A stretch of DNA of 64,000 nucleotides, from NCBI GenBank assembly GCA_021801025.1, contig JAJYYK010000004.1, forward strand, positions 1 through 64,000. Reading direction: 5' to 3'. Shown here piece after piece: positions 1-64,000 of this stretch. Made by a program: the position numbers and the translations under genes. The number at the start of each line of letters is the position of its first letter. Position 1 is the stretch's first letter. This DNA is from Pseudomonadota bacterium (lineage in GTDB: Bacteria > Pseudomonadota > Gammaproteobacteria > Burkholderiales > Sulfuriferulaceae). Below the pieces are notes generated by a model that worked only from the letters and a program-made list of their open reading frames with translations, ran no database searches and had not been told where the DNA came from.

Positions 1-1123
1 TTTGGAATGCAATCCCGTCAATCACCCCAATAATATCGGCAATCTTGCGTGCCGAACCATTGATCGCGCTCATCGTGGCAACCACCTCCGCTACCACCTG
101 CCCTCCCTTAACGGCCACTTCCGATGCAGTGCCCGCCAGCTGATTGGCCTGGCTTGCATTGTCGGCGTTCTGTTTTACTGTGGACGTCAATTCCTCCATC
201 GCCGAGGCGGTTTCCTCCAGCGAGCCAGCCTGCGCTTCGGTGCGGTTGGACAAGTCCAGATTGCCCGCAGCAATCTCGCCAGAGGCCGATGCGATGGCCT
301 CTGCACCCACACGCACCTCACTCACCATCTGCGCTAACCGGGTATTCATGTCTTTTAATGCATGCAGCACCTCGCCCACCTCATCCTGGCTGGTCACCGT
401 TACTTCCGAACGAAGATCACCATCCGCAACGTGACGCGCCACGTTGGTGGCATGATTGAGCGGACCGACAATGTGACGAATTAATGACCAGGCCATCGGA
501 ATGATCACCGCCATTCCCAATAAAATAAAGGCAAACATGGCATATCGCATGGCGGTGATATTGCCATCCACCTTGATGCGATTGGATTTGGCACGCTGCT
601 CAAGGTAATGAATCAAGGCCTCTGAGCTGAGTGCAGATTGCGCATACAATGGGAAAATAACCTTTACAGTCACCGCACCTGCCGAACCCCACTCATTAGC
701 CTGTATAAAAGGCGCAATCCGGTCAACATAATCCATCGCAAAATGATCGCTGTTTGCCACCCAGGCATCCGTTAATTTTTTTTCTTCCTGATCGGTAATG
801 CTGGCTTGATAAGTTTTTAACAGTGCCACAATTTTTTTATTATTTGCATCAATGATGTCAAAATTATTGCTGACAGGGTCAGTATGAAATCTTGAAATGG
901 CCAGAGAGGGATCATGCTCCAGTGCCGAAAGCAATTCAGCGCGATTGGTCTGTATGAGAGACTTCATGGCCCAAATATTCGTCTCGGCGGTCTTGTCCCT
1001 TAAACTGAGATTTTTTAGCAGGCTGACATTCGATTCCGCGCTATACAAACCCATTCCACCCACAATAACCAACCCCAAAAGGCTGACACCCAACACCAGC
1101 AACAAACGCGTTTTCACCAACAT
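1..1123 (-). CDS. Methyl-accepting chemotaxis protein (3' end outside window)
   Basis: Transmembrane chemoreceptor that passes ligand signals to CheA/CheW. Translating the minus strand from ATG at 1123 (GGAGG about 8 nt upstream) gives MLVKTRLLLVLGVSLLGLV, a first membrane helix at residues about 5-27. A helical periplasmic ligand domain follows to about 185, then a second helix (AMFAFILLGMAVIIPMAW, about 193-211), a HAMP domain and the start of the cytoplasmic signalling coiled coil. The reading stops at DGIAFQ, which is the beginning of the universally conserved hairpin tip of receptors, so the distal half of the signalling domain is missing from the window and not from the gene. The ligand is unknown. 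The flagellar operon next door fits a motility role. Family call is firm; specificity cannot be read. Confidence 0.93.
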   Translation of the reverse strand, partial: MLVKTRLLLVLGVSLLGLVIVGGMGLYSAESNVSLLKNLSLRDKTAETNIWAMKSLIQTNRAELLSALEHDPSLAISRFHTDPVSNNFDIIDANNKKIVALLKTYQASITDQEEKKLTDAWVANSDHFAMDYVDRIAPFIQANEWGSAGAVTVKVIFPLYAQSALSSEALIHYLEQRAKSNRIKVDGNITAMRYAMFAFILLGMAVIIPMAWSLIRHIVGPLNHATNVARHVADGDLRSEVTVTSQDEVGEVLHALKDMNTRLAQMVSEVRVGAEAIASASGEIAAGNLDLSNRTEAQAGSLEETASAMEELTSTVKQNADNASQANQLAGTASEVAVKGGQVVAEVVATMSAINGSARKIADIIGVIDGIAFQ

Positions 1124-1276
1124 AATGCCTCCCTGTCCGGTTCATATTTTACATTTTCATGTTTCACATCACTTACCCGACTGTTCCGCAAGCCTCTGCC
1201 AATGCAGGCGAATAGCTATTCTTCACATTCCTTTGCCCCATTAACGGTTTGATAAAAAATAGTCAAGTTTATGCAA

Positions 1277-1331
1277 ATCCTGGAAACGGTAGTTGGATAA
1301 GTTGAAGAGAGCGGTCAACTGCCTTTATTCA
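1277..1331. repeat. Degenerate inverted-repeat element, second copy of the 37882-38007 family
   Basis: The left arm ATCCTGGAAACGGTAGTTG (1277-1295) matches 18 of 19 bases of the left end of the element at 37882. The right arm GAGCGGTCAACTGCC (1309-1323) is the reverse complement of a sequence that matches 37893-37907 at 14 of 15 bases. The ends therefore face each other over about 13 bases, as in a collapsed miniature inverted-repeat element. No coding content. Confidence 0.6.
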
Positions 1332-1379
1332 GGGTAATGCGGAGCAATCGCAATTTTCTGATGCATTCCAGATAGCGCG

Positions 1380-1408
1380 CATAAAATAAAACCGATGTTT
1401 CTCATCGG
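1380..1408 (-). terminator. Rho-independent terminator downstream of flgL
   Basis: Read on the minus strand, the stem CCGATG-AGAAA-CATCGG (1392-1408) is followed at once by TTTTATTTTAT. It is the first terminator after the stop of flgL and probably ends the flgKL or whole flg transcript. Confidence 0.75.
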
Positions 1409-1600
1409 CTTGTGGTATTGCGTCATGGATCGGTCCATCTGGATGCCTGATCCCTGATAATTGCGGACTCACGCGGGTGCTGGCGACCAGTTCGCCATGG
1501 CTGTTTCACTTGATCGGCGTCTATCATCAATTTTTTGATCCAGAAAACCATCTCGCAACCCACCTCACCACCGTTACCATGCACCAATAAATAATCCTGA

Positions 1601-2533
1601 TTAATTAATATAGTTAAATAAGGACAGGTTCGTTATGTTCACAAATGACTTTTGGGCCGCCTGCAGCGTTGTGGTTTGCTGATCCAGCTGGGAAATCGCT
1701 TCAGCGTAATTTAGCCCCTGCAGGTTAGACAGGTTCTGGGCATACTGAATATCCAGATTCGCGCCGGTCGTATCCAGCGAACTCAGTTGATTAAGCGTTG
1801 CACCTACCGTTGTACTTGCCGTCAAGACTTTGTTTAAAGTCTGGGTGATCCCATCGCTGGCGGTGGATAATCCTGCGGTAAGAGCCCCATTGCTCAGGCT
1901 GGGCGTAGACAACAGATTGGCCAAATTATTCAGTGTATTAAAAATATCCAGACCACCTGACTGGAACAGTGCAGAACCCGACGTGCTGACAGTGACTTGT
2001 TGATCAGCACCCACTTGCGACTGAATTTGCCCCTGATCACCGACATATTGCGCCCCATTCTGAGTGACGCCACCCACCACACTGCTGGTTTGTACAAAGG
2101 GAGGGGTAGATATATTGTAACCACCGAAGAGATAATTACCTGTCGCATCAGTAGAATTTGCCAGGGACAGCAGACTGCTGAAATCGTTTTGTACCTGGGC
2201 CGCCAGAACACTGCGATTTGCTGCGGTCAGGGTGGGATCTCCCGCGCTGATCACCAGCGACTGCGCACTTTGCAATAAGGTCGTTACGCTGGACAAAGCC
2301 GTACTGGTCATATTCAGTGTGCTTTCAGCTGCCTGACGATTCGCAGTAAACTGCGTATTCATCGATTGCATCTGCGCTACATTTAAAACTTGTGCTGCCG
2401 CAGCCGGATTGTCCGCAGGTGTGAGGATGCTGCTGTCGGCAGAAATGTGTTGCTGACTGGTGACCATCGCATTTTGCAGGTTACTGATTTGGCTGCTGCC
2501 CTGACTATAAATCATACTGGTGCTGATGCGCAT
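1601..2533 (-). CDS. flgL: Flagellar hook-filament junction protein FlgL (HAP3)
   Basis: Joins the hook to the flagellin filament; exported through the flagellar type III apparatus with FlgN as chaperone. The 310-residue protein has the flagellin-like N-terminal helix (MRISTSMIYSQGSSQISNLQ) with the NPAAAAQVL segment near residue 44, a variable middle, and a C-terminal helix containing LQGLNYAEAISQLDQQ that packs against the N terminus, as in flagellins. Start ATG at 2533 has AAGGA 8 nt upstream. It lies 12 bp after flgK, and both are probably read from the sigma-28-type promoter at 4831-4857. Length is normal for the family. Confidence 0.96.
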   Translation of the reverse strand: MRISTSMIYSQGSSQISNLQNAMVTSQQHISADSSILTPADNPAAAAQVLNVAQMQSMNTQFTANRQAAESTLNMTSTALSSVTTLLQSAQSLVISAGDPTLTAANRSVLAAQVQNDFSSLLSLANSTDATGNYLFGGYNISTPPFVQTSSVVGGVTQNGAQYVGDQGQIQSQVGADQQVTVSTSGSALFQSGGLDIFNTLNNLANLLSTPSLSNGALTAGLSTASDGITQTLNKVLTASTTVGATLNQLSSLDTTGANLDIQYAQNLSNLQGLNYAEAISQLDQQTTTLQAAQKSFVNITNLSLFNYIN

Positions 2534-2545
2534 GTGATGTCCTTT

Positions 2546-4801
2546 TTAATTGCCCAAGCTCAAAATCTGGTTAAACAGCGTACTGGCCACTTGCATCAGC
2601 TTGCCTGCAGCCTGATAGGCCTGCTGGTATTGAAGCAGATTGGTGGCTTCCTGATCCAGATTGACACCCGATTGAGACTGCTGTGCATTTTGCAGGTGAG
2701 TCAGCGTTGCACCCTCGGCGGTACTGGTTACATTCAATTCATTGGTGGTACTGCCCACACTGCTGACCAGTTGCGAATAGGCCCCCTGAAAAGTCGTCGT
2801 GCCACCCAATAAGGTATTCGCACTTTGTAACCCACCCAATAACAAAGCATTGCGGTTATCCCCCACGCCATTGGTATTGGGTCCGACTGTAAAGGTATCA
2901 TTATTGACTGGCGTACCGCTGACCGTAAAACTGATCCCGCCGAAACTGATCGTTGCCCCTGGCGTATAGGTCACCGGCGTCCCCGCTGGAAAAACAGTGG
3001 GTGTACCATTATTGGTCACCGTGACGGCTTGTCCGGACGGAAAACCACTCAGGGTATTGGTTGCGGCAGCATAGGTCAGGGTAACCGGTGCTGTCAGTGG
3101 CGATGCCAAATAATTGGCATTCACGCTGCCTGAGCTGATTTGTCCCGTACCACCGTTCGATAAATCGAAGGTATCCCCTGTATTGGGTACGCCACTGATC
3201 GTGAAGCTGACGCCCTGAAAACTGATTGTTGCACCGGAAGTATACGTCACAGGTTGCCCTGCCGCGAAAGATGTCGTCACGCCATTACTGGTCACCGTCA
3301 CAGGCTGCGTGGACGGAAAGCCGGTCAAGCTATTGACCGGCGGCCCAACGGCGCTATAAGTCAGCGTAACCGGCGCTGTCAGCGGTGACACCGGGTTAGA
3401 ACCGATATCGGCCGCACTGATCGTTCCAGTGCCCGTGTTGGTTGCGGGGGCGGCGGTCATCACCGGAGCATCCGTACTGGCAGCTGTGACAATCGGCGCG
3501 GCAGCAGCAATCTGGGCAGGATTGGTGATCGCCACACCAAAAGAAGTAGCACCACTTGCGGTAGGCTGGATCAGAAAACTGTCGCCCGCTGCAGGCGTAC
3601 CCGTCATGTGATAGGTCACACCGGCGATCGTTTGCGGGAAGGAAGTAAAGGTCGTCGGGCTACCACCGGAAACCGGCGTCATCGTGTAAGTCGAGCCGTT
3701 ATAACTCAATTGATAATTACTGGTAGTCAATGCACTGACATTATTGATGGTCGCCGTTAAAGCACCTGTGCCGGCATTTGTCGAGCTCGCGTTCACGATG
3801 GGTGTCCCCACAGTAAACAAAGGGCTGCCCAAATTACCATTCAGGTCTTGCCCCAAAACTTGCTGGGCATTATAAGCCGTGCCCAATCCGATCGCTGTCA
3901 AACCCAAACTGTTTTGGGCAGGTTGCAGCGATTGAGAACGGAAACTAAGCAGCCCGCCCAACTGTCCGCCTGCCAGACTGTTACTGCCCAACACCACATT
4001 GTTGCCATTTGCGCTGTAAGCGACATCCGTCTGACTCGGATTATCAGGTGATGGCACCGTGGACAGGTTATAGGTCTGCGTGCCCATCACCAGAGGCTGT
4101 CCATTACCGATAAAAACATCGTATTCCCCATTGCTCTGCGTCACGACCGTTGCCTGAACCTGCTGGTTCAACTGGGTCACCAACTGGTCCCGTTGATCCA
4201 TCAGGTCGTTCGGCGGCTGACCACTGCTTCCACCACCCTGCGCGGTTAAAATACTTTGGTTTAATTGTGAAATCTGGCTTGCTATGGTGTTAATGGAGGC
4301 GACGCTACTGGTGATCTGCGAATTAACGCTTTGGTTGATCTGACCTAACTGTTGCCCCATACTCTGAAATTGCGCAGTCATGCCCTGCGCATCGGACAAC
4401 AATGCCTGACGCGATGCAGCAGAAGAGGGGTTGGTAGACAAGGTTTGCACACCGGCAAAAAAACTTTGCATCGTCGGTGATAATCCGCTGGTCGAATCAC
4501 CCAGCATATTGTCAATTTGCTGAACCTGGTTGTAATAGCTGTTCATGCTGCTCACAGCGGCCTGACTGGCGTTAACCTGCGTGCCGATAAAACTGGAATA
4601 GGACCGTTGCACGGTGGTGACATTCACCCCATTACCAATGAACCCGGAACCATAATTTTGCGGATTTGCCTCGCTCTGAATCACTGTTTCTTCGCTATAG
4701 CCCGGCGTAGCCGCATTGGCAATATTGTTCCCCGTCGTAGCAATGCCGGCTTGCGCGGCACTCAACGCACTTTGACCAATACTAAGAATATTTGCACCCA
4801 T
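2546..4801 (-). CDS. flgK: Flagellar hook-associated protein FlgK (HAP1), enlarged by repeats
   Basis: First hook-filament junction protein. The N terminus (ANILSIGQSALSAAQAGI, then NNIANAATPGYS) carries the rod/hook-family motif. The C terminus (VNLDQEATNLLQYQQAYQAA) is the matching FlgK helix. At 751 residues it is about 200 longer than the 547-residue enteric protein. The excess is in the surface-exposed middle: two similar segments, at about residues 470-550 and 564-644, each begin SPLTAPVTLTY and continue with GFPS..PVTVT and GATISF.G.SFT. A third, more distant relative lies just upstream (about 350-420). They look like duplicated beta-sandwich modules. Start ATG at 4801 sits about 30 nt after the FliA-type -10 element. 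Confidence 0.96.
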   Translation of the reverse strand: MGANILSIGQSALSAAQAGIATTGNNIANAATPGYSEETVIQSEANPQNYGSGFIGNGVNVTTVQRSYSSFIGTQVNASQAAVSSMNSYYNQVQQIDNMLGDSTSGLSPTMQSFFAGVQTLSTNPSSAASRQALLSDAQGMTAQFQSMGQQLGQINQSVNSQITSSVASINTIASQISQLNQSILTAQGGGSSGQPPNDLMDQRDQLVTQLNQQVQATVVTQSNGEYDVFIGNGQPLVMGTQTYNLSTVPSPDNPSQTDVAYSANGNNVVLGSNSLAGGQLGGLLSFRSQSLQPAQNSLGLTAIGLGTAYNAQQVLGQDLNGNLGSPLFTVGTPIVNASSTNAGTGALTATINNVSALTTSNYQLSYNGSTYTMTPVSGGSPTTFTSFPQTIAGVTYHMTGTPAAGDSFLIQPTASGATSFGVAITNPAQIAAAAPIVTAASTDAPVMTAAPATNTGTGTISAADIGSNPVSPLTAPVTLTYSAVGPPVNSLTGFPSTQPVTVTSNGVTTSFAAGQPVTYTSGATISFQGVSFTISGVPNTGDTFDLSNGGTGQISSGSVNANYLASPLTAPVTLTYAAATNTLSGFPSGQAVTVTNNGTPTVFPAGTPVTYTPGATISFGGISFTVSGTPVNNDTFTVGPNTNGVGDNRNALLLGGLQSANTLLGGTTTFQGAYSQLVSSVGSTTNELNVTSTAEGATLTHLQNAQQSQSGVNLDQEATNLLQYQQAYQAAGKLMQVASTLFNQILSLGN

Positions 4802-4830
4802 GATGTTCTGACTCCGAGATGTTATCTATG

Positions 4831-4857
4831 TTAACGACAAAAGCGCTGACAACTTTA
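4831..4857 (-). promoter_or_regulatory. Sigma-28 (FliA) promoter for flgKL
   Basis: On the minus strand TAAAGTTG (4850-4857), an 11-nt spacer, then GTCGTTAA (4831-4838). The enteric FliA consensus is TAAAGTTT-N11-GCCGATAA: 7 of 8 and 6 of 8 matches with exact spacing. Placed about 30 nt ahead of the flgK start. It makes flgKL late genes, as in enterics where flgKL are also transcribed by FliA. Confidence 0.8.
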
Positions 4858-5054
4858 ACCCAAACCATCCATCAGGTCGCGAGATGATAACAAGACAAAT
4901 TGCAAGATTGTTGGGGGATTGAGAATAACCCATAGTAAATCATGTGCGCCGAACAAAGCGAAAATGACCGAAAATGAATCGTCAGCACTTGCATAGGCTC
5001 AAAAAGCCGCCTAATGGATGATTTCGCGGTTCCATCTTAAAACAGCCCCATCCA

Positions 5055-5954
5055 TTACGCAGAGAAAGTTTGATTGATAATCCTGCTCAGTTTGTCGGCA
5101 TAATGCGGATCGGTTGCATAACCTGCCTGTTGTAATCCCCGAGCAAATTCGGTTGCATTCTGTGCATTGGCGATGACATGCTGATAACGCGGGTTATTGC
5201 GCAACGTGTTGGCATAATCGCGAAAAGACGCCGCGTAACTGTCATAAGCACGAAATTTCTCCACGCGTTTTTGCGGGATACCATGACTGTATTCGGTTGT
5301 TGTCGCACTCACCGTTTTACCATGCCAACCTGCAGTGGCTTTCATGCCAAACAGATTATGGCTGTTAGTACCATCCGCTGCGATAATTTGCTTGCGTCCC
5401 CAACCGCTTTCCAGCGCAGCCTGTCCCAACATGAAATTAGCCGGAATGCCCGTCGCACGGCTCGCCGCTTCTGCGTGCTGCTGCAAACGGTTTTTGAATC
5501 TTTGCACATGTTTGGCATTGGTACCGTTAAATTCGGCTGCGGCAGGCAGGACTGCAGCACTTGACGACGGGGTGCCCGCTTCCGCCATGTCAGGCAGTGG
5601 CGCTGTCGATGCCGGCATTGCCGAACTGTTACGGCTGAGCTGTTGTACCAACATATCCCCCAGCCCTATCCCCTTACTCGCCATATTCTGGCTTAATTGC
5701 TGATCCAGCATGGAGGTGTACAGACGACTTTGATCGCTGTCCAGCACGCCATCTTGCGGGACAGCTTCACGCATACTTTTCAGCATCATGTTCAAAAACA
5801 CGGCTTCAAACTGTTTGGAAACAGCTTTAATCGCCGCCGGTGAATTTTGCATGGCCAGTCGCTTCAACCCCGCCATGCCGTTTGGATCTGCCGCTAAAGT
5901 ATTGGTATTGCCTGGGTTGTTCGGCATCAGCGAGTTGTTTGATGTAGTGAGCAT
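5055..5954 (-). CDS. flgJ: Flagellar rod-cap protein and peptidoglycan hydrolase FlgJ
   Basis: Bifunctional protein of 299 residues. The N-terminal domain (about 35-110, with FEAVFLNMMLKSMREAVP) caps rod assembly. The C-terminal domain (about 150-297) is a glucosaminidase/muramidase-type wall hydrolase that opens peptidoglycan for the growing rod: LGQAALESGWGRKQI carries the expected catalytic Glu, followed by NLFGMKA and an aromatic YDSYAASFRDYA region. The linker is Ala/Pro/Ser-rich. It follows flgI with 7 bp between them. Many alphaproteobacteria lack the hydrolase domain; here the fused form of beta- and gammaproteobacteria is intact. Confidence 0.96.
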   Translation of the reverse strand: MLTTSNNSLMPNNPGNTNTLAADPNGMAGLKRLAMQNSPAAIKAVSKQFEAVFLNMMLKSMREAVPQDGVLDSDQSRLYTSMLDQQLSQNMASKGIGLGDMLVQQLSRNSSAMPASTAPLPDMAEAGTPSSSAAVLPAAAEFNGTNAKHVQRFKNRLQQHAEAASRATGIPANFMLGQAALESGWGRKQIIAADGTNSHNLFGMKATAGWHGKTVSATTTEYSHGIPQKRVEKFRAYDSYAASFRDYANTLRNNPRYQHVIANAQNATEFARGLQQAGYATDPHYADKLSRIINQTFSA

Positions 5955-5961
5955 AGCGACC

Positions 5962-7083
5962 TCAAATAATCTCTAAATCGGCGCGCAATGCGCCCGATGA
6001 TTTCATGGCTTGCAAAATGGCCAGCAAATCTTGTGGCGTTGCTCCGATGGAATTCAGTGCTTTCACCACCTCGGACAAAGAGGCGCCGCCTTTTAGCAAA
6101 GCAACGGCCCCAGGTTGACTCTGAATGTTGATTTGCGATTCTTGCGTTACCGTTGTTTGACCGCCCGGGGAAAAAGGCGCAGGCTGACTCACGCTGGGTT
6201 CAGTATTAATTGTGAGAGTTAAATTACCGTGCGAGACGGCGCACGGCTGTAGCGTGACCGATTGATTCATCACCACAGAGCCTGTGCGCGCATTCATAAT
6301 CACTTTAGCGGCTGACAAGGCGGGGTTGACCTCAATGTCCTCCAGCGCACCCAGAAATGCCACCCTGTCATTGCTGCCCAGCGGGGTATGAACCTGCACC
6401 TCACGCCCATCCAAAGCGGCAGCGATCGTCGTGCCGAAATGCTGGTTAATCGCATCGACGACACGGCTTGCCGTAGCAAAATCGGTGTCATTCAGCTCTA
6501 ATCGAATGATGTTGTCCTGCCCCAGAGAATTGGCCACCGCACGCTCCACGGTCGCCCCGGATGAAATTCTGCCTACGCTTAAATGGTTAATTTGTGCTTT
6601 ACTGCCGTTCGCCGTCGCCCCCACGCCGCCGACGACCAGATTGCCTTGTGCCATAGCATAAACCTGACCGTCCGCACCTTTTAGCGGTGCCATCAGCAAT
6701 GTGCCGCCCACCAGACTCTTGGCGGTGCCCATGGATGACACCGTCACATCCAGCAACTGCCCCGGTTGCGCAAAGGGAGGAAGCGTTGCGGTAACCATCA
6801 CTGCAGCCACATTTTTTAACATCATGAGCGCAATAGAACTTGCCGGCATATTCACGCCATTGTTCAGCAACATATTCGTCACGCTTTGTACGGTAAAAGG
6901 AGTAAGTACCGTTTGGTCGCCCGTTCCATCCAGCCCCACCACCAGGCCATACCCAATCAGCTGGTTTTCTCGCACCCCTTGAATACTGGCAAGATCTTTC
7001 AGCCTTTCTGCCTGCGCACACCCAACGGACAACCATGCAACGAGACCAAAATTAAAAATAAATTTCAACAATTTATTCATCAT
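5962..7083 (-). CDS. flgI: Flagellar P-ring protein FlgI
   Basis: Forms the periplasmic ring around the rod in the peptidoglycan layer. The protein is 373 residues with a cleavable signal peptide (hydrophobic stretch about 8-24, cleavage near CAQAE), then RLKDLASIQGVRENQL and GYGLVVGLDGTGDQT, which are FlgI hallmarks. The C terminus LLAILQAMKSSGALRADLEI is also typical. Two adjacent ATG codons exist; the first (7083) is used here. It lies between flgH and flgJ, the usual order. Confidence 0.97.
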   Translation of the reverse strand: MMNKLLKFIFNFGLVAWLSVGCAQAERLKDLASIQGVRENQLIGYGLVVGLDGTGDQTVLTPFTVQSVTNMLLNNGVNMPASSIALMMLKNVAAVMVTATLPPFAQPGQLLDVTVSSMGTAKSLVGGTLLMAPLKGADGQVYAMAQGNLVVGGVGATANGSKAQINHLSVGRISSGATVERAVANSLGQDNIIRLELNDTDFATASRVVDAINQHFGTTIAAALDGREVQVHTPLGSNDRVAFLGALEDIEVNPALSAAKVIMNARTGSVVMNQSVTLQPCAVSHGNLTLTINTEPSVSQPAPFSPGGQTTVTQESQINIQSQPGAVALLKGGASLSEVVKALNSIGATPQDLLAILQAMKSSGALRADLEII

Positions 7084-7090
7084 ATTTTAT

Positions 7091-7762
7091 TTAAAAAGGC
7101 GCCATACTTTGGAAGAACTTTGCCATTGATGACATCACCGAAGCCTTGTCTATACGCGTGTCCGAACGGTACTCTATCCTTGCATCGGCCACTTGGGTGG
7201 AAGAAACAATATTGCCATCAACAATGGTAGCCGGGTCGATGACCCCAGAAAAACGAATGTATTCAATCCCGGTATCCAGCGATACCTGTTTTTCGCCGCT
7301 GACCACCAGATCGCCATTGGACTCGACATCCACCACTGTGACGGCCAACGTACTGGTAAAGTTGTCTGCTGATGACAACACATCGGCAGTCGCATTTTTA
7401 TTCGCCGAAGAGGCAGAGATAGATGTGCCCTGTAACGTTTTGAATGGCAATCCAACTACCGTTGGGATGCCGGCAGCGACACTGCCCGATTTGCTGCCCG
7501 CACTCGATGCAGCTTTGCCCGCATTATTCGTTTCGCTGATCAAAATGGTGATGACGTCACCCACATAGTGGGCGCGCTTGTCCTCAAGCATGGGCCGATA
7601 ACTGCTGACTTGATAAATCGCCCCATTACTGGGTACAGCCGCTGCTTTCTGCGGTTTCGATATCAATGGTTGCTGCACGATACTGCTGGGTACAACCGCG
7701 CATCCCGCCAGCAAACCCGTCATGAGCAAACCCGGCACTGTAAATTTCATGGCAAATTTCAC
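7091..7762 (-). CDS. flgH: Flagellar L-ring lipoprotein FlgH
   Basis: Outer-membrane ring subunit around the distal rod. The 223-residue precursor has a lipoprotein signal with lipobox LLAGCA (Cys at residue 21). Then come SSYRPMLEDKRAHYVGDV and ITILISETNNAGKAASS, matching the FlgH pattern, and a C terminus rich in beta strands (EYIRFSGVIDPATIV). Two in-frame ATGs (residues 1 and 5) are both followed by AAATTT, so the start is uncertain by four codons. Adjacent to flgG (15 bp) and flgI (7 bp). Confidence 0.96.
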   Translation of the reverse strand: MKFAMKFTVPGLLMTGLLAGCAVVPSSIVQQPLISKPQKAAAVPSNGAIYQVSSYRPMLEDKRAHYVGDVITILISETNNAGKAASSAGSKSGSVAAGIPTVVGLPFKTLQGTSISASSANKNATADVLSSADNFTSTLAVTVVDVESNGDLVVSGEKQVSLDTGIEYIRFSGVIDPATIVDGNIVSSTQVADARIEYRSDTRIDKASVMSSMAKFFQSMAPF

Positions 7763-7777
7763 CGCGCACTCAAACTA

Positions 7778-8563
7778 TTAACTAATTTGGGTCAAACTTT
7801 GCATCATTTGATCGGAAGTGGTAATGGCCTTGCTGTTGATTTCATAAGCCTGTTGCGTCTGGATCATGTTCACCATCTCTTCAGCTACATTCACATTGGA
7901 AGCTTCAACGTAACCCTGATTGACCGTACCAGCGCCATTCGTGCCAGGTGTATTGGTGCTGGCGCTACCGGATGAAGAGGTTTCTGCCAGAATATTCCCG
8001 CCATTACTTTGCAAGCCAGCAGGGTTGATAAAGGTCGCCAACTGCATGGAACCGACCTGCACGGAACCGGTAACGCCTTGCTGAGTGACCGACACTGTGC
8101 CGTCCAGCCCAATGGTCACCGACAACGCATTGGCAGGAATGGTAATGGGGGGCTGCACGGAATAACCGCTGGAATTGACCAGTTGTCCCTGGCTGTTCAC
8201 TTGAAAAGAACCATCACGGGTATAACCGGTAGTGCCATCCGGCATTAGTATCTGGAAAAACCCGGCTCCCTGAATGGCCACATCGGTATTATTACTCGTT
8301 TGTTGCAGGTTACCTTGTGTATTCAACCGTTCTGTGGACACTGGCTGTACACCAGTACCGACTTGCAAACCGGACGGCAACTCCGTTTGTTGGGAAGATT
8401 GCGCACCCGGTTGACGTATGGTTTGATACACCAAATCCTGGAATACCGCACGCGAGGCTTTAAATCCGTTGGTGCTGACGTTAGCCAAATTGTTGGCGAT
8501 CACATCCATATTCAGCTGCTGGGCATCCAGCCCGGTTCTGGCTATCCATAATGAACGTATCAT
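7778..8563 (-). CDS. flgG: Flagellar distal-rod protein FlgG
   Basis: Builds the distal rod that spans the P and L rings. The 261-residue protein starts [20 protein letters not shown] and has the rod/hook motif [15 protein letters not shown]. The middle resembles FlgE/FlgF, and the C-terminal coiled-coil helix contains [19 protein letters not shown]. Start ATG at 8563 has a strong GGAGGA upstream. Length is the family standard, so there is no sign of damage. Confidence 0.97.
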
Positions 8564-8642
8564 ACTGTCCTCCTTAAAATATCAGTCTCTATGTGAAATA
8601 GAGTGGGTTTTGCTGCCATTTGCGATATACATATTGCTGTTT

Positions 8643-8667
8643 GGTGGATGCGCCAGGCTTATCCACC
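8643..8667. other. Hairpin in the flgF-flgG spacer
   Basis: GGTGGAT (8643-8649) and ATCCACC (8661-8667) pair perfectly over an 11-nt loop. There is no T-run on either strand, so it is more likely an mRNA processing or stability element in the polycistronic message than a terminator. Confidence 0.4.
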
Positions 8668-8687
8668 GCAACACCCAATTCATCCTG

Positions 8688-9431
8688 TTAAACCAGCGTC
8701 ATAAATCCACTGGCTTTCATGTCATTGTTCTCAGCATTGGTCAACAGTTTCATCTGCATTTCAAATTGACGCCCCAAACTGATCATGTCCACCATGGCGG
8801 ACACTGCGCTGACGTTACTTCCTTCAACCGCACCATCCTCTACCGTTACACTGGGGTCAACAGGGGCCGGTTTGCCGTTCCGGGTACGGAAATAACCGTC
8901 ATCGCCGCGCACCAGCGTAGCTTCCGGCGGATTCACCAATTTGATTTGCCCCAACATACTGACCGATGACAACACGCCCGTTGTGGGAATGCTCGACACC
9001 GTGCCATCTGTACCAATTGTCACCTGTTCATTTGGTGGAACAGTAATTGGACCATCGTCAATGCCCACCACATTTTGGCCACTTTGGGTTTGCAGCAAAC
9101 CATTTTCATTGATTTTCAAACTGCCATTACGCGTATAAGCCTGTGTACCATCACCCATATCGACCGCAATCCAGCCGCTGCCCTGAACCGCCACATCCAG
9201 ACTGTTACCAGTCTGCTGCATCGGTCCGGGTGAAAAATCGGTGCCCACTGTAGACGCTGCCACAAACGTACGGGTTGGCAAACCACTCCCCAAAACAGGT
9301 ACCGCACGAAAAGTATCAATTTGAGCACGAAAGCCAGTGGTACTCAAATTGGCCAGATTATTAGCGGTGTTGGCCTGCATTTCTAAAACATGTGACGCGC
9401 CGGTCATCGCGGTATAGATCATGTTATCCAC
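8688..9431 (-). CDS. flgF: Flagellar proximal-rod protein FlgF
   Basis: Rod subunit of 247 residues. The N terminus DNMIYTAMTGASHVLEMQAN, followed by NNLANLSTTGFRAQ, is diagnostic for FlgF. The C-terminal helix contains VSAMVDMISLGRQFEMQMK. The chosen start is GTG at 9431 (AAGGAG 6 nt before it), which gives the MDNMIYTAM start seen across the family; an ATG three codons later is the alternative. Lies between flgE and flgG. Confidence 0.95.
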   Translation of the reverse strand: MDNMIYTAMTGASHVLEMQANTANNLANLSTTGFRAQIDTFRAVPVLGSGLPTRTFVAASTVGTDFSPGPMQQTGNSLDVAVQGSGWIAVDMGDGTQAYTRNGSLKINENGLLQTQSGQNVVGIDDGPITVPPNEQVTIGTDGTVSSIPTTGVLSSVSMLGQIKLVNPPEATLVRGDDGYFRTRNGKPAPVDPSVTVEDGAVEGSNVSAVSAMVDMISLGRQFEMQMKLLTNAENNDMKASGFMTLV

Positions 9432-9453
9432 AGCTAACTCCTTAAATAAATCC

Positions 9454-10986
9454 TTAACGCAAATTCATCAACGTCTGGCTGTTCGTCTCTTCGGTTTTGA
9501 TCGTCTGTGCATTGGCTTGATAATTACGTTGCGCAGTAATCATATCCACCAGTTCAGTCGTCAAATCCACATTGGAATCTTCCGTTGCGGAAGATTGCAA
9601 AACACCCAGCGAGCTGGACCCCGGCGTACCAACTAAAGGTGTGCCGGATGCAGCCGTGTCTACCCACTGGTTATTGCCCACAGATTGCAACCCGTTGGGA
9701 TCGGTAAAATTGGCCAGCACCACTTGTCCAAGCGTCGCCGTTTGACCATTGGTATAGTTTCCCGCGATCATGCCATCACTGCCAATGTTGAAATTGCTCA
9801 ACTGGCCCGAAGTGTAACCATTTTGCTGTAGCGAATTCACGCTAAAGGCTGTGCCATACTGAGTGGTGCCCGCATAATTGAGGCTGACTGCCAGAGGTGT
9901 AGCAGCCCCGCCTCCGACTGGCACGGACAGTGCAATCGGTGAACCCGAAGTAATCGTTCCGCTGCTGGAAAAAGCAAGTGTACCCACCGGATTCTGGGCG
10001 GAAACTGCCGCAGCGATTGTGCCAGTTGTGCCTGTTGCTGTATAGGTGCCTGCTGTCAAACCCAATTCAGCAAGATCAGTGCCGCCGACGGTTAGCGTGC
10101 CTGCATCGGTCAAAGTCAACACCCCGCCAGCGGCGCTGGCGCTAACGCCTGATATCGCGGCAGTATTGATTGCTGCTGCTGCAGCAGTGGCCATCGCGGC
10201 CTGTGCTAAAGCTGCCGTAGAGTAAGTTGCTGTGCCGGTTGAAATTGGCCCAATAGAAGTACCGTTGATCGTGAGTCCCCCAGCAGGAACAGTGGGCTCA
10301 GCATAACCCATTCCGCCCACAGGGGCGCCATCCGATGTGGCGTAAACATTCCACGATCCGGCGCCGTTAGTCACGTAATAGGTTTGCAGGTTGTGGGAAT
10401 TGCCCAGACTGTCAAACACGGAAACAGTGGTGGCATTATTATAGCTGGTGGGGTCGTTCGGACTAAAGATGCTCGTTGTCGGCGCAGTGTCCGTCGCATT
10501 CAACGTCAATACCGCATTGACGGTACTGGTCATCTTTGGCGGCAAACTGGCGGTATTGATATTCAAATCCGATGGGGCGCCGGTGGACAATACGCCGTTG
10601 CCATTCATCGTATAGCCCGTTAATTTGTCGCCATTGGCATCCACAATGTAGCCTGTATTATTCAACTGAAACTGCCCATTACGGGTATAGGTCACTGTGC
10701 CATTATTGGCCATACGGAAAAATCCGGCGCCATTAATCGCCACATCCAGAGGATTACTGGTTGCCGTAATATTACCCTGTGTAAACTGCTGTGCGATGTC
10801 GGCAACTTTTGTACCAATACCGACCTGCGAATTACCGGCACCCGACAAGGAATTAGCATACACATCGGAAAATTGTATTTGCGATTGTTTAAAACCTACC
10901 GTTCCTGAATTCGCCACGTTGTTGCCAATCACATCCAGATCCTGTGCCGCAGCGGCCAAGCCACTTAACCCTGTTCCAAAGCTCAT
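9454..10986 (-). CDS. flgE: Flagellar hook protein FlgE, with inserted middle domain
   Basis: Structural subunit of the hook. N terminus MSFGTGLSGLAAAAQDLDVI with GNNVANSGTVGFKQSQ; C terminus TTELVDMITAQRNYQANAQT. At 510 residues it is about 100 longer than the roughly 400-residue enteric hook protein. The extra sequence, roughly residues 240-345, contains GLTINGTSIGPI, an Ala-rich AAAAAINTAAISGVSAS stretch and GGVLTLTDAGTLTVG. This resembles the flagellin/hook IN motif (surface-exposed beta module), though that is my pattern reading. RBS GAGGAG lies just upstream of ATG 10986. Confidence 0.96.
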   Translation of the reverse strand: MSFGTGLSGLAAAAQDLDVIGNNVANSGTVGFKQSQIQFSDVYANSLSGAGNSQVGIGTKVADIAQQFTQGNITATSNPLDVAINGAGFFRMANNGTVTYTRNGQFQLNNTGYIVDANGDKLTGYTMNGNGVLSTGAPSDLNINTASLPPKMTSTVNAVLTLNATDTAPTTSIFSPNDPTSYNNATTVSVFDSLGNSHNLQTYYVTNGAGSWNVYATSDGAPVGGMGYAEPTVPAGGLTINGTSIGPISTGTATYSTAALAQAAMATAAAAAINTAAISGVSASAAGGVLTLTDAGTLTVGGTDLAELGLTAGTYTATGTTGTIAAAVSAQNPVGTLAFSSSGTITSGSPIALSVPVGGGAATPLAVSLNYAGTTQYGTAFSVNSLQQNGYTSGQLSNFNIGSDGMIAGNYTNGQTATLGQVVLANFTDPNGLQSVGNNQWVDTAASGTPLVGTPGSSSLGVLQSSATEDSNVDLTTELVDMITAQRNYQANAQTIKTEETNSQTLMNLR

Positions 10987-10997
10987 GCCGTACTCCT

Positions 10998-11684
10998 CTA
11001 AAAAATCTGGGCCACGTTAGCCAAACTGACTGCGCCGATACCTGCAACCTCCAGCTGCACGCCCTGAGCGCTGTTGGCCACGCTCGTCACCGCGCCATAG
11101 GACAGCGGCTGCGCCGCCACGGCCGTACCGGCCAGTGAAGCAGAAACCTGAAAGGTATAAGCACCATTAGGCGCCGCTGCACCGCTCGTGGTTGTGCCAT
11201 CCCACTGTAAAGGCACAATCCCTGCGGGCTGCGCACCAAGATTATAACTGTCCACTTTCTGCCCGCTACCATTCAACACTGTCACAGTCATACTGTCCGC
11301 CGCACTGGCCAGGTTCACGCCAAATGTGGCGGCGCTGCCGGTATAATTAATCGATGAGCCGTTCACCAATACATTCTGTCCGATCATGTTTGCCGCCTGC
11401 AGAGACTGGCTGGCCTGATTGTTCGCCAGCAGCGACTGTATACTGGTGTTGAGTTGCTGTACGCCGGTCACGGTTGACAGCTGCGCCATTTGACTGGTGA
11501 TCTGCGCATTATCCATGGGGTTCGTAGGATCCTGATTTTTCAATTGCGTGACCAGCAGGGTCATAAACTGGTTTTGCAATGCGGTGGTTGAATTCGCAGC
11601 TGTGCTTGCCGTTGAACTCGCCGAAGACGGATTCATGGTCGCCATCAAACTGGGTGACACGGTATTGGTTGGCACGATACTCAT
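10998..11684 (-). CDS. flgD: Flagellar hook-cap (hook assembly) protein FlgD
   Basis: Scaffold at the tip of the growing hook, needed for FlgE polymerisation and not retained in the finished structure. The 228-residue protein has LQNQFMTLLVTQLKNQDPTN followed by PMDNAQITSQMAQLSTVTG, the FlgD signature, at about 35-75. A C-terminal FlgD Ig-like/tudor-like region follows (PLQWDGTTTSGAAAPNG). Start ATG at 11684 has AAGGAG upstream. Located just before flgE, as in enterics. Confidence 0.96.
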   Translation of the reverse strand: MSIVPTNTVSPSLMATMNPSSASSTASTAANSTTALQNQFMTLLVTQLKNQDPTNPMDNAQITSQMAQLSTVTGVQQLNTSIQSLLANNQASQSLQAANMIGQNVLVNGSSINYTGSAATFGVNLASAADSMTVTVLNGSGQKVDSYNLGAQPAGIVPLQWDGTTTSGAAAPNGAYTFQVSASLAGTAVAAQPLSYGAVTSVANSAQGVQLEVAGIGAVSLANVAQIF

Positions 11685-11772
11685 CGTTTTCTCCTTGCAG
11701 GATGATTGAAGCAGTTGATCTTCGCAACCGCTACTGTTCTCTGATATGACGAATCAAAATGATTAAGCCTGA

Positions 11773-12177
11773 TTACTGACCTAACGTCAGCGCTTTTTGC
11801 AACATGGTTTTCGCCGCGTTCATCGTGTCCACATTGGTTTGATAAGAGCGCGAAGCAGAAATCATATTCACCATTTCTTCCACCACATTGACATTAGGCA
11901 TGGCAACATAACCGTTTTTATCCGCCAATGGGCTTTGGGGGTCATATTTTAAACGGGGCGGTGATTTATCTTCTACCACCTGCGACACCTGAACCCCTGT
12001 CGCATTGGCTCCCGGCACCGGCACTGCGGCGAACACCACTTGTTTGGCACGATAAGGCTGACCGGTGGAACTGGTCGCACTGTCCGCATTGGCCAGATTA
12101 CTCGCCACCACGTTCAAGCGCTCCGACTGCGCACTCATCGCAGACCCTGCCACATTAAAAATACTGAATAAAGACAT
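11773..12177 (-). CDS. flgC: Flagellar proximal-rod protein FlgC
   Basis: Rod subunit of 134 residues, the normal size. The N terminus [20 protein letters not shown] plus [14 protein letters not shown], a central [19 protein letters not shown] and the C-terminal helix [20 protein letters not shown] are typical. It follows flgB by 5 bp and is presumably co-translated with it. Confidence 0.97.
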
Positions 12178-12182
12178 GTGTA

Positions 12183-12587
12183 TTACCCCGTTATGACTGC
12201 CAGCATATTTTTGATCTGTGCAGTAAGCATGGTTAAACTCGCTTCATAACGCAACGCGTTATCAGTAAACTGGTTACGCTCGGTATCCAGATCGACAGTA
12301 TTACCATTGACTGTGTTTTGCTGCACATTCCGGTATTGCAATGCCACAGCATCTGATGCGGATTGATTGGCACCAGCCAGATCGGCGGGTGAAGTTTGCG
12401 CCATCCCAGTGCCGCCACCGTTATTGGTTAACGCGGCTTGCAGCGCCTGATTGAAGTTAAAATCCCGGGCTTTGTAACCCGGTGTGTCGGCGTTGGCGAT
12501 ATTAGAGGCCAACACCTCCTGGCGCTGCTCTCGCAAGCGCAACGCCACTTGCTGAAATTGCATACTGCTGTCAAGCGATCCCATCAT
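12183..12587 (-). CDS. flgB: Flagellar proximal-rod protein FlgB
   Basis: Rod subunit that begins the flgBCDEFGHIJ operon. From ATG 12587 the 134-residue product starts [20 protein letters not shown]. It contains [19 protein letters not shown], the family motif, and ends with [20 protein letters not shown]. An upstream in-frame ATG at 12617 would add ten residues (NQACGWRPK), but GGAGA sits properly in front of 12587 and the shorter form matches the family. The spacer to divergent flgA contains no sigma-54 or sigma-28 promoter that I could recognise. Confidence 0.95.
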
Positions 12588-12764
12588 TTTCGGTCTCCAT
12601 CCACAGGCTTGATTCATCGCCCCACGCTACAGGTGTCATATTAGCCCTGTTATCCAATAGCAAATCGCTGAATAAGCCTGTAATCCTGATCTTGTTCGAT
12701 GCTTTACCGGGAGACCGATGACATAATATCATTCCGAATCTTTCTTAATGATGATGGTGGCATA

Positions 12765-13454
12765 ATGAAAGCGCTTTGGTTGGTTTTATGGTTGTTTCCA
12801 GCACTGTGCTTTGCTGACGCGCCTGTAGCAAAACAGGATCATGCGAGTATTTTGCGCAGTGCCGAGCAATTCCTGCACGTTCAATCCGAAGGCCTGCCTG
12901 GACAGGTAAAAATCCATGTCGATGCACTGGATCAACAGGCAAGCCTGGCCCAGTGCAACGCCTTACAAGCATTTATTCCTGCAGGTGGCCGTGTTTGGGG
13001 CAGAACAACTGTCGGTGTGCGTTGCACCTCCCCTTCGCCATGGGTTGTTTATTTACAGGCCAATGTGAGCGTCATGGGCAGTTATGTGGTCAGTACCGTG
13101 CCGCTGGCGCAAGGACAGATCATCAATATTAACCAACTTGGCGTAGTAAGTGGCGACCTGACGCAATTGCCCCCCAGCATCATTACCGACATCCACCAGG
13201 CCGCTGGGAGAGTCGTGGCATTTTCCCTGCCGGCCGGCAGTCCGTTACGGGCAGATGCATTACGAACTCAAATTGCGATCCAGCAAGGCCAAAATGTGAA
13301 ACTGATTTCAAATGGCAACGGCTTTCAGATCTCTGCCGAAGGGCGCGCAATTGCATCAGCCATGGCAGGCCAAATCGTGCAAGTGAGAGTAGGAAGCGGT
13401 CAAATCATTAGCGGCATTGCCCAAGCAGACGGCGTGGTCAAAGTGAGTTATTGA
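12765..13454 (+). CDS. flgA: Flagellar P-ring assembly chaperone FlgA
   Basis: Periplasmic chaperone for FlgI. Starting at ATG 12765 gives 229 residues with a clear signal peptide (KALWLVLWLFPALCFADA). An upstream start at 12699 would put a charged extension before the signal and is unlikely. The C-terminal SAF-type domain is recognisable: GQIININQLGVVSGDLTQLP, then GSPLRADALRT and a terminal GQIVQVRVGSGQIISGIAQ. It is divergent from flgB and about 100 bp upstream of flgM, which has its own promoter. Confidence 0.94.
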   Translation: MKALWLVLWLFPALCFADAPVAKQDHASILRSAEQFLHVQSEGLPGQVKIHVDALDQQASLAQCNALQAFIPAGGRVWGRTTVGVRCTSPSPWVVYLQANVSVMGSYVVSTVPLAQGQIININQLGVVSGDLTQLPPSIITDIHQAAGRVVAFSLPAGSPLRADALRTQIAIQQGQNVKLISNGNGFQISAEGRAIASAMAGQIVQVRVGSGQIISGIAQADGVVKVSY

Positions 13455-13482
13455 ATTGTGTTGTTTTATTTTGTGAATATGC

Positions 13483-13509
13483 TAAAGTTTACCGAGAAAT
13501 TGCCGACAA
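13483..13509 (+). promoter_or_regulatory. Sigma-28 (FliA) promoter for flgMN
   Basis: TAAAGTTT (13483-13490), an 11-nt spacer and GCCGACAA (13502-13509): 8 of 8 and 7 of 8 matches to the FliA consensus TAAAGTTT-N11-GCCGATAA. It lies 47 bp before the flgM start, in the flgA-flgM gap. This fits the known feedback in which FliA drives its own anti-sigma factor. Confidence 0.9.
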
Positions 13510-13556
13510 TTCAATTGTAGCTCAGACTTTCTGGGCATTCACAAAAGAGATATACC

Positions 13557-13901
13557 ATGAAAATCACTGACTCTATTAAAAATATCACGGGATTGTCCGT
13601 GGGGTCCGGTGCCTCCAGCAATAAAACAGGCAATGCAAACAGCACCAACAATACTGGCAAAGCAACAGGCCCTGCAGTCGCGCCTGAAGCCAGCTCGGTC
13701 AAAATATCACCCCTGTCTTCACAATTGCAATCTTTACTCCAGACGCAAATTTCGACGAGTAGCGCCTTTGATACACAGAAAGTCGAGGCGATCAAACGCG
13801 CGATTACTGGTGGTCAGTTTCAAGTCGATAGCGAAAAAGTGGCGAGCGGACTAATCACCTCAGTGCAGAATTTACTGCAATCGCGGAATAATCAGGCATG
13901 A
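13557..13901 (+). CDS. flgM: Anti-sigma-28 factor FlgM
   Basis: Binds FliA until hook completion and is then exported. The protein is 114 residues: N-terminal MKITDSIKNI, an Asn/Thr/Gly-rich disordered stretch (about 15-45), SSVKISPLSSQLQSLLQ, and a C-terminal FliA-binding region containing KVEAIKRAITGGQFQVDSEK followed by VASGLITSVQNLL. This is the typical order, and low-complexity N termini are usual in FlgM. The stop overlaps the flgN start by 4 bp (ATGA), so the two are translationally coupled. Confidence 0.95.
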   Translation: MKITDSIKNITGLSVGSGASSNKTGNANSTNNTGKATGPAVAPEASSVKISPLSSQLQSLLQTQISTSSAFDTQKVEAIKRAITGGQFQVDSEKVASGLITSVQNLLQSRNNQA

Positions 13902-14371
13902 GCGTTTTGCACGCACGTTTACTGGAACACCTGACCGAAGAAAACGCAGTGATGCGCAATTTGCTCAAACTGGTTGAACAGGAGCAATTACTGCTCATTC
14001 AGAACAATATCAAAAACGTTCAGCAACTGCTGGACGAGAAGTCGAAATACATCTCCGAACTGAGCGCCCTCGCTCATCAGCGCCATCTGACCCTCAGGGC
14101 GGCAGGTCAAGCTGCGGACGAATCTGCCATGCAAGCGTGGCTGGAACAGAATACTGCGCCTGATGTAAAAGCGGCTTGGGAAAAATTACTGTCCCAGACG
14201 CGTGCTGCCAAAGCGTTTAATCGCACCAACGGATTACTCATCAACACCCAATTAACCCGCAATCAAAACACGCTGAACATCCTGAGCGGTTCAAACAATC
14301 ATGGTAACTTTTACGGGCCGAATGGTCAAACCACCCGTAGCACCCTATCTCGCGGCTCCATCGTCTGCTGA
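13898..14371 (+). CDS. flgN: Flagellar export chaperone FlgN
   Basis: Cytoplasmic chaperone for FlgK and FlgL. The 157-residue, all-helical protein has Leu-rich heptads (EENAVMRNLLKLVEQEQLLL) and ends near FYGPNGQT, a feature of FlgN C termini. The assignment rests on this pattern plus position: it overlaps flgM by 4 bp and follows the FliA-type promoter at 13483. FlgN sequences vary widely, so similarity alone would be weaker. A strong hairpin follows directly. Confidence 0.88.
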   Translation: MSVLHARLLEHLTEENAVMRNLLKLVEQEQLLLIQNNIKNVQQLLDEKSKYISELSALAHQRHLTLRAAGQAADESAMQAWLEQNTAPDVKAAWEKLLSQTRAAKAFNRTNGLLINTQLTRNQNTLNILSGSNNHGNFYGPNGQTTRSTLSRGSIVC

Positions 14372-14380
14372 ATCAAATTG

Positions 14381-14410
14381 ATGGCAACAGGATATGAGTC
14401 CTGTTGCCAT
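14381..14410 (+). terminator. Hairpin terminator after flgN
   Basis: Perfect 12-bp stem ATGGCAACAGGA (14381-14392) / TCCTGTTGCCAT (14399-14410) with a 6-nt loop, 9 bp beyond the flgN stop. The T-run on the plus strand is weak (ATTAAAAA follows), so it may act together with the adjacent minus-strand terminator at this convergent junction. Confidence 0.6.
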
Positions 14411-14411
14411 A

Positions 14412-14446
14412 TTAAAAACCCCAGCAAACACAAGGCTTGCCGGGGT
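14412..14446 (-). terminator. Rho-independent terminator after ssb
   Basis: On the minus strand ACCCC-GCAA pairs with TTGC-GGGGT (14418-14446, one mismatch) and is followed by TTTTTAAT. It lies 30 bp after the ssb stop and ends the MFS-ssb transcript. Confidence 0.8.
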
Positions 14447-14476
14447 CTTAATTACAGAGTTGACCTAAGGCATATT

Positions 14477-14944
14477 CTAGAACGGAATATCATCATCCAA
14501 ATCATCAAACCCGCCAGAAGATTTACCTGCCGGCGGGTTTGCAGGCTGTGCCGCTGGACGGCTGGCACGCGGGGCGCTGCTACTGCCATCGTCATCCATC
14601 TTCGCTGAACCACTGCGCGCACCCAACATTTGCATTTTGTCGGCAACGATTTCAGTCGTGTATTGGTCGTGGCCTTCCTTGTTGGTCCACTTGCGTGTTT
14701 TCAAGCTGCCTTCAAAATACACTTGCGAACCTTTTTTCAGGTATTCGGCAGCAATTTCAGCCAATTTACCGAAAATCACCACACGGTGCCATTCGGTTTT
14801 TTCCTGTTTCTCGCCGTTCTTGTCTTTCCAGCTGTCAGTCGTGGCCAATGCAAGGTTAACAATGGCATCACCACTGGGCATGTAACGTGTTTCCGGGTCA
14901 CGCCCGAGATTACCGACTAAAATGACTTTATTGACCGATGCCAT
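14477..14944 (-). CDS. ssb: Single-stranded DNA-binding protein SSB
   Basis: Coats ssDNA in replication, repair and recombination. From ATG 14944 the 155-residue product starts [20 protein letters not shown], the OB-fold N terminus (about 1-110, with [20 protein letters not shown]). A Gly/Pro/Ala/Ser-rich linker leads to the acidic partner-binding tip DDLDDDIPF. Longer upstream reading is open but lies within the MFS gene. The ATG is 17 bp inside the end of the MFS gene, so the genes overlap and are probably co-translated. Confidence 0.97.
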
Positions 14945-16334
14945 GTGTAGATTCCTCCAATAATTTAATTGCGGCAGGCTCATTCCAGCCGCTTTGCAAC
15001 ACTTTAAGAATTGCGATTTGCTCCTCAGCAATCACTCCTGCCTCATACACGCCCTCTATGGCCTGCAAAGCAGTTTTAAGCAATTGCGCCTGATCCGGCC
15101 CCATTTTTCCAAGATGGAACAACCGCGTTTTGACTGCAGGGGGTGTCTTCATCCCGATTGCGGCCAGCAACCACAAGGTGATCATCCCGGCACCAAATTC
15201 ATATACCGCAGAATAACCAAAATGCTGTGATAACAGCCCCCCCATGGCACCCCCAAAAAACAAACCCAGGGATTGCGATGTGTTATACACACCCATCGCC
15301 GTCCCTTTGGAACCTGGCGGTGCAATTTTGGAGATGAGAGAGGGCAAGCTTGCTTCCAGCACATTGAAAGCAATGAAATAAGCCGTTAACGCCACGACAA
15401 TCCCCCAAAAGCTGTTCATACTGGCGGCCATACCAATTTGCGCAACCAGCAGCAGACCAACTGCAGAAACGAAGACCTGCTTGAGTTTGGCCTTTTTCTC
15501 ACCATAAATGATAGCAGGTATCATGACGATAAATGCCACCAGCACCACGGGCAAATACACCTCCCAATGCTGGTCAATGTTCAAATGGCCCGTGCGTTCC
15601 AGCGCAAAGGGCACTGCAACGAACATCGACATCTGTGCCGCATGCAAGGAAAAAATACCGAAATCCAGCCGCAATAATTGGGGATGACGCAACACATCAC
15701 CCAATTTTGCCGGGCTGGCTTCCGCATCGCTATGAAAGTGAGTACTGCCTGAATCCGGGATGTACCATTTGACCACAGCGATGGCCAACAATGACAACAC
15801 TCCCGTCAGCGCAAAGATACCCGACATACCCAAATATTGGTACATGGCTGGCCCCAGCACCAATGAAGCGGCAAAGGTCAGTCCTATCGTACCGCCGATC
15901 ATCCCCATGGCCTTGGTGCGATGTTCTTCGCGAGTAGAATCGGCCAGTAAAGCTGTGACCGCTGCTGAAATCGCCCCAGCCCCCTGAATGATCCGACCAA
16001 GAATAATCGTGTCGATCGTCGTGGCACTCGCCGCAACAAAACTGCCCAGCGCAAACAGCACCAGACCAAAATAAATCACTGGCTTCCGCCCAATTTTGTC
16101 AGAAAGCATACCAAACGGCAGCTGCAGCATGGCCTGCGTGAGACCATAGGCACCCAGCGCCAAACCGACCATCGTGCGATCCTGCCCGCCCGGCAAATGT
16201 GTCGCGTAAAGCGCAAACACAGGTAAAATCAGGAACATACCTAACATACGCAAACCAAAAATACTGGCTAATCCTACGCTTGCCCGCGTTTCACTTGCTG
16301 TCATTTTTTCTGAAAGGGATGAAGTATTTTGCAT
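14928..16334 (-). CDS. MFS transporter with C-terminal cytoplasmic domain
   Basis: Major facilitator permease of 468 residues. Twelve membrane helices are expected: [20 protein letters not shown] is helix 1. The MFS signature [20 protein letters not shown] lies in the helix 2-3 loop and [19 protein letters not shown] in helix 4. After the last helix (about residue 390) there is a soluble tail of about 70 residues ([20 protein letters not shown] and onward). This layout resembles YajR-type drug/efflux transporters, which carry a C-terminal YAM domain, but I cannot confirm homology of the tail. Substrate unknown. Divergent from uvrA. Confidence 0.9.
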
Positions 16335-16404
16335 ACGCTCTAGATAATCGCCAAAAGTGGTATATTAGCAGGTTAATTCGTCTTGAGGCCAATGCTTTTT
16401 CGCC

Positions 16405-19218
16405 ATGAATGACATCCGCATACGCGGTGCGCGCACGCACAATCTAAAAAATATCAACCTGGATTTACCACGCAATCAACTGGTGGTGATTACCGGCTTG
16501 TCAGGTTCCGGCAAGTCTTCACTGGCTTTCGACACGTTATATGCCGAAGGTCAGCGGCGCTATGTGGAATCACTGTCTGCTTATGCACGCCAGTTCTTGC
16601 AGTTGATGGAAAAACCTGACGTGGATTCCATCGACGGCTTATCGCCCGCCATTTCCATTGAACAAAAAACCGCCAGCCATAATCCCCGTTCCACGGTAGG
16701 CACGGTCACCGAAATTCATGATTACCTGCGACTGCTGTTCGCACGGGTCGGCACACCGCGTTGTCCGGAACATCACCTCGACTTGACTGCCCAGACCGTG
16801 TCGCAGATGGTCGACCATGTGATGTCGATGCCCACAGGCACACGCTTAATGGTGCTGGCGCCTGCAGTCGCGAACCGCAAAGGCGCTCACCTCGAACTGT
16901 TCGATGAACTGCGCGCACAAGGTTTTATACGGGTACGCATCGACGGTACGGTGCATGACGTCGACACTTTGCCGCCACTGGATAAACAAAAAAAGCACAC
17001 CGTTGAAATTGTGGTAGATCGTTTGACCGTACGCGCCGATGTGCAGCAGCGTTTGGCAGAATCGTTTGAAACTGCGCTGCGTCACGCCAATGGCCGAGCG
17101 CTGACCGTCAATATGGACAATAATGAAGAACAAATTTTCTCGGCTCGCTTTGCTTGCCCGGTATGTGATTACTCACTGCAAGAACTGGAACCCCGTCTTT
17201 TTTCTTTCAACAATCCGATGGGGGCCTGTCCAAAATGCGATGGTTTGGGCAACATCTCATTCTTTGACCCAAAACGGGTTGTGGCATTTCCACATCTGTC
17301 ACTGACTGGCGGTGCCATCAAGGGCTGGGATCGCCGCAATCCATTTTATTTCCATCTGCTGCAAAGTCTGGCTTTATATTATCAATTTGATCTCGATACC
17401 CCATGGGAAAATCTGCCCGAAGCCATACAATCGATTATTTTGCATGGCAGCGGCAAGGAACAAATTCCATTTCAATACCCGGATGAGCGACGCCCGCGTC
17501 CACACACTTTTGAAGGTGTTTTGACCAGCCTGTCACGCCGCTACCGCGACACCGAATCCGCCAGCGTGCGGGAAGATCTGGCCAAATACCTCAATCACAA
17601 GACCTGTCCGGAATGTGACGGCGCCCGATTGCGCCTGTCTGCGCGCCATGTATTTGTGAGTGGGCACTCACTACACCAATTATCTGCATTGCCACTTAAA
17701 CAAGCTTTGGCATTTTTCTCCACATTGACGCTCATGGGCAGCAAACAAACGATCGCCGAACGTATCGTACGTGAGATTATCACCCGCCTGCAATTTCTCA
17801 CCGATGTGGGCCTGGAATATTTGTCACTGGATCGCACCGCAGAAACGCTTTCTGGCGGCGAAGGGCAGCGCATCCGGTTGGCTTCGCAAATTGGATCGGG
17901 GTTGACCGGCGTAATGTATGTGTTGGATGAACCTTCTATCGGCCTGCATCAACATGATAACAATCGCCTTCTGGCGACCTTGCGCCATCTGCGCGATTTG
18001 GGTAATTCGGTCATTGTGGTAGAACATGACGAGGACGCCATACGCAGCGCAGATTTTGTGGTCGATATGGGACCGGGCGCAGGGGTACACGGCGGCCAAA
18101 TTATTGCCAGCGGTAAAGCTGAAGCCATTATGGCAAACCCCGACTCGCTTACCGGCGCATACCTGTCCGGCCGCATGAAAATTGACGTACCTCAACAACG
18201 CCGCCCAGTGGATATCGACCGCCAATTGGTGCTCACCGGTGCACGGGGCAATAACCTTAAAAATCTGACTTTAAATTTGCCGATTGGGGTGCTGACTTGC
18301 ATCACCGGTGTTTCCGGATCGGGGAAATCCACCCTGATCAATGACACCCTGTATGCCGCAATGGCGCGCCATTTGCACGGATCTGCGCTTGAACCACAGC
18401 CTTATGATGCTTTAATCGGTGCCGATGAATTTGACAAAATCATCAATATTGATCAAAGCCCAATTGGCCGCACACCCCGTTCTAACCCTGCCACCTATAC
18501 GGGTTTATTCACCCCTATTCGCGAACTGTTTGCTGGCGTTCCTGCAGCCCGTGAACGCGGTTATGGTCCTGGCCGATTTTCCTTTAATGTCAAGGGTGGA
18601 CGTTGCGAAGCTTGTCAGGGCGATGGTGTGGTGAAAGTCGCCATGCATTTCTTGCCTGACATTTATGTGCCTTGTGATGTCTGCCAGGGCTTGCGTTATA
18701 ACCGGGAAACACTGGAAATTCAATACAAGGAGAAAACCGTCGCTGAGGTATTAACGATGACGGTTGAAGTCGCACTGGATTTTTTTGCGGCGGTGCCTGC
18801 ACTGGCGCGCAAACTGACTACTTTAATGGATGTGGGGCTGGGTTACATCACACTGGGCCAGGCCGCCACCACCTTGTCGGGTGGCGAAGCGCAGCGGGTC
18901 AAATTATCACTGGAACTGTCCAAGCGCGATACGGGCCGCACACTCTACATCCTCGACGAACCCACTACCGGCCTGCATTTTCATGACATCGCCATGCTGC
19001 TTAAAGTCTTGCATCGACTTGCCAGTCACGGCAACACCCTTGTCGTGATTGAGCATAATCTGGACGTAATTAAAACAGCCGACTGGATTATTGATATCGG
19101 CCCGACAGGCGGCGAACATGGTGGTGAAATTATTGCTTCCGGCACGCCTGAAAACGTGGCCTTACATCCAGACAGTTTGACCGCCCGTTACCTTAAACCA
19201 ATGTTGACCGTTCGTTAA
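16405..19218 (+). CDS. uvrA: UvrABC excinuclease subunit A
   Basis: Damage-sensing ATPase of nucleotide excision repair. The protein is 937 residues, full length. First ABC half: Walker [15 protein letters not shown] near residue 31, zinc module (CPVCDY..CPKCDG) around 250-280, and signature [12 protein letters not shown] with LDEPSIGLH around 487-520. Second half: [10 protein letters not shown] near 635, zinc module [14 protein letters not shown] around 735-765, and [15 protein letters not shown] with LDEPTTGLH near 825-860. The 70-bp divergent gap shows no LexA box of the enteric type. The SNF2 helicase gene follows 44 bp later. Confidence 0.98.
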
Positions 19219-19262
19219 AGAACTCTCTACCACATTTCACACAGAATCAGATCATTCACGCT

Positions 19263-22200
19263 ATGCTTGCTACTTACACCCTTAATGATGTTCAAAAAAC
19301 TTTTCTTGCCGCTTTTTTTCAAAGAGGGCAAACGATACTCCATCAGGGTTTGGTCAATAAAACCTGGCTGGTCAATGACCGATTGTATGGTGAAGTGGTT
19401 GGTACGCGTCCAAAGCCCTATCAACAACGCATCGATCTGACCCACCGCAACGGGAAATTAACCATCGACGGTTCCTGTGATTGTCCTATTGGTCGAAACT
19501 GTAAACATGTCGTTGCCACGCTGCTATACAGTCTTCGCTATCCACCCAAAGCATTACAATCCACATCGCCAGCCTACGCCGCGATGAAACCTCCGCTTAA
19601 ATCTGCAGAATCAGAGCCGACATCCGATGTCGCCGCGTCACTTTGGTTACAACAAATTAATACGGCGACCACCAGGCTGCACACCCCACAAGAACCCGAT
19701 CAAACATCAAATCGTTTGTTGTATGTACTTACCCTGGATACGCAGCACAAGGGTCTGCATATACACTTGATGCGTGCGCGGCCCAAAAAAGATGGCACAT
19801 TGGGTAAAGCCACTGATTATCCGCATATTTATGACATTGCCATGGGACGTGGGGGGGTCATGGCGAATGAACTGGATCGAAAATTGTGCGCCAGAATTTT
19901 TCAAAACAATCCACACTCATCAGACCATCCTTTACTTGGAGGCGCAGAGAGTGGCGCACTGATGCGGAGTCTGGTTGAATCGGGACGTGCTTACTGGCTG
20001 CATACTGAACAAGCGCCCTTACAATGGGCTCCCCCACTGGAATGCCAACTCCAATGGCTATGCGATGACAATGATCATCAACGTTTGGGGGTGGAACTGC
20101 CTGAACATAACATCATTGTTCACATTGAGCCACCCTGGCGACTGAACATCCACACGCAGGAATGCGGTGAGTTGGTGACTGGTTTACCTGAAACCATCGC
20201 CAATGTATTGCTTCGATCTCCCCCTATTTCCCGCGAGCAAATGCCCGAAGTGATCCGCGCTTTACAAAAACAAATGCCGGATATTCAATGGCCGATACCC
20301 AATGAATTACAGGTGATCGCGCTAGCAGATATTTCTCCCTCGCCCCGCATGGTATTGTTACAAATTCCTTTTGAACAAGACCCCTACTGGCGCCGGCGCG
20401 AGAGTGCGGTCACAAACCTTCCCGTTGCACAAATATGGTTTGATTATCATGGCATGACGGTGTCATGTGACACACCAGGAGACACCCTCAGCCAAAGGCA
20501 AGATCAAACCCGACTTACTGTACGCCGCGATACCAGAGAGGAAGCGCGGCTATTGGAACAAATTTATTCAGAAACCGAACTCCTGCCCATTGAGCGCACC
20601 TTCCCATCCACTCATTTAAGCCCAAATCTACCTCGTTCATTTGGCATGGATAGTGGTCAAGAATGGATGCAATTCATCGTGCATGATTTACCCAGGCTAA
20701 AATCGCAAGGATGGGAAATCGACATTCAGCCTGAATTCCCCTATCAACTTGCCCAGAGCGAAGGTGATGTCAGTATAGAAATAGAAGACAGCCATGGCAA
20801 CGAATGGTTTAATTTGGACTTGGGTATTGATGTGGATGGGCAGCGCATCAGCCTCTTGCCTATATTGCTTGAAACATTTCGCCAGTTTTCACCCGAACAA
20901 CTGCGCGCTTTAACTCATCCTGATGCTGACGCCACCGGAAAAGTGATCTGCAGCTTGCCTGACAAACGGCTTTTAGCGATTCCTCTTGCTCGCTTACAAG
21001 GCATTCTGTCCATATTGATCGAGCTTTTTGATACAGACAGGCCACTGAACAGTGAAGGGAAACTGGAGTTTGATATCACCCAGGCAGCGCGTTTGGCTGA
21101 ACTGGAAGCCTTTGCCCAAACGCGTTGGCTGGGTGGAGAAAGATTGCTGGAATTGGGGCGCAAATTACGCACCTTTCACGGTATCACGCCAATTCCTGTG
21201 CCAGAAGGCCTCACAACCACCCTGCGGCCTTATCAGCAGGACGGCTTAAACTGGCTACAGTTTTTACGTGAGTACGGGTTGGCGGGAATATTGGCCGATG
21301 ACATGGGTTTAGGCAAAACCCTCCAGGCACTCACTCACATCCTGGTTGAAAAACAATCGGGGCGCGGCAACCTGCCGTCTCTGGTGATCGCACCCACCAG
21401 CTTGATGTTCAATTGGCATGCCGAGGCCACACGCTTCACCCCAGCCTTGCGTGTACTCACGCTACATGGCAATGAGCGCCATCAACACTTTGATCAACTC
21501 GATCAATATGATTTGGTGTTGACCACCTATCCTTTGTTGCCGCGCGACAAAGAGCACCTGCTGGCACAACAATTTCATTTGCTCATTTTGGACGAAGCGC
21601 ATGCGATTAAAAACCCCAAAGCATTGGCGACACAAATCGTTCACCAAATTCCGGCGCATCACCGGCTTGCCCTCACCGGTACGCCAATGGAAAATCACCT
21701 GGGCGAATTGTGGTCGCAATTTCATTTCTTGATCCCCGGCTTACTGGGTAGCGCCGAAAAATTTAAACGCCAATTCCGCAACCCGATAGAAAAGCTGGGT
21801 GATGCGCAACGTCGCAGCGCACTGACGCAACGGATCAAACCGTTTATGCTGCGACGCACCAAAGCCCAGGTGGCTACCGAATTACCACCGAGAACCGACA
21901 TCATCCGCAGCTGCGAACTCACGGGTAATCAACGCGACCTGTATGAATCAGTACGCAATTTGATGCAAGACAGAATTCGCCGTGAAATCGATGCCAAGGG
22001 TTTCAAAAAAAGTCAGATTATTATTCTCGATGCACTGCTTAAATTGCGTCAAATCTGCTGCGATCCCCGTTTGCTTAAGCTTGCGACGGCACATAAAGTA
22101 CAACAATCTGCCAAACTGGACATGCTGACTGATTTATTACCGGAGATGATCGAAGAGGGTCGCCGGGTCTTGCTATTTTCGCAATTCACTTCCATGCTTG

Positions 22201-22616
22201 ATCTGATTGAACCCGAACTGCAAGGACTTAAAATTCCCTTCGTGCGTTTAACAGGCGACACCAAAAACCGTGCCCTCCCCGTGCAACGCTTCCAGGACGG
22301 TGAAGTACCCTTATTTCTAATTAGTTTAAAAGCGGGCGGCGTTGGGCTTAATTTAACTGCCGCCGACACGGTGATCCATTATGACCCGTGGTGGAATCCC
22401 GCCGTGGAGGATCAGGCCACCGGCAGAGCACACCGCATGGGACAGTTGAATCCGGTTTTTTCTTACAAATTGACCACACTGGGTACAGTGGAAGAAAAAA
22501 TCCTTCACATGCAAGAAAGAAAACGTGAATTAACCCGTGCTATTGTTGATGAACCCAGTATGGGCGTTGGCGCTTTCACAGCGGATGAGTTGATCGGTCT
22601 GTTCGACCCCGACTAA
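19263..22616 (+). CDS. SWIM-domain SNF2/Rad54-family DNA helicase
   Basis: Predicted ATP-dependent DNA translocase/remodeller of 1117 residues. The N-terminal SWIM zinc module is Cys72-x-Cys74-x5-Cys80-x-His82 (CDCPIGRNCKH). The SNF2 ATPase domain has Walker A DDMGLGKT near residue 680, APTSLMFNWHAEA, DEAH in LILDEAHAIKN near 775, and LTGTPMENHLGELWS. The second RecA lobe (about 950-1080) has LLFSQFTSMLDLIEPE, LISLKAGGVGLNLTAAD and the Arg-finger motif ATGRAHRMGQ. The middle 400-500 residues are less conserved. It sits 44 bp after uvrA on the same strand, which hints at a link to DNA repair; the true role is unknown. Confidence 0.93.
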   Translation: MLATYTLNDVQKTFLAAFFQRGQTILHQGLVNKTWLVNDRLYGEVVGTRPKPYQQRIDLTHRNGKLTIDGSCDCPIGRNCKHVVATLLYSLRYPPKALQSTSPAYAAMKPPLKSAESEPTSDVAASLWLQQINTATTRLHTPQEPDQTSNRLLYVLTLDTQHKGLHIHLMRARPKKDGTLGKATDYPHIYDIAMGRGGVMANELDRKLCARIFQNNPHSSDHPLLGGAESGALMRSLVESGRAYWLHTEQAPLQWAPPLECQLQWLCDDNDHQRLGVELPEHNIIVHIEPPWRLNIHTQECGELVTGLPETIANVLLRSPPISREQMPEVIRALQKQMPDIQWPIPNELQVIALADISPSPRMVLLQIPFEQDPYWRRRESAVTNLPVAQIWFDYHGMTVSCDTPGDTLSQRQDQTRLTVRRDTREEARLLEQIYSETELLPIERTFPSTHLSPNLPRSFGMDSGQEWMQFIVHDLPRLKSQGWEIDIQPEFPYQLAQSEGDVSIEIEDSHGNEWFNLDLGIDVDGQRISLLPILLETFRQFSPEQLRALTHPDADATGKVICSLPDKRLLAIPLARLQGILSILIELFDTDRPLNSEGKLEFDITQAARLAELEAFAQTRWLGGERLLELGRKLRTFHGITPIPVPEGLTTTLRPYQQDGLNWLQFLREYGLAGILADDMGLGKTLQALTHILVEKQSGRGNLPSLVIAPTSLMFNWHAEATRFTPALRVLTLHGNERHQHFDQLDQYDLVLTTYPLLPRDKEHLLAQQFHLLILDEAHAIKNPKALATQIVHQIPAHHRLALTGTPMENHLGELWSQFHFLIPGLLGSAEKFKRQFRNPIEKLGDAQRRSALTQRIKPFMLRRTKAQVATELPPRTDIIRSCELTGNQRDLYESVRNLMQDRIRREIDAKGFKKSQIIILDALLKLRQICCDPRLLKLATAHKVQQSAKLDMLTDLLPEMIEEGRRVLLFSQFTSMLDLIEPELQGLKIPFVRLTGDTKNRALPVQRFQDGEVPLFLISLKAGGVGLNLTAADTVIHYDPWWNPAVEDQATGRAHRMGQLNPVFSYKLTTLGTVEEKILHMQERKRELTRAIVDEPSMGVGAFTADELIGLFDPD

Positions 22617-22881
22617 CTTAATTTCACCGGATAACGGCGAATGGTTTTTTTAGCATGACTTATGGTAGATTTCAAATCAAATTTCCCCTTACTTCCCGAT
22701 GATGAAAGCAAGAGGATTTTCGCAATGTGGGGTTGAATACTTACCCTGACTACCGGATAATCCAGAATGAACGGGTACAATCTCCGCTTTTTTATGATGA
22801 CTTTGCACAACGGCTGCGCTGGCTCATATTTTTTTCAGTGTCGTATGTGAACACAAACCTCCATTTGGGGTAGCCAAAATT

Positions 22882-23457
22882 ATGTTGCTCATGATTGATA
22901 ACTATGACTCTTTCACCTACAACCTGGTCCAGTACTTTGGTGAACTGGGTGAATCGGTAGAAGTGCATCGCAACGATGAGATTTCCGTTGATGAAGTGCT
23001 GGCACGTCATCCCCAGCACATTGTCATTTCACCGGGACCATGCACCCCCAACGAAGCGGGCATTTCAGTCGCGCTCATCAAAGAAATGGCGGGCAAGGTA
23101 CCTGTACTTGGGGTATGTCTGGGGCACCAAAGCATAGGTCAGGCTTTCGGAGGAAAAATTATTGCTGCACAGCAATTGATGCACGGTAAAACGTCCATGA
23201 TTCATCACTATAATACAGGCGTGTTTGCCAACTTGCCCAACCCCTTACGCGCAACACGCTATCATTCGCTGGTCATAGAACGTGCCAGTTTGCCAGATTG
23301 TTTGGAGATCACGGCCTGGACAGAAGATGGCGAAATCATGGGGGTTCGACATAAAACGCTGGCCGTAGAAGGGGTACAATTCCACCCCGAATCTATCCTG
23401 ACCGAACACGGGCATGCTATGCTGGCCAATTTTCTGGCAGACCGCGTTGCCGCTTAA
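22882..23457 (+). CDS. trpG: Anthranilate synthase glutamine amidotransferase subunit TrpG
   Basis: Supplies ammonia from glutamine to TrpE for anthranilate, first step of tryptophan synthesis; such subunits often also serve PabB in folate synthesis. 191 residues. N terminus [20 protein letters not shown]; nucleophile Cys in [15 protein letters not shown]; catalytic His/Glu in [15 protein letters not shown]. Followed by trpD after 22 bp. No trpE lies upstream here, so it must be elsewhere. PabA is the alternative name, but the trpDC neighbours favour TrpG. Confidence 0.95.
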
Positions 23458-23479
23458 CCACCCCGACCAGACTCACTGA

Positions 23480-24505
23480 ATGACAAATTTTCCACGATTA
23501 CTCAACCGTCTGCTTGAACAGCACTCTCTCGAATATGCCGAGATGCTGGCGCTGATGCACGCAATCATGTCGGGCGAACTCACGCCCGCACAAATCGCTG
23601 CGATATTGATTGCGTTACGCGCCAAGGGCGAAACCATGACTGAAATTGCTGCAGCAGCACAGGTGATGCGCAGCTTGTCGACCAAAGTGCCTCTGGATGA
23701 CTTGCCTGACCTTGTGGACACTTGTGGCACAGGCGGAGACGGAACACACACATTTAACATTTCGACCGCCTCGGCATTCGTCGCCGCTGCGGCAGGCGTA
23801 AAGATTGCCAAACATGGGGGTCGTTCCGTGTCTTCGACTTCCGGCAGTGCGGACGTACTGGAATCGGTAGGAATTAATATCCACCTCACGCCTGAACAAG
23901 TAGGTCAATGCGTGCGTCAGGCAGGCATTGGTTTCATGTTCGCACCCAACCATCACAGCGCCATGAAATATGCTGCGCCGGTACGTAAAGAGCTCGGTGT
24001 ACAAACATTGTTCAACATCCTTGGCCCGCTCACCAATCCCACCGGCGCACGTCAGCAAGTCATTGGCGTGTACCACCCCTCGCTGACCTCACGCATTGCC
24101 TATGCTTTGCAACAACTGGGCAGTTGCCATGCCCTTGTGGTACATGGTGCGGATGGCCTGGATGAACTCAGCATCAGCGGTGAAAGTTATGTCGCCGAAC
24201 TTAAATCGGATCAGGTACTGGAATACCGCATTACGCCTGAACAATTTGGTTTGCAACGGTCTGGTTTGGCTGGCCTGCAAGTGAACGGCATTGAAGAGGC
24301 CAAGCAACTATTTCGTGCTGCACTCACCAATGAGCACCGTGCTGCCAGCGACATTGTGGCACTGAACGCGGGTGCCGCGATTTACGTTTCGGGTATCGTG
24401 GACCACCTGGCCGAGGGCGTTCATTTGGCAAAGCACCAGATTGAATCCGGTGCAGCCTGGGGGAAACTTGAACAACTGACCCAACTTAGCCGTGACTTTG
24501 CATAA
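23480..24505 (+). CDS. trpD: Anthranilate phosphoribosyltransferase TrpD
   Basis: Transfers phosphoribosyl from PRPP to anthranilate, second step of tryptophan synthesis. 341 residues, full length. An N-terminal helical domain (EMLALMHAIMSGELTPAQIA) precedes the PRPP-binding loop DTCGTGGDGTHTFNIST near residues 75-92, then KHGGRSVSSTSGSADVLE and NILGPLTNPTGARQQVIGVY. Shares an operon with trpG and trpC. The stop lies 26 bp before the chosen trpC start. Confidence 0.97.
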   Translation: MTNFPRLLNRLLEQHSLEYAEMLALMHAIMSGELTPAQIAAILIALRAKGETMTEIAAAAQVMRSLSTKVPLDDLPDLVDTCGTGGDGTHTFNISTASAFVAAAAGVKIAKHGGRSVSSTSGSADVLESVGINIHLTPEQVGQCVRQAGIGFMFAPNHHSAMKYAAPVRKELGVQTLFNILGPLTNPTGARQQVIGVYHPSLTSRIAYALQQLGSCHALVVHGADGLDELSISGESYVAELKSDQVLEYRITPEQFGLQRSGLAGLQVNGIEEAKQLFRAALTNEHRAASDIVALNAGAAIYVSGIVDHLAEGVHLAKHQIESGAAWGKLEQLTQLSRDFA

Positions 24506-24530
24506 CCAACAACCTATGGCGACTACCCGC

Positions 24531-25337
24531 ATGTCCGACATCCTGAACACCATATTGAACACCAAGCACGAAGAAATTTCCCTCGCTCAAATCCGCACCC
24601 CATTAAGCCTGTTGCGCACCCAAGCAGAAGAAATGCCCCCGGCACGAGATTTTACCGGTGCTGTACGCAGCCGCCTTGCACAGCAGGTACCCGCAATTAT
24701 CGCAGAGATTAAACGTGCCAGTCCGTCCAAAGGGTTATTGCGGGCAGATTTCCAACCCGCCGACATCGCGCGTACTTATGCCCGGAACGGAGCAGCCTGC
24801 CTGTCTGTGCTGACCGACCACAATTACTTTCAGGGCGATGACGCCCACCTCATCGCAGCGCGTGCCGCCTGCGATTTACCGGTGCTGCGTAAAGATTTCG
24901 TGATTGATCCCTATCAAATTTATCAAGCGCGTCAACTGGGCGCAGACTGCATCCTGCTCATTGTCGCCGCGCTACCCCTGAGCGCACTGCGCGATCTGGA
25001 AGCTGTAGCCCATGCATTGGGTATGGCGGTATTGGTAGAGTCCCATAGTGAGGCTGAACTGGAGCTGGCGCTGCAACTCAACACCCCGCTCATCGGCATC
25101 AACAACCGCGATTTACGCACGTTTGAGACCCGCCTGGACACCACCCTGGGCTTGCTGCACCAGATTGATGACACACGCCTGGTCATTACCGAAAGCGGCA
25201 TCCACGAGCGTGCCGACGTCACCCTGATGCAGTCTCATCAGGTGTTTGGCTTTTTGGTGGGTGAAGCCTTTATGCGTGCATCTGATCCTGGCGCAGAACT
25301 TAAAACGCTGTTTTTCCCTGACTCAGCGCTTTCCTGA
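24531..25337 (+). CDS. trpC: Indole-3-glycerol phosphate synthase TrpC
   Basis: Closes the indole ring from CdRP (fourth step of tryptophan synthesis). From ATG 24531 it has 268 residues in a TIM barrel: MSDILNTILNTKHEEISLA; substrate-binding AEIKRASPSKGLLR; VLRKDFVIDPYQIYQA; TPLIGINNRDLRTFE; TESGIHERADV. Monofunctional, with no TrpF fusion as in enterics. Earlier in-frame starts (GTG 24492, ATG 24516) are possible, but homologues begin near MSDIL. No obvious ribosome site marks any of them. Confidence 0.95.
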   Translation: MSDILNTILNTKHEEISLAQIRTPLSLLRTQAEEMPPARDFTGAVRSRLAQQVPAIIAEIKRASPSKGLLRADFQPADIARTYARNGAACLSVLTDHNYFQGDDAHLIAARAACDLPVLRKDFVIDPYQIYQARQLGADCILLIVAALPLSALRDLEAVAHALGMAVLVESHSEAELELALQLNTPLIGINNRDLRTFETRLDTTLGLLHQIDDTRLVITESGIHERADVTLMQSHQVFGFLVGEAFMRASDPGAELKTLFFPDSALS

Positions 25338-25372
25338 ATTCACACAAATATCGATTCTTCCACAAATCAGCA

Positions 25373-25969
25373 TTATTTCGGCTTACGCGCCACCGCATCG
25401 ATCAAGGCCGACATGCCGTGATGATGAGCACCTTCACTAATAGGGCTATCGTGTTCGCGCAGTTGAATGATGTCCAAACCATCCAGCATGCTGCGCACGA
25501 TGGTCCCGGTGTACAGATTTTCCAGCGCGTTCGGGCCGCCCGTACGGTACGCCAGCTGACGAGGGGTGTAACCTTGCAACAACAGCACACCGCCGGGATT
25601 CAGTGCCGATTTCATTGCGGAAAATAGGCGCTCCCGATCTGCCGCGCCAGTAAACTGAATAAAAATTGCTACGATGGCATCAAAACGTTGTTTACCCCAG
25701 TCCCAAGTGAGCATATCCGCGCATTCGAAGTGCAATGTCACCCCACGTTCCGCCGCCAGGTGCCTGGCCTTGGTTTGCGCCACGCTGGAAGCATCCACAG
25801 ACCACACGGTAAGGCCTTGTTGAGCCAACCACACCCCGTTACGCCCTTCTCCATCAGCGACTGCCAGCACCGTCATCCCGGGTTGAAGATGGTGCACCTG
25901 TTCGCGCAAAAACTGATTGGGTTCCGTCCCAAACACATATCCGGGTACGTCATAACGCTGATTCCACAT
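25373..25969 (-). CDS. Class I SAM-dependent methyltransferase
   Basis: Small Rossmann methyltransferase of 198 residues. MWNQRYDVPGYVFGTEPNQF opens the protein. The SAM-binding motif I is in VLAVADGEGRNGVWLAQQG (about 35-53), an acidic residue after strand 2 is in VWSVDASSV, and FDAIVAIFIQF is motif IV. The pattern resembles TehB/UbiE-like small-molecule methyltransferases; the substrate cannot be read. A TTG five codons upstream (25984) would extend it slightly. It ends 35 bp from the convergent trpC stop and lies 21 bp after truA. Confidence 0.85.
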   Translation of the reverse strand: MWNQRYDVPGYVFGTEPNQFLREQVHHLQPGMTVLAVADGEGRNGVWLAQQGLTVWSVDASSVAQTKARHLAAERGVTLHFECADMLTWDWGKQRFDAIVAIFIQFTGAADRERLFSAMKSALNPGGVLLLQGYTPRQLAYRTGGPNALENLYTGTIVRSMLDGLDIIQLREHDSPISEGAHHHGMSALIDAVARKPK

Positions 25970-25990
25970 TTTCTTCTCGCACAACGACGG

Positions 25991-26782
25991 TTAAATTGAA
26001 GGGATACCCAAAAAATCCGGGGAAATTTGGGGCAATTGCCAATGTTCAGCATATGCAACATGACTTAAGTACAAACCTGCAGCCGAAGCAGTGGGACCGG
26101 CCTGATGCCGGTTACGGCTCTGTAACAACTCAGTCATCCACGCTGGAGAACGCTTGCCTTGCCCAACCCAAATCAAACTGCCCACCACATTGCGTACCAT
26201 ATGGTGCAAAAAAGCATTCGCGCTTAACTCAAACAAAATAAAATCCCGCTGGCGGCTGATGCGCAGCGTATGTAATTGGCGCACTGGTGAATGCGCCTGG
26301 CACTCTGCCGCACGAAATGCACTGAAATCATGCTCACCCAGCAACAGCTCTGCGGCTTGCTGCATCCACTCAATATTCAAAGTGGCATGGTACCAACCCA
26401 CACGGCCACTGTGCAGCCCGGGCCGGACCATGTGGTTAAGCAAAACATACCGATAACTGCGGGAAAGCGCGCTAAAGCGCGCATGAAACTGTGTCGACAC
26501 CGGCAAAGCCCACAATACAGCCACACCCTCCGGCAAATGGCTGTTGACCCCACGCACCCAGGCCGTAATGGGGCGCTGGACATCGGTATCAAAATGAACC
26601 ACCTGGCCTGTGGCATGAACACCTGCATCTGTGCGACCCGCAGCAACGGTAGCAACCGGTTTACCTGCAACCCTGGACAATGCCACTTCAAGCGCGTCCT
26701 GTATGCTGCATGCTTGTACCTGGTGCTGCCAGCCACAAAAATCCCGCCCGAAGTATTCAATACCCAATGCAATACGTTGCAC
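25991..26782 (-). CDS. truA: tRNA pseudouridine(38-40) synthase TruA
   Basis: Isomerises uridines 38-40 of tRNA anticodon arms. The core starts RIALGIEYFGRDFCGWQHQ. The catalytic Asp is in AGRTDAGVHATGQVVHFDT, and SALSRSYRYVLLN and FLHHMVRNVVGSLIWVGQG are family motifs. The start is uncertain: GTG at 26782 (VQRIALG, 263 residues, GAGAAAG upstream) best fits betaproteobacterial homologues; GTG 26791 or ATG 26833 would lengthen it and the latter would overlap the preceding gene. Linkage asd-fimV-truA is typical of this group. Confidence 0.95.
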   Translation of the reverse strand: MQRIALGIEYFGRDFCGWQHQVQACSIQDALEVALSRVAGKPVATVAAGRTDAGVHATGQVVHFDTDVQRPITAWVRGVNSHLPEGVAVLWALPVSTQFHARFSALSRSYRYVLLNHMVRPGLHSGRVGWYHATLNIEWMQQAAELLLGEHDFSAFRAAECQAHSPVRQLHTLRISRQRDFILFELSANAFLHHMVRNVVGSLIWVGQGKRSPAWMTELLQSRNRHQAGPTASAAGLYLSHVAYAEHWQLPQISPDFLGIPSI

Positions 26783-26814
26783 TTCGATCACTTTCTCATG
26801 TTTTTCCTGTGGGA

Positions 26815-27384
26815 TCAAGAACGAATACCCCATTGCCAACCCAGCACCCCCACCACACAAACAATATCTTCCCAGCTGAACACATAACGATCAAGGACCA
26901 TAGGCGCCAACATCTCTGCGGTGAAAGGTTGGATTTCGGATAACTGCTGAATACGTTGCGTAAATGATGCCTTTTCTTGTAAAAGCTTTTCGGCATAATG
27001 CAAAGTTAATCCAATACGCAAGGCGATACGCTGTAGATTAATACCCATGAATTTGAGCGGGGTCAATAACGTTAACATCCCGGACAACAATGCCTCTCGC
27101 GACAAACGGGCCATCAAGCTGGCTAACACGGCCAACATTAACATCCAGCGCCACACGGCCACACTCGCCCCCAACACGCCAGCGAAATGAAGCCCCGATA
27201 CACCCTGCCAAAGTGGCACATCCAAACTGCTCAATACCTGAGCCAGCCACATGATTCCAAGTAGCCACCGGCTGCGACGCAAATAGCGCAACCATTCATG
27301 CCAACCTGTGCGCAATAATATGACGGCAAAAAACAACGTGTCCCATCCAAGCTGGTGAGGATTCGCCTCAGTTAAATTCACCAT
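26815..27384 (-). CDS. EcfT/CbiQ-like integral membrane protein
   Basis: Predicted inner-membrane protein of 189 residues from ATG 27384. It has four or five hydrophobic helices (DTLFFAVILL; WLLGIMWLAQVL; VAVWRWMLMLAVLASLMARL). The segment GMLTLLTPLKFMGINLQRIA, followed by LRIGLTLHYAEKLLQEKAS, recalls the coupling-helix region of EcfT/CbiQ transporter subunits. No S component or ATPase is adjacent, so transport is only a guess. Reading is open upstream to GTG 27468, but that part contains the fimV terminator hairpin, so I prefer the ATG just after the U-run, although it lacks a ribosome site. Confidence 0.6.
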   Translation of the reverse strand: MVNLTEANPHQLGWDTLFFAVILLRTGWHEWLRYLRRSRWLLGIMWLAQVLSSLDVPLWQGVSGLHFAGVLGASVAVWRWMLMLAVLASLMARLSREALLSGMLTLLTPLKFMGINLQRIALRIGLTLHYAEKLLQEKASFTQRIQQLSEIQPFTAEMLAPMVLDRYVFSWEDIVCVVGVLGWQWGIRS

Positions 27385-27416
27385 AAAAAACAGCCACAGC
27401 AAAATAGCTGTGGCTG
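27385..27416 (-). terminator. Rho-independent terminator of fimV
   Basis: On the minus strand a perfect 10-bp stem CAGCCACAGC / GCTGTGGCTG (27391-27416, loop TATTTT) is followed directly by TTTTTT (27385-27390). It lies 66 bp beyond the fimV stop and ends exactly where the next ATG (27384) begins. Confidence 0.88.
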
Positions 27417-27481
27417 GATGACAGCTTGGTTGCCGTCTATCAGGACGTGTTAATAACGTTCTAAACACAGGTTAAATTTGT

Positions 27482-30301
27482 TCATTCACGCGCGCTTACG
27501 TCCAATTTTTTCAACATGGCCTCCGCGATACCACGTTGCTCCGAATTCCCTTCAGCAATCACTTCCTGAAGAATTTCGCGTGCATTATCCATATCACCCA
27601 TTTCTTGATACACTTGAACTAACTCCAGCTTTGTCTGGCTCTCTTGCTCTTCCTCGCTCAAATCAGGAACGATATTCGAATCCTCGCTCAAATCAGGAAC
27701 GATATTCGAATCCTCGCTCAGTTCAGGAACAACATTCAAAGAATGCGTCCCATGTTCAGCATCACCAGTTGGCGCAGGAGAGGGTTCTGATTCAAAATTT
27801 AAATCAATACCAGAAAAATCCAGCATTGGCAGCTGATCAAAAACGGGTTTCGCCCCCAAGTCAGCCATATCGTGGCTATCGCTGATCCCACCCAACTCAA
27901 ATTCCATGTCACCTTCATGCGAATCATCCGCTGACATCACGATCTCGTCCACCGCCGTCTGAACTGTGTCATGCGACGGTTCAACCACCAATAACTCATG
28001 CGCCGCGCTGCCCCCTTGTTGCGGCTCATCGCCCGTGTTGACCGGCGCCTCCCAGTTCATGCTGTACTCATCTTCACCCAGTACTTCATAGGGTAGCTGA
28101 TGCGAAGGTAGGCCTGCTTCCTCCTGGGCATCCTTCTGGGTATCTGCCGGTGTTGTGCTCTCTGTTTTATCCAGACTGAAATCGAAGTTTAGCGTATCCG
28201 AAAAATCCAGCTCTTGCACCAGATCCGTGTCGTCATTCACATTAAATTCAGATTGATCCGGTATCGACTGCGGTGTATCGACCGCCACGATGTCATCAAC
28301 AGGGGGATGATGCTCCGTAGCATTTTCAACTTGCACCGCTTCAACCGGTTCGGCTTCAAGCTGTATTTCATCAACCGGTTCGGAAACGTCTTCCGCAGGG
28401 CTAGCCAGCACATGATGCTCATCGTAATACATCGGGTTATGTGGATCAATGCCACGCCCCATTTCTGCTACCTGCTCCCACAGAGTAGATGGGACTTCGG
28501 ATAACATGCTATATAAATCCGTTGCCAAAGTCTCAAAATCAGGGACCGCATGCCGCCTCGCATAAATTTCCAGCAATTTGACCTTAATTTCATAACGTTC
28601 TGGATATTTCAGCATGGCTTCTTTTAAAATTTCCTCTGCCTGCCCATCTCGACCATAGGCCATATAGACCTCTGCCTCAGCAACAGGATCGACATCATGC
28701 GTATCTAATATCCCCAATCCAGCCTGACTAAAATTAGTCGAAAAGGTATTGGATTTTGTGTTAACAGACTCCCCCCTTTGCGTATCGTAGGTGGTTTTAG
28801 GGTTCGTGTTAGCGCCAGCATACATGCTGTCCTCGAACCCACCTAAACCCAAGCGTCGTTTGTGCCTGCGCACCACCAAACCCAATAAGCCGAGGAGCGC
28901 CATGCCACCAATAGCCTCCACGGCAATGATGGGATTAAGGGCTGCATACCATTTTTGAACACTGGGCACAGGTGCAGGTACAGGTACAGGTGCAGGATGT
29001 GACGGTGTCGGTGTAATCAGTGGTTTTTCTGATACTTTGGGCGTCACATTTTTGACGGCTTGAATCGTTGGTTTACTCTTCACCTCAGCTGGGGGTGGTT
29101 GCATACGGGCCAGTTGCTGACTTTTTAATGCCAACAATTGTTTTAGATCATTGACACTTTTCTCCAGCATAGCCGTTCTTGTTTTTTCTTCTTCCAATGC
29201 TTTCTTGCTGGATGCCGTATCGTCCTGATTCATCCGTTTTTGCTCGGCAGGCGTTGGTTGTGTGTTAGCCGCGCCAGGTTGCATTGCCTTCAACAAACCG
29301 GAATGAGACAATTTAAGCACATCCGTACCGGCAGTCGGTGGAGGGGTTTTCTGTTGCACCGCAGCAGTCACATTGCCACTGATTTCATTTGCACTTGATT
29401 TTTTAACCGTCGAATGCTCAACTTCGCCCGCCAATTTTTGACGATAGTTATGCCAATCTTCGGTTTGCAAGCGAATTTCTCGTGCTGCAGAGGCTTCACT
29501 TATCGCTGTGAGCGTATCTTTACCAGGTATACGCAATACCTGCCCTACTTTCATGCGATTCATATTGCCATCAAAAGCTTGGGTATTCTCACGATACAAG
29601 CCGACCAACATTTGGTCCAGATGCACCCCTGACGGTTGATTCTGGATGGCAATAGAACTTAAAGTCTCGCCACGCCGAATCTTGACCATTTTCACCGTTT
29701 CGGCAATGGTATTCGGAACAGATTGCGTTGACGGCACATTGGCATTGGCATTCATTACCTGCCGTGGCGCAGAATGACTTTCCGGTTTGGGAATAGCATT
29801 GACCGTGATGGTTTGAGTATTGGGGCTCACTGGCTGTTGCGCAGCAACAGATGCGGTGCTGACCGATGCAGGTGCCACAACCAGACTCGTTGGTGATGGC
29901 ATGTCCACTGGATCCAACAATAAAGTGTATTCACGCAACAGTTGCCCATTCCGCCAATCTAACTCAATAATCATATCGAGAAAGGGATCCGTAACCGGTT
30001 TTTCACTGCTGAGATGCACAAACATCGAACCATCAGATTTTGAATGAATACTAAAATGAACGGATTCGAGTGCGGAAGTCATTTCCAGATTAGCTTTATT
30101 AAATGCGTCGGCTGATCCCATACGGGCATGCAGTGACTTCAATTCAGCGCTGTCAGGCACGATCAGCTCAACATCGGCACTTAAAGGTTGTCCAAGTTTA
30201 GAATTCACCCATATCTTGCCCAATCCCGCCCCAAAAGCCGATGTGTAACACATCAACCATAAGGCGGCAGATACGCCTGAAACGATTTTCTTTACTTGCA
30301 T
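27482..30301 (-). CDS. fimV: FimV: polar peptidoglycan-binding pilus/secretion assembly protein
   Basis: Inner-membrane organiser that in Pseudomonas and Neisseria relatives localises type IV pilus/type II secretion parts at the pole. 939 residues from ATG 30301. Layout: signal peptide (1-25); FimV N-terminal domain (AGLGKIWVNSKLGQPLSADV, about 26-135); LysM peptidoglycan-binding domain (IRRGETLSSIAIQ, about 205-255); coiled coil (about 345-395); Pro-rich stretch; one membrane helix (GGMALLGLLGLVV, about 455-475); long acidic cytoplasmic region; C-terminal TPR-like FimV domain (KLELVQVYQEMGDMDNAREI, about 890-935). A 10-residue tandem repeat lies near residues 854-883. Part of the leu-asd-fimV-truA cluster. 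Confidence 0.94.
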   Translation of the reverse strand: MQVKKIVSGVSAALWLMCYTSAFGAGLGKIWVNSKLGQPLSADVELIVPDSAELKSLHARMGSADAFNKANLEMTSALESVHFSIHSKSDGSMFVHLSSEKPVTDPFLDMIIELDWRNGQLLREYTLLLDPVDMPSPTSLVVAPASVSTASVAAQQPVSPNTQTITVNAIPKPESHSAPRQVMNANANVPSTQSVPNTIAETVKMVKIRRGETLSSIAIQNQPSGVHLDQMLVGLYRENTQAFDGNMNRMKVGQVLRIPGKDTLTAISEASAAREIRLQTEDWHNYRQKLAGEVEHSTVKKSSANEISGNVTAAVQQKTPPPTAGTDVLKLSHSGLLKAMQPGAANTQPTPAEQKRMNQDDTASSKKALEEEKTRTAMLEKSVNDLKQLLALKSQQLARMQPPPAEVKSKPTIQAVKNVTPKVSEKPLITPTPSHPAPVPVPAPVPSVQKWYAALNPIIAVEAIGGMALLGLLGLVVRRHKRRLGLGGFEDSMYAGANTNPKTTYDTQRGESVNTKSNTFSTNFSQAGLGILDTHDVDPVAEAEVYMAYGRDGQAEEILKEAMLKYPERYEIKVKLLEIYARRHAVPDFETLATDLYSMLSEVPSTLWEQVAEMGRGIDPHNPMYYDEHHVLASPAEDVSEPVDEIQLEAEPVEAVQVENATEHHPPVDDIVAVDTPQSIPDQSEFNVNDDTDLVQELDFSDTLNFDFSLDKTESTTPADTQKDAQEEAGLPSHQLPYEVLGEDEYSMNWEAPVNTGDEPQQGGSAAHELLVVEPSHDTVQTAVDEIVMSADDSHEGDMEFELGGISDSHDMADLGAKPVFDQLPMLDFSGIDLNFESEPSPAPTGDAEHGTHSLNVVPELSEDSNIVPDLSEDSNIVPDLSEEEQESQTKLELVQVYQEMGDMDNAREILQEVIAEGNSEQRGIAEAMLKKLDVSARE
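27651..27740 (-). repeat. 30-bp tandem repeat inside fimV
   Basis: Two identical 30-bp units (27651-27680 and 27681-27710) and a third diverged one (27711-27740). They encode SNIVPDLSED-type decapeptides in the acidic cytoplasmic part of FimV. The unit is a multiple of three, so copy number can change without frameshift. Confidence 0.92.
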
Positions 30302-30378
30302 TGTCACAACCCCTTTAATTTCGATTTTTTTCTCGCATCAAATATAGACGAGAATCCACCTCATTACTTCCAGTATTT

Positions 30379-31749
30379 TCAAATCTGCTCAGGATAGATT
30401 TTTTGTTTCTGCCCAATTTGTTTACGATGGTGGATCATCGATTTAAGCCAAACCAATAGCAGCACAACTGCACCACCTGCAAACACATCGCTTAAATTAA
30501 TTTTTTTATACCACTTTGTCATGGATTGCGACCGTGAAACGGAAACCGCATCAGGAGAGGATTTCACGGTTGCTACAAGACTCGCTGGTTTATTTTCATT
30601 CATCGCCTGTTTTTTTAACGCCAGTAATTTTTGAATATTCCGGGAATTTTCTTCCAGCAACGCCTTGCGTATTTTTTCTTCTTTCAAAGCCTTTTTCCGG
30701 GCAGCCATGTCATCTCTGGTCATCCGTTTCTTTTCTATGGCGGTGGCTTGCGGCTGGATTAAGGTTTTTCCCCGATGCGCAGATACCGGCAACACCTCAT
30801 GCGATAATTTGAGTTCATCCAAACTTTGACCTGGCGAAACAATTTTTGCCGGCATCATCGCCTCAACATGCCCACGAACTTCGTTGGAAGATGCTCGTCG
30901 TACAGTCGAATGTTTTGCCTCAACGGCCAATTTTTGCCGATACCTGTCCCAAGCTTCTGCCTGAATCTGCACTTCGTGCTCAGCCACATGTTCATTGATC
31001 GCTGCCAGTTCATTCCGATCAGGCATGCGTAAAGTTCGACCTGCTTGCATCCGGCTCATATTACCATCAAATGCCTGTGCATTCTTCTGATACAAAGCCA
31101 ACAACATCTGATCCAGGTGAATACCATGCGGTAAATATTGAACAGCAATGGCACTTAAAGTCATGCCCTTCTGAATACAAATGGTATGAGCTGTGAATGC
31201 ATTCGTCTCCAGCGCCGATTCCTGTATCAAAGGAATTTGGCTCTGCGGTATTGTATTCGTACCCGGCGTCTGCTGTGCCGGCAATAGCGCTTTACCGGCA
31301 ATGGTTCCAGTGACGACCGGGTTCGACGCTTGCTGAATTCGCTGATTCAATCCGGCAGGATTCAACGACAAGCGATATTCTTGCAAAGTCATGCCCGTAT
31401 CCCAATCCAGTTCAATCAGCATATCGAGAACAGGTGTTGTGATCGGTTGATCCGAGCTCAAATGCACCACCATTGAACCATCCGCTTTCGAATGCAACTG
31501 AAAACGAACTGTTTTAAGTATGGGGGACAAGTTCAAATGGGCACGATGAAATGCCTCACTCCCCCCCATTCTGGCATGCAGGTGTTTCAGCTCCGCGGCA
31601 TTGGGTACTATCAGATCAATGTCTGCACTCAAAGGTTGGTTAAGTCCGGAATTAAGCTGAACTTTACCCAGCTCGGCACCCAACACCGCCCCATTAAGCA
31701 TTAACCCCATCGCAGCTGATACGGCGATTACAATTTTCTTTGTTTTCAT
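30379..31749 (-). CDS. Short FimV paralogue lacking the cytoplasmic domain
   Basis: 456 residues from ATG 31749 (AGGTTGAG upstream). Signal peptide (KTKKIVIAVSAAMGLMLNGA); FimV N-terminal domain (AELGKVQLNSGLNQPLSADI) closely similar to the neighbouring fimV; LysM region (QKGMTLSAIAVQYLPHGIHL, about 191-246); coiled-coil stretch rich in Lys/Glu (about 345-385); membrane helix (AGGAVVLLLVWL, about 420-441). It stops about 20 residues later, so the acidic tail and TPR-like C-terminal domain are absent. Similarity to fimV runs along the whole shared length, so this is a tandem duplicate. It looks intact and not decayed. The long upstream reading to 32019 is non-coding repeat. Function unknown; possibly a partner of FimV in the periplasm. 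Confidence 0.85.
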   Translation of the reverse strand: MKTKKIVIAVSAAMGLMLNGAVLGAELGKVQLNSGLNQPLSADIDLIVPNAAELKHLHARMGGSEAFHRAHLNLSPILKTVRFQLHSKADGSMVVHLSSDQPITTPVLDMLIELDWDTGMTLQEYRLSLNPAGLNQRIQQASNPVVTGTIAGKALLPAQQTPGTNTIPQSQIPLIQESALETNAFTAHTICIQKGMTLSAIAVQYLPHGIHLDQMLLALYQKNAQAFDGNMSRMQAGRTLRMPDRNELAAINEHVAEHEVQIQAEAWDRYRQKLAVEAKHSTVRRASSNEVRGHVEAMMPAKIVSPGQSLDELKLSHEVLPVSAHRGKTLIQPQATAIEKKRMTRDDMAARKKALKEEKIRKALLEENSRNIQKLLALKKQAMNENKPASLVATVKSSPDAVSVSRSQSMTKWYKKINLSDVFAGGAVVLLLVWLKSMIHHRKQIGQKQKIYPEQI

Positions 31750-32110
31750 TGTCTCAACCTTTATATTTGTCAGGAACGAAGTTAAAGATGTCCCCATTTG
31801 CACCGGCTTCTCTGAAAATCGGCTCACAACAATATTCGATACCTGATCATTCATTAGGCGGCACTTCGCACCTAACGGACATGGCGACGTACCGCCCAAA
31901 ATGAAGAAACAGCACTTCGCCATGCCCGTTTCCCCCCACCCCCTGCGCGCTCCCCTCAGGGGGAGAGCGCCAAAGTCCCGCTTTGCAAGTTTCACGCTTA
32001 TACGCGTATCAACAGTCAATTTCCGATCATCATCCCGCGCCCTGACGGGTGATTTGGTTTAATCAAAACCTTATATAAAATCAATACCATTCCCACCGCA
32101 TCCAATGGCT
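31750..32110. other. 361-bp gap between the short fimV paralogue and asd
   Basis: No gene seen. It contains a GC-rich C-run/G-run sequence with a strong hairpin (31947-31970) of the kind dispersed in proteobacterial intergenic DNA. The reading frame open through it on the minus strand (to 32019) gives a low-complexity translation (LPLRGARRGWGE) typical of such repeats and not of a protein. Confidence 0.6.
31947..31970. repeat. GC-rich intergenic hairpin repeat
   Basis: GCGCTCCCC pairs with GGGGGAGAGCGC with a one- or two-base bulge and a short loop, next to a CCCCCCACCCCCTG tract (31932-31944). It resembles dispersed palindromic intergenic repeats. Only one copy is in the window, so repeat status is inferred. 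Confidence 0.45.
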
Positions 32111-33223
32111 TTAACGTTCCAGGATAATGCGCAACATACGCCGCAAGGGTTCCGCTGCCCCCCATAACAACTGGTCACCCACAGTAAATGCTGACAAAAA
32201 TTGACCGCCCATAGACAATTTTCGCAAACGCCCAACAGGCACAGCCAGTGTGCCGGTTACCGCTGTAGGCGTCAATTGCCGCATACTGATTTCGCGTTCA
32301 TTGGGCACCAGCTTCACCCAATCATTGTGCCCGGCAATCATCTGCCCGATTTCATCTATCGGTAAATCCTGCTTGAGTTTAATGGTCAAAGCTTGACTGT
32401 GGCACCGCATAGCACCAACACGCACGCATAAACCATCAATCGGAATTTGTCCTGGCGCATAACCTAAAATCTTGTTGGTTTCAGCGCTGGCTTTCCATTC
32501 TTCCTTACTCTGCCCATTACCCAAATCTTTATCAATCCATGGAATCAGACTGCCTGCCAAAGGCACGCCAAACTGCTGTGCCGGGAAATGCGCATCGCGC
32601 ATAATCATCGCTACGCCCCGATCAATATCCAGTATGCTGGCAGCAGGATTATCCAGTTGCGCGGCTACTCCCTGATGAATGTGGCCCATCTGATTTAATA
32701 ATTCGCGCATATTTTGCGCGCCAGCCCCTGAAGCCGCCTGATAGGTCATGGCTGTCACCCATTCCACTTTATCCGCTTGAAACAGACCACCCAGAGCCAT
32801 CAACATCAAGGAAACGGTGCAGTTTCCACCAATAAAATCCGTTTTGCCCTGTGCCAGTGCTTCATCAATCACATGCGAATTGACTGGATCAAGCACGATG
32901 ACGCTTTCAGGCGCCATCCGTAATGTTGAAGCGGCGTCAATCCAATAACCCTTCCACCCTGCCGCCCGCAAGGGGCCGTATATTTTTTCAGTGTAATCAC
33001 CACCTTGCGCGGACAAAATCACATCCATGTTTTTAAGGGCCGTCAGATCAAAGGCATCCTGCAACATGGGCACGGGTTTCCCTACATCCGGTGCCAAACT
33101 GCCCACCTGCGAAGTAGAAAAAAATACCGGATTGCAACCATCAAAATCGCGTTCCTCACGCATACGCTGCAACAGCACTGAACCCACCATGCCACGCCAG
33201 CCCACCACGCCCACTTGCATCAT
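32111..33223 (-). CDS. asd: Aspartate-semialdehyde dehydrogenase
   Basis: NADPH-dependent reduction of aspartyl phosphate to aspartate semialdehyde, feeding lysine/diaminopimelate, threonine and methionine synthesis. 370 residues from ATG 33223. N terminus [20 protein letters not shown] (NADP-binding); active-site Cys in [15 protein letters not shown] near residue 133; substrate Arg/His region near [16 protein letters not shown]. This is the gammaproteobacterial-type long Asd. A TTG four codons upstream is also open. Sits 35 bp after leuB in the same direction. Confidence 0.96.
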
Positions 33224-33258
33224 CAAATGATCCAATCCTGTTTATTCGTCATATCTAT

Positions 33259-34323
33259 TTACAACGCAGCAACCACTGCATCGCCCATTGCCGCACACCC
33301 TACGCGCTGATGTCCCGGCGTATGGATATCCTGAGTCCGTAAACCTTGCGTGATCACTGTGCTAACTGCCCGTTCAATACGGTCTGCCGCTTCATCCTGC
33401 CCAAAGGTATAGCGCATCATCATCGCTGCCGACAAGATGGTTGCCAAAGGATTCGCACTGTCTTGCCCGGCAATATCCGGCGCTGAGCCATGGATAGGCT
33501 CATACATCCCTTTACTCGCCGCATCCAGTGAGGCAGAGCCCAACATGCCAATAGAACCGGTTAACATCGAGGCTTCATCCGACAAAATGTCACCAAAGAT
33601 ATTGCCTGTCAAGATCACATCAAATTGCTTTGGATGACGCACCAACTGCATTGCGGCATTATCGACATACATGTGCGACAACGCCACGTCGGGGTAGTCG
33701 CGCGCAGTTTCGATGACCACTTCGCGCCACAATTCGCTGGTTTCCAGCACATTGGCTTTTTCCACCGAACACAGTTTTTTACTGCGTTTCATGGCAATTT
33801 GGAAACCGATGTGAGCGACACGCCGCACTTCAGACTCCGCATAGCGCATGGTGTTATAACCTTCGCGTTCGCCATCGGCATTGATATGAATACCGCGAGG
33901 TTGGCCGAAATACAAATCGCCAGTCAATTCACGCACGATCATCAAATCCAGACCCGTCACCACTTCCGGGCGCAAAGTTGAGGCACCGGCCAATTCCGGA
34001 TAGACCCGCACTGGGCGCAAATTAGCAAATAAATTCAATTCCTTACGAATTCGTAACAAACCCTGTTCTGGACGTAGCGGTCGTTCCAGGGCGTCATAAC
34101 GCGGGCCGCCTACCGCACCCAGCAACACCGCATCGGCTGCCCGCGCCAACGCCAACGTGTTTTCTGGCAAAGGATCACCCACTTCATCGTAACCCGCACC
34201 CCCTATCGCTGCATAATCCATTTCTATTGGCAAACCATCCAGCGCCAAAATCCGTAATACCTTCACCGCCTGCTCAACCACTTCAGGGCCAATGCCATCG
34301 CCCGGCAACACTGCAATCTTCAT
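33259..34323 (-). CDS. leuB: 3-isopropylmalate dehydrogenase
   Basis: Oxidative decarboxylation of 3-isopropylmalate in leucine synthesis. 354 residues from ATG 34323 (GGAG about 9 nt upstream). [54 protein letters not shown]; conserved Lys and Asp in [18 protein letters not shown] and [22 protein letters not shown]-binding [17 protein letters not shown]. Follows leuD by 19 bp. Confidence 0.97.
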
Positions 34324-34342
34324 CAACAGTTACTCCATCTGA

Positions 34343-34981
34343 TCAACTAAACAACCAAGGTGCATCAATTTTTCTTTGTGCTTCATAAGCACGAATCTCT
34401 CCAAGGTGCTGCAAGGTCAAGCCAATATCATCCCAACCATTTAACAAGCACAACTTGCGGTGCGCATCCACATCAAAGGTTAAAATTTCACCGGCAGGCG
34501 TCACAATTTCCTGTTTCATCAAATCCACACGCAGCTGATAACCCGGGTGAACGGACGTTTCCTGGAACAAGCGCTCAATTTGCCCGGCGGGCAGCACGAT
34601 AGGTAGCAAGCCATTTTTGAAGCAATTATTATAAAAAATATCGGCAAAACTGGGCGCAATCAACACCCTTAAACCATAATCGGCAATCGCCCATGGGGCA
34701 TGTTCCCGACTCGATCCACAACCAAAATTTTCCCGTGTCAACAAAACCTGCGCGCCTTGATAACGGGACTGGTTCAGCACAAAATCAGGATTTAAAGGAC
34801 GTTGACTACAATCCTGACCGGGCTCTCCCTGATCCAGATAGCGCCACGCATCGAATAAATTCACACCAAAACCACTACGCAAAATAGATTTCAAAAACTG
34901 TTTGGGGATAATGGCATCCGTGTCCACATTGGCACGATCCAAAGGCACCACCAAACCAGTTAACTCTGTCAATGCGCGCAT
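34343..34981 (-). CDS. leuD: Isopropylmalate isomerase small subunit
   Basis: Swivelling-domain subunit that completes LeuC. 212 residues from ATG 34981, preceded by a GGG about 7 nt upstream; ATG 34993 is the less likely alternative. [20 protein letters not shown] and [12 protein letters not shown] at the N terminus; [19 protein letters not shown] and [18 protein letters not shown] in the core. The start overlaps the end of the small ORF at 34969-35100 by 13 bp in another frame, which suggests coupled translation. Confidence 0.97.
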
Positions 34982-35100
34982 GAGTAAGCCCATCCCTGTA
35001 TGACTGGTTCTGCTGCCCGAACAGCCTTGTCCGCGCCTATTCCTGCATCGCGCACCATCCGGTTAATGATCATCAGCGCTATCCACTCCAAGGTCTTCAT
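34969..35100 (-). CDS. 43-residue small ORF between leuC and leuD
   Basis: ATG 35100 is preceded by AGGGG about 9 nt away, a better ribosome site than leuD has. The product starts [20 protein letters not shown] and continues with an Ala-rich helix ([16 protein letters not shown]), so one amphipathic or hydrophobic helix followed by a charged one. It begins 12 bp after the leuC stop, fills the leuC-leuD gap and overlaps the leuD start. It could be a real small protein or a coupling ORF that delivers ribosomes to leuD. I do not recognise a family. It does not look like an entericidin lipoprotein, since it has no lipobox. Confidence 0.6.
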
Positions 35101-35112
35101 CTTTTGCCACCC

Positions 35113-36516
35113 CTAAAAATCACGTACATCCACAAAATGCCCTGCTAACGCAGCAGCAGCGGCCATGGCTGGACTCACCAAATGCGTTCGCCCACCTGCA
35201 CCTTGCCGCCCTTCAAAGTTACGGTTGGACGTGGCTGCGCACCGTTCGCCAGGCTCCAAACGATCGGCATTCATCGCCAAACACATCGAGCAACCCGGTT
35301 CGCGCCACTCAAAACCTGCCGCCAAAAATAACTTATCCAGCCCCTCCGCTTCAGCCTGCCGTTTAATCAAACCCGAACCCGGCACCACCATGGCCAATTT
35401 AACGGAAGCCGCCTTATGCCGTCCTTTCAGTACGGCTGCAGCCGCACGCAGATCCTCGATTCGAGAATTGGTACATGAACCAATGAACACTTTATCCACA
35501 GCAATCGCCGTGATTGGTGTACGGGCAGCCAACCCCATATAATTTAAGGCGCGCTGCCCATCCGATCGCTTCACTGCATCGAGCATGTCACCCGGGTCAG
35601 GCACTGCCCCGGTTATCCCCACCACCATTTCTGGCGAAGTACCCCATGTCACTTGAGGAACAATGTCACTCCCATTCACCGTTACTTCACAATCAAATTG
35701 CGCATCTTCATCTGAAACCAAAGTTCGCCACCACGCTTCTGCCTTTTCCCACACAGGCCCGGTCGGTGCTGCAGGACGGCCCCGCACATAATCCAGGGTA
35801 GCTTGATCCACGGCAACCATACCCGCGCGCGCGCCTGCTTCAATGGCCATATTGCAGAGCGTCATACGCCCTTCCAGGGACAATGCGCTAACCGCTGGCC
35901 CCGCAAATTCAATCGCATAGCCAGTCCCGCCTGCGGTACCCACCTGACCAATAATGGCCAACGCCAAATCCTTGGCCGTTACGCCGACGCCCAACTGGCC
36001 TGTCACCCACACGCGCATACTGCGCGACTTTCGCGCCACCAAACATTGGGTGGCCAAAACATGCTCGACCTCCGAGGTGCCTATGCCAAATGCCAGAGCA
36101 CCAAATGCGCCATGCGTGCTGGTGTGAGAATCACCGCATACCACTGTCATACCCGGCAAAGTCAAGCCCTGCTCCGGACCGATCACATGAACGATGCCCT
36201 GACGCACATCATTCATCCCATATTCCACAATTCCAAATTCTGCGCAATTACGGCCCAGCGTCTCCACCTGAAGCCGTGATACCACATCGGTAATACCTTG
36301 CTCACGGTTAAGCGTGGGTACATTGTGATCCGGCACTGCGATCGCACTGGTTGCACGCCACACTTTGCGCCCCGCCAGACGCAAGCCTTCAAATGCTTGC
36401 GGGCTGGTCACCTCATGCACCAAATGACGATCGATATACAGCAATGCAGAACCATCCGGTTCACTGTGTACCAGATGCGATTGCCAAAGTTTATCGTATA
36501 ACGTTTGTCCGCTCAT
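35113..36516 (-). CDS. leuC: Isopropylmalate isomerase large subunit
   Basis: [4Fe-4S] aconitase-family dehydratase of leucine synthesis. 467 residues from ATG 36516 (an open TTG at 36537 would add seven). [39 protein letters not shown]; cluster Cys in [16 protein letters not shown] and [34 protein letters not shown] at the C terminus. First gene of the leuC-leuD-leuB-asd unit, with a TATAAT-containing promoter candidate about 36 bp upstream. Confidence 0.97.
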
Positions 36517-36551
36517 CAATTCTCTTATCCTATCCAACCATTTAGCTAATA

Positions 36552-36582
36552 ATTATACACAAATTTCTCATGTTTCGGCCAA
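36552..36582 (-). promoter_or_regulatory. Candidate sigma-70 promoter for leuCDB
   Basis: On the minus strand TATAAT (36552-36557) with TTGGCC (36577-36582) 19 nt upstream. The -10 is perfect, but the -35 is partial and the spacer is long. Located 36 bp before the leuC start. No leucine-rich leader peptide was seen. Confidence 0.5.
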
Positions 36583-36776
36583 CCTGACTTCACCAATAAA
36601 ACATGTCCATTGCGTACTCGCCAATCCGGTGAGTAGTGAAACAGCAAAAACATTCTTTTATTGCATATCATCATCTTAACAAAACGCAGTCGACTGTCGT
36701 TTTCAGGATCATAGGCAAATAGTCAAAACCACGCTAGAATTCACCATTTCAAATCACAATTTATAAGGATCAGGAC

Positions 36777-37193
36777 ATGGCTGGACACTTTCCATTCAGT
36801 GGCAACACTAACCGCGGTAATGTATTCGCCTTTTATGATCGCTATGGTTTAAACGAAGCTTTACAGGAAACCTATTACAAATGGTGGTATGACTGGGCAA
36901 AAAAATTCGTACTGGCCGATGCCGACCTGAGCGCAAGCAAAGGTCTTGAGTTTTCCCATTACCCTTATGGCCAGCATTCTCATCACGATTTCCATTTGCA
37001 TCAAGGCACCTGGACGACCAGCCTGATTGACCTGGGCGCGTTCATCAAAGGTACATTATTGCCAAAATTAAACCATGACCAACTGCATGAACTGGAAGAA
37101 GCCCATCATCATATGTTGCATGAGCTGGAAACTGAAGCCAAAAATGCGCCTCGGGAACCCCATCCGGATCTGGGCTATTTCCGCCACACTTAA
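36777..37193 (+). CDS. Histidine-rich protein of unknown function
   Basis: 138 residues, ATG 36777 with AAGGA about 10 nt upstream, so expression is likely. I do not recognise the family. The protein has no signal peptide, no membrane helix and no cysteine. The N-terminal half is aromatic (NVFAFYDRYGLNEALQETYY then KWWYDWAKKFV, about 15-44). Fifteen residues (11%) are His, concentrated in YGQHSHHDFHLH (64-75) and in a predicted helix H100-xxx-H104-x5-H110-H111-H112-xx-H115. This spacing suits metal binding, but that is inference. It stands alone between divergent leuC and nth (40 bp downstream, same strand). Confidence 0.8.
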   Translation: MAGHFPFSGNTNRGNVFAFYDRYGLNEALQETYYKWWYDWAKKFVLADADLSASKGLEFSHYPYGQHSHHDFHLHQGTWTTSLIDLGAFIKGTLLPKLNHDQLHELEEAHHHMLHELETEAKNAPREPHPDLGYFRHT

Positions 37194-37232
37194 GTCCAGG
37201 TTATTCATTGACGAGCCCCAAGGACCCATTTT

Positions 37233-37874
37233 TTGTTTGAATCTGCTTGCCGCGCGGCATTTATACGCTTCGCGGCAATTAACCCTTCCCCAAAAACCGA
37301 ATTGCTGTATACCAGCCATTTTGAGTTATTGATCGCTGTCATGCTGTCTGCACAAGCTACAGACAAAAGTGTTAATCTGGCTACGCGTGAACTATTTCGT
37401 CTCGCGCCCACCCCCGAAACCATGCTGACCTTGGGTTTGAATGGTATAGAATCTCATATACAGCGGATTGGTTTATTCAAAACCAAAGCGCGTCATATTC
37501 TGGCGACCTGCCAACAACTGATCAGCCTGCATCACAGCGCAGTTCCTTCTCAACGCTCTGCACTCGAAGCATTGCCAGGTGTGGGGCGAAAAACAGCCAA
37601 TGTCGTACTCAACACCGCTTTTAACCAACCGGTCATGGCGGTTGACACCCATATTTTTCGTGTCGCCAATCGAACAGGTATGGGACCAGGAAAAAATGTC
37701 AACCAGGTCGAGCACGCGCTGATGAAAATCATCCCAAAAGAATACCTTCAACATGCTCATCACTGGCTGATTCTGCATGGCCGCTACACTTGCACGGCAC
37801 GCAAACCGCGATGCGAAACCTGTTTAATCGCCGATTTATGTGAATGGCCAAACAAGGTCATTCCAGTAAAATAA
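37233..37874 (+). CDS. nth: Endonuclease III (DNA glycosylase/AP lyase)
   Basis: Removes oxidised pyrimidines in base excision repair. 213 residues. TELLYTSHFELLIAVMLSAQ and ATDKSVNLATRELF at the N terminus; helix-hairpin-helix with catalytic Lys in LPGVGRKTANVVLNTAF; catalytic Asp in AVDTHIFRVANRTG; [4Fe-4S] cluster Cys pattern C-x6-C-x2-C-x5-C in CTARKPRCETCLIADLC. The best start is TTG at 37233, with AAGGA 8 nt upstream, giving the family's usual length. The inverted-repeat element begins 8 bp after its stop. Confidence 0.96.
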   Translation: MFESACRAAFIRFAAINPSPKTELLYTSHFELLIAVMLSAQATDKSVNLATRELFRLAPTPETMLTLGLNGIESHIQRIGLFKTKARHILATCQQLISLHHSAVPSQRSALEALPGVGRKTANVVLNTAFNQPVMAVDTHIFRVANRTGMGPGKNVNQVEHALMKIIPKEYLQHAHHWLILHGRYTCTARKPRCETCLIADLCEWPNKVIPVK

Positions 37875-37881
37875 ACGCATG

Positions 37882-38007
37882 ATTCTGGAAACGGTAGTTG
37901 ACCGCTCATCTGACAAGGTAATATTATGCGATTAAACAATATCCACATGATTTCACTGTTCACCCGATTGCTGAATACACGACGCATTGAATTACCGTTT
38001 CCAGAAT
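37882..38007. repeat. 126-bp inverted-repeat element overlapping the FIST gene start
   Basis: Left end ATTCTGGAAACGGTAGTTG (37882-37900); right end ATTACCGTTTCCAGAAT (37991-38007), whose reverse complement matches the left end over the first 15 bases and 16 of 17 overall. The interior (about 90 bp) is AT-rich and has no gene. A related copy is at 1277-1331. No clear target-site duplication flanks it. It fits a MITE or a mobile palindromic element; the right end supplies the first two bases of the ATG of the next gene. Confidence 0.7.
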
Positions 38008-39088
38008 GATTGCTACCGGTTTAGCCACAGGGAAAACAGCAGATCCGGCCCTCGCCGCGCAAGCGGTGACACAAGCCATGTCGCGTTTGAATGTTTCTCA
38101 TGCCACCAGCGTATTGTTATTTTTAAGCGATGCGTTCGCCCGTGATCCGCGTCCTGCATTACTGGCCGCATCACGTCAGAGCCAATGCATGCAAGTCACT
38201 GGTTGCAGCGCCACTGGAATTTTTACTGAGGAAACATGGGTGCTGGATGCCCCTGCCGCTGCCGCAATGGTGTTTTCCGACCCACAAAAATTAGTCTCTT
38301 CACATGCCAGCAACGACTTGTTATTGACCTTGGCCGCGCCCGGCGCCATCCAAAAACTGGGGATGAGTGCGCCCGGTCAACGCTTTGGCGGTATTTCAGG
38401 TAATGACACCGGATATGGGTCCTGTAAAGTTTGGCAAAATGGAAAAGTCTGTGGAGCAGGGCACAGTGAAATGCGCATAGAAGCTTGTACAGGAAGAGTG
38501 GGTGTCTCACATGGGATCAGGGCACTCACGCCTCCCGCCGCGATTACTGAAATTCACGGCCATGAACTGATCAGTTTAAATGGGAAACCTGCGTTACATA
38601 CCCTGCTGCGCGAACTGCCACTGGAAGCCCGCGAATATGACCACATCCCCTTACACCGCATCATGGCCGCAGAAATTCAGGGGGAACCCGAGAATGCCAT
38701 TACAGAAGGCCGCTACCGCCTAATTTCCATCATTGCTACTCATTCCGAAACAGCCTCCGTCACGCTGTCCTCCCAACTGCCTTTGGGGGCACGCCTGTTT
38801 TGGGCATTGCGCCAACCTTTGACCGCAGAGTCGAGCATGCGCACAGCCATCAACCAAGTCAGCAGCCAATTGGCACACCCCCCCAGTTTTGGCATTATGG
38901 TGAATTCTTCCGGTCGAGGGCCCGGCTTTTACAATGGGGATGATCGTGACTTATGCATCATGAAAGAATGCCATCCCAATATGCCTTTTATTGGGTTCTA
39001 TGGCAACGGGGAAATTACTTGTATCGACAACATCCACCAACTGCTCGATTACAGTTGTGTTTTTGGTTTGTTTCATTACGATACATAA
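38006..39088 (+). CDS. FIST-domain sensory protein
   Basis: FIST domains are predicted small-ligand (possibly amino-acid) sensors. The 360-residue protein has an N-terminal FIST_N part (AVTQAMSRLNVSHATSVLLF; CMQVTGCSATGIFTEETWV) and a C-terminal FIST_C part (about 200-350; MVNSSGRGPGFYNGDDRD and GFYGNGEITCID). It is a stand-alone protein without kinase, GGDEF or receptor domain. The ATG at 38006 lies on the last bases of the inverted-repeat element and has no clear ribosome site. A later start is possible, but FIST homology begins within the first 20 residues. Convergent with the nuo operon. Confidence 0.85.
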   Translation: MIATGLATGKTADPALAAQAVTQAMSRLNVSHATSVLLFLSDAFARDPRPALLAASRQSQCMQVTGCSATGIFTEETWVLDAPAAAAMVFSDPQKLVSSHASNDLLLTLAAPGAIQKLGMSAPGQRFGGISGNDTGYGSCKVWQNGKVCGAGHSEMRIEACTGRVGVSHGIRALTPPAAITEIHGHELISLNGKPALHTLLRELPLEAREYDHIPLHRIMAAEIQGEPENAITEGRYRLISIIATHSETASVTLSSQLPLGARLFWALRQPLTAESSMRTAINQVSSQLAHPPSFGIMVNSSGRGPGFYNGDDRDLCIMKECHPNMPFIGFYGNGEITCIDNIHQLLDYSCVFGLFHYDT

Positions 39089-39142
39089 TCGGATTGAATC
39101 AGGTCAGCACATGTTGTGCAACCCGCCATTACACGCAAAAGT

Positions 39143-39436
39143 TCACGGCTTCCAAAGGAAGCGATACACAAATCCAGGGGCAGCCAACACCAAAAACATG
39201 CAAGCCGTGACGGCATAAAACTCCCAATCCTGGTGATGAACGGGTTCAATTTTCTGTTCCAGCAGATAAGCAATCACGCCAACGAGCGCATAATTCACGA
39301 TCAATTCCACCAACCGCCAACCAAACGCTTTGCTGGGTGATTTCAAAGCAAGTACGCCAAAAAGTCGTTCGTTGGCAAAGGGTAAATTCGCTGCCAGCAA
39401 TGCCAAAATCAGGACGGCCGCCACTGCACTACTCAT
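39143..39436 (-). CDS. DUF2818 membrane protein downstream of nuoN
   Basis: 97 residues from ATG 39436, overlapping the nuoN stop by ATGA. Three hydrophobic segments: [20 protein letters not shown] (1-22), [19 protein letters not shown] and [20 protein letters not shown]. The [11 protein letters not shown] motif is that of the DUF2818 family, which sits at the end of nuo operons in betaproteobacteria. Function unknown; position suggests a complex I accessory or assembly role. Confidence 0.88.
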
Positions 39437-40878
39437 AAAGATTGCTCCACAGCATACAAACACATCGCCATTAACGGTTGGGGCATGATACCTAAGGCCA
39501 ACACAGCCAATCCATTTATACCCATCAATATTTTGAAATCAAATGCGGGTGTAATCGGATGGGTATCTTCTGCTTTATCAAAATACATCAAACGCACGAC
39601 ACGCAGATAGTAAAACGCGCCAATCAATGAAAATACCACTGCAACAACGGCCAAACCGGTATGCCCAGTACTTACCAGTGCTTGTAACACAGCCAGTTTT
39701 GCGTAAAAACCAATTGTTGGAGGTACGCCCGCCAGGGAAAACATGACCAGCAACATCAGAAAAGCATACCAGGGATTGCGTTGATTCAACCCTTTCAAAT
39801 CATCCAGATTTTCTGCCTCAAACCCGCGCCGGGATAACAGCATGATCATACCGAACGCAGCCAAGCCCGTGATCACATAAGACACCACATAAAACAGGGC
39901 GGCACTGTAACCAGCAACATTCGCTGACAAGATACCCAACAACAAGAATCCCATGTGGGCAATAGTTGAATAGGCCAACATACGCTTCAAATTGGTTTGC
40001 GCAATCGCGGTGACATTACCAATTGCCAAAGACAGCACTGCCATAATAGCCAACATTTGCTGCCAATCCACAGAGAACGCTTGTAAACCTTGCGCTAACA
40101 AGCGGATGGCAAAAGCAAAGGCAGCCAATTTGGTGGCAGTACCTACAAACAAAGTCACTGCAGTCGGTGCACCTTGATAGACATCAGGTATCCACATATG
40201 AAAAGGTGCCACACCCAGCTTAAACGCAACACCTGCGACAATAAAGACCAGACCTAACACCAGCACAGTGGGGTTCGCAACGCCCATTTGCAATAACAGT
40301 CCGATGTGGTTAATGTCTAAACTGCCCGTTGCACCATACACCATCGACATACCGTACAACAGCATGCCAGATGCCAATGCCCCTAAAATAAAGTATTTCA
40401 TCGCGGCTTCAACGGCCAGTGCGGATTCACGTTGCATGGCAACTAACGCATACAAAGACAAACTCAGCAGTTCCAGTCCCATGTATAACGTGATGAAATT
40501 CCCACCGGAAATCATGACCATCATACCCAGCGTCGCGAACAACACCAGAACAAAAAATTCTCCCCGAAACAATCCGCGAAGATGCAAGTAGTCACGCGAA
40601 TAGACCAGTACTACGGCAACGGTAATGTACAAGAATAATTTTAGCGTATCAGACAACAGATCATCAATAAACATCCCGTGCATGGTGTAGGCAGTTATTC
40701 CCGTGGCAGTGGAAAAAGTCAGCCACCCACAGACTGCCAGCGTTAGCAGGCTCAGCAGATAAGTCAAAAACCGGCGTTGGTCGGAAATAAACAAGTCTGT
40801 AATCAATATGGCGCAAGTGGCTGCCAGCAGAAAAATCTCTGGCAACATCGGCATCAGATCACTCATTCCAAAATTCAT
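39433..40878 (-). CDS. nuoN: NADH-quinone oxidoreductase subunit N
   Basis: Antiporter-like proton-pumping membrane subunit of complex I. 481 residues, about 14 helices. [20 protein letters not shown] carries the helix-5 Glu; [20 protein letters not shown] the Lys-containing helix 7 region; [14 protein letters not shown] the later channel. Start ATG 40878 lies 28 bp after nuoM. Overlaps the DUF2818 gene by 4 bp. Confidence 0.97.
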
Positions 40879-40906
40879 GCGTATCCCTTTATGGTTATGC
40901 TTTTAG

Positions 40907-42394
40907 TTAAGGCAGCTTGCTTTGCGCAACATGCGCGAGCAGGTTGCTGACTGAACTGTGTATCACTTCTGTTAGGGGTCTGGGGTACACACCCATCGCC
41001 AGCACCAGTAAAGCCAGAACGCCCAGAATCACAAACTCCCGGGGCACCACATCCTGCATCTGTGCCACTTCTTTGCGCGTCACAGCACCGAATATCACCC
41101 GCTTGTACATCCACAATGTGTAGGCCGCACCCCAAATGAGCGTGCTGGCGGCAAGAAAGGCATACCAGAAATTCACTTGCATGGCCCCCATAATCACCAT
41201 GAATTCACCCACGAAGCCGCTGGTTCCAGGCAAACCGGAATTAGCCATCGAAAACAGCATTAAAAGACTGGCAAATACAGGCATATTTTTAGCCAGACCA
41301 CCATAATCAGAAATCTGTCGCGAATGCAGACGGTCATACATTACACCGACACCCAGAAACATGGCCGCAGACACGAAGCCATGGGAAATCATCTGCACCA
41401 AAGCACCTTCCATCCCAATGGAATTAAACATGAAAATACCCAGCGTCACGAAGCCCATGTGTGAAATAGATGAATAGGCGATCAATTTTTTCATGTCGCC
41501 CTGTACCAAAGCCACAAGACCGATATAAACCACGGCAATCAATGACAGGGTAACGATAAATCCTGTCAGGTAATGACTGGCATCAGGCGTGATGGGCAAA
41601 TTAAACCGTAAAAACCCATAGGCGCCAATTTTCAGGGTAATCGCCGCCAAAATGACCGAACCGCCTGTAGGGGCTTCTACGTGCGCATCTGGCAACCACG
41701 TATGCACCGGCCACATGGGCACTTTCACGGCAAATGCCATGAAAAAAGCCATAAACAACATAATTTGTACAGACATTGTTAAGGGTAACGCCTGAAAAGC
41801 GAGAATTTCAAAACTGCCATTGGCTTGAAAGTACAAATAAATAAATGCCACCAGCATCAATAACGAACCCATCAGGGTATAGAGAAAAAACTTGATGGCT
41901 GCGTAGACACGCCGTGGCCCACCCCAGATACCGATGACCAGAAACAGGGGGATTAACATGGCTTCAAAGAAGACATAAAACAACATCGCATCCAGCGCAG
42001 CGAACACGCCATTGATCAGACCTGACATAATCAGGAATGCCGCCATGTATTGCGACACTTTATTTTGTATCACACGCCACCCCGCCAGCACCACGAGTAC
42101 GGTCATAAAGCTGTTAAGCAGTATCAATGGCATGGAAATACCATCCACACCCAGATGATAATTGATATTGAATGACGGAATCCAGCTTGAGAATTCAGAA
42201 AATTGCATATTGGCCGTCTGGGTATCGAACCAACGCCACAAAGGCCAAGTCACCGCAAAACTGACCAATGCACCCACCAAAGCCAAAATACGTGCCAACG
42301 GCGCATTGCGGTCGGAGCCAGTGGCCAACACCAAAACACCTGAAATAATTGGCAACCAGATCACCAAACTTAATATGGGGTATCCCGCTAACAT
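40907..42394 (-). CDS. nuoM: NADH-quinone oxidoreductase subunit M
   Basis: Antiporter-like proton-pumping subunit. 495 residues. YVFFEAMLIPLFLVIGIWGG has the conserved helix-5 Glu; AVKVPMWPVHTWLPDAHVEA the functional Lys; AYSSISHMGFVTLGIFMF a later channel segment; FVGEFMVIMG near the end. Preceded by an unusually long 254-bp spacer after nuoL. Confidence 0.97.
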   Translation of the reverse strand: MLAGYPILSLVIWLPIISGVLVLATGSDRNAPLARILALVGALVSFAVTWPLWRWFDTQTANMQFSEFSSWIPSFNINYHLGVDGISMPLILLNSFMTVLVVLAGWRVIQNKVSQYMAAFLIMSGLINGVFAALDAMLFYVFFEAMLIPLFLVIGIWGGPRRVYAAIKFFLYTLMGSLLMLVAFIYLYFQANGSFEILAFQALPLTMSVQIMLFMAFFMAFAVKVPMWPVHTWLPDAHVEAPTGGSVILAAITLKIGAYGFLRFNLPITPDASHYLTGFIVTLSLIAVVYIGLVALVQGDMKKLIAYSSISHMGFVTLGIFMFNSIGMEGALVQMISHGFVSAAMFLGVGVMYDRLHSRQISDYGGLAKNMPVFASLLMLFSMANSGLPGTSGFVGEFMVIMGAMQVNFWYAFLAASTLIWGAAYTLWMYKRVIFGAVTRKEVAQMQDVVPREFVILGVLALLVLAMGVYPRPLTEVIHSSVSNLLAHVAQSKLP

Positions 42395-42478
42395 AACTTC
42401 CCTATTCGTTGATATTCACATCGAGACCACTGCACAACGAGCGCATTGACTCAAATTTCGTTAAAAAACAGCTTAAAA

Positions 42479-42610
42479 TCACTGTGTACTGGTTACATAC
42501 CCCAGTTTCTGACCATTTTTACATTTCATCGAAGCTGTACTCGCGACATTGCCAAAATAATTCAATAATTCAATGATACACAAACCCAATTCAAGTCGTT
42601 CATATGGCAT
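42479..42610 (-). CDS. Possible 43-residue small ORF in the nuoL-nuoM spacer
   Basis: ATG 42610 to TGA 42479 on the minus strand encodes MPYERLELGLCIIELLNYFG and then a Ser/Thr/Lys stretch with one further Cys. No convincing ribosome site precedes it and no family is recognised. It fills most of the only large gap within the nuo genes. It may be a chance reading or a relic. Confidence 0.25.
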   Translation of the reverse strand: MPYERLELGLCIIELLNYFGNVASTASMKCKNGQKLGYVTSTQ

Positions 42611-42648
42611 CTTGTAATCAAGATATACAACGCTGTTTCAGTCCAACT

Positions 42649-44712
42649 TTATCCACGCACAAACCATGTAACTAACGCAAAAGCACCAAAAATCATCGCA
42701 AAAGCATAATGATAAATGTAGCCTGATTGCCAGCGTCGTATCTGTGTAGCAATCCATGCCACCAAATTAGCCGTACCATTAACAAAAAACCCATCAATCA
42801 GACGTACATCGCCGATTTGCCATAATTGACGCCCCAAGGCACGCGCTCCACCGGAAAAAACCTTGTCGTTAAATTCATCGAAGCCATACTTGTTTTCCAG
42901 CACACGATAGATGAAGTGAAATCGCTTTTGAAGCATTGCCGGAATATCCGGCCGCTTCATATAGAAAAACCATGACAAACCCACACCCGACAAAGCGAGG
43001 AGCAGAGGTAAAGAAGTCAAACTGTGGATCGCCATGCTGCTTGCACCATGGAACTCCTCGCCCAATATTGCCATCGCAGGGTGCAAGCTGGAATTGATCG
43101 AAATAGCGCCATTAAAATAAGACCCAAATAACATGGGTTGAATGGTGAAATAACCGATCAACATTGAAGGTATCGCCAGTAAAATCAGGGGGATTGTTAC
43201 CACCCACGGCGATTCATGCGGCACATGTGCATCATGTTCATGCTCCTCTTGAGACTGTGCCTCATCATGGTGAGGCACAGCATGAAGCGCATCCTTATGC
43301 GCGGTGTGATGGCGAGCATCAGCATGCGCGCCATGGCCCCCGGTCAGAAAACGTTCCTTACCATGAAACACCAGGAAATACAGCCTGAACGAGTAAAAAG
43401 CTGTGACGAAAACGCCTGCAACCACTGAATAGTAGGCGAACGCTGCGCCCGGCATACCTTGCTCCATTGAAATATGCACGGCGTCAATAATACTGTCTTT
43501 AGAATAAAACCCGGAGAAGAAAGGCGTCCCGATGAGCGCTAGCGACCCCACTAAAAAGGTCAACCAGGTAATCGGCATATATTTCCGCAAGCCCCCCATA
43601 TGACGAATATCCTGCTCATGATGCATCCCGATAATGACCGAGCCTGCAGCAAGAAACAACAACGCCTTAAAAAATGCATGGGTCATCAAATGGAATACAG
43701 CCACCGGATAAGCCGAGGCGCCCAGGGCAACCGTCATATAACCAAGCTGCGAAAGCGTGGAATAGGCAATGACGCGTTTGATGTCATTTTGTATGATGCC
43801 AAGGAATCCCATAAACAGGGCTGTGATCGCACCAATCACCAGCACAAACGACAATGTGTGTTGTGACATCTCAAATAATGGTGACATACGCGCCACCATA
43901 AAAATGCCCGCCGTCACCATGGTTGCAGCATGAATCAAGGCTGAAATAGGCGTGGGACCTTCCATCGAGTCAGGTAACCAGACATGCAAGGGAACCTGTG
44001 CAGATTTTCCCATGGCACCAATAAATAGCAGTATCGTAATGGCAGTCATCAGTGAAATTGAGTTTCCCGACCACAAGGAAATGGTCTGATTGGCCAGCGC
44101 AGGTGCCTGGGCAAACACGGCGGCATAATCCAGCGTACCGAAGTGGGCCAGCACCAGGGCAATACCTAACACAAAACCGAAATCACCGACGCGGTTGACC
44201 ATAAACGCCTTAAGGTTGGCATAAATTGCCGTAGGGCGGGTATACCAGAAACCAATCAGCAAATAGGAAACCAGGCCAACCGCCTCCCAACCAAAAAACA
44301 GTTGCAAGAAATTATTGGACATCACCAGCATCAACATGGAGAACGTAAACAGGGAAATATAACTAAAAAAACGTTGATAACCGGGGTCATCCCGCATATA
44401 ACCAATGGTGTAAATATGTACCATCAGCGACACGAAAGTCACCACCAACATCATCATGGCCGTTAATGAATCAATCAGAAATCCGACTTGTAAATGTACG
44501 TCTCCCACGGTCATCCATGTATACAGCGCGCCGTTATAAACATGTCCGGCTTGAACATCGCGAAAAATAAGCCACGACGCCCAACATGATACTGCCACAC
44601 CTGAAATGGTCACTAAATGTGACAAAGTACGACCAATCGCCCAACCAAACAAACCCGCTACCAAGGCGCCCACTAAAGGGGCGAGGGGGACCAACAAATA
44701 AAGATTTTGCAT
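42649..44712 (-). CDS. nuoL: NADH-quinone oxidoreductase subunit L
   Basis: Distal proton pump of complex I with the long lateral helix. 687 residues. FFGWEAVGLVSYLLIGFW (helix-5 Glu); GKSAQVPLHVWLPDSMEG (helix-7 Lys); AYSTLSQLGYMTVALG; C-terminal lateral helix followed by FAMIFGAFALVTWFV. Residues about 457-499 form a His/Asp/Glu-rich loop (for example HADARHHTAHKDALH) before HESPWVVTIPLILLAIP; such His-rich loops occur in other betaproteobacterial NuoL. Follows nuoK by 51 bp. Confidence 0.97.
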   Translation of the reverse strand: MQNLYLLVPLAPLVGALVAGLFGWAIGRTLSHLVTISGVAVSCWASWLIFRDVQAGHVYNGALYTWMTVGDVHLQVGFLIDSLTAMMMLVVTFVSLMVHIYTIGYMRDDPGYQRFFSYISLFTFSMLMLVMSNNFLQLFFGWEAVGLVSYLLIGFWYTRPTAIYANLKAFMVNRVGDFGFVLGIALVLAHFGTLDYAAVFAQAPALANQTISLWSGNSISLMTAITILLFIGAMGKSAQVPLHVWLPDSMEGPTPISALIHAATMVTAGIFMVARMSPLFEMSQHTLSFVLVIGAITALFMGFLGIIQNDIKRVIAYSTLSQLGYMTVALGASAYPVAVFHLMTHAFFKALLFLAAGSVIIGMHHEQDIRHMGGLRKYMPITWLTFLVGSLALIGTPFFSGFYSKDSIIDAVHISMEQGMPGAAFAYYSVVAGVFVTAFYSFRLYFLVFHGKERFLTGGHGAHADARHHTAHKDALHAVPHHDEAQSQEEHEHDAHVPHESPWVVTIPLILLAIPSMLIGYFTIQPMLFGSYFNGAISINSSLHPAMAILGEEFHGASSMAIHSLTSLPLLLALSGVGLSWFFYMKRPDIPAMLQKRFHFIYRVLENKYGFDEFNDKVFSGGARALGRQLWQIGDVRLIDGFFVNGTANLVAWIATQIRRWQSGYIYHYAFAMIFGAFALVTWFVRG

Positions 44713-44763
44713 AATTGTCCTATTATGACGCGACCATTTTAATGTTCATGGCTGATAGAGAAA

Positions 44764-45069
44764 TTAACCCTGCAACTGATCCAAATCATCCACATGTATG
44801 GTGTTCAACTTGCGGAATAACACCACCAGGATCGCCAAACCAATCGCAGACTCTGCTGCCGCTACAGTCAAGATAAAAAACACGAAAATTTGCCCGGTCG
44901 CATCGCCCAAATAATGCGAAAAAGCGATAAAATTCAGGTTGACCGCCAGCAGCATCAATTCAATCGCCATCAACAGAATAATCAAATTTTTTCGATTAAG
45001 AAAAATTCCCAACACACTGATCGAAAACAATATCGCGCCCAGAATCAAATAATGTGACAATGACAACAT
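44764..45069 (-). CDS. nuoK: NADH-quinone oxidoreductase subunit K
   Basis: Small membrane subunit of the E-channel/proton path. 101 residues, three helices. [20 protein letters not shown] contains the conserved membrane Glu; [20 protein letters not shown] is the third helix with the second Glu. Separated from nuoJ by 3 bp. Confidence 0.97.
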
Positions 45070-45072
45070 CTT

Positions 45073-45699
45073 CTATTCCCCACTTATATTGGTCGACGAA
45101 GCGCGTTCAGACGGCATATTGATCACGCGTAACCGTTGATCCCGCTTCACCTTCACCTGTTGAGACGGATCTTGATGTTTCGTGTGCTTGCGCCGCCGCA
45201 TCGTCAACGCAATAGCCGCCACAATAGCCACCAGCAGCACCACGGCAGCCAACTCAAACGGATACACATATTCTGTATACAGCAAAAGACCCAATTCACG
45301 GGTGTTGCTGTAATTGGCTGCATGCGCCACAGGGGCAGGCACAATACTCAAACCAAATGAACGACTGCCCAGTACCAGCGCCATTTCTATTGCCAGCATC
45401 GTGGCAACAAAACCTGCCAGGGGCAAATAACTCCAGAACCCTTCACGCAATCTATCCAGATTAATGTCCAGCATCATGACAACGAACAGGAACAACACCA
45501 TCACTGCACCCACATACACCATGACCAGCGCAATCGCTAAAAACTCTGCTTCCAACGTGAGCCACAGGCCTGCTGCACTAAAAAAGGCCAACACCAAAAA
45601 CAGTGCCGCCTGAATCGGATTACGGGTGGTGATCACCCGAAAAGCGGCAAACAGCAAAATGGCTGCAAAAAGATAAAATACGATTGTTAAAAAATTCAT
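45073..45699 (-). CDS. nuoJ: NADH-quinone oxidoreductase subunit J
   Basis: Membrane subunit whose third helix takes part in coupling. 208 residues: five helices, with NPIQAALFLVLAFFSAAG and MVYVGAVMVLFLFVVMMLDI diagnostic. A C-terminal hydrophilic tail of about 35 residues (RRRKHTKHQDPSQQ and on) extends past the last helix. Lies 17 bp after nuoI. Confidence 0.97.
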   Translation of the reverse strand: MNFLTIVFYLFAAILLFAAFRVITTRNPIQAALFLVLAFFSAAGLWLTLEAEFLAIALVMVYVGAVMVLFLFVVMMLDINLDRLREGFWSYLPLAGFVATMLAIEMALVLGSRSFGLSIVPAPVAHAANYSNTRELGLLLYTEYVYPFELAAVVLLVAIVAAIALTMRRRKHTKHQDPSQQVKVKRDQRLRVINMPSERASSTNISGE

Positions 45700-45716
45700 A
45701 CTGTTTCACCCAATGT

Positions 45717-46205
45717 TTAGCGGTATTTGGCATCAGCAGCACGTGCTGCCGCAATTTCAGCTTCGTATTTGTCCCCAACGGCCAATAACATCTCTTTGGT
45801 ATAAAACAGATCACCGCGCTGTTCACCGTGGTAATCAAAGATGTGCGTTTCTACGATTGAATCAACCGGACACGATTCTTCACAAAATCCGCAAAAAATA
45901 CATTTTGTTAAATCAATGTCATAGCGTGTAGTACGGCGTGAGCCATCATCACGCTGCTCCGATTCAATCGTAATCGCCATCGCCGGGCACACCGCCTCGC
46001 ATAATTTACACGCGATGCAACGTTCTTCACCATTGGGGTAACGGCGCAAAGCATGCAAACCGCGGAAACGCACCGACTGGGGTGTTTTCTCATCAGGATA
46101 TTGCACAGTAATCTTGTGCGCAAAGAAGTGTCGGCCGGTAAGTACCATACCCCGTAACAATTCTGTCAGCAGTAAACTGGAAAAAAATTGTTTCATTGCT
46201 TTCAT
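45717..46205 (-). CDS. nuoI: NADH-quinone oxidoreductase subunit I (two 4Fe-4S clusters)
   Basis: Ferredoxin-like peripheral-arm subunit that carries clusters N6a and N6b towards quinone. 162 residues. Two complete motifs: [12 protein letters not shown] and [19 protein letters not shown]-terminal amphipathic helix [16 protein letters not shown]. The start may be ATG 46205 or the ATG three codons later. Confidence 0.97.
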
Positions 46206-46246
46206 TTAAAATCTCTCCAACGCCACATCGCAACCGCCATGCCGTA

Positions 46247-47275
46247 TCAATGAATCAAGAACGCAAACGGAGTTTGCATGACTGCGCCGACCAGCAATAA
46301 CCAAACCAGCGTAACAGGAATAAACACTTTCCAACCCAGGCGCATAATCTGATCATAACGATAACGGGGGAACGTAGCACGAAACCAAAGGAACAAGAAC
46401 AAGACAAAACCAATTTTACCCAATAGCCAGAAAATACCGGGTAGCCATGTGAATGGCGCAACATCAAATAAAGGATCCCAACCGCCTAAAAACAGCAGCG
46501 ATGTCAACGTCGCAATTAAAATCATATTGGCATATTCAGCCAGGAAAAATATGGCGAATGCCATGCCGGAGTACTCTACGTGAAAACCGGCAACGATTTC
46601 CGATTCGCCTTCGGCCACATCGAATGGCGCACGGTTGGTTTCAGCCAACCCGGAAATTAAATATACGATGAACATGGGAAACAGCGGTAACCAGTACCAG
46701 CGGAATACGCCGCCCAACTGTGCGTTAACGATATGGACCAAATTCAAGCTGTGTGCGGCCATCAAGACGCCTACCAATGCAAATCCCATTGCAATTTCAT
46801 AAGAAACAATCTGCGCTGCCGACCGCAAACTGCCTAAAAAAGCGTATTTTGAATTAGACGCCCAACCTGCAACCACCACGCCATAGACCCCCATGGAAGT
46901 AATTGCCAGGATGTACAATAAACCGGCATCCACATTCGCCAATACCAGCTCAGGTGAAAACGGAATGACTGCCCATGCCGCCAAAGCTGGCGCAATCGTT
47001 AACACAGGAGCCAAAACAAACAAAAATTTATTTGCCCCTGATGGAACGATGATCTCCTTCATCAACAACTTCACTGCATCGGCGATAGGCTGCAATAACC
47101 CCTTATAGCCCACACGATTTGGTCCGATACGCACCTGCATGTAACCGATTACTTTACGCTCGGCATAAGTCAAATAGGCCACAGCCACCATCAGTGGTGC
47201 CACAATCACTACAATTTTTACCAGCACCCAGATTGCAGGCCAAGCCATACCAAACAAACCTTGAAAATAGGTCAT
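46247..47275 (-). CDS. nuoH: NADH-quinone oxidoreductase subunit H
   Basis: Membrane subunit that builds the quinone chamber with NuoB and NuoD. 342 residues, eight helices. [40 protein letters not shown] with the charged loop facing quinone; [18 protein letters not shown]. Separated from nuoG by one base. Confidence 0.97.
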
Positions 47276-47276
47276 G

Positions 47277-49622
47277 CTAGACTCGCTCCACGCTGATTTC
47301 GCCCATCATTGCACCCAACTTCGTGCTTGGGTACAAGGCTGCAGGGACATGCACGCAATCCATCGCCATGCGCTCGTTTACCATTATTTTTACCACAGCC
47401 GAATATTCCCCCTGCCTGACACGTACTTCTGTCCCTGAATCCAGCCCCCATTGTTTCAACAGGTCAGGGTGAACTGAAGCCACTTCTTCCAACACAGCAG
47501 TACGTGTCCGTTGCAACACTTCGGCGTGACGCACCATCGCATCCGTACGGTACATCGGTACATCGCCCAGTCGTGTCAAAGCATTCCCCACCGAGACGTC
47601 GTCCACTTCGAGCTTCGACAAGACGTTATTTAATGCGCCTTCAGCAAGTTTACCTTCAGGCAACACCACTTTACGTATCGATTCCACATCATCATAATCG
47701 AATCCGGTTAAACCCAGCAGCGTGCCCAATACACGCAAGATTTTCCACGCGGGCCGTGTCTCACCCAAAGGCGCAACTGTCCCATTAAAGGACTGCACAC
47801 ATCCTTCTGTGTTCACAAAAGTACCCGCTGTTTCGCTAAACGGCGCAATCGGCAACAACACATCCACGCCATCCAAATTAGCAGGTTTGTAAGCCGTCAT
47901 CATCACCACCATATCAGCCTGCTGCAGCGCAGCCAGGGTGAGCGCCGGGTTGTTGCAGTCATTTTCCGGCTCAATGCCCAACAACAAATACGCTTTTCGT
48001 GGCACTGACCAGAAACCTGCAAGCGGTTCACCGGTTTTCAACGGAACGGCTTGCGCAACGTATGCCCCCACACTGTTCGCCGCCTCACCCAACACCCCCA
48101 ACCTGGCACCAGACAGTTCAGCAATCGCCTGCGCCAGTACATGCAAATCGCCATATTGCTCATGGTGCAGCGCCAGATTCCCCAGCAACACGGCTTTGCG
48201 CTCACCATGCATGAAGTCTTTCGCTATCCCCTGCGCTAATGCATCGGGCACTACCTTGCCCAATCCTTGAGCAAGGTCAGGAGGCAAAGCTCGCCCAGAC
48301 AATTCTGCCATAGCCACCAACACCTGAGCCAAACAATTCACCATCGCCTGCGGTGGCACAATGGCCTTGTGTGCAAGCTTCATCAACAGATCATCATCGA
48401 CAGGATTAATCACACTAAACTGGGCACCGTGCCTGACTGCGACACGTAAACGGTGCGCCATCAGAGGGTGATCCTGCCGCAAGCGGCTCCCAACGAGCAA
48501 CACACTGTCCAGCGTATTGAGTTCAGACACCGGCATCCCCAACCACGGCGCGCCCAGCCTGTTACCATCACGGCTAAAATCAGCCTGTCGGGGACGTGCA
48601 TCTACATGCGGCGAGCCCAAAGTACGCACCAGCTTTTGCAACAAAAACAATTCTTCCAAAGTTTGATTCGGATTGGCCAAGGCTGCAACGCTGTCCGCGC
48701 CATGGTCACGTTGAATGTCTTTCAATCCATTTGCCACATATTCCAAGGCAGTTTGCCAACCCACATTTTGCCAAACCCCACCCTGTTTTAACATGGGTTG
48801 TGTCAAACGTTCAGGTGAGTTCAAGCCCTCATAAGAAAAACGATCCTTATCCGACAACCAGCATTCGTTAATCGATTCATTTTCCAAAGGCAAAATCCGC
48901 ATCACGCGATTGTTTTTGACATGGACCGCCAAATTACTCCCTAAACTGTCATGTGGGCTAACTGAACGACGACGCGACAATTCCCATGTACGCGCTGTAT
49001 AACGGAAGGGCTTGCTTGTTAAGGCACCCACCGGGCACAAATCGATAATATTGCCTGACAATTCTGAATCAATGGTGCTGTCTATGTAGGGCATAATCTG
49101 GGAATGTTCACCACGACCAGTCTGCCCCATTTCCATGATGCCAGCGATTTCCTGACCAAACCGGACACAACGGGTGCAATGGATGCAACGGGTCATGTCT
49201 GTCGCGACCAGAGGGCCCAAATATTTTTCCGTGACCACCCGCTTGACTTCCTGGTAACGGGATGCCACCCCACCATAACCCACGGCCAAATCCTGTAGCG
49301 AGCACTCACCTCCCTGATCGCAGATCGGGCAATCCAGCGGATGATTAATCAGCAAGAACTCCATTACCCCTTTTTGGGCTTTAATCGCATAATCCGAGCG
49401 GGTAAACACCTTCATGCCATCGGTGATCGGTGTCGCACAGGCTGGCAACGGCTTGGCTGCTTTTTCCACCTGTACCAGACACATGCGACAATTCGCAGCG
49501 ATGGATAATTTTTTGTGGTAGCAAAAATGTGGAATATAAATTCCTACCTGTGCTGCCGCATCCATAATGGTGCCACCGGCTGGCGTTGTTACTTTTTGAC
49601 CGTCAATTTCAATTTCCAGCAT
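47277..49622 (-). CDS. nuoG: NADH-quinone oxidoreductase subunit G
   Basis: Large iron-sulfur subunit of the electron-input module. 781 residues from ATG 49622 (GGTG upstream; GTG 49631 is an open alternative). The N-terminal 2Fe-2S domain has [20 protein letters not shown]; the next cluster region has [18 protein letters not shown]; a 4Fe-4S ferredoxin-like pair [16 protein letters not shown] follows. The rest is a molybdopterin-oxidoreductase-like domain without cofactor. It follows nuoF by 9 bp from this start. Confidence 0.97.
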
Positions 49623-49631
49623 TTTTTTCAC

Positions 49632-50906
49632 CTACACCATACATTTGCCGTGTTCGATATGATATTCGAACTCGTGCCGGTAATGTTTCAACATTGCTTG
49701 TACCGGTGCCGCAGCGGCATCGCCCAAAGCACAAATTGTGCGGCCACCTATGTTATGTGCCACATCGTCCAACAGTGCCAAATCTTCCACACGGCCCTGA
49801 CCGTGCTCAATGCGATGTATCACGCGATACATCCAGCCTGTACCTTCGCGACAGGGTGTACATTGCCCACACGATTCTTCATAATAAAAATACGACAACC
49901 GCTCCAGTGCCTTCACCATACAGACTGTCTCATCCATAATAATGACTGAACCGGCACCCAGCGCCGAACCGGCTTTAGCGATGGAATCATAGTCCATGGT
50001 GCAATTCATCATCGTTTCTGCTGGCACCACCGGGGTTGAGGACCCCCCCGGAATACACGCTTTAAATTGGTGCCCGCCACGCATTCCACCAGCCATTTCC
50101 AGCAACTCGGCGAATGGAGTACCCATACCCACTTCATAATTACCGGGGCGATTCACATGACCTGACACGGAAAATATTTTGGTTCCGCCATTATTGGGTT
50201 TGCCCAGCTCAAGGAATTTTTGCCCGCCCTCGCGAATAATATAAGGAATACTGGCAAAAGTTTCTGTGTTGTTAATTGTTGTGGGTTTGCCATACAAGCC
50301 AAAACTCGCTGGGAATGGTGGTTTAAAGCGGGGCTGGCCTTTTTTTCCTTCCAGGGATTCTAATAATGCGGTTTCCTCGCCACATATGTATGCGCCATAG
50401 CCGTGATGGTTAAACAAATCAAAACTAAACTCCGTCCCGAAAATCCGCTCGCCCAAATAGCCGCCCGCACGCGCTTCGGCCAAAGCCAGCTCCATACGTT
50501 CGTAGGCTTGCCAGATTTCACCATGGATATAATTATAAGCCCGCTGAACACCCATCGTGTAAGCAGCAATCGCCATGCCTTCAATCAGTGCATGCGGGTT
50601 CAGCATCAAGATGTCACGGTCTTTAAAAGTGCCTGGTTCACCCTCATCGGAATTACACACCAAATATTTCTCGCCCTGATAATGACGTGGCATGAAACTC
50701 CATTTTAAACCCGTCGGAAAACCCGCTCCGCCGCGACCGCGCAGCGCCGATTTTTTAACTTCTGCAATGATATGTTCTGCCGATATTTTTTCAGTCAACA
50801 CTTTGCGTAATGCCGCATAACCACCGTGTGCCACATAGGTTTCCAGCTTCCATGACTCAGGAAGATGCGCTGTATTGAAAATAACCTCACCACCGACTCT
50901 TACCAT
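49632..50906 (-). CDS. nuoF: NADH-quinone oxidoreductase subunit F (FMN/NADH binding)
   Basis: Binds NADH and FMN and cluster N3. 424 residues. [17 protein letters not shown] is the FMN/NAD glycine-rich loop; [39 protein letters not shown]; 4Fe-4S motif [16 protein letters not shown] near residue 350. ATG 50906. Follows nuoE by 40 bp. Confidence 0.98.
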
Positions 50907-50946
50907 TTCATGAACCTCAACCGATTCGTCATTTTTAAATTTGGCA

Positions 50947-51438
50947 TCATTTTACTTCACCGCCTGATTTTAATTCATCCAGTAACGCATCAATTTTATC
51001 TGGTGTGAGCTCACCTTCCATACGATGATTATTGACCAGACACAGTGGTGCATCACCACAAGCGCCCATGCATTCGCCTTCTTTCAAAGTAAACTGACCA
51101 TCAGCTGTGGTTTCGCCAAAGCCGCATCCCAAACGGTGCTGGAGATGCTCGGCAATTTCTGGTGCGCCCATCAACATACAAGAAATATTGGTACAGAGCG
51201 TGACTTTGTGTTTTCCTACCGGTTGCGTGTCATACATATTATAGAAGCTGGCCACCTCATACACAGCAATCGCCGGCATGTTCAAATAAACTGCAATTTC
51301 ATCCATGACCCCAGTGGATAACCAACCCTGTTCAACTTGTGCGATGCGCAGGGCCGACATCACAGCAGACTGCCGCTGATCGGCCGGGTATTTTGCAATT
51401 TCATGATCGATTTGCGCTAACGATTCTGGAGATAACAT
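50947..51438 (-). CDS. nuoE: NADH-quinone oxidoreductase subunit E
   Basis: Thioredoxin-fold 2Fe-2S subunit (cluster N1a). 163 residues. The four Cys ligands are in CTNISC (first and last Cys) and [12 protein letters not shown]-terminal helical domain with [37 protein letters not shown] before the fold. Separated from nuoD by a 93-bp gap without a clear promoter. Confidence 0.97.
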
Positions 51439-51531
51439 TCAAGCACCTTTAATCTTTTCATGAGATTTTTATACAATGAGCACATCCGCATCATGTAAAA
51501 ATCTCTTTACAAAACAAACACCTCTAAAATA

Positions 51532-52785
51532 TCAGCGATCAATCTCACCAAACACAATATCTTGTGTGCCAATAATGGCTACCACGTCTGCGATCATGTG
51601 TCCGCGTGCCATTTCATCCAGCGCCGCCAAATGAGCGTACCCCGGTGCACGGATCTTCATACGATAGGGTTTGTTCGCCCCATCCGAAATCATGTAAATA
51701 CCAAACTCACCCTTGGGATGCTCTACCGCCGCATAAACCTCGCCCTCCGGCACATGCATGCCTTCAGTAAACAGTTTAAAATGATGGATCATGGCTTCCA
51801 TGTTTTGCTTCATGTCTAACCGGGAAGGGGGTGCCACTTTGGTGTTGTCCGACATCACCGGACCGGGGTGGTGCTGCAACCATGTGATACATTGCTTGAT
51901 AATACGGTTGGATTGCCGCATTTCTTCCATGCGCACCAAATAGCGATCATAACAATCGCCCGTTACGCCCACGGGAATATCGAATTCCAGGCGGTCATAA
52001 ACTTCATAGGGCTGTTTTTTACGCAAATCCCAAGCCACACCGGAGCCGCGCAGCATGGGCCCTGAAAAACCTAATGCCAAAGCCCGCTCCGGGCTGACCA
52101 CACCGATCCCTACAGTACGCTGTTTCCAAATCCGGTTATCTGTCAGCAATGTTTCATATTCATCCACATACGTATCAAAACGGCGGGTGAAGTCTTCAAT
52201 AAAATCCAGCAGCGAACCCTGGCGATTTGCGTTCATTTCTCGCACAGCGGCTGCATCATGAATTTTGGAAGCCTGATACTGGGGCATGGTGTCCGGCAAA
52301 TCACGGTAGACACCACCTGGACGATAATAGGCAGCATGAAGCCGCGCGCCAGACACCGCCTCATAACAATCCATCAAATCCTCACGCTCACGAAAAGCAT
52401 AGAGAAACACGGTCATGGCACCGACGTCCAAAGCATGAGCGCCCAGCCAAAGCAAATGATTCAGGATGCGGGTAATTTCGTCAAACATGACCCGAATATA
52501 CTGCGCCCGTTCCGGGACAGCCAAATTAAGCAACTTTTCTACCGCCATGACATAAGCATGTTCGTTGCTCATCATGGACACATAATCAAGACGATCCATA
52601 TAAGGCAGATTCTGCAAAAAAGTTTTACTTTCTGCCAATTTTTCTGTGCCGCGATGCAATAAGCCAATATGCGGGTCGGCGCGCTCAACCACTTCACCAT
52701 CCAACTCCAGCACCAGGCGCAACACACCATGCGCTGCAGGGTGCTGCGGACCAAAATTCATGGTGTAATTACGAATTTCTGCCAT
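51532..52785 (-). CDS. nuoD: NADH-quinone oxidoreductase subunit D (quinone site)
   Basis: [NiFe]-hydrogenase-like subunit that with NuoB binds quinone. 417 residues. [20 protein letters not shown] includes the conserved His at the quinone site; [31 protein letters not shown] terminus [18 protein letters not shown]. Not fused with NuoC, unlike in E. coli. Follows nuoC by 3 bp. Confidence 0.98.
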
Positions 52786-52788
52786 GGC

Positions 52789-53385
52789 TCATGCCTCTCC
52801 ATAGTTTGGTTCGCGCACAATACGCGGCGTGATTTCACGTGGCGCAATGCTGACCGGTTGATAAATCACTCTGCGTGTCGCTTCGTCATAACGCATTTCC
52901 ACCTCACCCGAAACCGGGAAATCTTTGCGGAATGGATGGCCCACAAAACCATAATCCGTCAAAATACGACGCAAATCAGGGTGCCCTTCAAAAACGATCC
53001 CAAACAGGTCAAAAGCTTCACGCTCATACCAATTGGCAGACGGCCAAACCGGAACCACGCTGGAAACAAGCGGGAAATCATCGTGTTCGACGAACGTACG
53101 CACACGTACTCGCCGGTTTTTCGAAATCGAAAGCAGGTGATAGACCACAGCAAAACGTCCAGCCTGCCATTCACCTTCGCGGTAGTGGGCATAGTCCACG
53201 CCACACAGGTCAATTAATTGCTCAAAACGCAAAGCGGGGTGATCTCGCAGCGTGGTCATTACCGCCAACAAATCCTTCGCATGGATTTCTACCGTCACTT
53301 CATCCAGCACTTCAACCTGACGCAGCACTTTCGAACCCAGTGCAGTCAGCAAAGACACCGATAAACTTTCCAATGATGCATTCAT
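52789..53385 (-). CDS. nuoC: NADH-quinone oxidoreductase subunit C
   Basis: 30-kDa peripheral-arm subunit. 198 residues from ATG 53385 (GGGG upstream; a TTG start at 53400 would add five). [20 protein letters not shown] and the family signature [20 protein letters not shown], then [20 protein letters not shown]. Ends directly before nuoD. Confidence 0.97.
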
Positions 53386-53403
53386 AGCCACACGCCCCAA
53401 AAA

Positions 53404-53880
53404 TTATCGTGCAATGGTATTGGTACGTTTAATCCGGTTTTGCAACTGGATAATGCCGTATAACAATGCCTCTGCCGTCGGTGGGCACCCCGGCACATAA
53501 ATATCTACCGGCACAATCCGATCGCAGCCTCGCACCACAGAATAGGAGTAATGGTAGTAACCGCCACCGTTGGCACATGACCCCATCGAAATCACCCAGC
53601 GCGGCTCCGCCATCTGATCATAAACTTTGCGCAACGCCGGTGCCATTTTGTTACATAAGGTACCCGCCACAATCATCACATCTGATTGACGCGGACTACC
53701 CCGAAATACCACACCGAACCGGTCCAGATCATAACGTGCGGCCCCAGCTTGCATCATTTCTACAGCGCAGCATGCCAAACCAAAAGTCATGGGCCACAAT
53801 GAACCCGTGCGCATCCAGTTAATCAGTTTGTCAGCGGAGGCGGTGACAAACCCCTGTTCCAAAACGCCTTCTATTCCCAT
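53404..53880 (-). CDS. nuoB: NADH-quinone oxidoreductase subunit B (cluster N2)
   Basis: Carries the terminal 4Fe-4S cluster N2 that reduces quinone. 158 residues. Tandem Cys in [18 protein letters not shown], third Cys in [18 protein letters not shown] and fourth in [20 protein letters not shown] 53880 has AAAGGAG upstream and overlaps the nuoA end by 10 bp; the upstream ATG 53901 lacks a ribosome site. Confidence 0.97.
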
Positions 53881-54227
53881 TCTAGCGCTCCTTTTTTCCA
53901 TTCATAGACAAAGCCAACTACCAGAATACCTAAAAACAGCACCATCGCAAGATAGCCAAACAAACCTATTTCCGGCAACACGATCGCCCAAGGGAACAAA
54001 AATGCAATTTCCAAATCAAACAGAATGAATAATATCGCCACAAGATAATAGCGCACATCGAATTTCATCCGTGCATCTTCAAAGGCATTAAACCCGCATT
54101 CGTAAGGTGATAATTTTTCCGCGTCAGGACGGTTGGGCGCCAGCAACCAACCCATCAAGATAGGGACGACGCCTACCAACAACCCGACCAGAACGAATAC
54201 CAGTACAGGAAAATAATTATCCAGCAT
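53871..54227 (-). CDS. nuoA: NADH-quinone oxidoreductase subunit A
   Basis: First nuo gene; small membrane subunit near the quinone chamber. 118 residues, three helices, with the conserved loop [20 protein letters not shown] and helix 2 [21 protein letters not shown] strong GAGGAGG precedes ATG 54227. The 257-bp leader between tRNA-Leu and nuoA contains no gene that I can see. Confidence 0.97.
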
Positions 54228-54484
54228 GACGAACCTCCTCTGTTACGGCCATTATTCAGACGCAAGTTTGCAAGCTACGGTGCTCAATGATGGTGCCACC
54301 CCAACAAATTATGAAACTTGTTGCACCGCTCCGTATCCGGGATATGGTGTCATCGGTGTTGCACATCAAACCACCGCAAAATCGGCTTGCTGCATAACTT
54401 GGGGTTCATTTGTTCAGAACGACCCTTACCATGTCATTATGAATGCAATTGCGTCTTAAATCTGTTTCGCTTTGAAAACAATCC

Positions 54485-54569
54485 TGGTGCCGACGGCGAG
54501 ACTCGAACTCGCACAGCTTACGCCACTACCCCCTCAAGATAGCGTGTCTACCAATTTCACCACGTCGGC
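54485..54569 (-). tRNA. leuU: tRNA-Leu (anticodon GAG)
   Basis: 85 nt on the minus strand with encoded CCA. Acceptor stem GCCGACG / CGTCGGC; anticodon stem-loop CTATCTTGAGGGGGTAG with GAG in the loop; long variable arm as in class II tRNAs; T-loop GAGTTCGAGTCTC. Same position (secG-tRNA-Leu-nuo) as in many proteobacteria. Probably cut out of a transcript that starts at tpiA. Confidence 0.95.
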
Positions 54570-54579
54570 CTATTTGACA

Positions 54580-54600
54580 GGACGGAAAGATACACCGTCC
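54580..54600 (-). other. Hairpin between secG and tRNA-Leu
   Basis: GGACGG / CCGTCC with a 9-nt loop, 18 bp after the secG stop and 11 bp before the tRNA 5' end. There is no U-run, so a processing signal or partial terminator is more likely than a full stop. Confidence 0.4.
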
Positions 54601-54618
54601 CAATGCAACAACTCCTAA

Positions 54619-55026
54619 TTACTTGGGAATTTCCCCAGCTTTTGACTGGCCGTTGCTCGTAGCCGACTTACTTCCCTCTGCAGGCGGTGCGCTCACAGGG
54701 ACAGGGACGGCGGGTTTCATTGTTGGTAATGCCTTGGGCAAAGGAACCTGCATTTGCAGCGGCATTTGCGTCTGCATCACGCCCACTGCCGTGTGTTGCC
54801 GACTCGAAAGATACGTCAACAAAAGACTGGTGATAAAAAAAATCGTCGCCAAAATGGCTGTTGTTCTGCTCAAAAAATTGGCTGAACCTGAAGCACCGAA
54901 CAAGCTGCCCGAAGCCCCACTCCCAAACGAAGCCCCCATGTCGGCGCCCTTGCCTTGCTGTAGCAATACCATCACCACCAAAGCGACCGCCACCATCAGG
55001 TGCACTATCAAAACCAGCGTTTCCAA
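54619..55026 (-). CDS. secG: Preprotein translocase subunit SecG
   Basis: Third core subunit of the SecYEG channel. 135 residues. First helix LVLIVHLMVAVALVVMVLLQ, the universal GKGADMGASFGSGASGSLFG loop, second helix AILATIFFITSLLLTYL. The tail after residue 75 is Pro/Met/Gln/Ser-rich and longer than in E. coli (110 residues total). The start is TTG 55026 with AAAGGG 7 nt upstream, and no ATG nearby fits. Follows tpiA by 25 bp. Confidence 0.95.
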   Translation of the reverse strand: METLVLIVHLMVAVALVVMVLLQQGKGADMGASFGSGASGSLFGASGSANFLSRTTAILATIFFITSLLLTYLSSRQHTAVGVMQTQMPLQMQVPLPKALPTMKPAVPVPVSAPPAEGSKSATSNGQSKAGEIPK

Positions 55027-55051
55027 ATTTTAACCCTTTCAGCCAGCCTGT

Positions 55052-55819
55052 TCAAGAACAGGCTGCCTCACAAATCGCAACAAACTCAGCGGACACCAAA
55101 GAAGCGCCGCCCACCAAGCCACCATCTATATCTGGCATCGCGAACAATTCCGCTGCATTATCAGCTTTTACGCTTCCACCGTACACAATACGCAATTGCT
55201 CGGCCAACCCAGCATGATGCTGAGACAATCTTTGCCGGATGTACGCATGCACTGCCTGTGCCTGCCCGGGGCTGGCGGTTTTTCCTGTTCCAATTGCCCA
55301 CACAGGCTCATACGCCACCACAGCTTGCCAAAAACCGTCAATACCGGACACTTCCAGCACCGCGTCAATTTGACGCGCAATCACAGATTCTGTCACGCCC
55401 GACTCACGCTCCTGCAGCGTTTCACCCACACACAGAACCGGTATCAATCCAGCCATTTTAGCCGCCTGAAACTTGGCAGCTACCTCAAAATCAGTTTCCC
55501 CATACATGCCTCGTCGCTCGGAATGCCCAATCAACACATGACGACACCCGAAATCCTGCAACATACTGGCTGAAATTTCGCCGGTATAGGCACCTGACTT
55601 GTGTTGACTCACATTTTGCGCACCCCATGCAATGGATGAGCCATTCAGGATGGATTGCACTTGCGCAAAATAAGGTGCTGGCACGCACACCAACACTTCC
55701 AGACGAGATTGCGCACCGAGCTTCGCATCCAAACTTTCACGCAGTTGCGCAAGCAATATCTGGTTAGATTGCAGGCTACCGTGCATTTTCCAATTACCCG
55801 CGACCAGTTTTTGCCGCAT
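55052..55819 (-). CDS. tpiA: Triosephosphate isomerase
   Basis: Interconverts dihydroxyacetone phosphate and glyceraldehyde 3-phosphate. 255 residues, TIM barrel. Catalytic Lys in VAGNWKMHGS, electrophile His in CRHVLIGHSERRGMYGE, catalytic Glu in VVAYEPVWAIGTGKTASP, phosphate loop in IVYGGSVKADNAAEL. Start ATG 55819. First gene of the tpiA-secG-tRNA-nuo unit. Confidence 0.98.
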   Translation of the reverse strand: MRQKLVAGNWKMHGSLQSNQILLAQLRESLDAKLGAQSRLEVLVCVPAPYFAQVQSILNGSSIAWGAQNVSQHKSGAYTGEISASMLQDFGCRHVLIGHSERRGMYGETDFEVAAKFQAAKMAGLIPVLCVGETLQERESGVTESVIARQIDAVLEVSGIDGFWQAVVAYEPVWAIGTGKTASPGQAQAVHAYIRQRLSQHHAGLAEQLRIVYGGSVKADNAAELFAMPDIDGGLVGGASLVSAEFVAICEAACS

Positions 55820-55845
55820 GTCCCACCTCGATAATCAAACGCGCT

Positions 55846-55875
55846 ATAGTACACACTTTTTAGTCGTTTGGTCAA
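55846..55875 (-). promoter_or_regulatory. Sigma-70-type promoter for tpiA-secG-(tRNA-nuo)
   Basis: On the minus strand TTGACC (55870-55875), 18-nt spacer, TACTAT (55846-55851). Predicted start of transcription about 20 nt ahead of the tpiA ATG. Good -35 (5 of 6) and a fair -10. Confidence 0.65.
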
Positions 55876-55942
55876 TTGTTGTGCGAGATTTGATGTTTAC
55901 CGGGACAAGCGCACAGCAGTCGAATCAGCCCGATCCGATAAA

Positions 55943-55976
55943 CCGTCACAATTTTGTCATATCTTTAAGATAAACT
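55943..55976 (+). promoter_or_regulatory. PHO box and -10 for pstSCAB
   Basis: Two PhoB-type half sites, CGTCA at 55944-55948 and TGTCA at 55955-55959, lie in the same orientation exactly 11 bp apart, as in the CTGTCAT-N4 repeat of PHO boxes. TAAACT at 55971-55976 is a plausible -10. Located about 100 bp before pstS. Suggests induction by phosphate starvation. Confidence 0.65.
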
Positions 55977-56077
55977 CTGCGGAGTAATACTTATATTTTT
56001 TCGTGTGGTGATATTCCTCCTGTTTGAAATCACACCCTGGACTTTATACTCACCACATCAACCATGGAGATTAAATA

Positions 56078-57124
56078 ATGATCAATCTAACCACCTCACG
56101 CACCTTGCTTACAGCCCTGGCTTTAGGCTCCGCCCTAATGTCCGTCGCCCACGCGGGCGAAATGACGGGTGCCGGTTCAACTTTTGGCTACCCCATTTAC
56201 GCCAAATGGGCTGAAGCCTACAAAGCCAGTAGCGGCGTCAGCTTGAATTATCAATCGATAGGTTCCGGTGGCGGCATTAAACAAATCGAAGCCAATACAG
56301 TTGATTTTGGTGCCACGGACATGCCCCTTTCTCCCGAAACCCTGGCAAAAAATGGCCTCACACAATTCCCCACAGTGATTGGTGGGGTGGTACCTGTAGT
56401 AAATATACCCGGTGTTGCGCCCGGGAAAATGCATTTGAATGGCAAAACCCTGTCTGATATTTACATGGGGAAAGTGATTGCCTGGAATGATCCTGAAATT
56501 GTAGCCTTGAATAAAGGTTTGACATTACCCGCCACACACATCACGGTTGTACATCGTTCCGATGGCTCGGGCACCACATTTATTTTTACAAATTATTTAA
56601 GCAAGATCAGCCCGGACTGGAAAGAAAAAGTCGGCAATGACACCGCTGTGGCCTGGCCTGCAGGTGTCGGCGGCAAAGGCAACGAAGGTGTCGCATCATT
56701 TGTCAAGCAGATTCGGGGTTCTGTCGGTTATGTGGAATATGCTTATGCCAAACAAAATAAAATGGCCTACGTACTGATGCAAAACAAAGCAGGGCAGTAT
56801 GTTGCACCATTCGCAGCCAACATTCAAGCCGCCGCCGCAGGTGCAGATTGGGCTCATGTACCCGACTTCTATGAAATTCTGACCAACGAACCTGGCATGC
56901 AGAGCTGGCCGATTACCGGTGCCACCTTCATACTGATGCACAAAACAGCCAGCAAACCCGAAAATGCAAAAATCGTGCTGAAATTTTTTGACTGGGCTTA
57001 TGTCAACGGTGGCCAACTGGCAACAAGTCTGGATTATGTCACCCTGCCCAATTCAGTCACCAAACTCATTGAAACAAGTTGGACACAGAACATTCGTGAC
57101 AACAGCGGTAAAGCAATCTGGTAA
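56078..57124 (+). CDS. pstS: Phosphate ABC transporter substrate-binding protein PstS
   Basis: Periplasmic phosphate receptor. 348 residues with a signal peptide (cleavage near SVAHA-GE at about 26). EMTGAGSTFGYPIYAKWAEA, then SIGSGGGIKQIEANTVDFGA and TDMPLSPETLAK; phosphate-binding loop HRSDGSGTTFIFTNYLS; GVGGKGNEGVASFVKQ. TGGAGA precedes the ATG. Two strong hairpins separate it from pstC. Confidence 0.97.
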   Translation: MINLTTSRTLLTALALGSALMSVAHAGEMTGAGSTFGYPIYAKWAEAYKASSGVSLNYQSIGSGGGIKQIEANTVDFGATDMPLSPETLAKNGLTQFPTVIGGVVPVVNIPGVAPGKMHLNGKTLSDIYMGKVIAWNDPEIVALNKGLTLPATHITVVHRSDGSGTTFIFTNYLSKISPDWKEKVGNDTAVAWPAGVGGKGNEGVASFVKQIRGSVGYVEYAYAKQNKMAYVLMQNKAGQYVAPFAANIQAAAAGADWAHVPDFYEILTNEPGMQSWPITGATFILMHKTASKPENAKIVLKFFDWAYVNGGQLATSLDYVTLPNSVTKLIETSWTQNIRDNSGKAIW

Positions 57125-57138
57125 AATCATGCCGGGAT

Positions 57139-57173
57139 AAATGGGTGATGGTGCAAGCGCATATCACCCATTT
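57139..57173 (+). other. Hairpin after pstS
   Basis: Perfect 11-bp stem AAATGGGTGAT (57139-57149) / ATCACCCATTT (57163-57173), 14 bp after the pstS stop, without a T-run. Similar structures after binding-protein genes protect the upstream mRNA and raise its level over the permease genes. Confidence 0.6.
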
Positions 57174-57201
57174 GGCAGCTGACGCAATCAACTACTTTAA
57201 G

Positions 57202-57234
57202 GCTATAACAAAAAATTAAGCATTTTGTTATAGC
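57202..57234 (+). terminator. Second hairpin after pstS, possible attenuating terminator
   Basis: Perfect 12-bp stem GCTATAACAAAA (57202-57213) / TTTTGTTATAGC (57223-57234) with a 9-nt loop. The T-rich stretch begins about 9 bp later and is not directly attached, so termination is probably partial. Confidence 0.5.
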
Positions 57235-57273
57235 AAGGCGGTTATTTTTACAATTTTTTTTTGTTTGTCACGC

Positions 57274-57279
57274 TATAAT
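57274..57279 (+). promoter_or_regulatory. Possible internal -10 for pstC
   Basis: A perfect TATAAT lies 30 bp before the pstC ATG. I see no good -35 at 16-18 bp, only T-rich DNA, so an internal promoter is uncertain. Confidence 0.35.
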
Positions 57280-57308
57280 TGCACCCAATTTCGTTAATGG
57301 AAATACCA

Positions 57309-58277
57309 ATGCTCAACCAGTCCTCGGCGAATAAAAGCACCAGCCTGCGTTTTGCGATCCAGGACACCGTGTTTATCAACCTCACCCGCTTCTTCGCGTT
57401 TGTGGTATTAATTTTACTCTTGGGTATTCTTCTGTCACTGATTATTGGAAGCTGGCCCAGCTTGCATAAATTCGGCTTCGGTTTCATCTTTGGCAAAGAA
57501 TGGAATCCGGTCACTGAACAATTTGGCGGTTTAGTACCCATTGCAGGGACACTTATCACTTCTTTTATTGCTTTACTGATCGGTGTACCCATCAGTTTTG
57601 GTATCGCATTATTTTTGACTGAGCTCTCACCCAACTGGCTTAAGCGTCCTCTGGGTATCGCAATTGAACTACTTGCCGGCATTCCCAGCATCATTTATGG
57701 CATGTGGGGACTGTTTGTTTTTGCTCCGTTTTTTGGCGACCATGTCGAACCCTGGCTCATTGATCATTTGGGCAGTTTACCCGGACCCGGTTTTCTTTTC
57801 CAGGGCGCACCCATGGGCATTGGTGTCTTGACTGCCAGCTTAATTTTGGCCATCATGGTCATTCCTTACATCGCCTCCGTGATGCGCGATGTATTCGAAA
57901 TTGTCCCGCCTATGCTCAAAGAGTCCGCCTATGGCTTGGGATCGACCACATGGGAAGTTGCACGGTTTGTGGTACTGCCTTATACCCGAATTGGTGTAGT
58001 GGGTGGCATCATGCTTGGTTTGGGCAGGGCCTTCGGTGAAACCATGGCCGTTACCTTCGTTATCGGCAACTCACATGACCTCAGCTCTTCTCTCCTGATG
58101 CCCGGCAATACCATTTCTTCAGCTTTGGCCAATGAATTTACTGAAGCCGTGGGTGATATGTATACATCTTCATTAATTGAACTTGGGCTCATCCTGTTCT
58201 TTATTACCTTTGTGGTATTAGCCATCTCAAAACTCCTGTTACTGCAAATGCGCAAACAGGAAGGCACGAAAACCTAG
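57309..58277 (+). CDS. pstC: Phosphate ABC transporter permease PstC
   Basis: Membrane subunit of the phosphate importer. 322 residues from ATG 57309 (GGAA upstream; TTG 57279 and ATG 57297 are open but lie on or beside the TATAAT). Six helices: [20 protein letters not shown] is the first. [20 protein letters not shown] and [15 protein letters not shown] form the EAA-type loop that contacts PstB. 161 bp after pstS, 8 bp before pstA. Confidence 0.96.
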
Positions 58278-58285
58278 GATTACCC

Positions 58286-59119
58286 ATGCTTTCACACTAT
58301 GCCCGGCGCAGGCTTATAAACCGGTTCAACCTGATGATTTCTGCCATAGCCATGCTGATTGGCTTGCTGGCCTTAGGCTGGATTTTATGGGTTTTGCTGG
58401 ATTTTGGATTCAAGGGACTCAGCCTAAAACTGTTTACCGAGATCACCCCCGCACCAGGAAGCGATGGGGGCTTAATTAATGCCATTGTCGGCAGTCTGGG
58501 CATGACATTGCTGGCTACAGTACTTGGCACACCTATAGGCATTATGGCCGGCACCTATCTGTCTGAATTTGGACAACAGGGCTGGCTGGCCCCTGTCACC
58601 CGTTTCATCAACGATATTTTACTGTCGGCACCCTCGATTATTATTGGTTTATTTATTTATGAAATCTACGTCACTACTGTGCACCATTTTTCAGGTTGGG
58701 CTGGCGTATTCGCCCTATCGTTATTGGTCATCCCGGTGGTCGTACGCACCACAGAGGACATGCTGAAACTCATTCCGGACACCATGCGTGAAGCCGCAGC
58801 CGCGTTGGGTGCGCCAAGCTGGATGATTGTCACCTTAATCACCTGGCGAGCCGCCAAGGCAGGGATGCTGACGGGAGTGCTGCTGGCGATAGCCCGCATC
58901 AGCGGAGAAACAGCGCCGCTCCTGTTTACCGCATTAAATAATCAATTTCTTAGTACCAACATGAATGCGCCTATGGCCAATTTACCGGTTGTCATCTTCC
59001 AAATGGCGATGAGCCCTTATGATGACTGGCAATCCCTGGCATGGTCTGGCGCCTTATTAATCACAGTTGCCGTTCTCGTATTGAACATCCTGGCCCGTTC
59101 TCTGTTTAAACAAAAATAA
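58286..59119 (+). CDS. pstA: Phosphate ABC transporter permease PstA
   Basis: Second permease subunit. 277 residues, six helices ([20 protein letters not shown] first). [20 protein letters not shown] is the ATPase-coupling loop, followed by [20 protein letters not shown] precedes ATG 58286. Ends 39 bp before pstB. Confidence 0.97.
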
Positions 59120-59158
59120 CCCGATTAAAAAGCACAGCTTCATTTTCGCGAGTACCTT

Positions 59159-59920
59159 ATGGCACACCACATCAAATTCAGTTTGCGCAATGTTGATTTT
59201 TACTATGGCAAAGACCATGCGCTCAAGGACATTAACCTGGACATTCCCAGTAACCAGGTGACGGCCTTTATCGGTCCTTCCGGTTGCGGTAAATCCACCT
59301 TGTTACGCACCTTGAATCGCATGTACGATCTTTACCCCGGGCAACGTGCTGAAGGTAAAATTTTGCTGGATGATGTCGATATACTCGACAAAAAAACAGA
59401 TTTAAACCATCTTCGTGCCCGGGTGGGCATGGTTTTTCAAAAACCAACGCCCTTCCCGATGTCAATTTTCGATAATATCGCCTTTGGGATCAAGCTGTAT
59501 CAACGCCTGTCACGTTCAGAATTGTCTGACCGTGTTGAATGGGCACTTAAAAAAGCAGCGCTCTGGAATGAAGTGAAAGACAAACTGGGGCAAAGTGGAT
59601 ACAGCCTGTCAGGTGGGCAACAACAACGCCTTTGCATCGCACGTGGCATTGCTGTCAAACCCGAAGTACTGTTACTCGATGAACCAGCCTCTGCATTAGA
59701 CCCGATCTCTACAGCACGCATCGAAGAACTGATCCATGAACTCAAAACTGAATATACCATCGCCATCGTGACCCACAGCATGCAACAGGCGGCTCGTGTG
59801 TCTGACTATACCGCCTATATGTATCTGGGTGAAATGATGGAATTTGGCCGTACCGATGTGATTTTTACCAACCCCAGCAAAAAAGAAACTGAAGACTATA
59901 TTACGGGGAAATTCGGTTAA
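59159..59920 (+). CDS. pstB: Phosphate ABC transporter ATPase PstB
   Basis: Energises the PstCA channel. 253 residues. Walker [22 protein letters not shown]-loop [20 protein letters not shown], signature [20 protein letters not shown], Walker [15 protein letters not shown], switch His in [11 protein letters not shown]. The operon ends here: no phoU follows, although phoU usually closes pst operons. The gene is convergent with glmM across 174 bp that contain nested GC-rich palindromes. Confidence 0.97.
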
Positions 59921-60094
59921 CGTACCGAGAAATAACAAAGGAATAACAAATTGAACAATGCTGGGTGTGCCAGCGGAATGTAAGGCGCCGGGCCAGGCCC
60001 CATATGACCATTCCTGCAAGCACTCAGCAACGGCGCAGCGCGCCCACCAGTGCAGCCAGAATGTTTAACTTCCAGGTATTGAACAAAAAACGCT

Positions 60095-61453
60095 TTAACC
60101 TTTTGCCACCATCCTGACCGCCTTAACGACACGCTCCGCATACGCGGCAGCTTGTGCTGCCTCTGCGCATTCCACCATTACCCGCACAAGTGGTTCAGTA
60201 CCAGACGCGCGTAACACTACTCTGCCATGGTCGCCCATATCAGCTTCCACCTCAACGACCGCTTGCTGTATCGATGCAGACTTTAAATCCACGTACTTGT
60301 CCACCTGCACATTGATCATGGTTTGCGGGTACATATGAAGATCCGCCGTATAACCGGCCAGCGACGTGCCGGTTTCCCGTAGTGCGTGTAACACCTGTAA
60401 CGCCGCGATGATGCCATCACCGGTAGTATGCTTTTCCAGACACAAGAGATGTCCTGACGCTTCACCCCCCAGCTGCCATTCATGTTGAGCCAACATTTCC
60501 AGCACATACCGGTCACCGACACTTGCACGCACAAAAGGAATTGCTAATCGCCCTAACGCGTGTTGCAAGCCCAAATTGCTCATGAGGGTGCCCACCACAC
60601 CGCCCTTTAATTTTCCAGTATCCTTACGATAGCGAGCAATCACATACAACAGCTGATCGCCATTATATATACGGCCATTTGCATCAGCCATCATGACGCG
60701 ATCACCATCACCATCCAACGCAATACCGAAATCAGCCTTGTGCTGTAATACTGCTGCGCTCAGGTGGGCCGTATCGGTCGCGCCGCAATGGTCATTAATA
60801 TTGGTGCCATTGGGCTGATGATTGATAGGAATGACTTCTGCACCCAACTCATGCAACACGGAAGGTGCGATGTGGTAAGTCGCACCATTCGCACAGTCGA
60901 CAACGATCCTTACACCCCTTAGATCCTGTTCAAATGGAAAAGTACTTTTACAAAATTCAATATACCGGGCAGGTGCATCATCGATACGTTTCACCCGACC
61001 CAGTTCGTCCGATGAGAAAGTCACCAGCTCCCGTTCTAATTCTGCCTCAATAGCATGCTCAATTTCGTCTGACAGTTTTTCACCCGTGGAAGAAAAAAAC
61101 TTGATGCCATTATCTTCATAGGGATTATGTGAGGCTGAAATTACAATACCCGCCTGCAAACGCAATGCTTTGGTTAAATAGGCCACTGCAGGCGTCGGCA
61201 TAGGGCCAACAAGACGCACATCGACACCCGCCGCACATAACCCTGCCTGTAATGCAGCCTCCAGCATATAGCCTGACAGACGGGTATCCTTACCGATCAG
61301 CACTACAGGATGCTCACCTGGCTTCAGGGTACAACGCTCACGAGCCAGTACCTTTCCTGCCGCATAACCCAGCCGCATGACAAAATCTGGCGTAATGGGG
61401 TAAACACCAACCTGACCGCGAATACCATCCGTACCGAAATATTTTCTGCCCAT
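60095..61453 (-). CDS. glmM: Phosphoglucosamine mutase GlmM
   Basis: Converts glucosamine-6-phosphate to glucosamine-1-phosphate for peptidoglycan and LPS precursors. 452 residues from ATG 61453. [19 protein letters not shown]; phosphoserine loop [20 protein letters not shown]; metal loop [16 protein letters not shown]; sugar loop [19 protein letters not shown]; phosphate-binding [15 protein letters not shown]. The start codon shares one base with the folP stop. GAGG lies about 7 nt upstream; earlier ATGs are too close to it. Confidence 0.97.
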
Positions 61454-62277
61454 CAACATCCCTCTAAAGCTTGCCAAACAGTCAAGGCATCACGACAGGC
61501 CGTCACATCATGCACGCGTAGCACGCGCGCACCACACTGACAGGCGTACAGGTTGGCGGCAATGCCTGCCGCCTCACGCTCTGTCACTGCTCGTCCAGTC
61601 AACTGACCCAACATACTTTTACGCGACACGCCCACCAGCACCGGGGCACCCAAATGACGTAACCCCCCTAAATGTTTAATCAACAGTAAATTATTCGCCA
61701 GAGATTTACCAAAACCAATGCCCGGATCAAGCAGTATCGAATCCGGTCTCACGCCTGCGCTGATGACCAATGCCAGACGTTGCCGCAGAAAGTCACGCAC
61801 TTCGCTCACTACATCGCCGTACTCAAGTTGCTGTTGCATCGACTCCGGGTTACCACGCATGTGCATCAAACACACCGCCACGCCACTTTTTGCCACCAGT
61901 TCCAGCGCACCGGTAGCACCAAGTGCCTGCACATCATTCACCATGTCAACCCCTGCAACAATGGCTTCATGCATGACGCGCGGATTGCGTGTGTCGACAG
62001 AAATGATACAGGATGTACCTTGCAAACCAGTGATGACCGGCAAGACGCGTGCAATTTCTTCTTCATCACTCACAGGGGCAGCACCAGGACGCGTGGATTC
62101 GCCACCCACATCAATGATGTCCGCACCGGCTTCAATTAAACGATACGCATAATCAATGGCCGCTTGTGCGGAAGGGCGTTTGCCTCCATCAGAAAAAGAG
62201 TCCGGTGTGACATTCACAATCCCCATAATACGGGGAACGGACAAATCTAAAGATTTATGACGACAAATCAAACGCAT
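61453..62277 (-). CDS. folP: Dihydropteroate synthase FolP
   Basis: Joins p-aminobenzoate to the pterin pyrophosphate in folate synthesis; target of sulfonamides. 274 residues from ATG 62277. [87 protein letters not shown]. No clear ribosome site marks the start, and an open extension to 62307 exists. Lies between ftsH and glmM as in E. coli. Confidence 0.96.
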
Positions 62278-62305
62278 ATTAAGGAAACTGCCCGGCCAGA
62301 AAGCC

Positions 62306-62329
62306 ACAAGCCAGCAACAGCTGGCTTGT
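62306..62329 (-). other. Hairpin between ftsH and folP
   Basis: 10-bp stem ACAAGCCAGC (62306-62315) / GCTGGCTTGT (62320-62329) with a four-base loop. It is followed on the minus strand by a non-U-rich sequence, so it is probably a processing or partial termination signal that sets folP-glmM levels. Confidence 0.45.
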
Positions 62330-62358
62330 TAAACAGGGAAACGGAGTTACCGTCATAC

Positions 62359-64000
62359 CTACACACCAGCGGCAGGTGTCGCGGTCGGTGCAGCATTGGG
62401 TGGCGTGGTGCCGCTTGATGAAACCGAAGGTGTGCCGAGATTAACGGGTTTGGGAAGACGGGGTGGCAAACCGGACATGATGTCTTTGATTTGATCCGCA
62501 TCAATGGTTTCCCATTCCAGCAAAGCATGGGTCATGGCCTCCACTTTGTCGCGATTGTCTTCCAACAATTTACGCGCCAATGCATATTGTTCATCAATAA
62601 TGCGACGAATTTCAACATCCACCCTTTGCATGGTGGCTTCGGACACGCTTTTATGGGTGGTCACGCTACGTCCCAAAAATACCTCGCCCTCATTTTCGCC
62701 ATAGACCATTGGACCCAAAGCAGGTGACATTCCCCACTGCGTCACCATGCGACGCGCCATCTCGGTGGCACGTTCAAAATCGTTCGATGCCCCAGTCGTC
62801 ATGTGGTTCATGAATATTTCTTCAGCAATTCGCCCGCCAAACAACACCGAAATATTTTGCAACAACTGGGCACGATCCATGCTGTAACGGTCTTCTGTAG
62901 GCAGTTGCATGGTTAACCCCAGTGCGCGCCCGCGCGGAATAATGGTAACCTTGTGTACCGGATCGGTTTTGTCCAGCAGATAAGCCACCACGGCATGCCC
63001 CGATTCGTGATACGCCGTATTACGACGCTCCTCCTCAGGCATGACCATGCCCTTGCGCTCACTGCCCATCATAATCTTGTCTTTAGCGCGTTCAAAGTCA
63101 TCCATATCGACCAGACGCTTATTACCTCGCGCTGCAAACAGGGCCGCCTCATTCACCAAATTGGCAAGATCCGCACCTGAAAAACCCGGCGTTCCTCTGG
63201 CCAAAATATCCGCACGCACATCCGTTCCCATAGGGATTTTACGCATATGGACCAGCAAAATTTGCTCGCGGCCACGTATATCGGGCAAAGAAACGACCAC
63301 CTGACGATCAAAACGACCAGGGCGCAATAAAGCGGGATCAAGCACATCAGGCCGATTTGTGGCCGCAATCACGATCACGCCGGCAGAGCCTTCAAAACCA
63401 TCCATTTCGACGAGCAATTGATTCAATGTTTGCTCACGCTCATCATTACCACCACCCATACCGGCGCCACGCTGCCGACCCACCGCATCAATTTCGTCAA
63501 TGAAAATAATACAGGGCGCATGCTTTTTAGCCTGCTCAAACATATCGCGCACCCGCGCCGCACCCACACCGACAAACATTTCGACAAAATCAGAACCGGA
63601 AATACTAAAAAAGGGAACTTTTGCTTCGCCGGCAATGGCCTTGGCCAATAAAGTCTTACCGGTTCCAGGACTACCTACCATCAATACACCGCGCGGTACG
63701 CGTCCACCCAGTTTTTGAAATTTTGCTGGTTCACGCAGAAAATCAACCAGTTCAGCCACTTCTTCTTTGGCTTCATCGCAACCCGCCACATCCGCAAAAG
63801 TAATTTGGTTGGTCGATTCATCGAGCATACGCGCTTTACTTTTACCAAACGAAAAAGCACCCCCTTTACCGCCCCCCTGCATCTGGCGCATAAAAAACAC
63901 CCACACGCCGATCAACAACAACATGGGAAACCATGAAATGAAAATATTCATCAGGAAAGAGGGCTCTTCCTCAGGACGTGCCTGAACTGCCACACCACCT
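62359..64000 (-). CDS. ftsH: ATP-dependent zinc metalloprotease FtsH (5' end outside window)
   Basis: Membrane-bound AAA+ protease that degrades damaged membrane proteins and regulators such as LpxC and sigma-32 in E. coli. About 546 residues are visible; roughly the first 95, with helix 1 and the periplasmic domain, lie beyond the edge. Visible order: helix 2 ([20 protein letters not shown]); Walker [19 protein letters not shown]; pore motif [17 protein letters not shown]; Walker [17 protein letters not shown]; second region of homology [20 protein letters not shown]; zinc site [12 protein letters not shown]; Pro/Thr/Ala-rich C terminus. The GTG at 63993 is an internal Val codon and not a start. 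Confidence 0.98.

Follow-up and report, generated by a model that had tools for sequence, protein, structure and literature searches.

A MITE insertion whose target duplication coincides with the start codon of a FIST gene, in a family with a putative structured RNA core

The inverted repeat between the nth gene and a FIST-domain gene in the DNA analysed here (the window, a stretch of 64,000 nucleotides) is a genuine, mobile member of a MITE family. We put the probability at about 85% that this MITE was inserted into the start of the FIST gene, at the five bases ATGAT, and that duplication of this target kept the start codon, and we regard this as the best full explanation of the locus. The window insertion is an ordinary MITE insertion whose target duplication coincides with a start codon, and its local meaning is that of a clean example in which an insertion hits a start codon and its own target duplication restores it. 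Added interest comes from the putative RNA core of the family, which was found outside the window. The positions of the features are collected in Table 1.

Scanning of the window located inverted arms of the sequence CTGGAAACGGTA at 37885-37896 (+) and 37993-38004 (-), in agreement with the terminal inverted repeats described in the initial annotation, and another CTGGAAACGGTA at 1280-1291 (+). With one mismatch or fewer, this 12-mer has five matches in the window against an expected 0.26, and none of 100 shuffles reached five. Two more one-mismatch copies, at 23858-23869 and 63657-63668 (CTGGAATCGGTA and CTGGAACCGGTA), possibly occur by chance. In a repeat search, the window element had arms of 21 nt that were 90% complementary and spaced 90 nt apart. 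The limits first given for it, 37882-38007, correctly placed an element here but were slightly off; they are corrected to 37884-38005 (122 bp), with direct copies of ATGAT bordering both ends. The left copy lies 4 bp downstream of the nth stop, a TAA that ends at 37874. The outermost bases of the window element are T and A, and those of most family members and of the copy in G004, another genome of the genus, are C and G. The related collapsed copy that had been reported near 1277-1331 corresponds to positions 1279-1332 (54 bp), where no duplication could be recognised.

Table 1. Features of the window element and its surroundings
Feature	Position	Strand	Remark
Left 5-bp target site duplication, ATGAT	37879..37883	.	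Identical to 38006-38010; NTNAN form as in family
MITE, short 122-bp form; B end left, A end right; structured-RNA hairpin missing	37884..38005	.	RNA models: no match in window
Left terminal inverted repeat; outer base T, family C	37884..37900	+	
Right terminal inverted repeat; outer base A, family G	37989..38005	-	
Promoter-like pair TTGACC-18-TATTAT within element	37898..37927	+	Consensus match only; hexamers identical in G004; not enriched in family
Right target duplication copy, ATGAT; first 3 bases are the FIST start codon	38006..38010	.	
FIST-domain gene, 360 aa	38006..39088	+	PF08495 2.6e-9, PF10442 2e-9
nth (endonuclease III-like), TTG start as listed, stop TAA 37872-37874	37233..37874	+	PF00730 9.3e-22
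54-bp minimal copy of the same family (A end and B end), decayed, no clear duplication	1279..1332	.	

The family has the ends CCTRGAAACGGYAGTTG, a usual length of about 234 bp and 5-bp target duplications of the form NTNAN. A genome-wide search for copies, which the initial annotation had proposed, gave 20 matches to the 16-mer CTGGAAACGGTAGTTG with up to two mismatches (2.38 Mb, 20 contigs) compared with 2 for the reversed pattern, and some of the 20 are probably chance matches. With up to one mismatch, CTRGAAACGGYAGTTG was matched in 8 of the 18 genomes of the genus. Among 299 genomes of the order, 16 had the exact 17-mer, as did 9 among 383 from the class; these tallies include the source genome each time and, being based on one exact 17-mer, miss variant ends. 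A scan of named genomes gave at least 120 stretches with a match, and most of the 80 titles listed among them were Proteobacteria. Occurrence is patchy; the highest number of end matches in a single genome was 25 (G098). The earlier view of the repeat as a MITE or repeat family is borne out by these copies elsewhere in the genome, in the genus and in many other bacteria.

Target duplications were scored in 94 of 101 inverted end pairs, namely, those spanning up to 400 bp (7 longer pairs were excluded and nested pairs included). In 52 of these pairs, an exact 5-bp direct repeat lay one base beyond the 16-mer; the other 42 had no exact repeat there. The second base is T and the fourth is A in all 52 exact duplications. 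Other offsets or lengths were found in no more than 3 of the 94 pairs, with the exception of the nested 3-bp core (64/94). Lengths of 226-240 bp were found for 71 of 104 distinct elements, and smaller groups lie at 86-192 and 253-340 bp; the smallest form seen, of 44 bp, holds little beyond both ends and has TTTAA on each side (L206, G185:C5:17039-17082). One full-length element (L176, G013:C1:1497500-1499900) is split by an IS of ~1.5 kb with ends, judged by eye, near CACCCATTTGGTAACGGTGTCTGG. A plasmid search with the window locus returned seven records, all matching the nth part only. One full-length copy matched nothing in the plasmid search, and another had a single match (67.9%, Polaromonas); one full-length copy used in a phage search gave no match. 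The 17-mer was also found in 18 stretches of viral contigs, none with a second end at fewer than 3 mismatches, and these were judged to be chance matches. Family members are short, have inverted ends and no transposase gene, carry a duplication of fixed length and, at the nth-FIST locus, show occupied and empty sites in relatives, as is characteristic of MITEs. A parent transposon with the same ends was not found in the loci searched; the searches were partial, which limits the naming of the enzyme and not the case for mobility.

We compared the nth-FIST locus across the 18 genomes of the genus, among them the source genome of the window (G000), by searching each for FIST. The gene was matched in 17, with 16 long matches and a fragment only in G003, and had no match in G002; the locus set excludes ten weaker matches, which fall in other FIST-like frames. 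FIST lies downstream of nth at all 16 loci. The element is present at two of them (G000 and G004) and absent from 14, and these are the empty sites in related strains for which the initial annotation had suggested looking. A lack of other copies, or conservation of the sequence at this locus in distant relatives, had been named there as counting against a mobile repeat; neither was found, as there are further copies and most congeneric loci are without the element.

The same comparison does not uphold the proposal that the element supplies the start codon of FIST. Of the 14 uninterrupted loci, 8 have a FIST gene that starts with ATGAT. Apart from G005, for which the position of the start is uncertain, all of them (13) have the FIST start between 4 bases inside and 24 bases past the nth stop. 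The nth-FIST gap with the element is 131 bp, and subtraction of the element and one target copy (131 - 122 - 5) leaves 4 bp, within the range of the uninterrupted loci. Because of this residual gap and the eight relatives that start with ATGAT, we infer that the gene started with ATGAT before the insertion, which then duplicated these bases. Judged from these loci, the FIST ATG at 38006 is host DNA, a part of the duplicated target, and not a contribution of the element. The G004 element occupies the same site as that of G000, with 107 of 122 bases identical. The two genomes share an intact right target copy, and the left one, ATGAT in G000, has decayed to ACGTT in G004. At the nth-FIST junction of G015 (L306), which has no element, a short stretch starting with ATGATTGCC seems to be tandemly repeated just before the FIST start; the start region there looks to have been duplicated without an element.

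In the explanation we favour, a non-autonomous MITE entered the first five bases of FIST in the common ancestor of G000 and G004. A transposase acting in trans presumably cut the target with a 5-bp stagger, and ATGAT is seen duplicated at the two ends of the element. The right copy preserved FIST's own start codon in frame, and the left copy was placed just past the nth stop. FIST would now have to rely either on read-through RNA or on some signal within the element.

The mobilising enzyme was sought among PF13701 transposases in 46 genomes (18, 12 and 16 in three sets), of which 24 had matches (7, 9 and 8). We examined 59 loci (10, 30 and 19, the second set being 30 of 53 matches). No autonomous element with the ends of the MITE was present among the 59, and no inverted end pair surrounded a transposase; the IS with the same terminal repeats envisaged in the initial annotation was not found among these loci. 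Many of the loci are fragments without visible ends, and those that could be delimited carry other ends. No end pair longer than 450 bp had a common duplication in a locus set that overlaps the 94 pairs and includes repeated copies. The lone ends in L086, L123, L125, L127, L128 and L158 have loose second ends (3-4 mismatches) at distances of 0.7-3.8 kb, but these were rejected, having no common duplication. L176 was also rejected as a parent: the 1774 bp between its exact ends comprise a full element plus an IS whose 430-aa transposase matches DDE_Tnp_1 weakly (22.2 bits, cut-off 23). A single MITE end with one mismatch lies near an IS1380-type transposase fragment in L254 (G294:C53). In L373 (G683:C42), an exact single MITE end preceded by TTTAA is joined to an IS1380-type transposase fragment; this locus may be a parent remnant or two adjacent remnants and decides nothing.

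Copies from other genomes have related but different ends (CCTAGAAACCTCAGTTG, CCTTGATTCCCCAGTTG, CCTGGATTCGGTAGTTG and CCTAGAATCCTCAGTTG), and both these and the family ends resemble the ISEcp1 IRL, CCTAGATTCTACGT. In the sections of PMC7864471 considered, ISEcp1 generates 5-bp repeats, and of the four given there (TCATA, TGGGT, GATAA and ATTTC) none fits NTNAN. A 475-aa IS in G083, with ends CCCAAATTTYCCATTAGC and with one copy scoring 273.9 bits against NF033539 (cut-off 180), has the duplications TTCAT, CTCAT, TTGAA, ATGAA and TTCAA, which are of NTNAN form at 5 of 5 loci; a sixth locus, with a 479-aa variant, gave no duplication. In other IS1380-type elements that could be delimited, the duplications are 4 bp long: CTAG (L224, L235 and L357), TTAA (L234) and TTAG (L356). 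Besides the five copies of the 475-aa IS1380-family IS, the G083 genome (3.4 Mb) has an open frame of ~526 aa that matches PF13701 weakly and occurs more than 15 times. Ends identical to those of the MITE were not found on any IS1380 element in the 59 loci, the likeness being to the ISEcp1 IRL only, and for this reason we do not class the MITE as IS1380-derived. The sequences leave about even odds that an enzyme of IS1380 type mobilised the family.

As to the consequences for FIST, the reading we slightly favour is that the insertion had no effect that matters, with FIST translated from the retained ATG as before and the element decaying. Its ends and stem drift (107/122 bases identical to G004), and the comparison of G000 with G004 gave a dN of 0.054, a dS of 0.447 and a dN/dS of 0.12 for FIST, and a dN/dS of 0.15 for nth. 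These values indicate that FIST is still constrained after the insertion. Several uninterrupted relatives, on inspection, likewise have no obvious SD-like sequence ahead of FIST. However, the close nth-FIST junction that is kept in most relatives is broken here, and with a spacing of 131 bp, translational coupling to nth is therefore hardly possible any more.

A more elaborate alternative, which we consider unlikely, makes the element a regulatory leader for FIST. A stem in the read-through RNA would hold the AUG, translation of an 18-codon leader ORF starting in the left ATGAT copy would open the stem, and an internal promoter would provide a second RNA with a free AUG. In the window sequence, the predicted read-through stem pairs the A and U of the FIST AUG and has a z of -2.99, with 1 of 200 shuffles equally stable. 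The promoter-like pair TTGACC-18-TATTAT, whose hexamers are identical in G004, belongs to a class with 3 sites in 501 bases compared with 0.7 in shuffles, counted as consensus matches only. However, the ACGTT of G004 removes the start of the leader ORF, and the same stretch folds there no better than shuffles (z -0.36, 60/200 equally stable); control by a leader peptide or start-codon hairpin was rejected on these grounds. A promoter as a feature of the MITE family was likewise ruled out: among the 98 of 104 members in which TTGACC was found, a second hexamer (at least 4/6 matching, 16-18 bases away) occurred in 10, compared with 7% in shuffles. The insertion may have reset the promoter and leader of FIST, as suggested in the initial annotation: the close junction is broken and the promoter-like pair is kept in G004, but that pair is no family feature and the stem is not conserved there. 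A regulatory role as promoter or leader is possible from the sequence and is not indicated by conservation. A chance or host-encoded palindrome without any mobile element, to which the single window site with a perfect duplication and the failure to find a parent transposon could be credited, is very improbable given presence and absence at one locus among congeners, a multi-copy family with duplications, and the requirement for loss in 14 lineages rather than one gain.

In addition to MITE ends, the full-length elements, when all are turned the same way, share a long predicted hairpin beside the A end. The 71 full-length elements were thinned by ungapped comparison to an alignment of 53 (A5). 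For these, RNAalifold gave -64.4 kcal/mol for the A-to-B strand and -23.8 for its complement, with a mean of about -0.1 in 50 column shuffles; because the structure is chosen per strand in these energies, the count of G-T versus A-C is the fairer strand test. Double changes were present in 38 of 39 hairpin pairs. The hairpin cells were paired in 93.3%, compared with 67.5% in 500 shuffles, none of which reached this value, and with 29-42% in slid structures. Double-change cells numbered 464 versus 135 in the control. With a structure predicted without G-U, and with the same 22 pairs read on both strands, the A-to-B strand had 84 G-T and 6 A-C. The 28 pairs chosen for the reverse strand had a smaller difference (91 G-T versus 66 A-C). 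This asymmetry points to selection on the hairpin as RNA of the A-to-B strand, because palindrome correction driven by replication should prefer no strand. We rejected the possibility that a palindrome at the DNA level had caused the compensatory changes, as it does not explain the 84 versus 6.

Searches with Rfam in 18 sources placed nothing over threshold on the hairpin. The sub-threshold scores there were 24.4 of 79 for MIR5534, 35 of 268 for MIR918 and 19.4 of 31.5 for cobalamin. Over the gathering score, and within ~200 bases of the RNA core but not on it, were narK RNA and the cobalamin riboswitch (L391 1321-1390; L389 1209-1371).

The RNA model R1 had eight matches in the source genome (E <= 0.001), with the top one at G000:C10:70471-70600 (2e-20). 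It also matched in 51 of 150 relatives, in some cases weakly. The window copy was matched by neither R1 nor the core model R2, and its hairpin is gone. By inspection, all that it retains is the two ends, the spacer and some of the sequence that follows the hairpin, and it most likely lost the hairpin by deletion. A comparable loss at the hairpin base is seen in further short copies, for example L073. In one Comamonadaceae genome, three contigs have similar copies without the hairpin (L067, L130 and L135), all with the junction GGACGCGCT, which suggests that hairpin-less forms are able to move. Since these related copies share the same deletion junction on three contigs, the core appears to be dispensable in cis for movement.

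The weaker R1 matches agree position for position with the core GCAAGGCGCGA..GGA.GAGCAACGC in alignment despite having different ends, such as GAACCTATTTCAGTAG (L349), GGAACCTCTCTCAACAAT (L354) and TAGGGCCTGTTCACACTA (L353). Further different ends around the RNA core, in families beyond the order of the window, were seen among L326-L404 (TAGGGCCTGTT, TTAGAGCGTTTTTCGACC, CTCATCTCAAAAATACTC and AGTGTCCTGCCTC). R2 was built from 52 sequences, 45 from elements with IS1380-like ends and 7 others. As these 7 are cores found by R1, the two models are not independent, and the E-values of both are rough. R2 matched in 43 of 396 genomes of the phylum (E <= 1e-5). Among 60 R1 and R2 loci, 5 of which repeat copies already in the set, a raw count of 48 have inverted ends (at least 15/18) within 140-345 bp, and 12 have no such ends. 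The 48 comprise 24 sorted as IS1380-like, one more (L338) added on inspection and 23 with other ends, the last including two repeats (L379 of L349 and L388 of L353). The sequence GGGCCTGT is present in 7 of the 23 other-ended loci. In the core, C-GA-C-GA-C stands opposite G-GA-G-GA-G, and in one class AA stands opposite TT at one of the two places; the opposed GA/GA reads as tandem G-A mismatches, with presumed G-A pairing.

We consider it fairly probable that a wider set of MITEs shares one structured RNA core (GGCAAGGCGCGA[C/G]GA[C/G] - hairpin - GGA[G/C]GAGCAACGCnGCC, with apparent tandem G-A mismatches, or A-U pairs in their place in one class) between ends of unrelated transposase types. 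The core would be a selfish RNA module that several unrelated transposition systems carry across Pseudomonadota and that is selected as RNA. MITEs are usually regarded as empty passengers defined by their ends. If a strand-specific RNA fold is indeed conserved across differently ended MITEs, many bacterial MITEs would be RNA elements that borrow transposases.

Among the papers listed by text searches of the open-licence literature with the end and core sequences, none was on MITEs or bacterial repeats, as judged by title or start of abstract. Among known systems, the IS1380 family and ISEcp1, in the sections of PMC7864471 considered, resemble the family here in ends that start with CCTNGA and in 5-bp target duplications; the MITE differs in having no transposase gene and in the inner part of its ends, and the ISEcp1 repeats given there are not NTNAN. 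The IS1380-family IS of G083 shares the NTNAN duplications, whereas several IS1380-type elements delimited here differ from the MITE family in their 4-bp duplications. REPs and the GTAG and CGTC palindromes, as treated in the part of PMC3733652 used here, are likewise palindromic, extragenic and repeated, but REPs are 20-40 bp long and RAYT-linked, whereas the present family is mostly ~234 bp long with 5-bp duplications.

Mobile repeats with a single covarying stem are a kind already known from PMC11109978, where, in the portion consulted, 250 mobile or repeat sequence candidates are counted. MRSC-65-2 and other such candidates are multi-copy and selfish-looking, with a single long covarying stem, as in the elements described here. 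Of the 250, the family is set apart from MRSC-65-2 alone: that candidate has a conserved UYCCGG repeat, and no TYCCGG occurs on either strand of the one element checked (L083 2356-2590). The closest likeness in build is to MITEAba12 (PMC6382973) and to NEMIS, ERIC and RUP (PMC3733652), which, in the passages used, are about 0.1-0.3 kb long, with inverted ends and no transposase gene, and share the target duplications, many copies and gene-adjacent positions. According to the same part of PMC6382973, MITEAba12 has a coresident parent, ISAba12, whereas none was found for the family here. The full-length copies described here differ from known MITEs such as MITEAba12, as portrayed in those passages, in their hairpin with strong compensatory changes.
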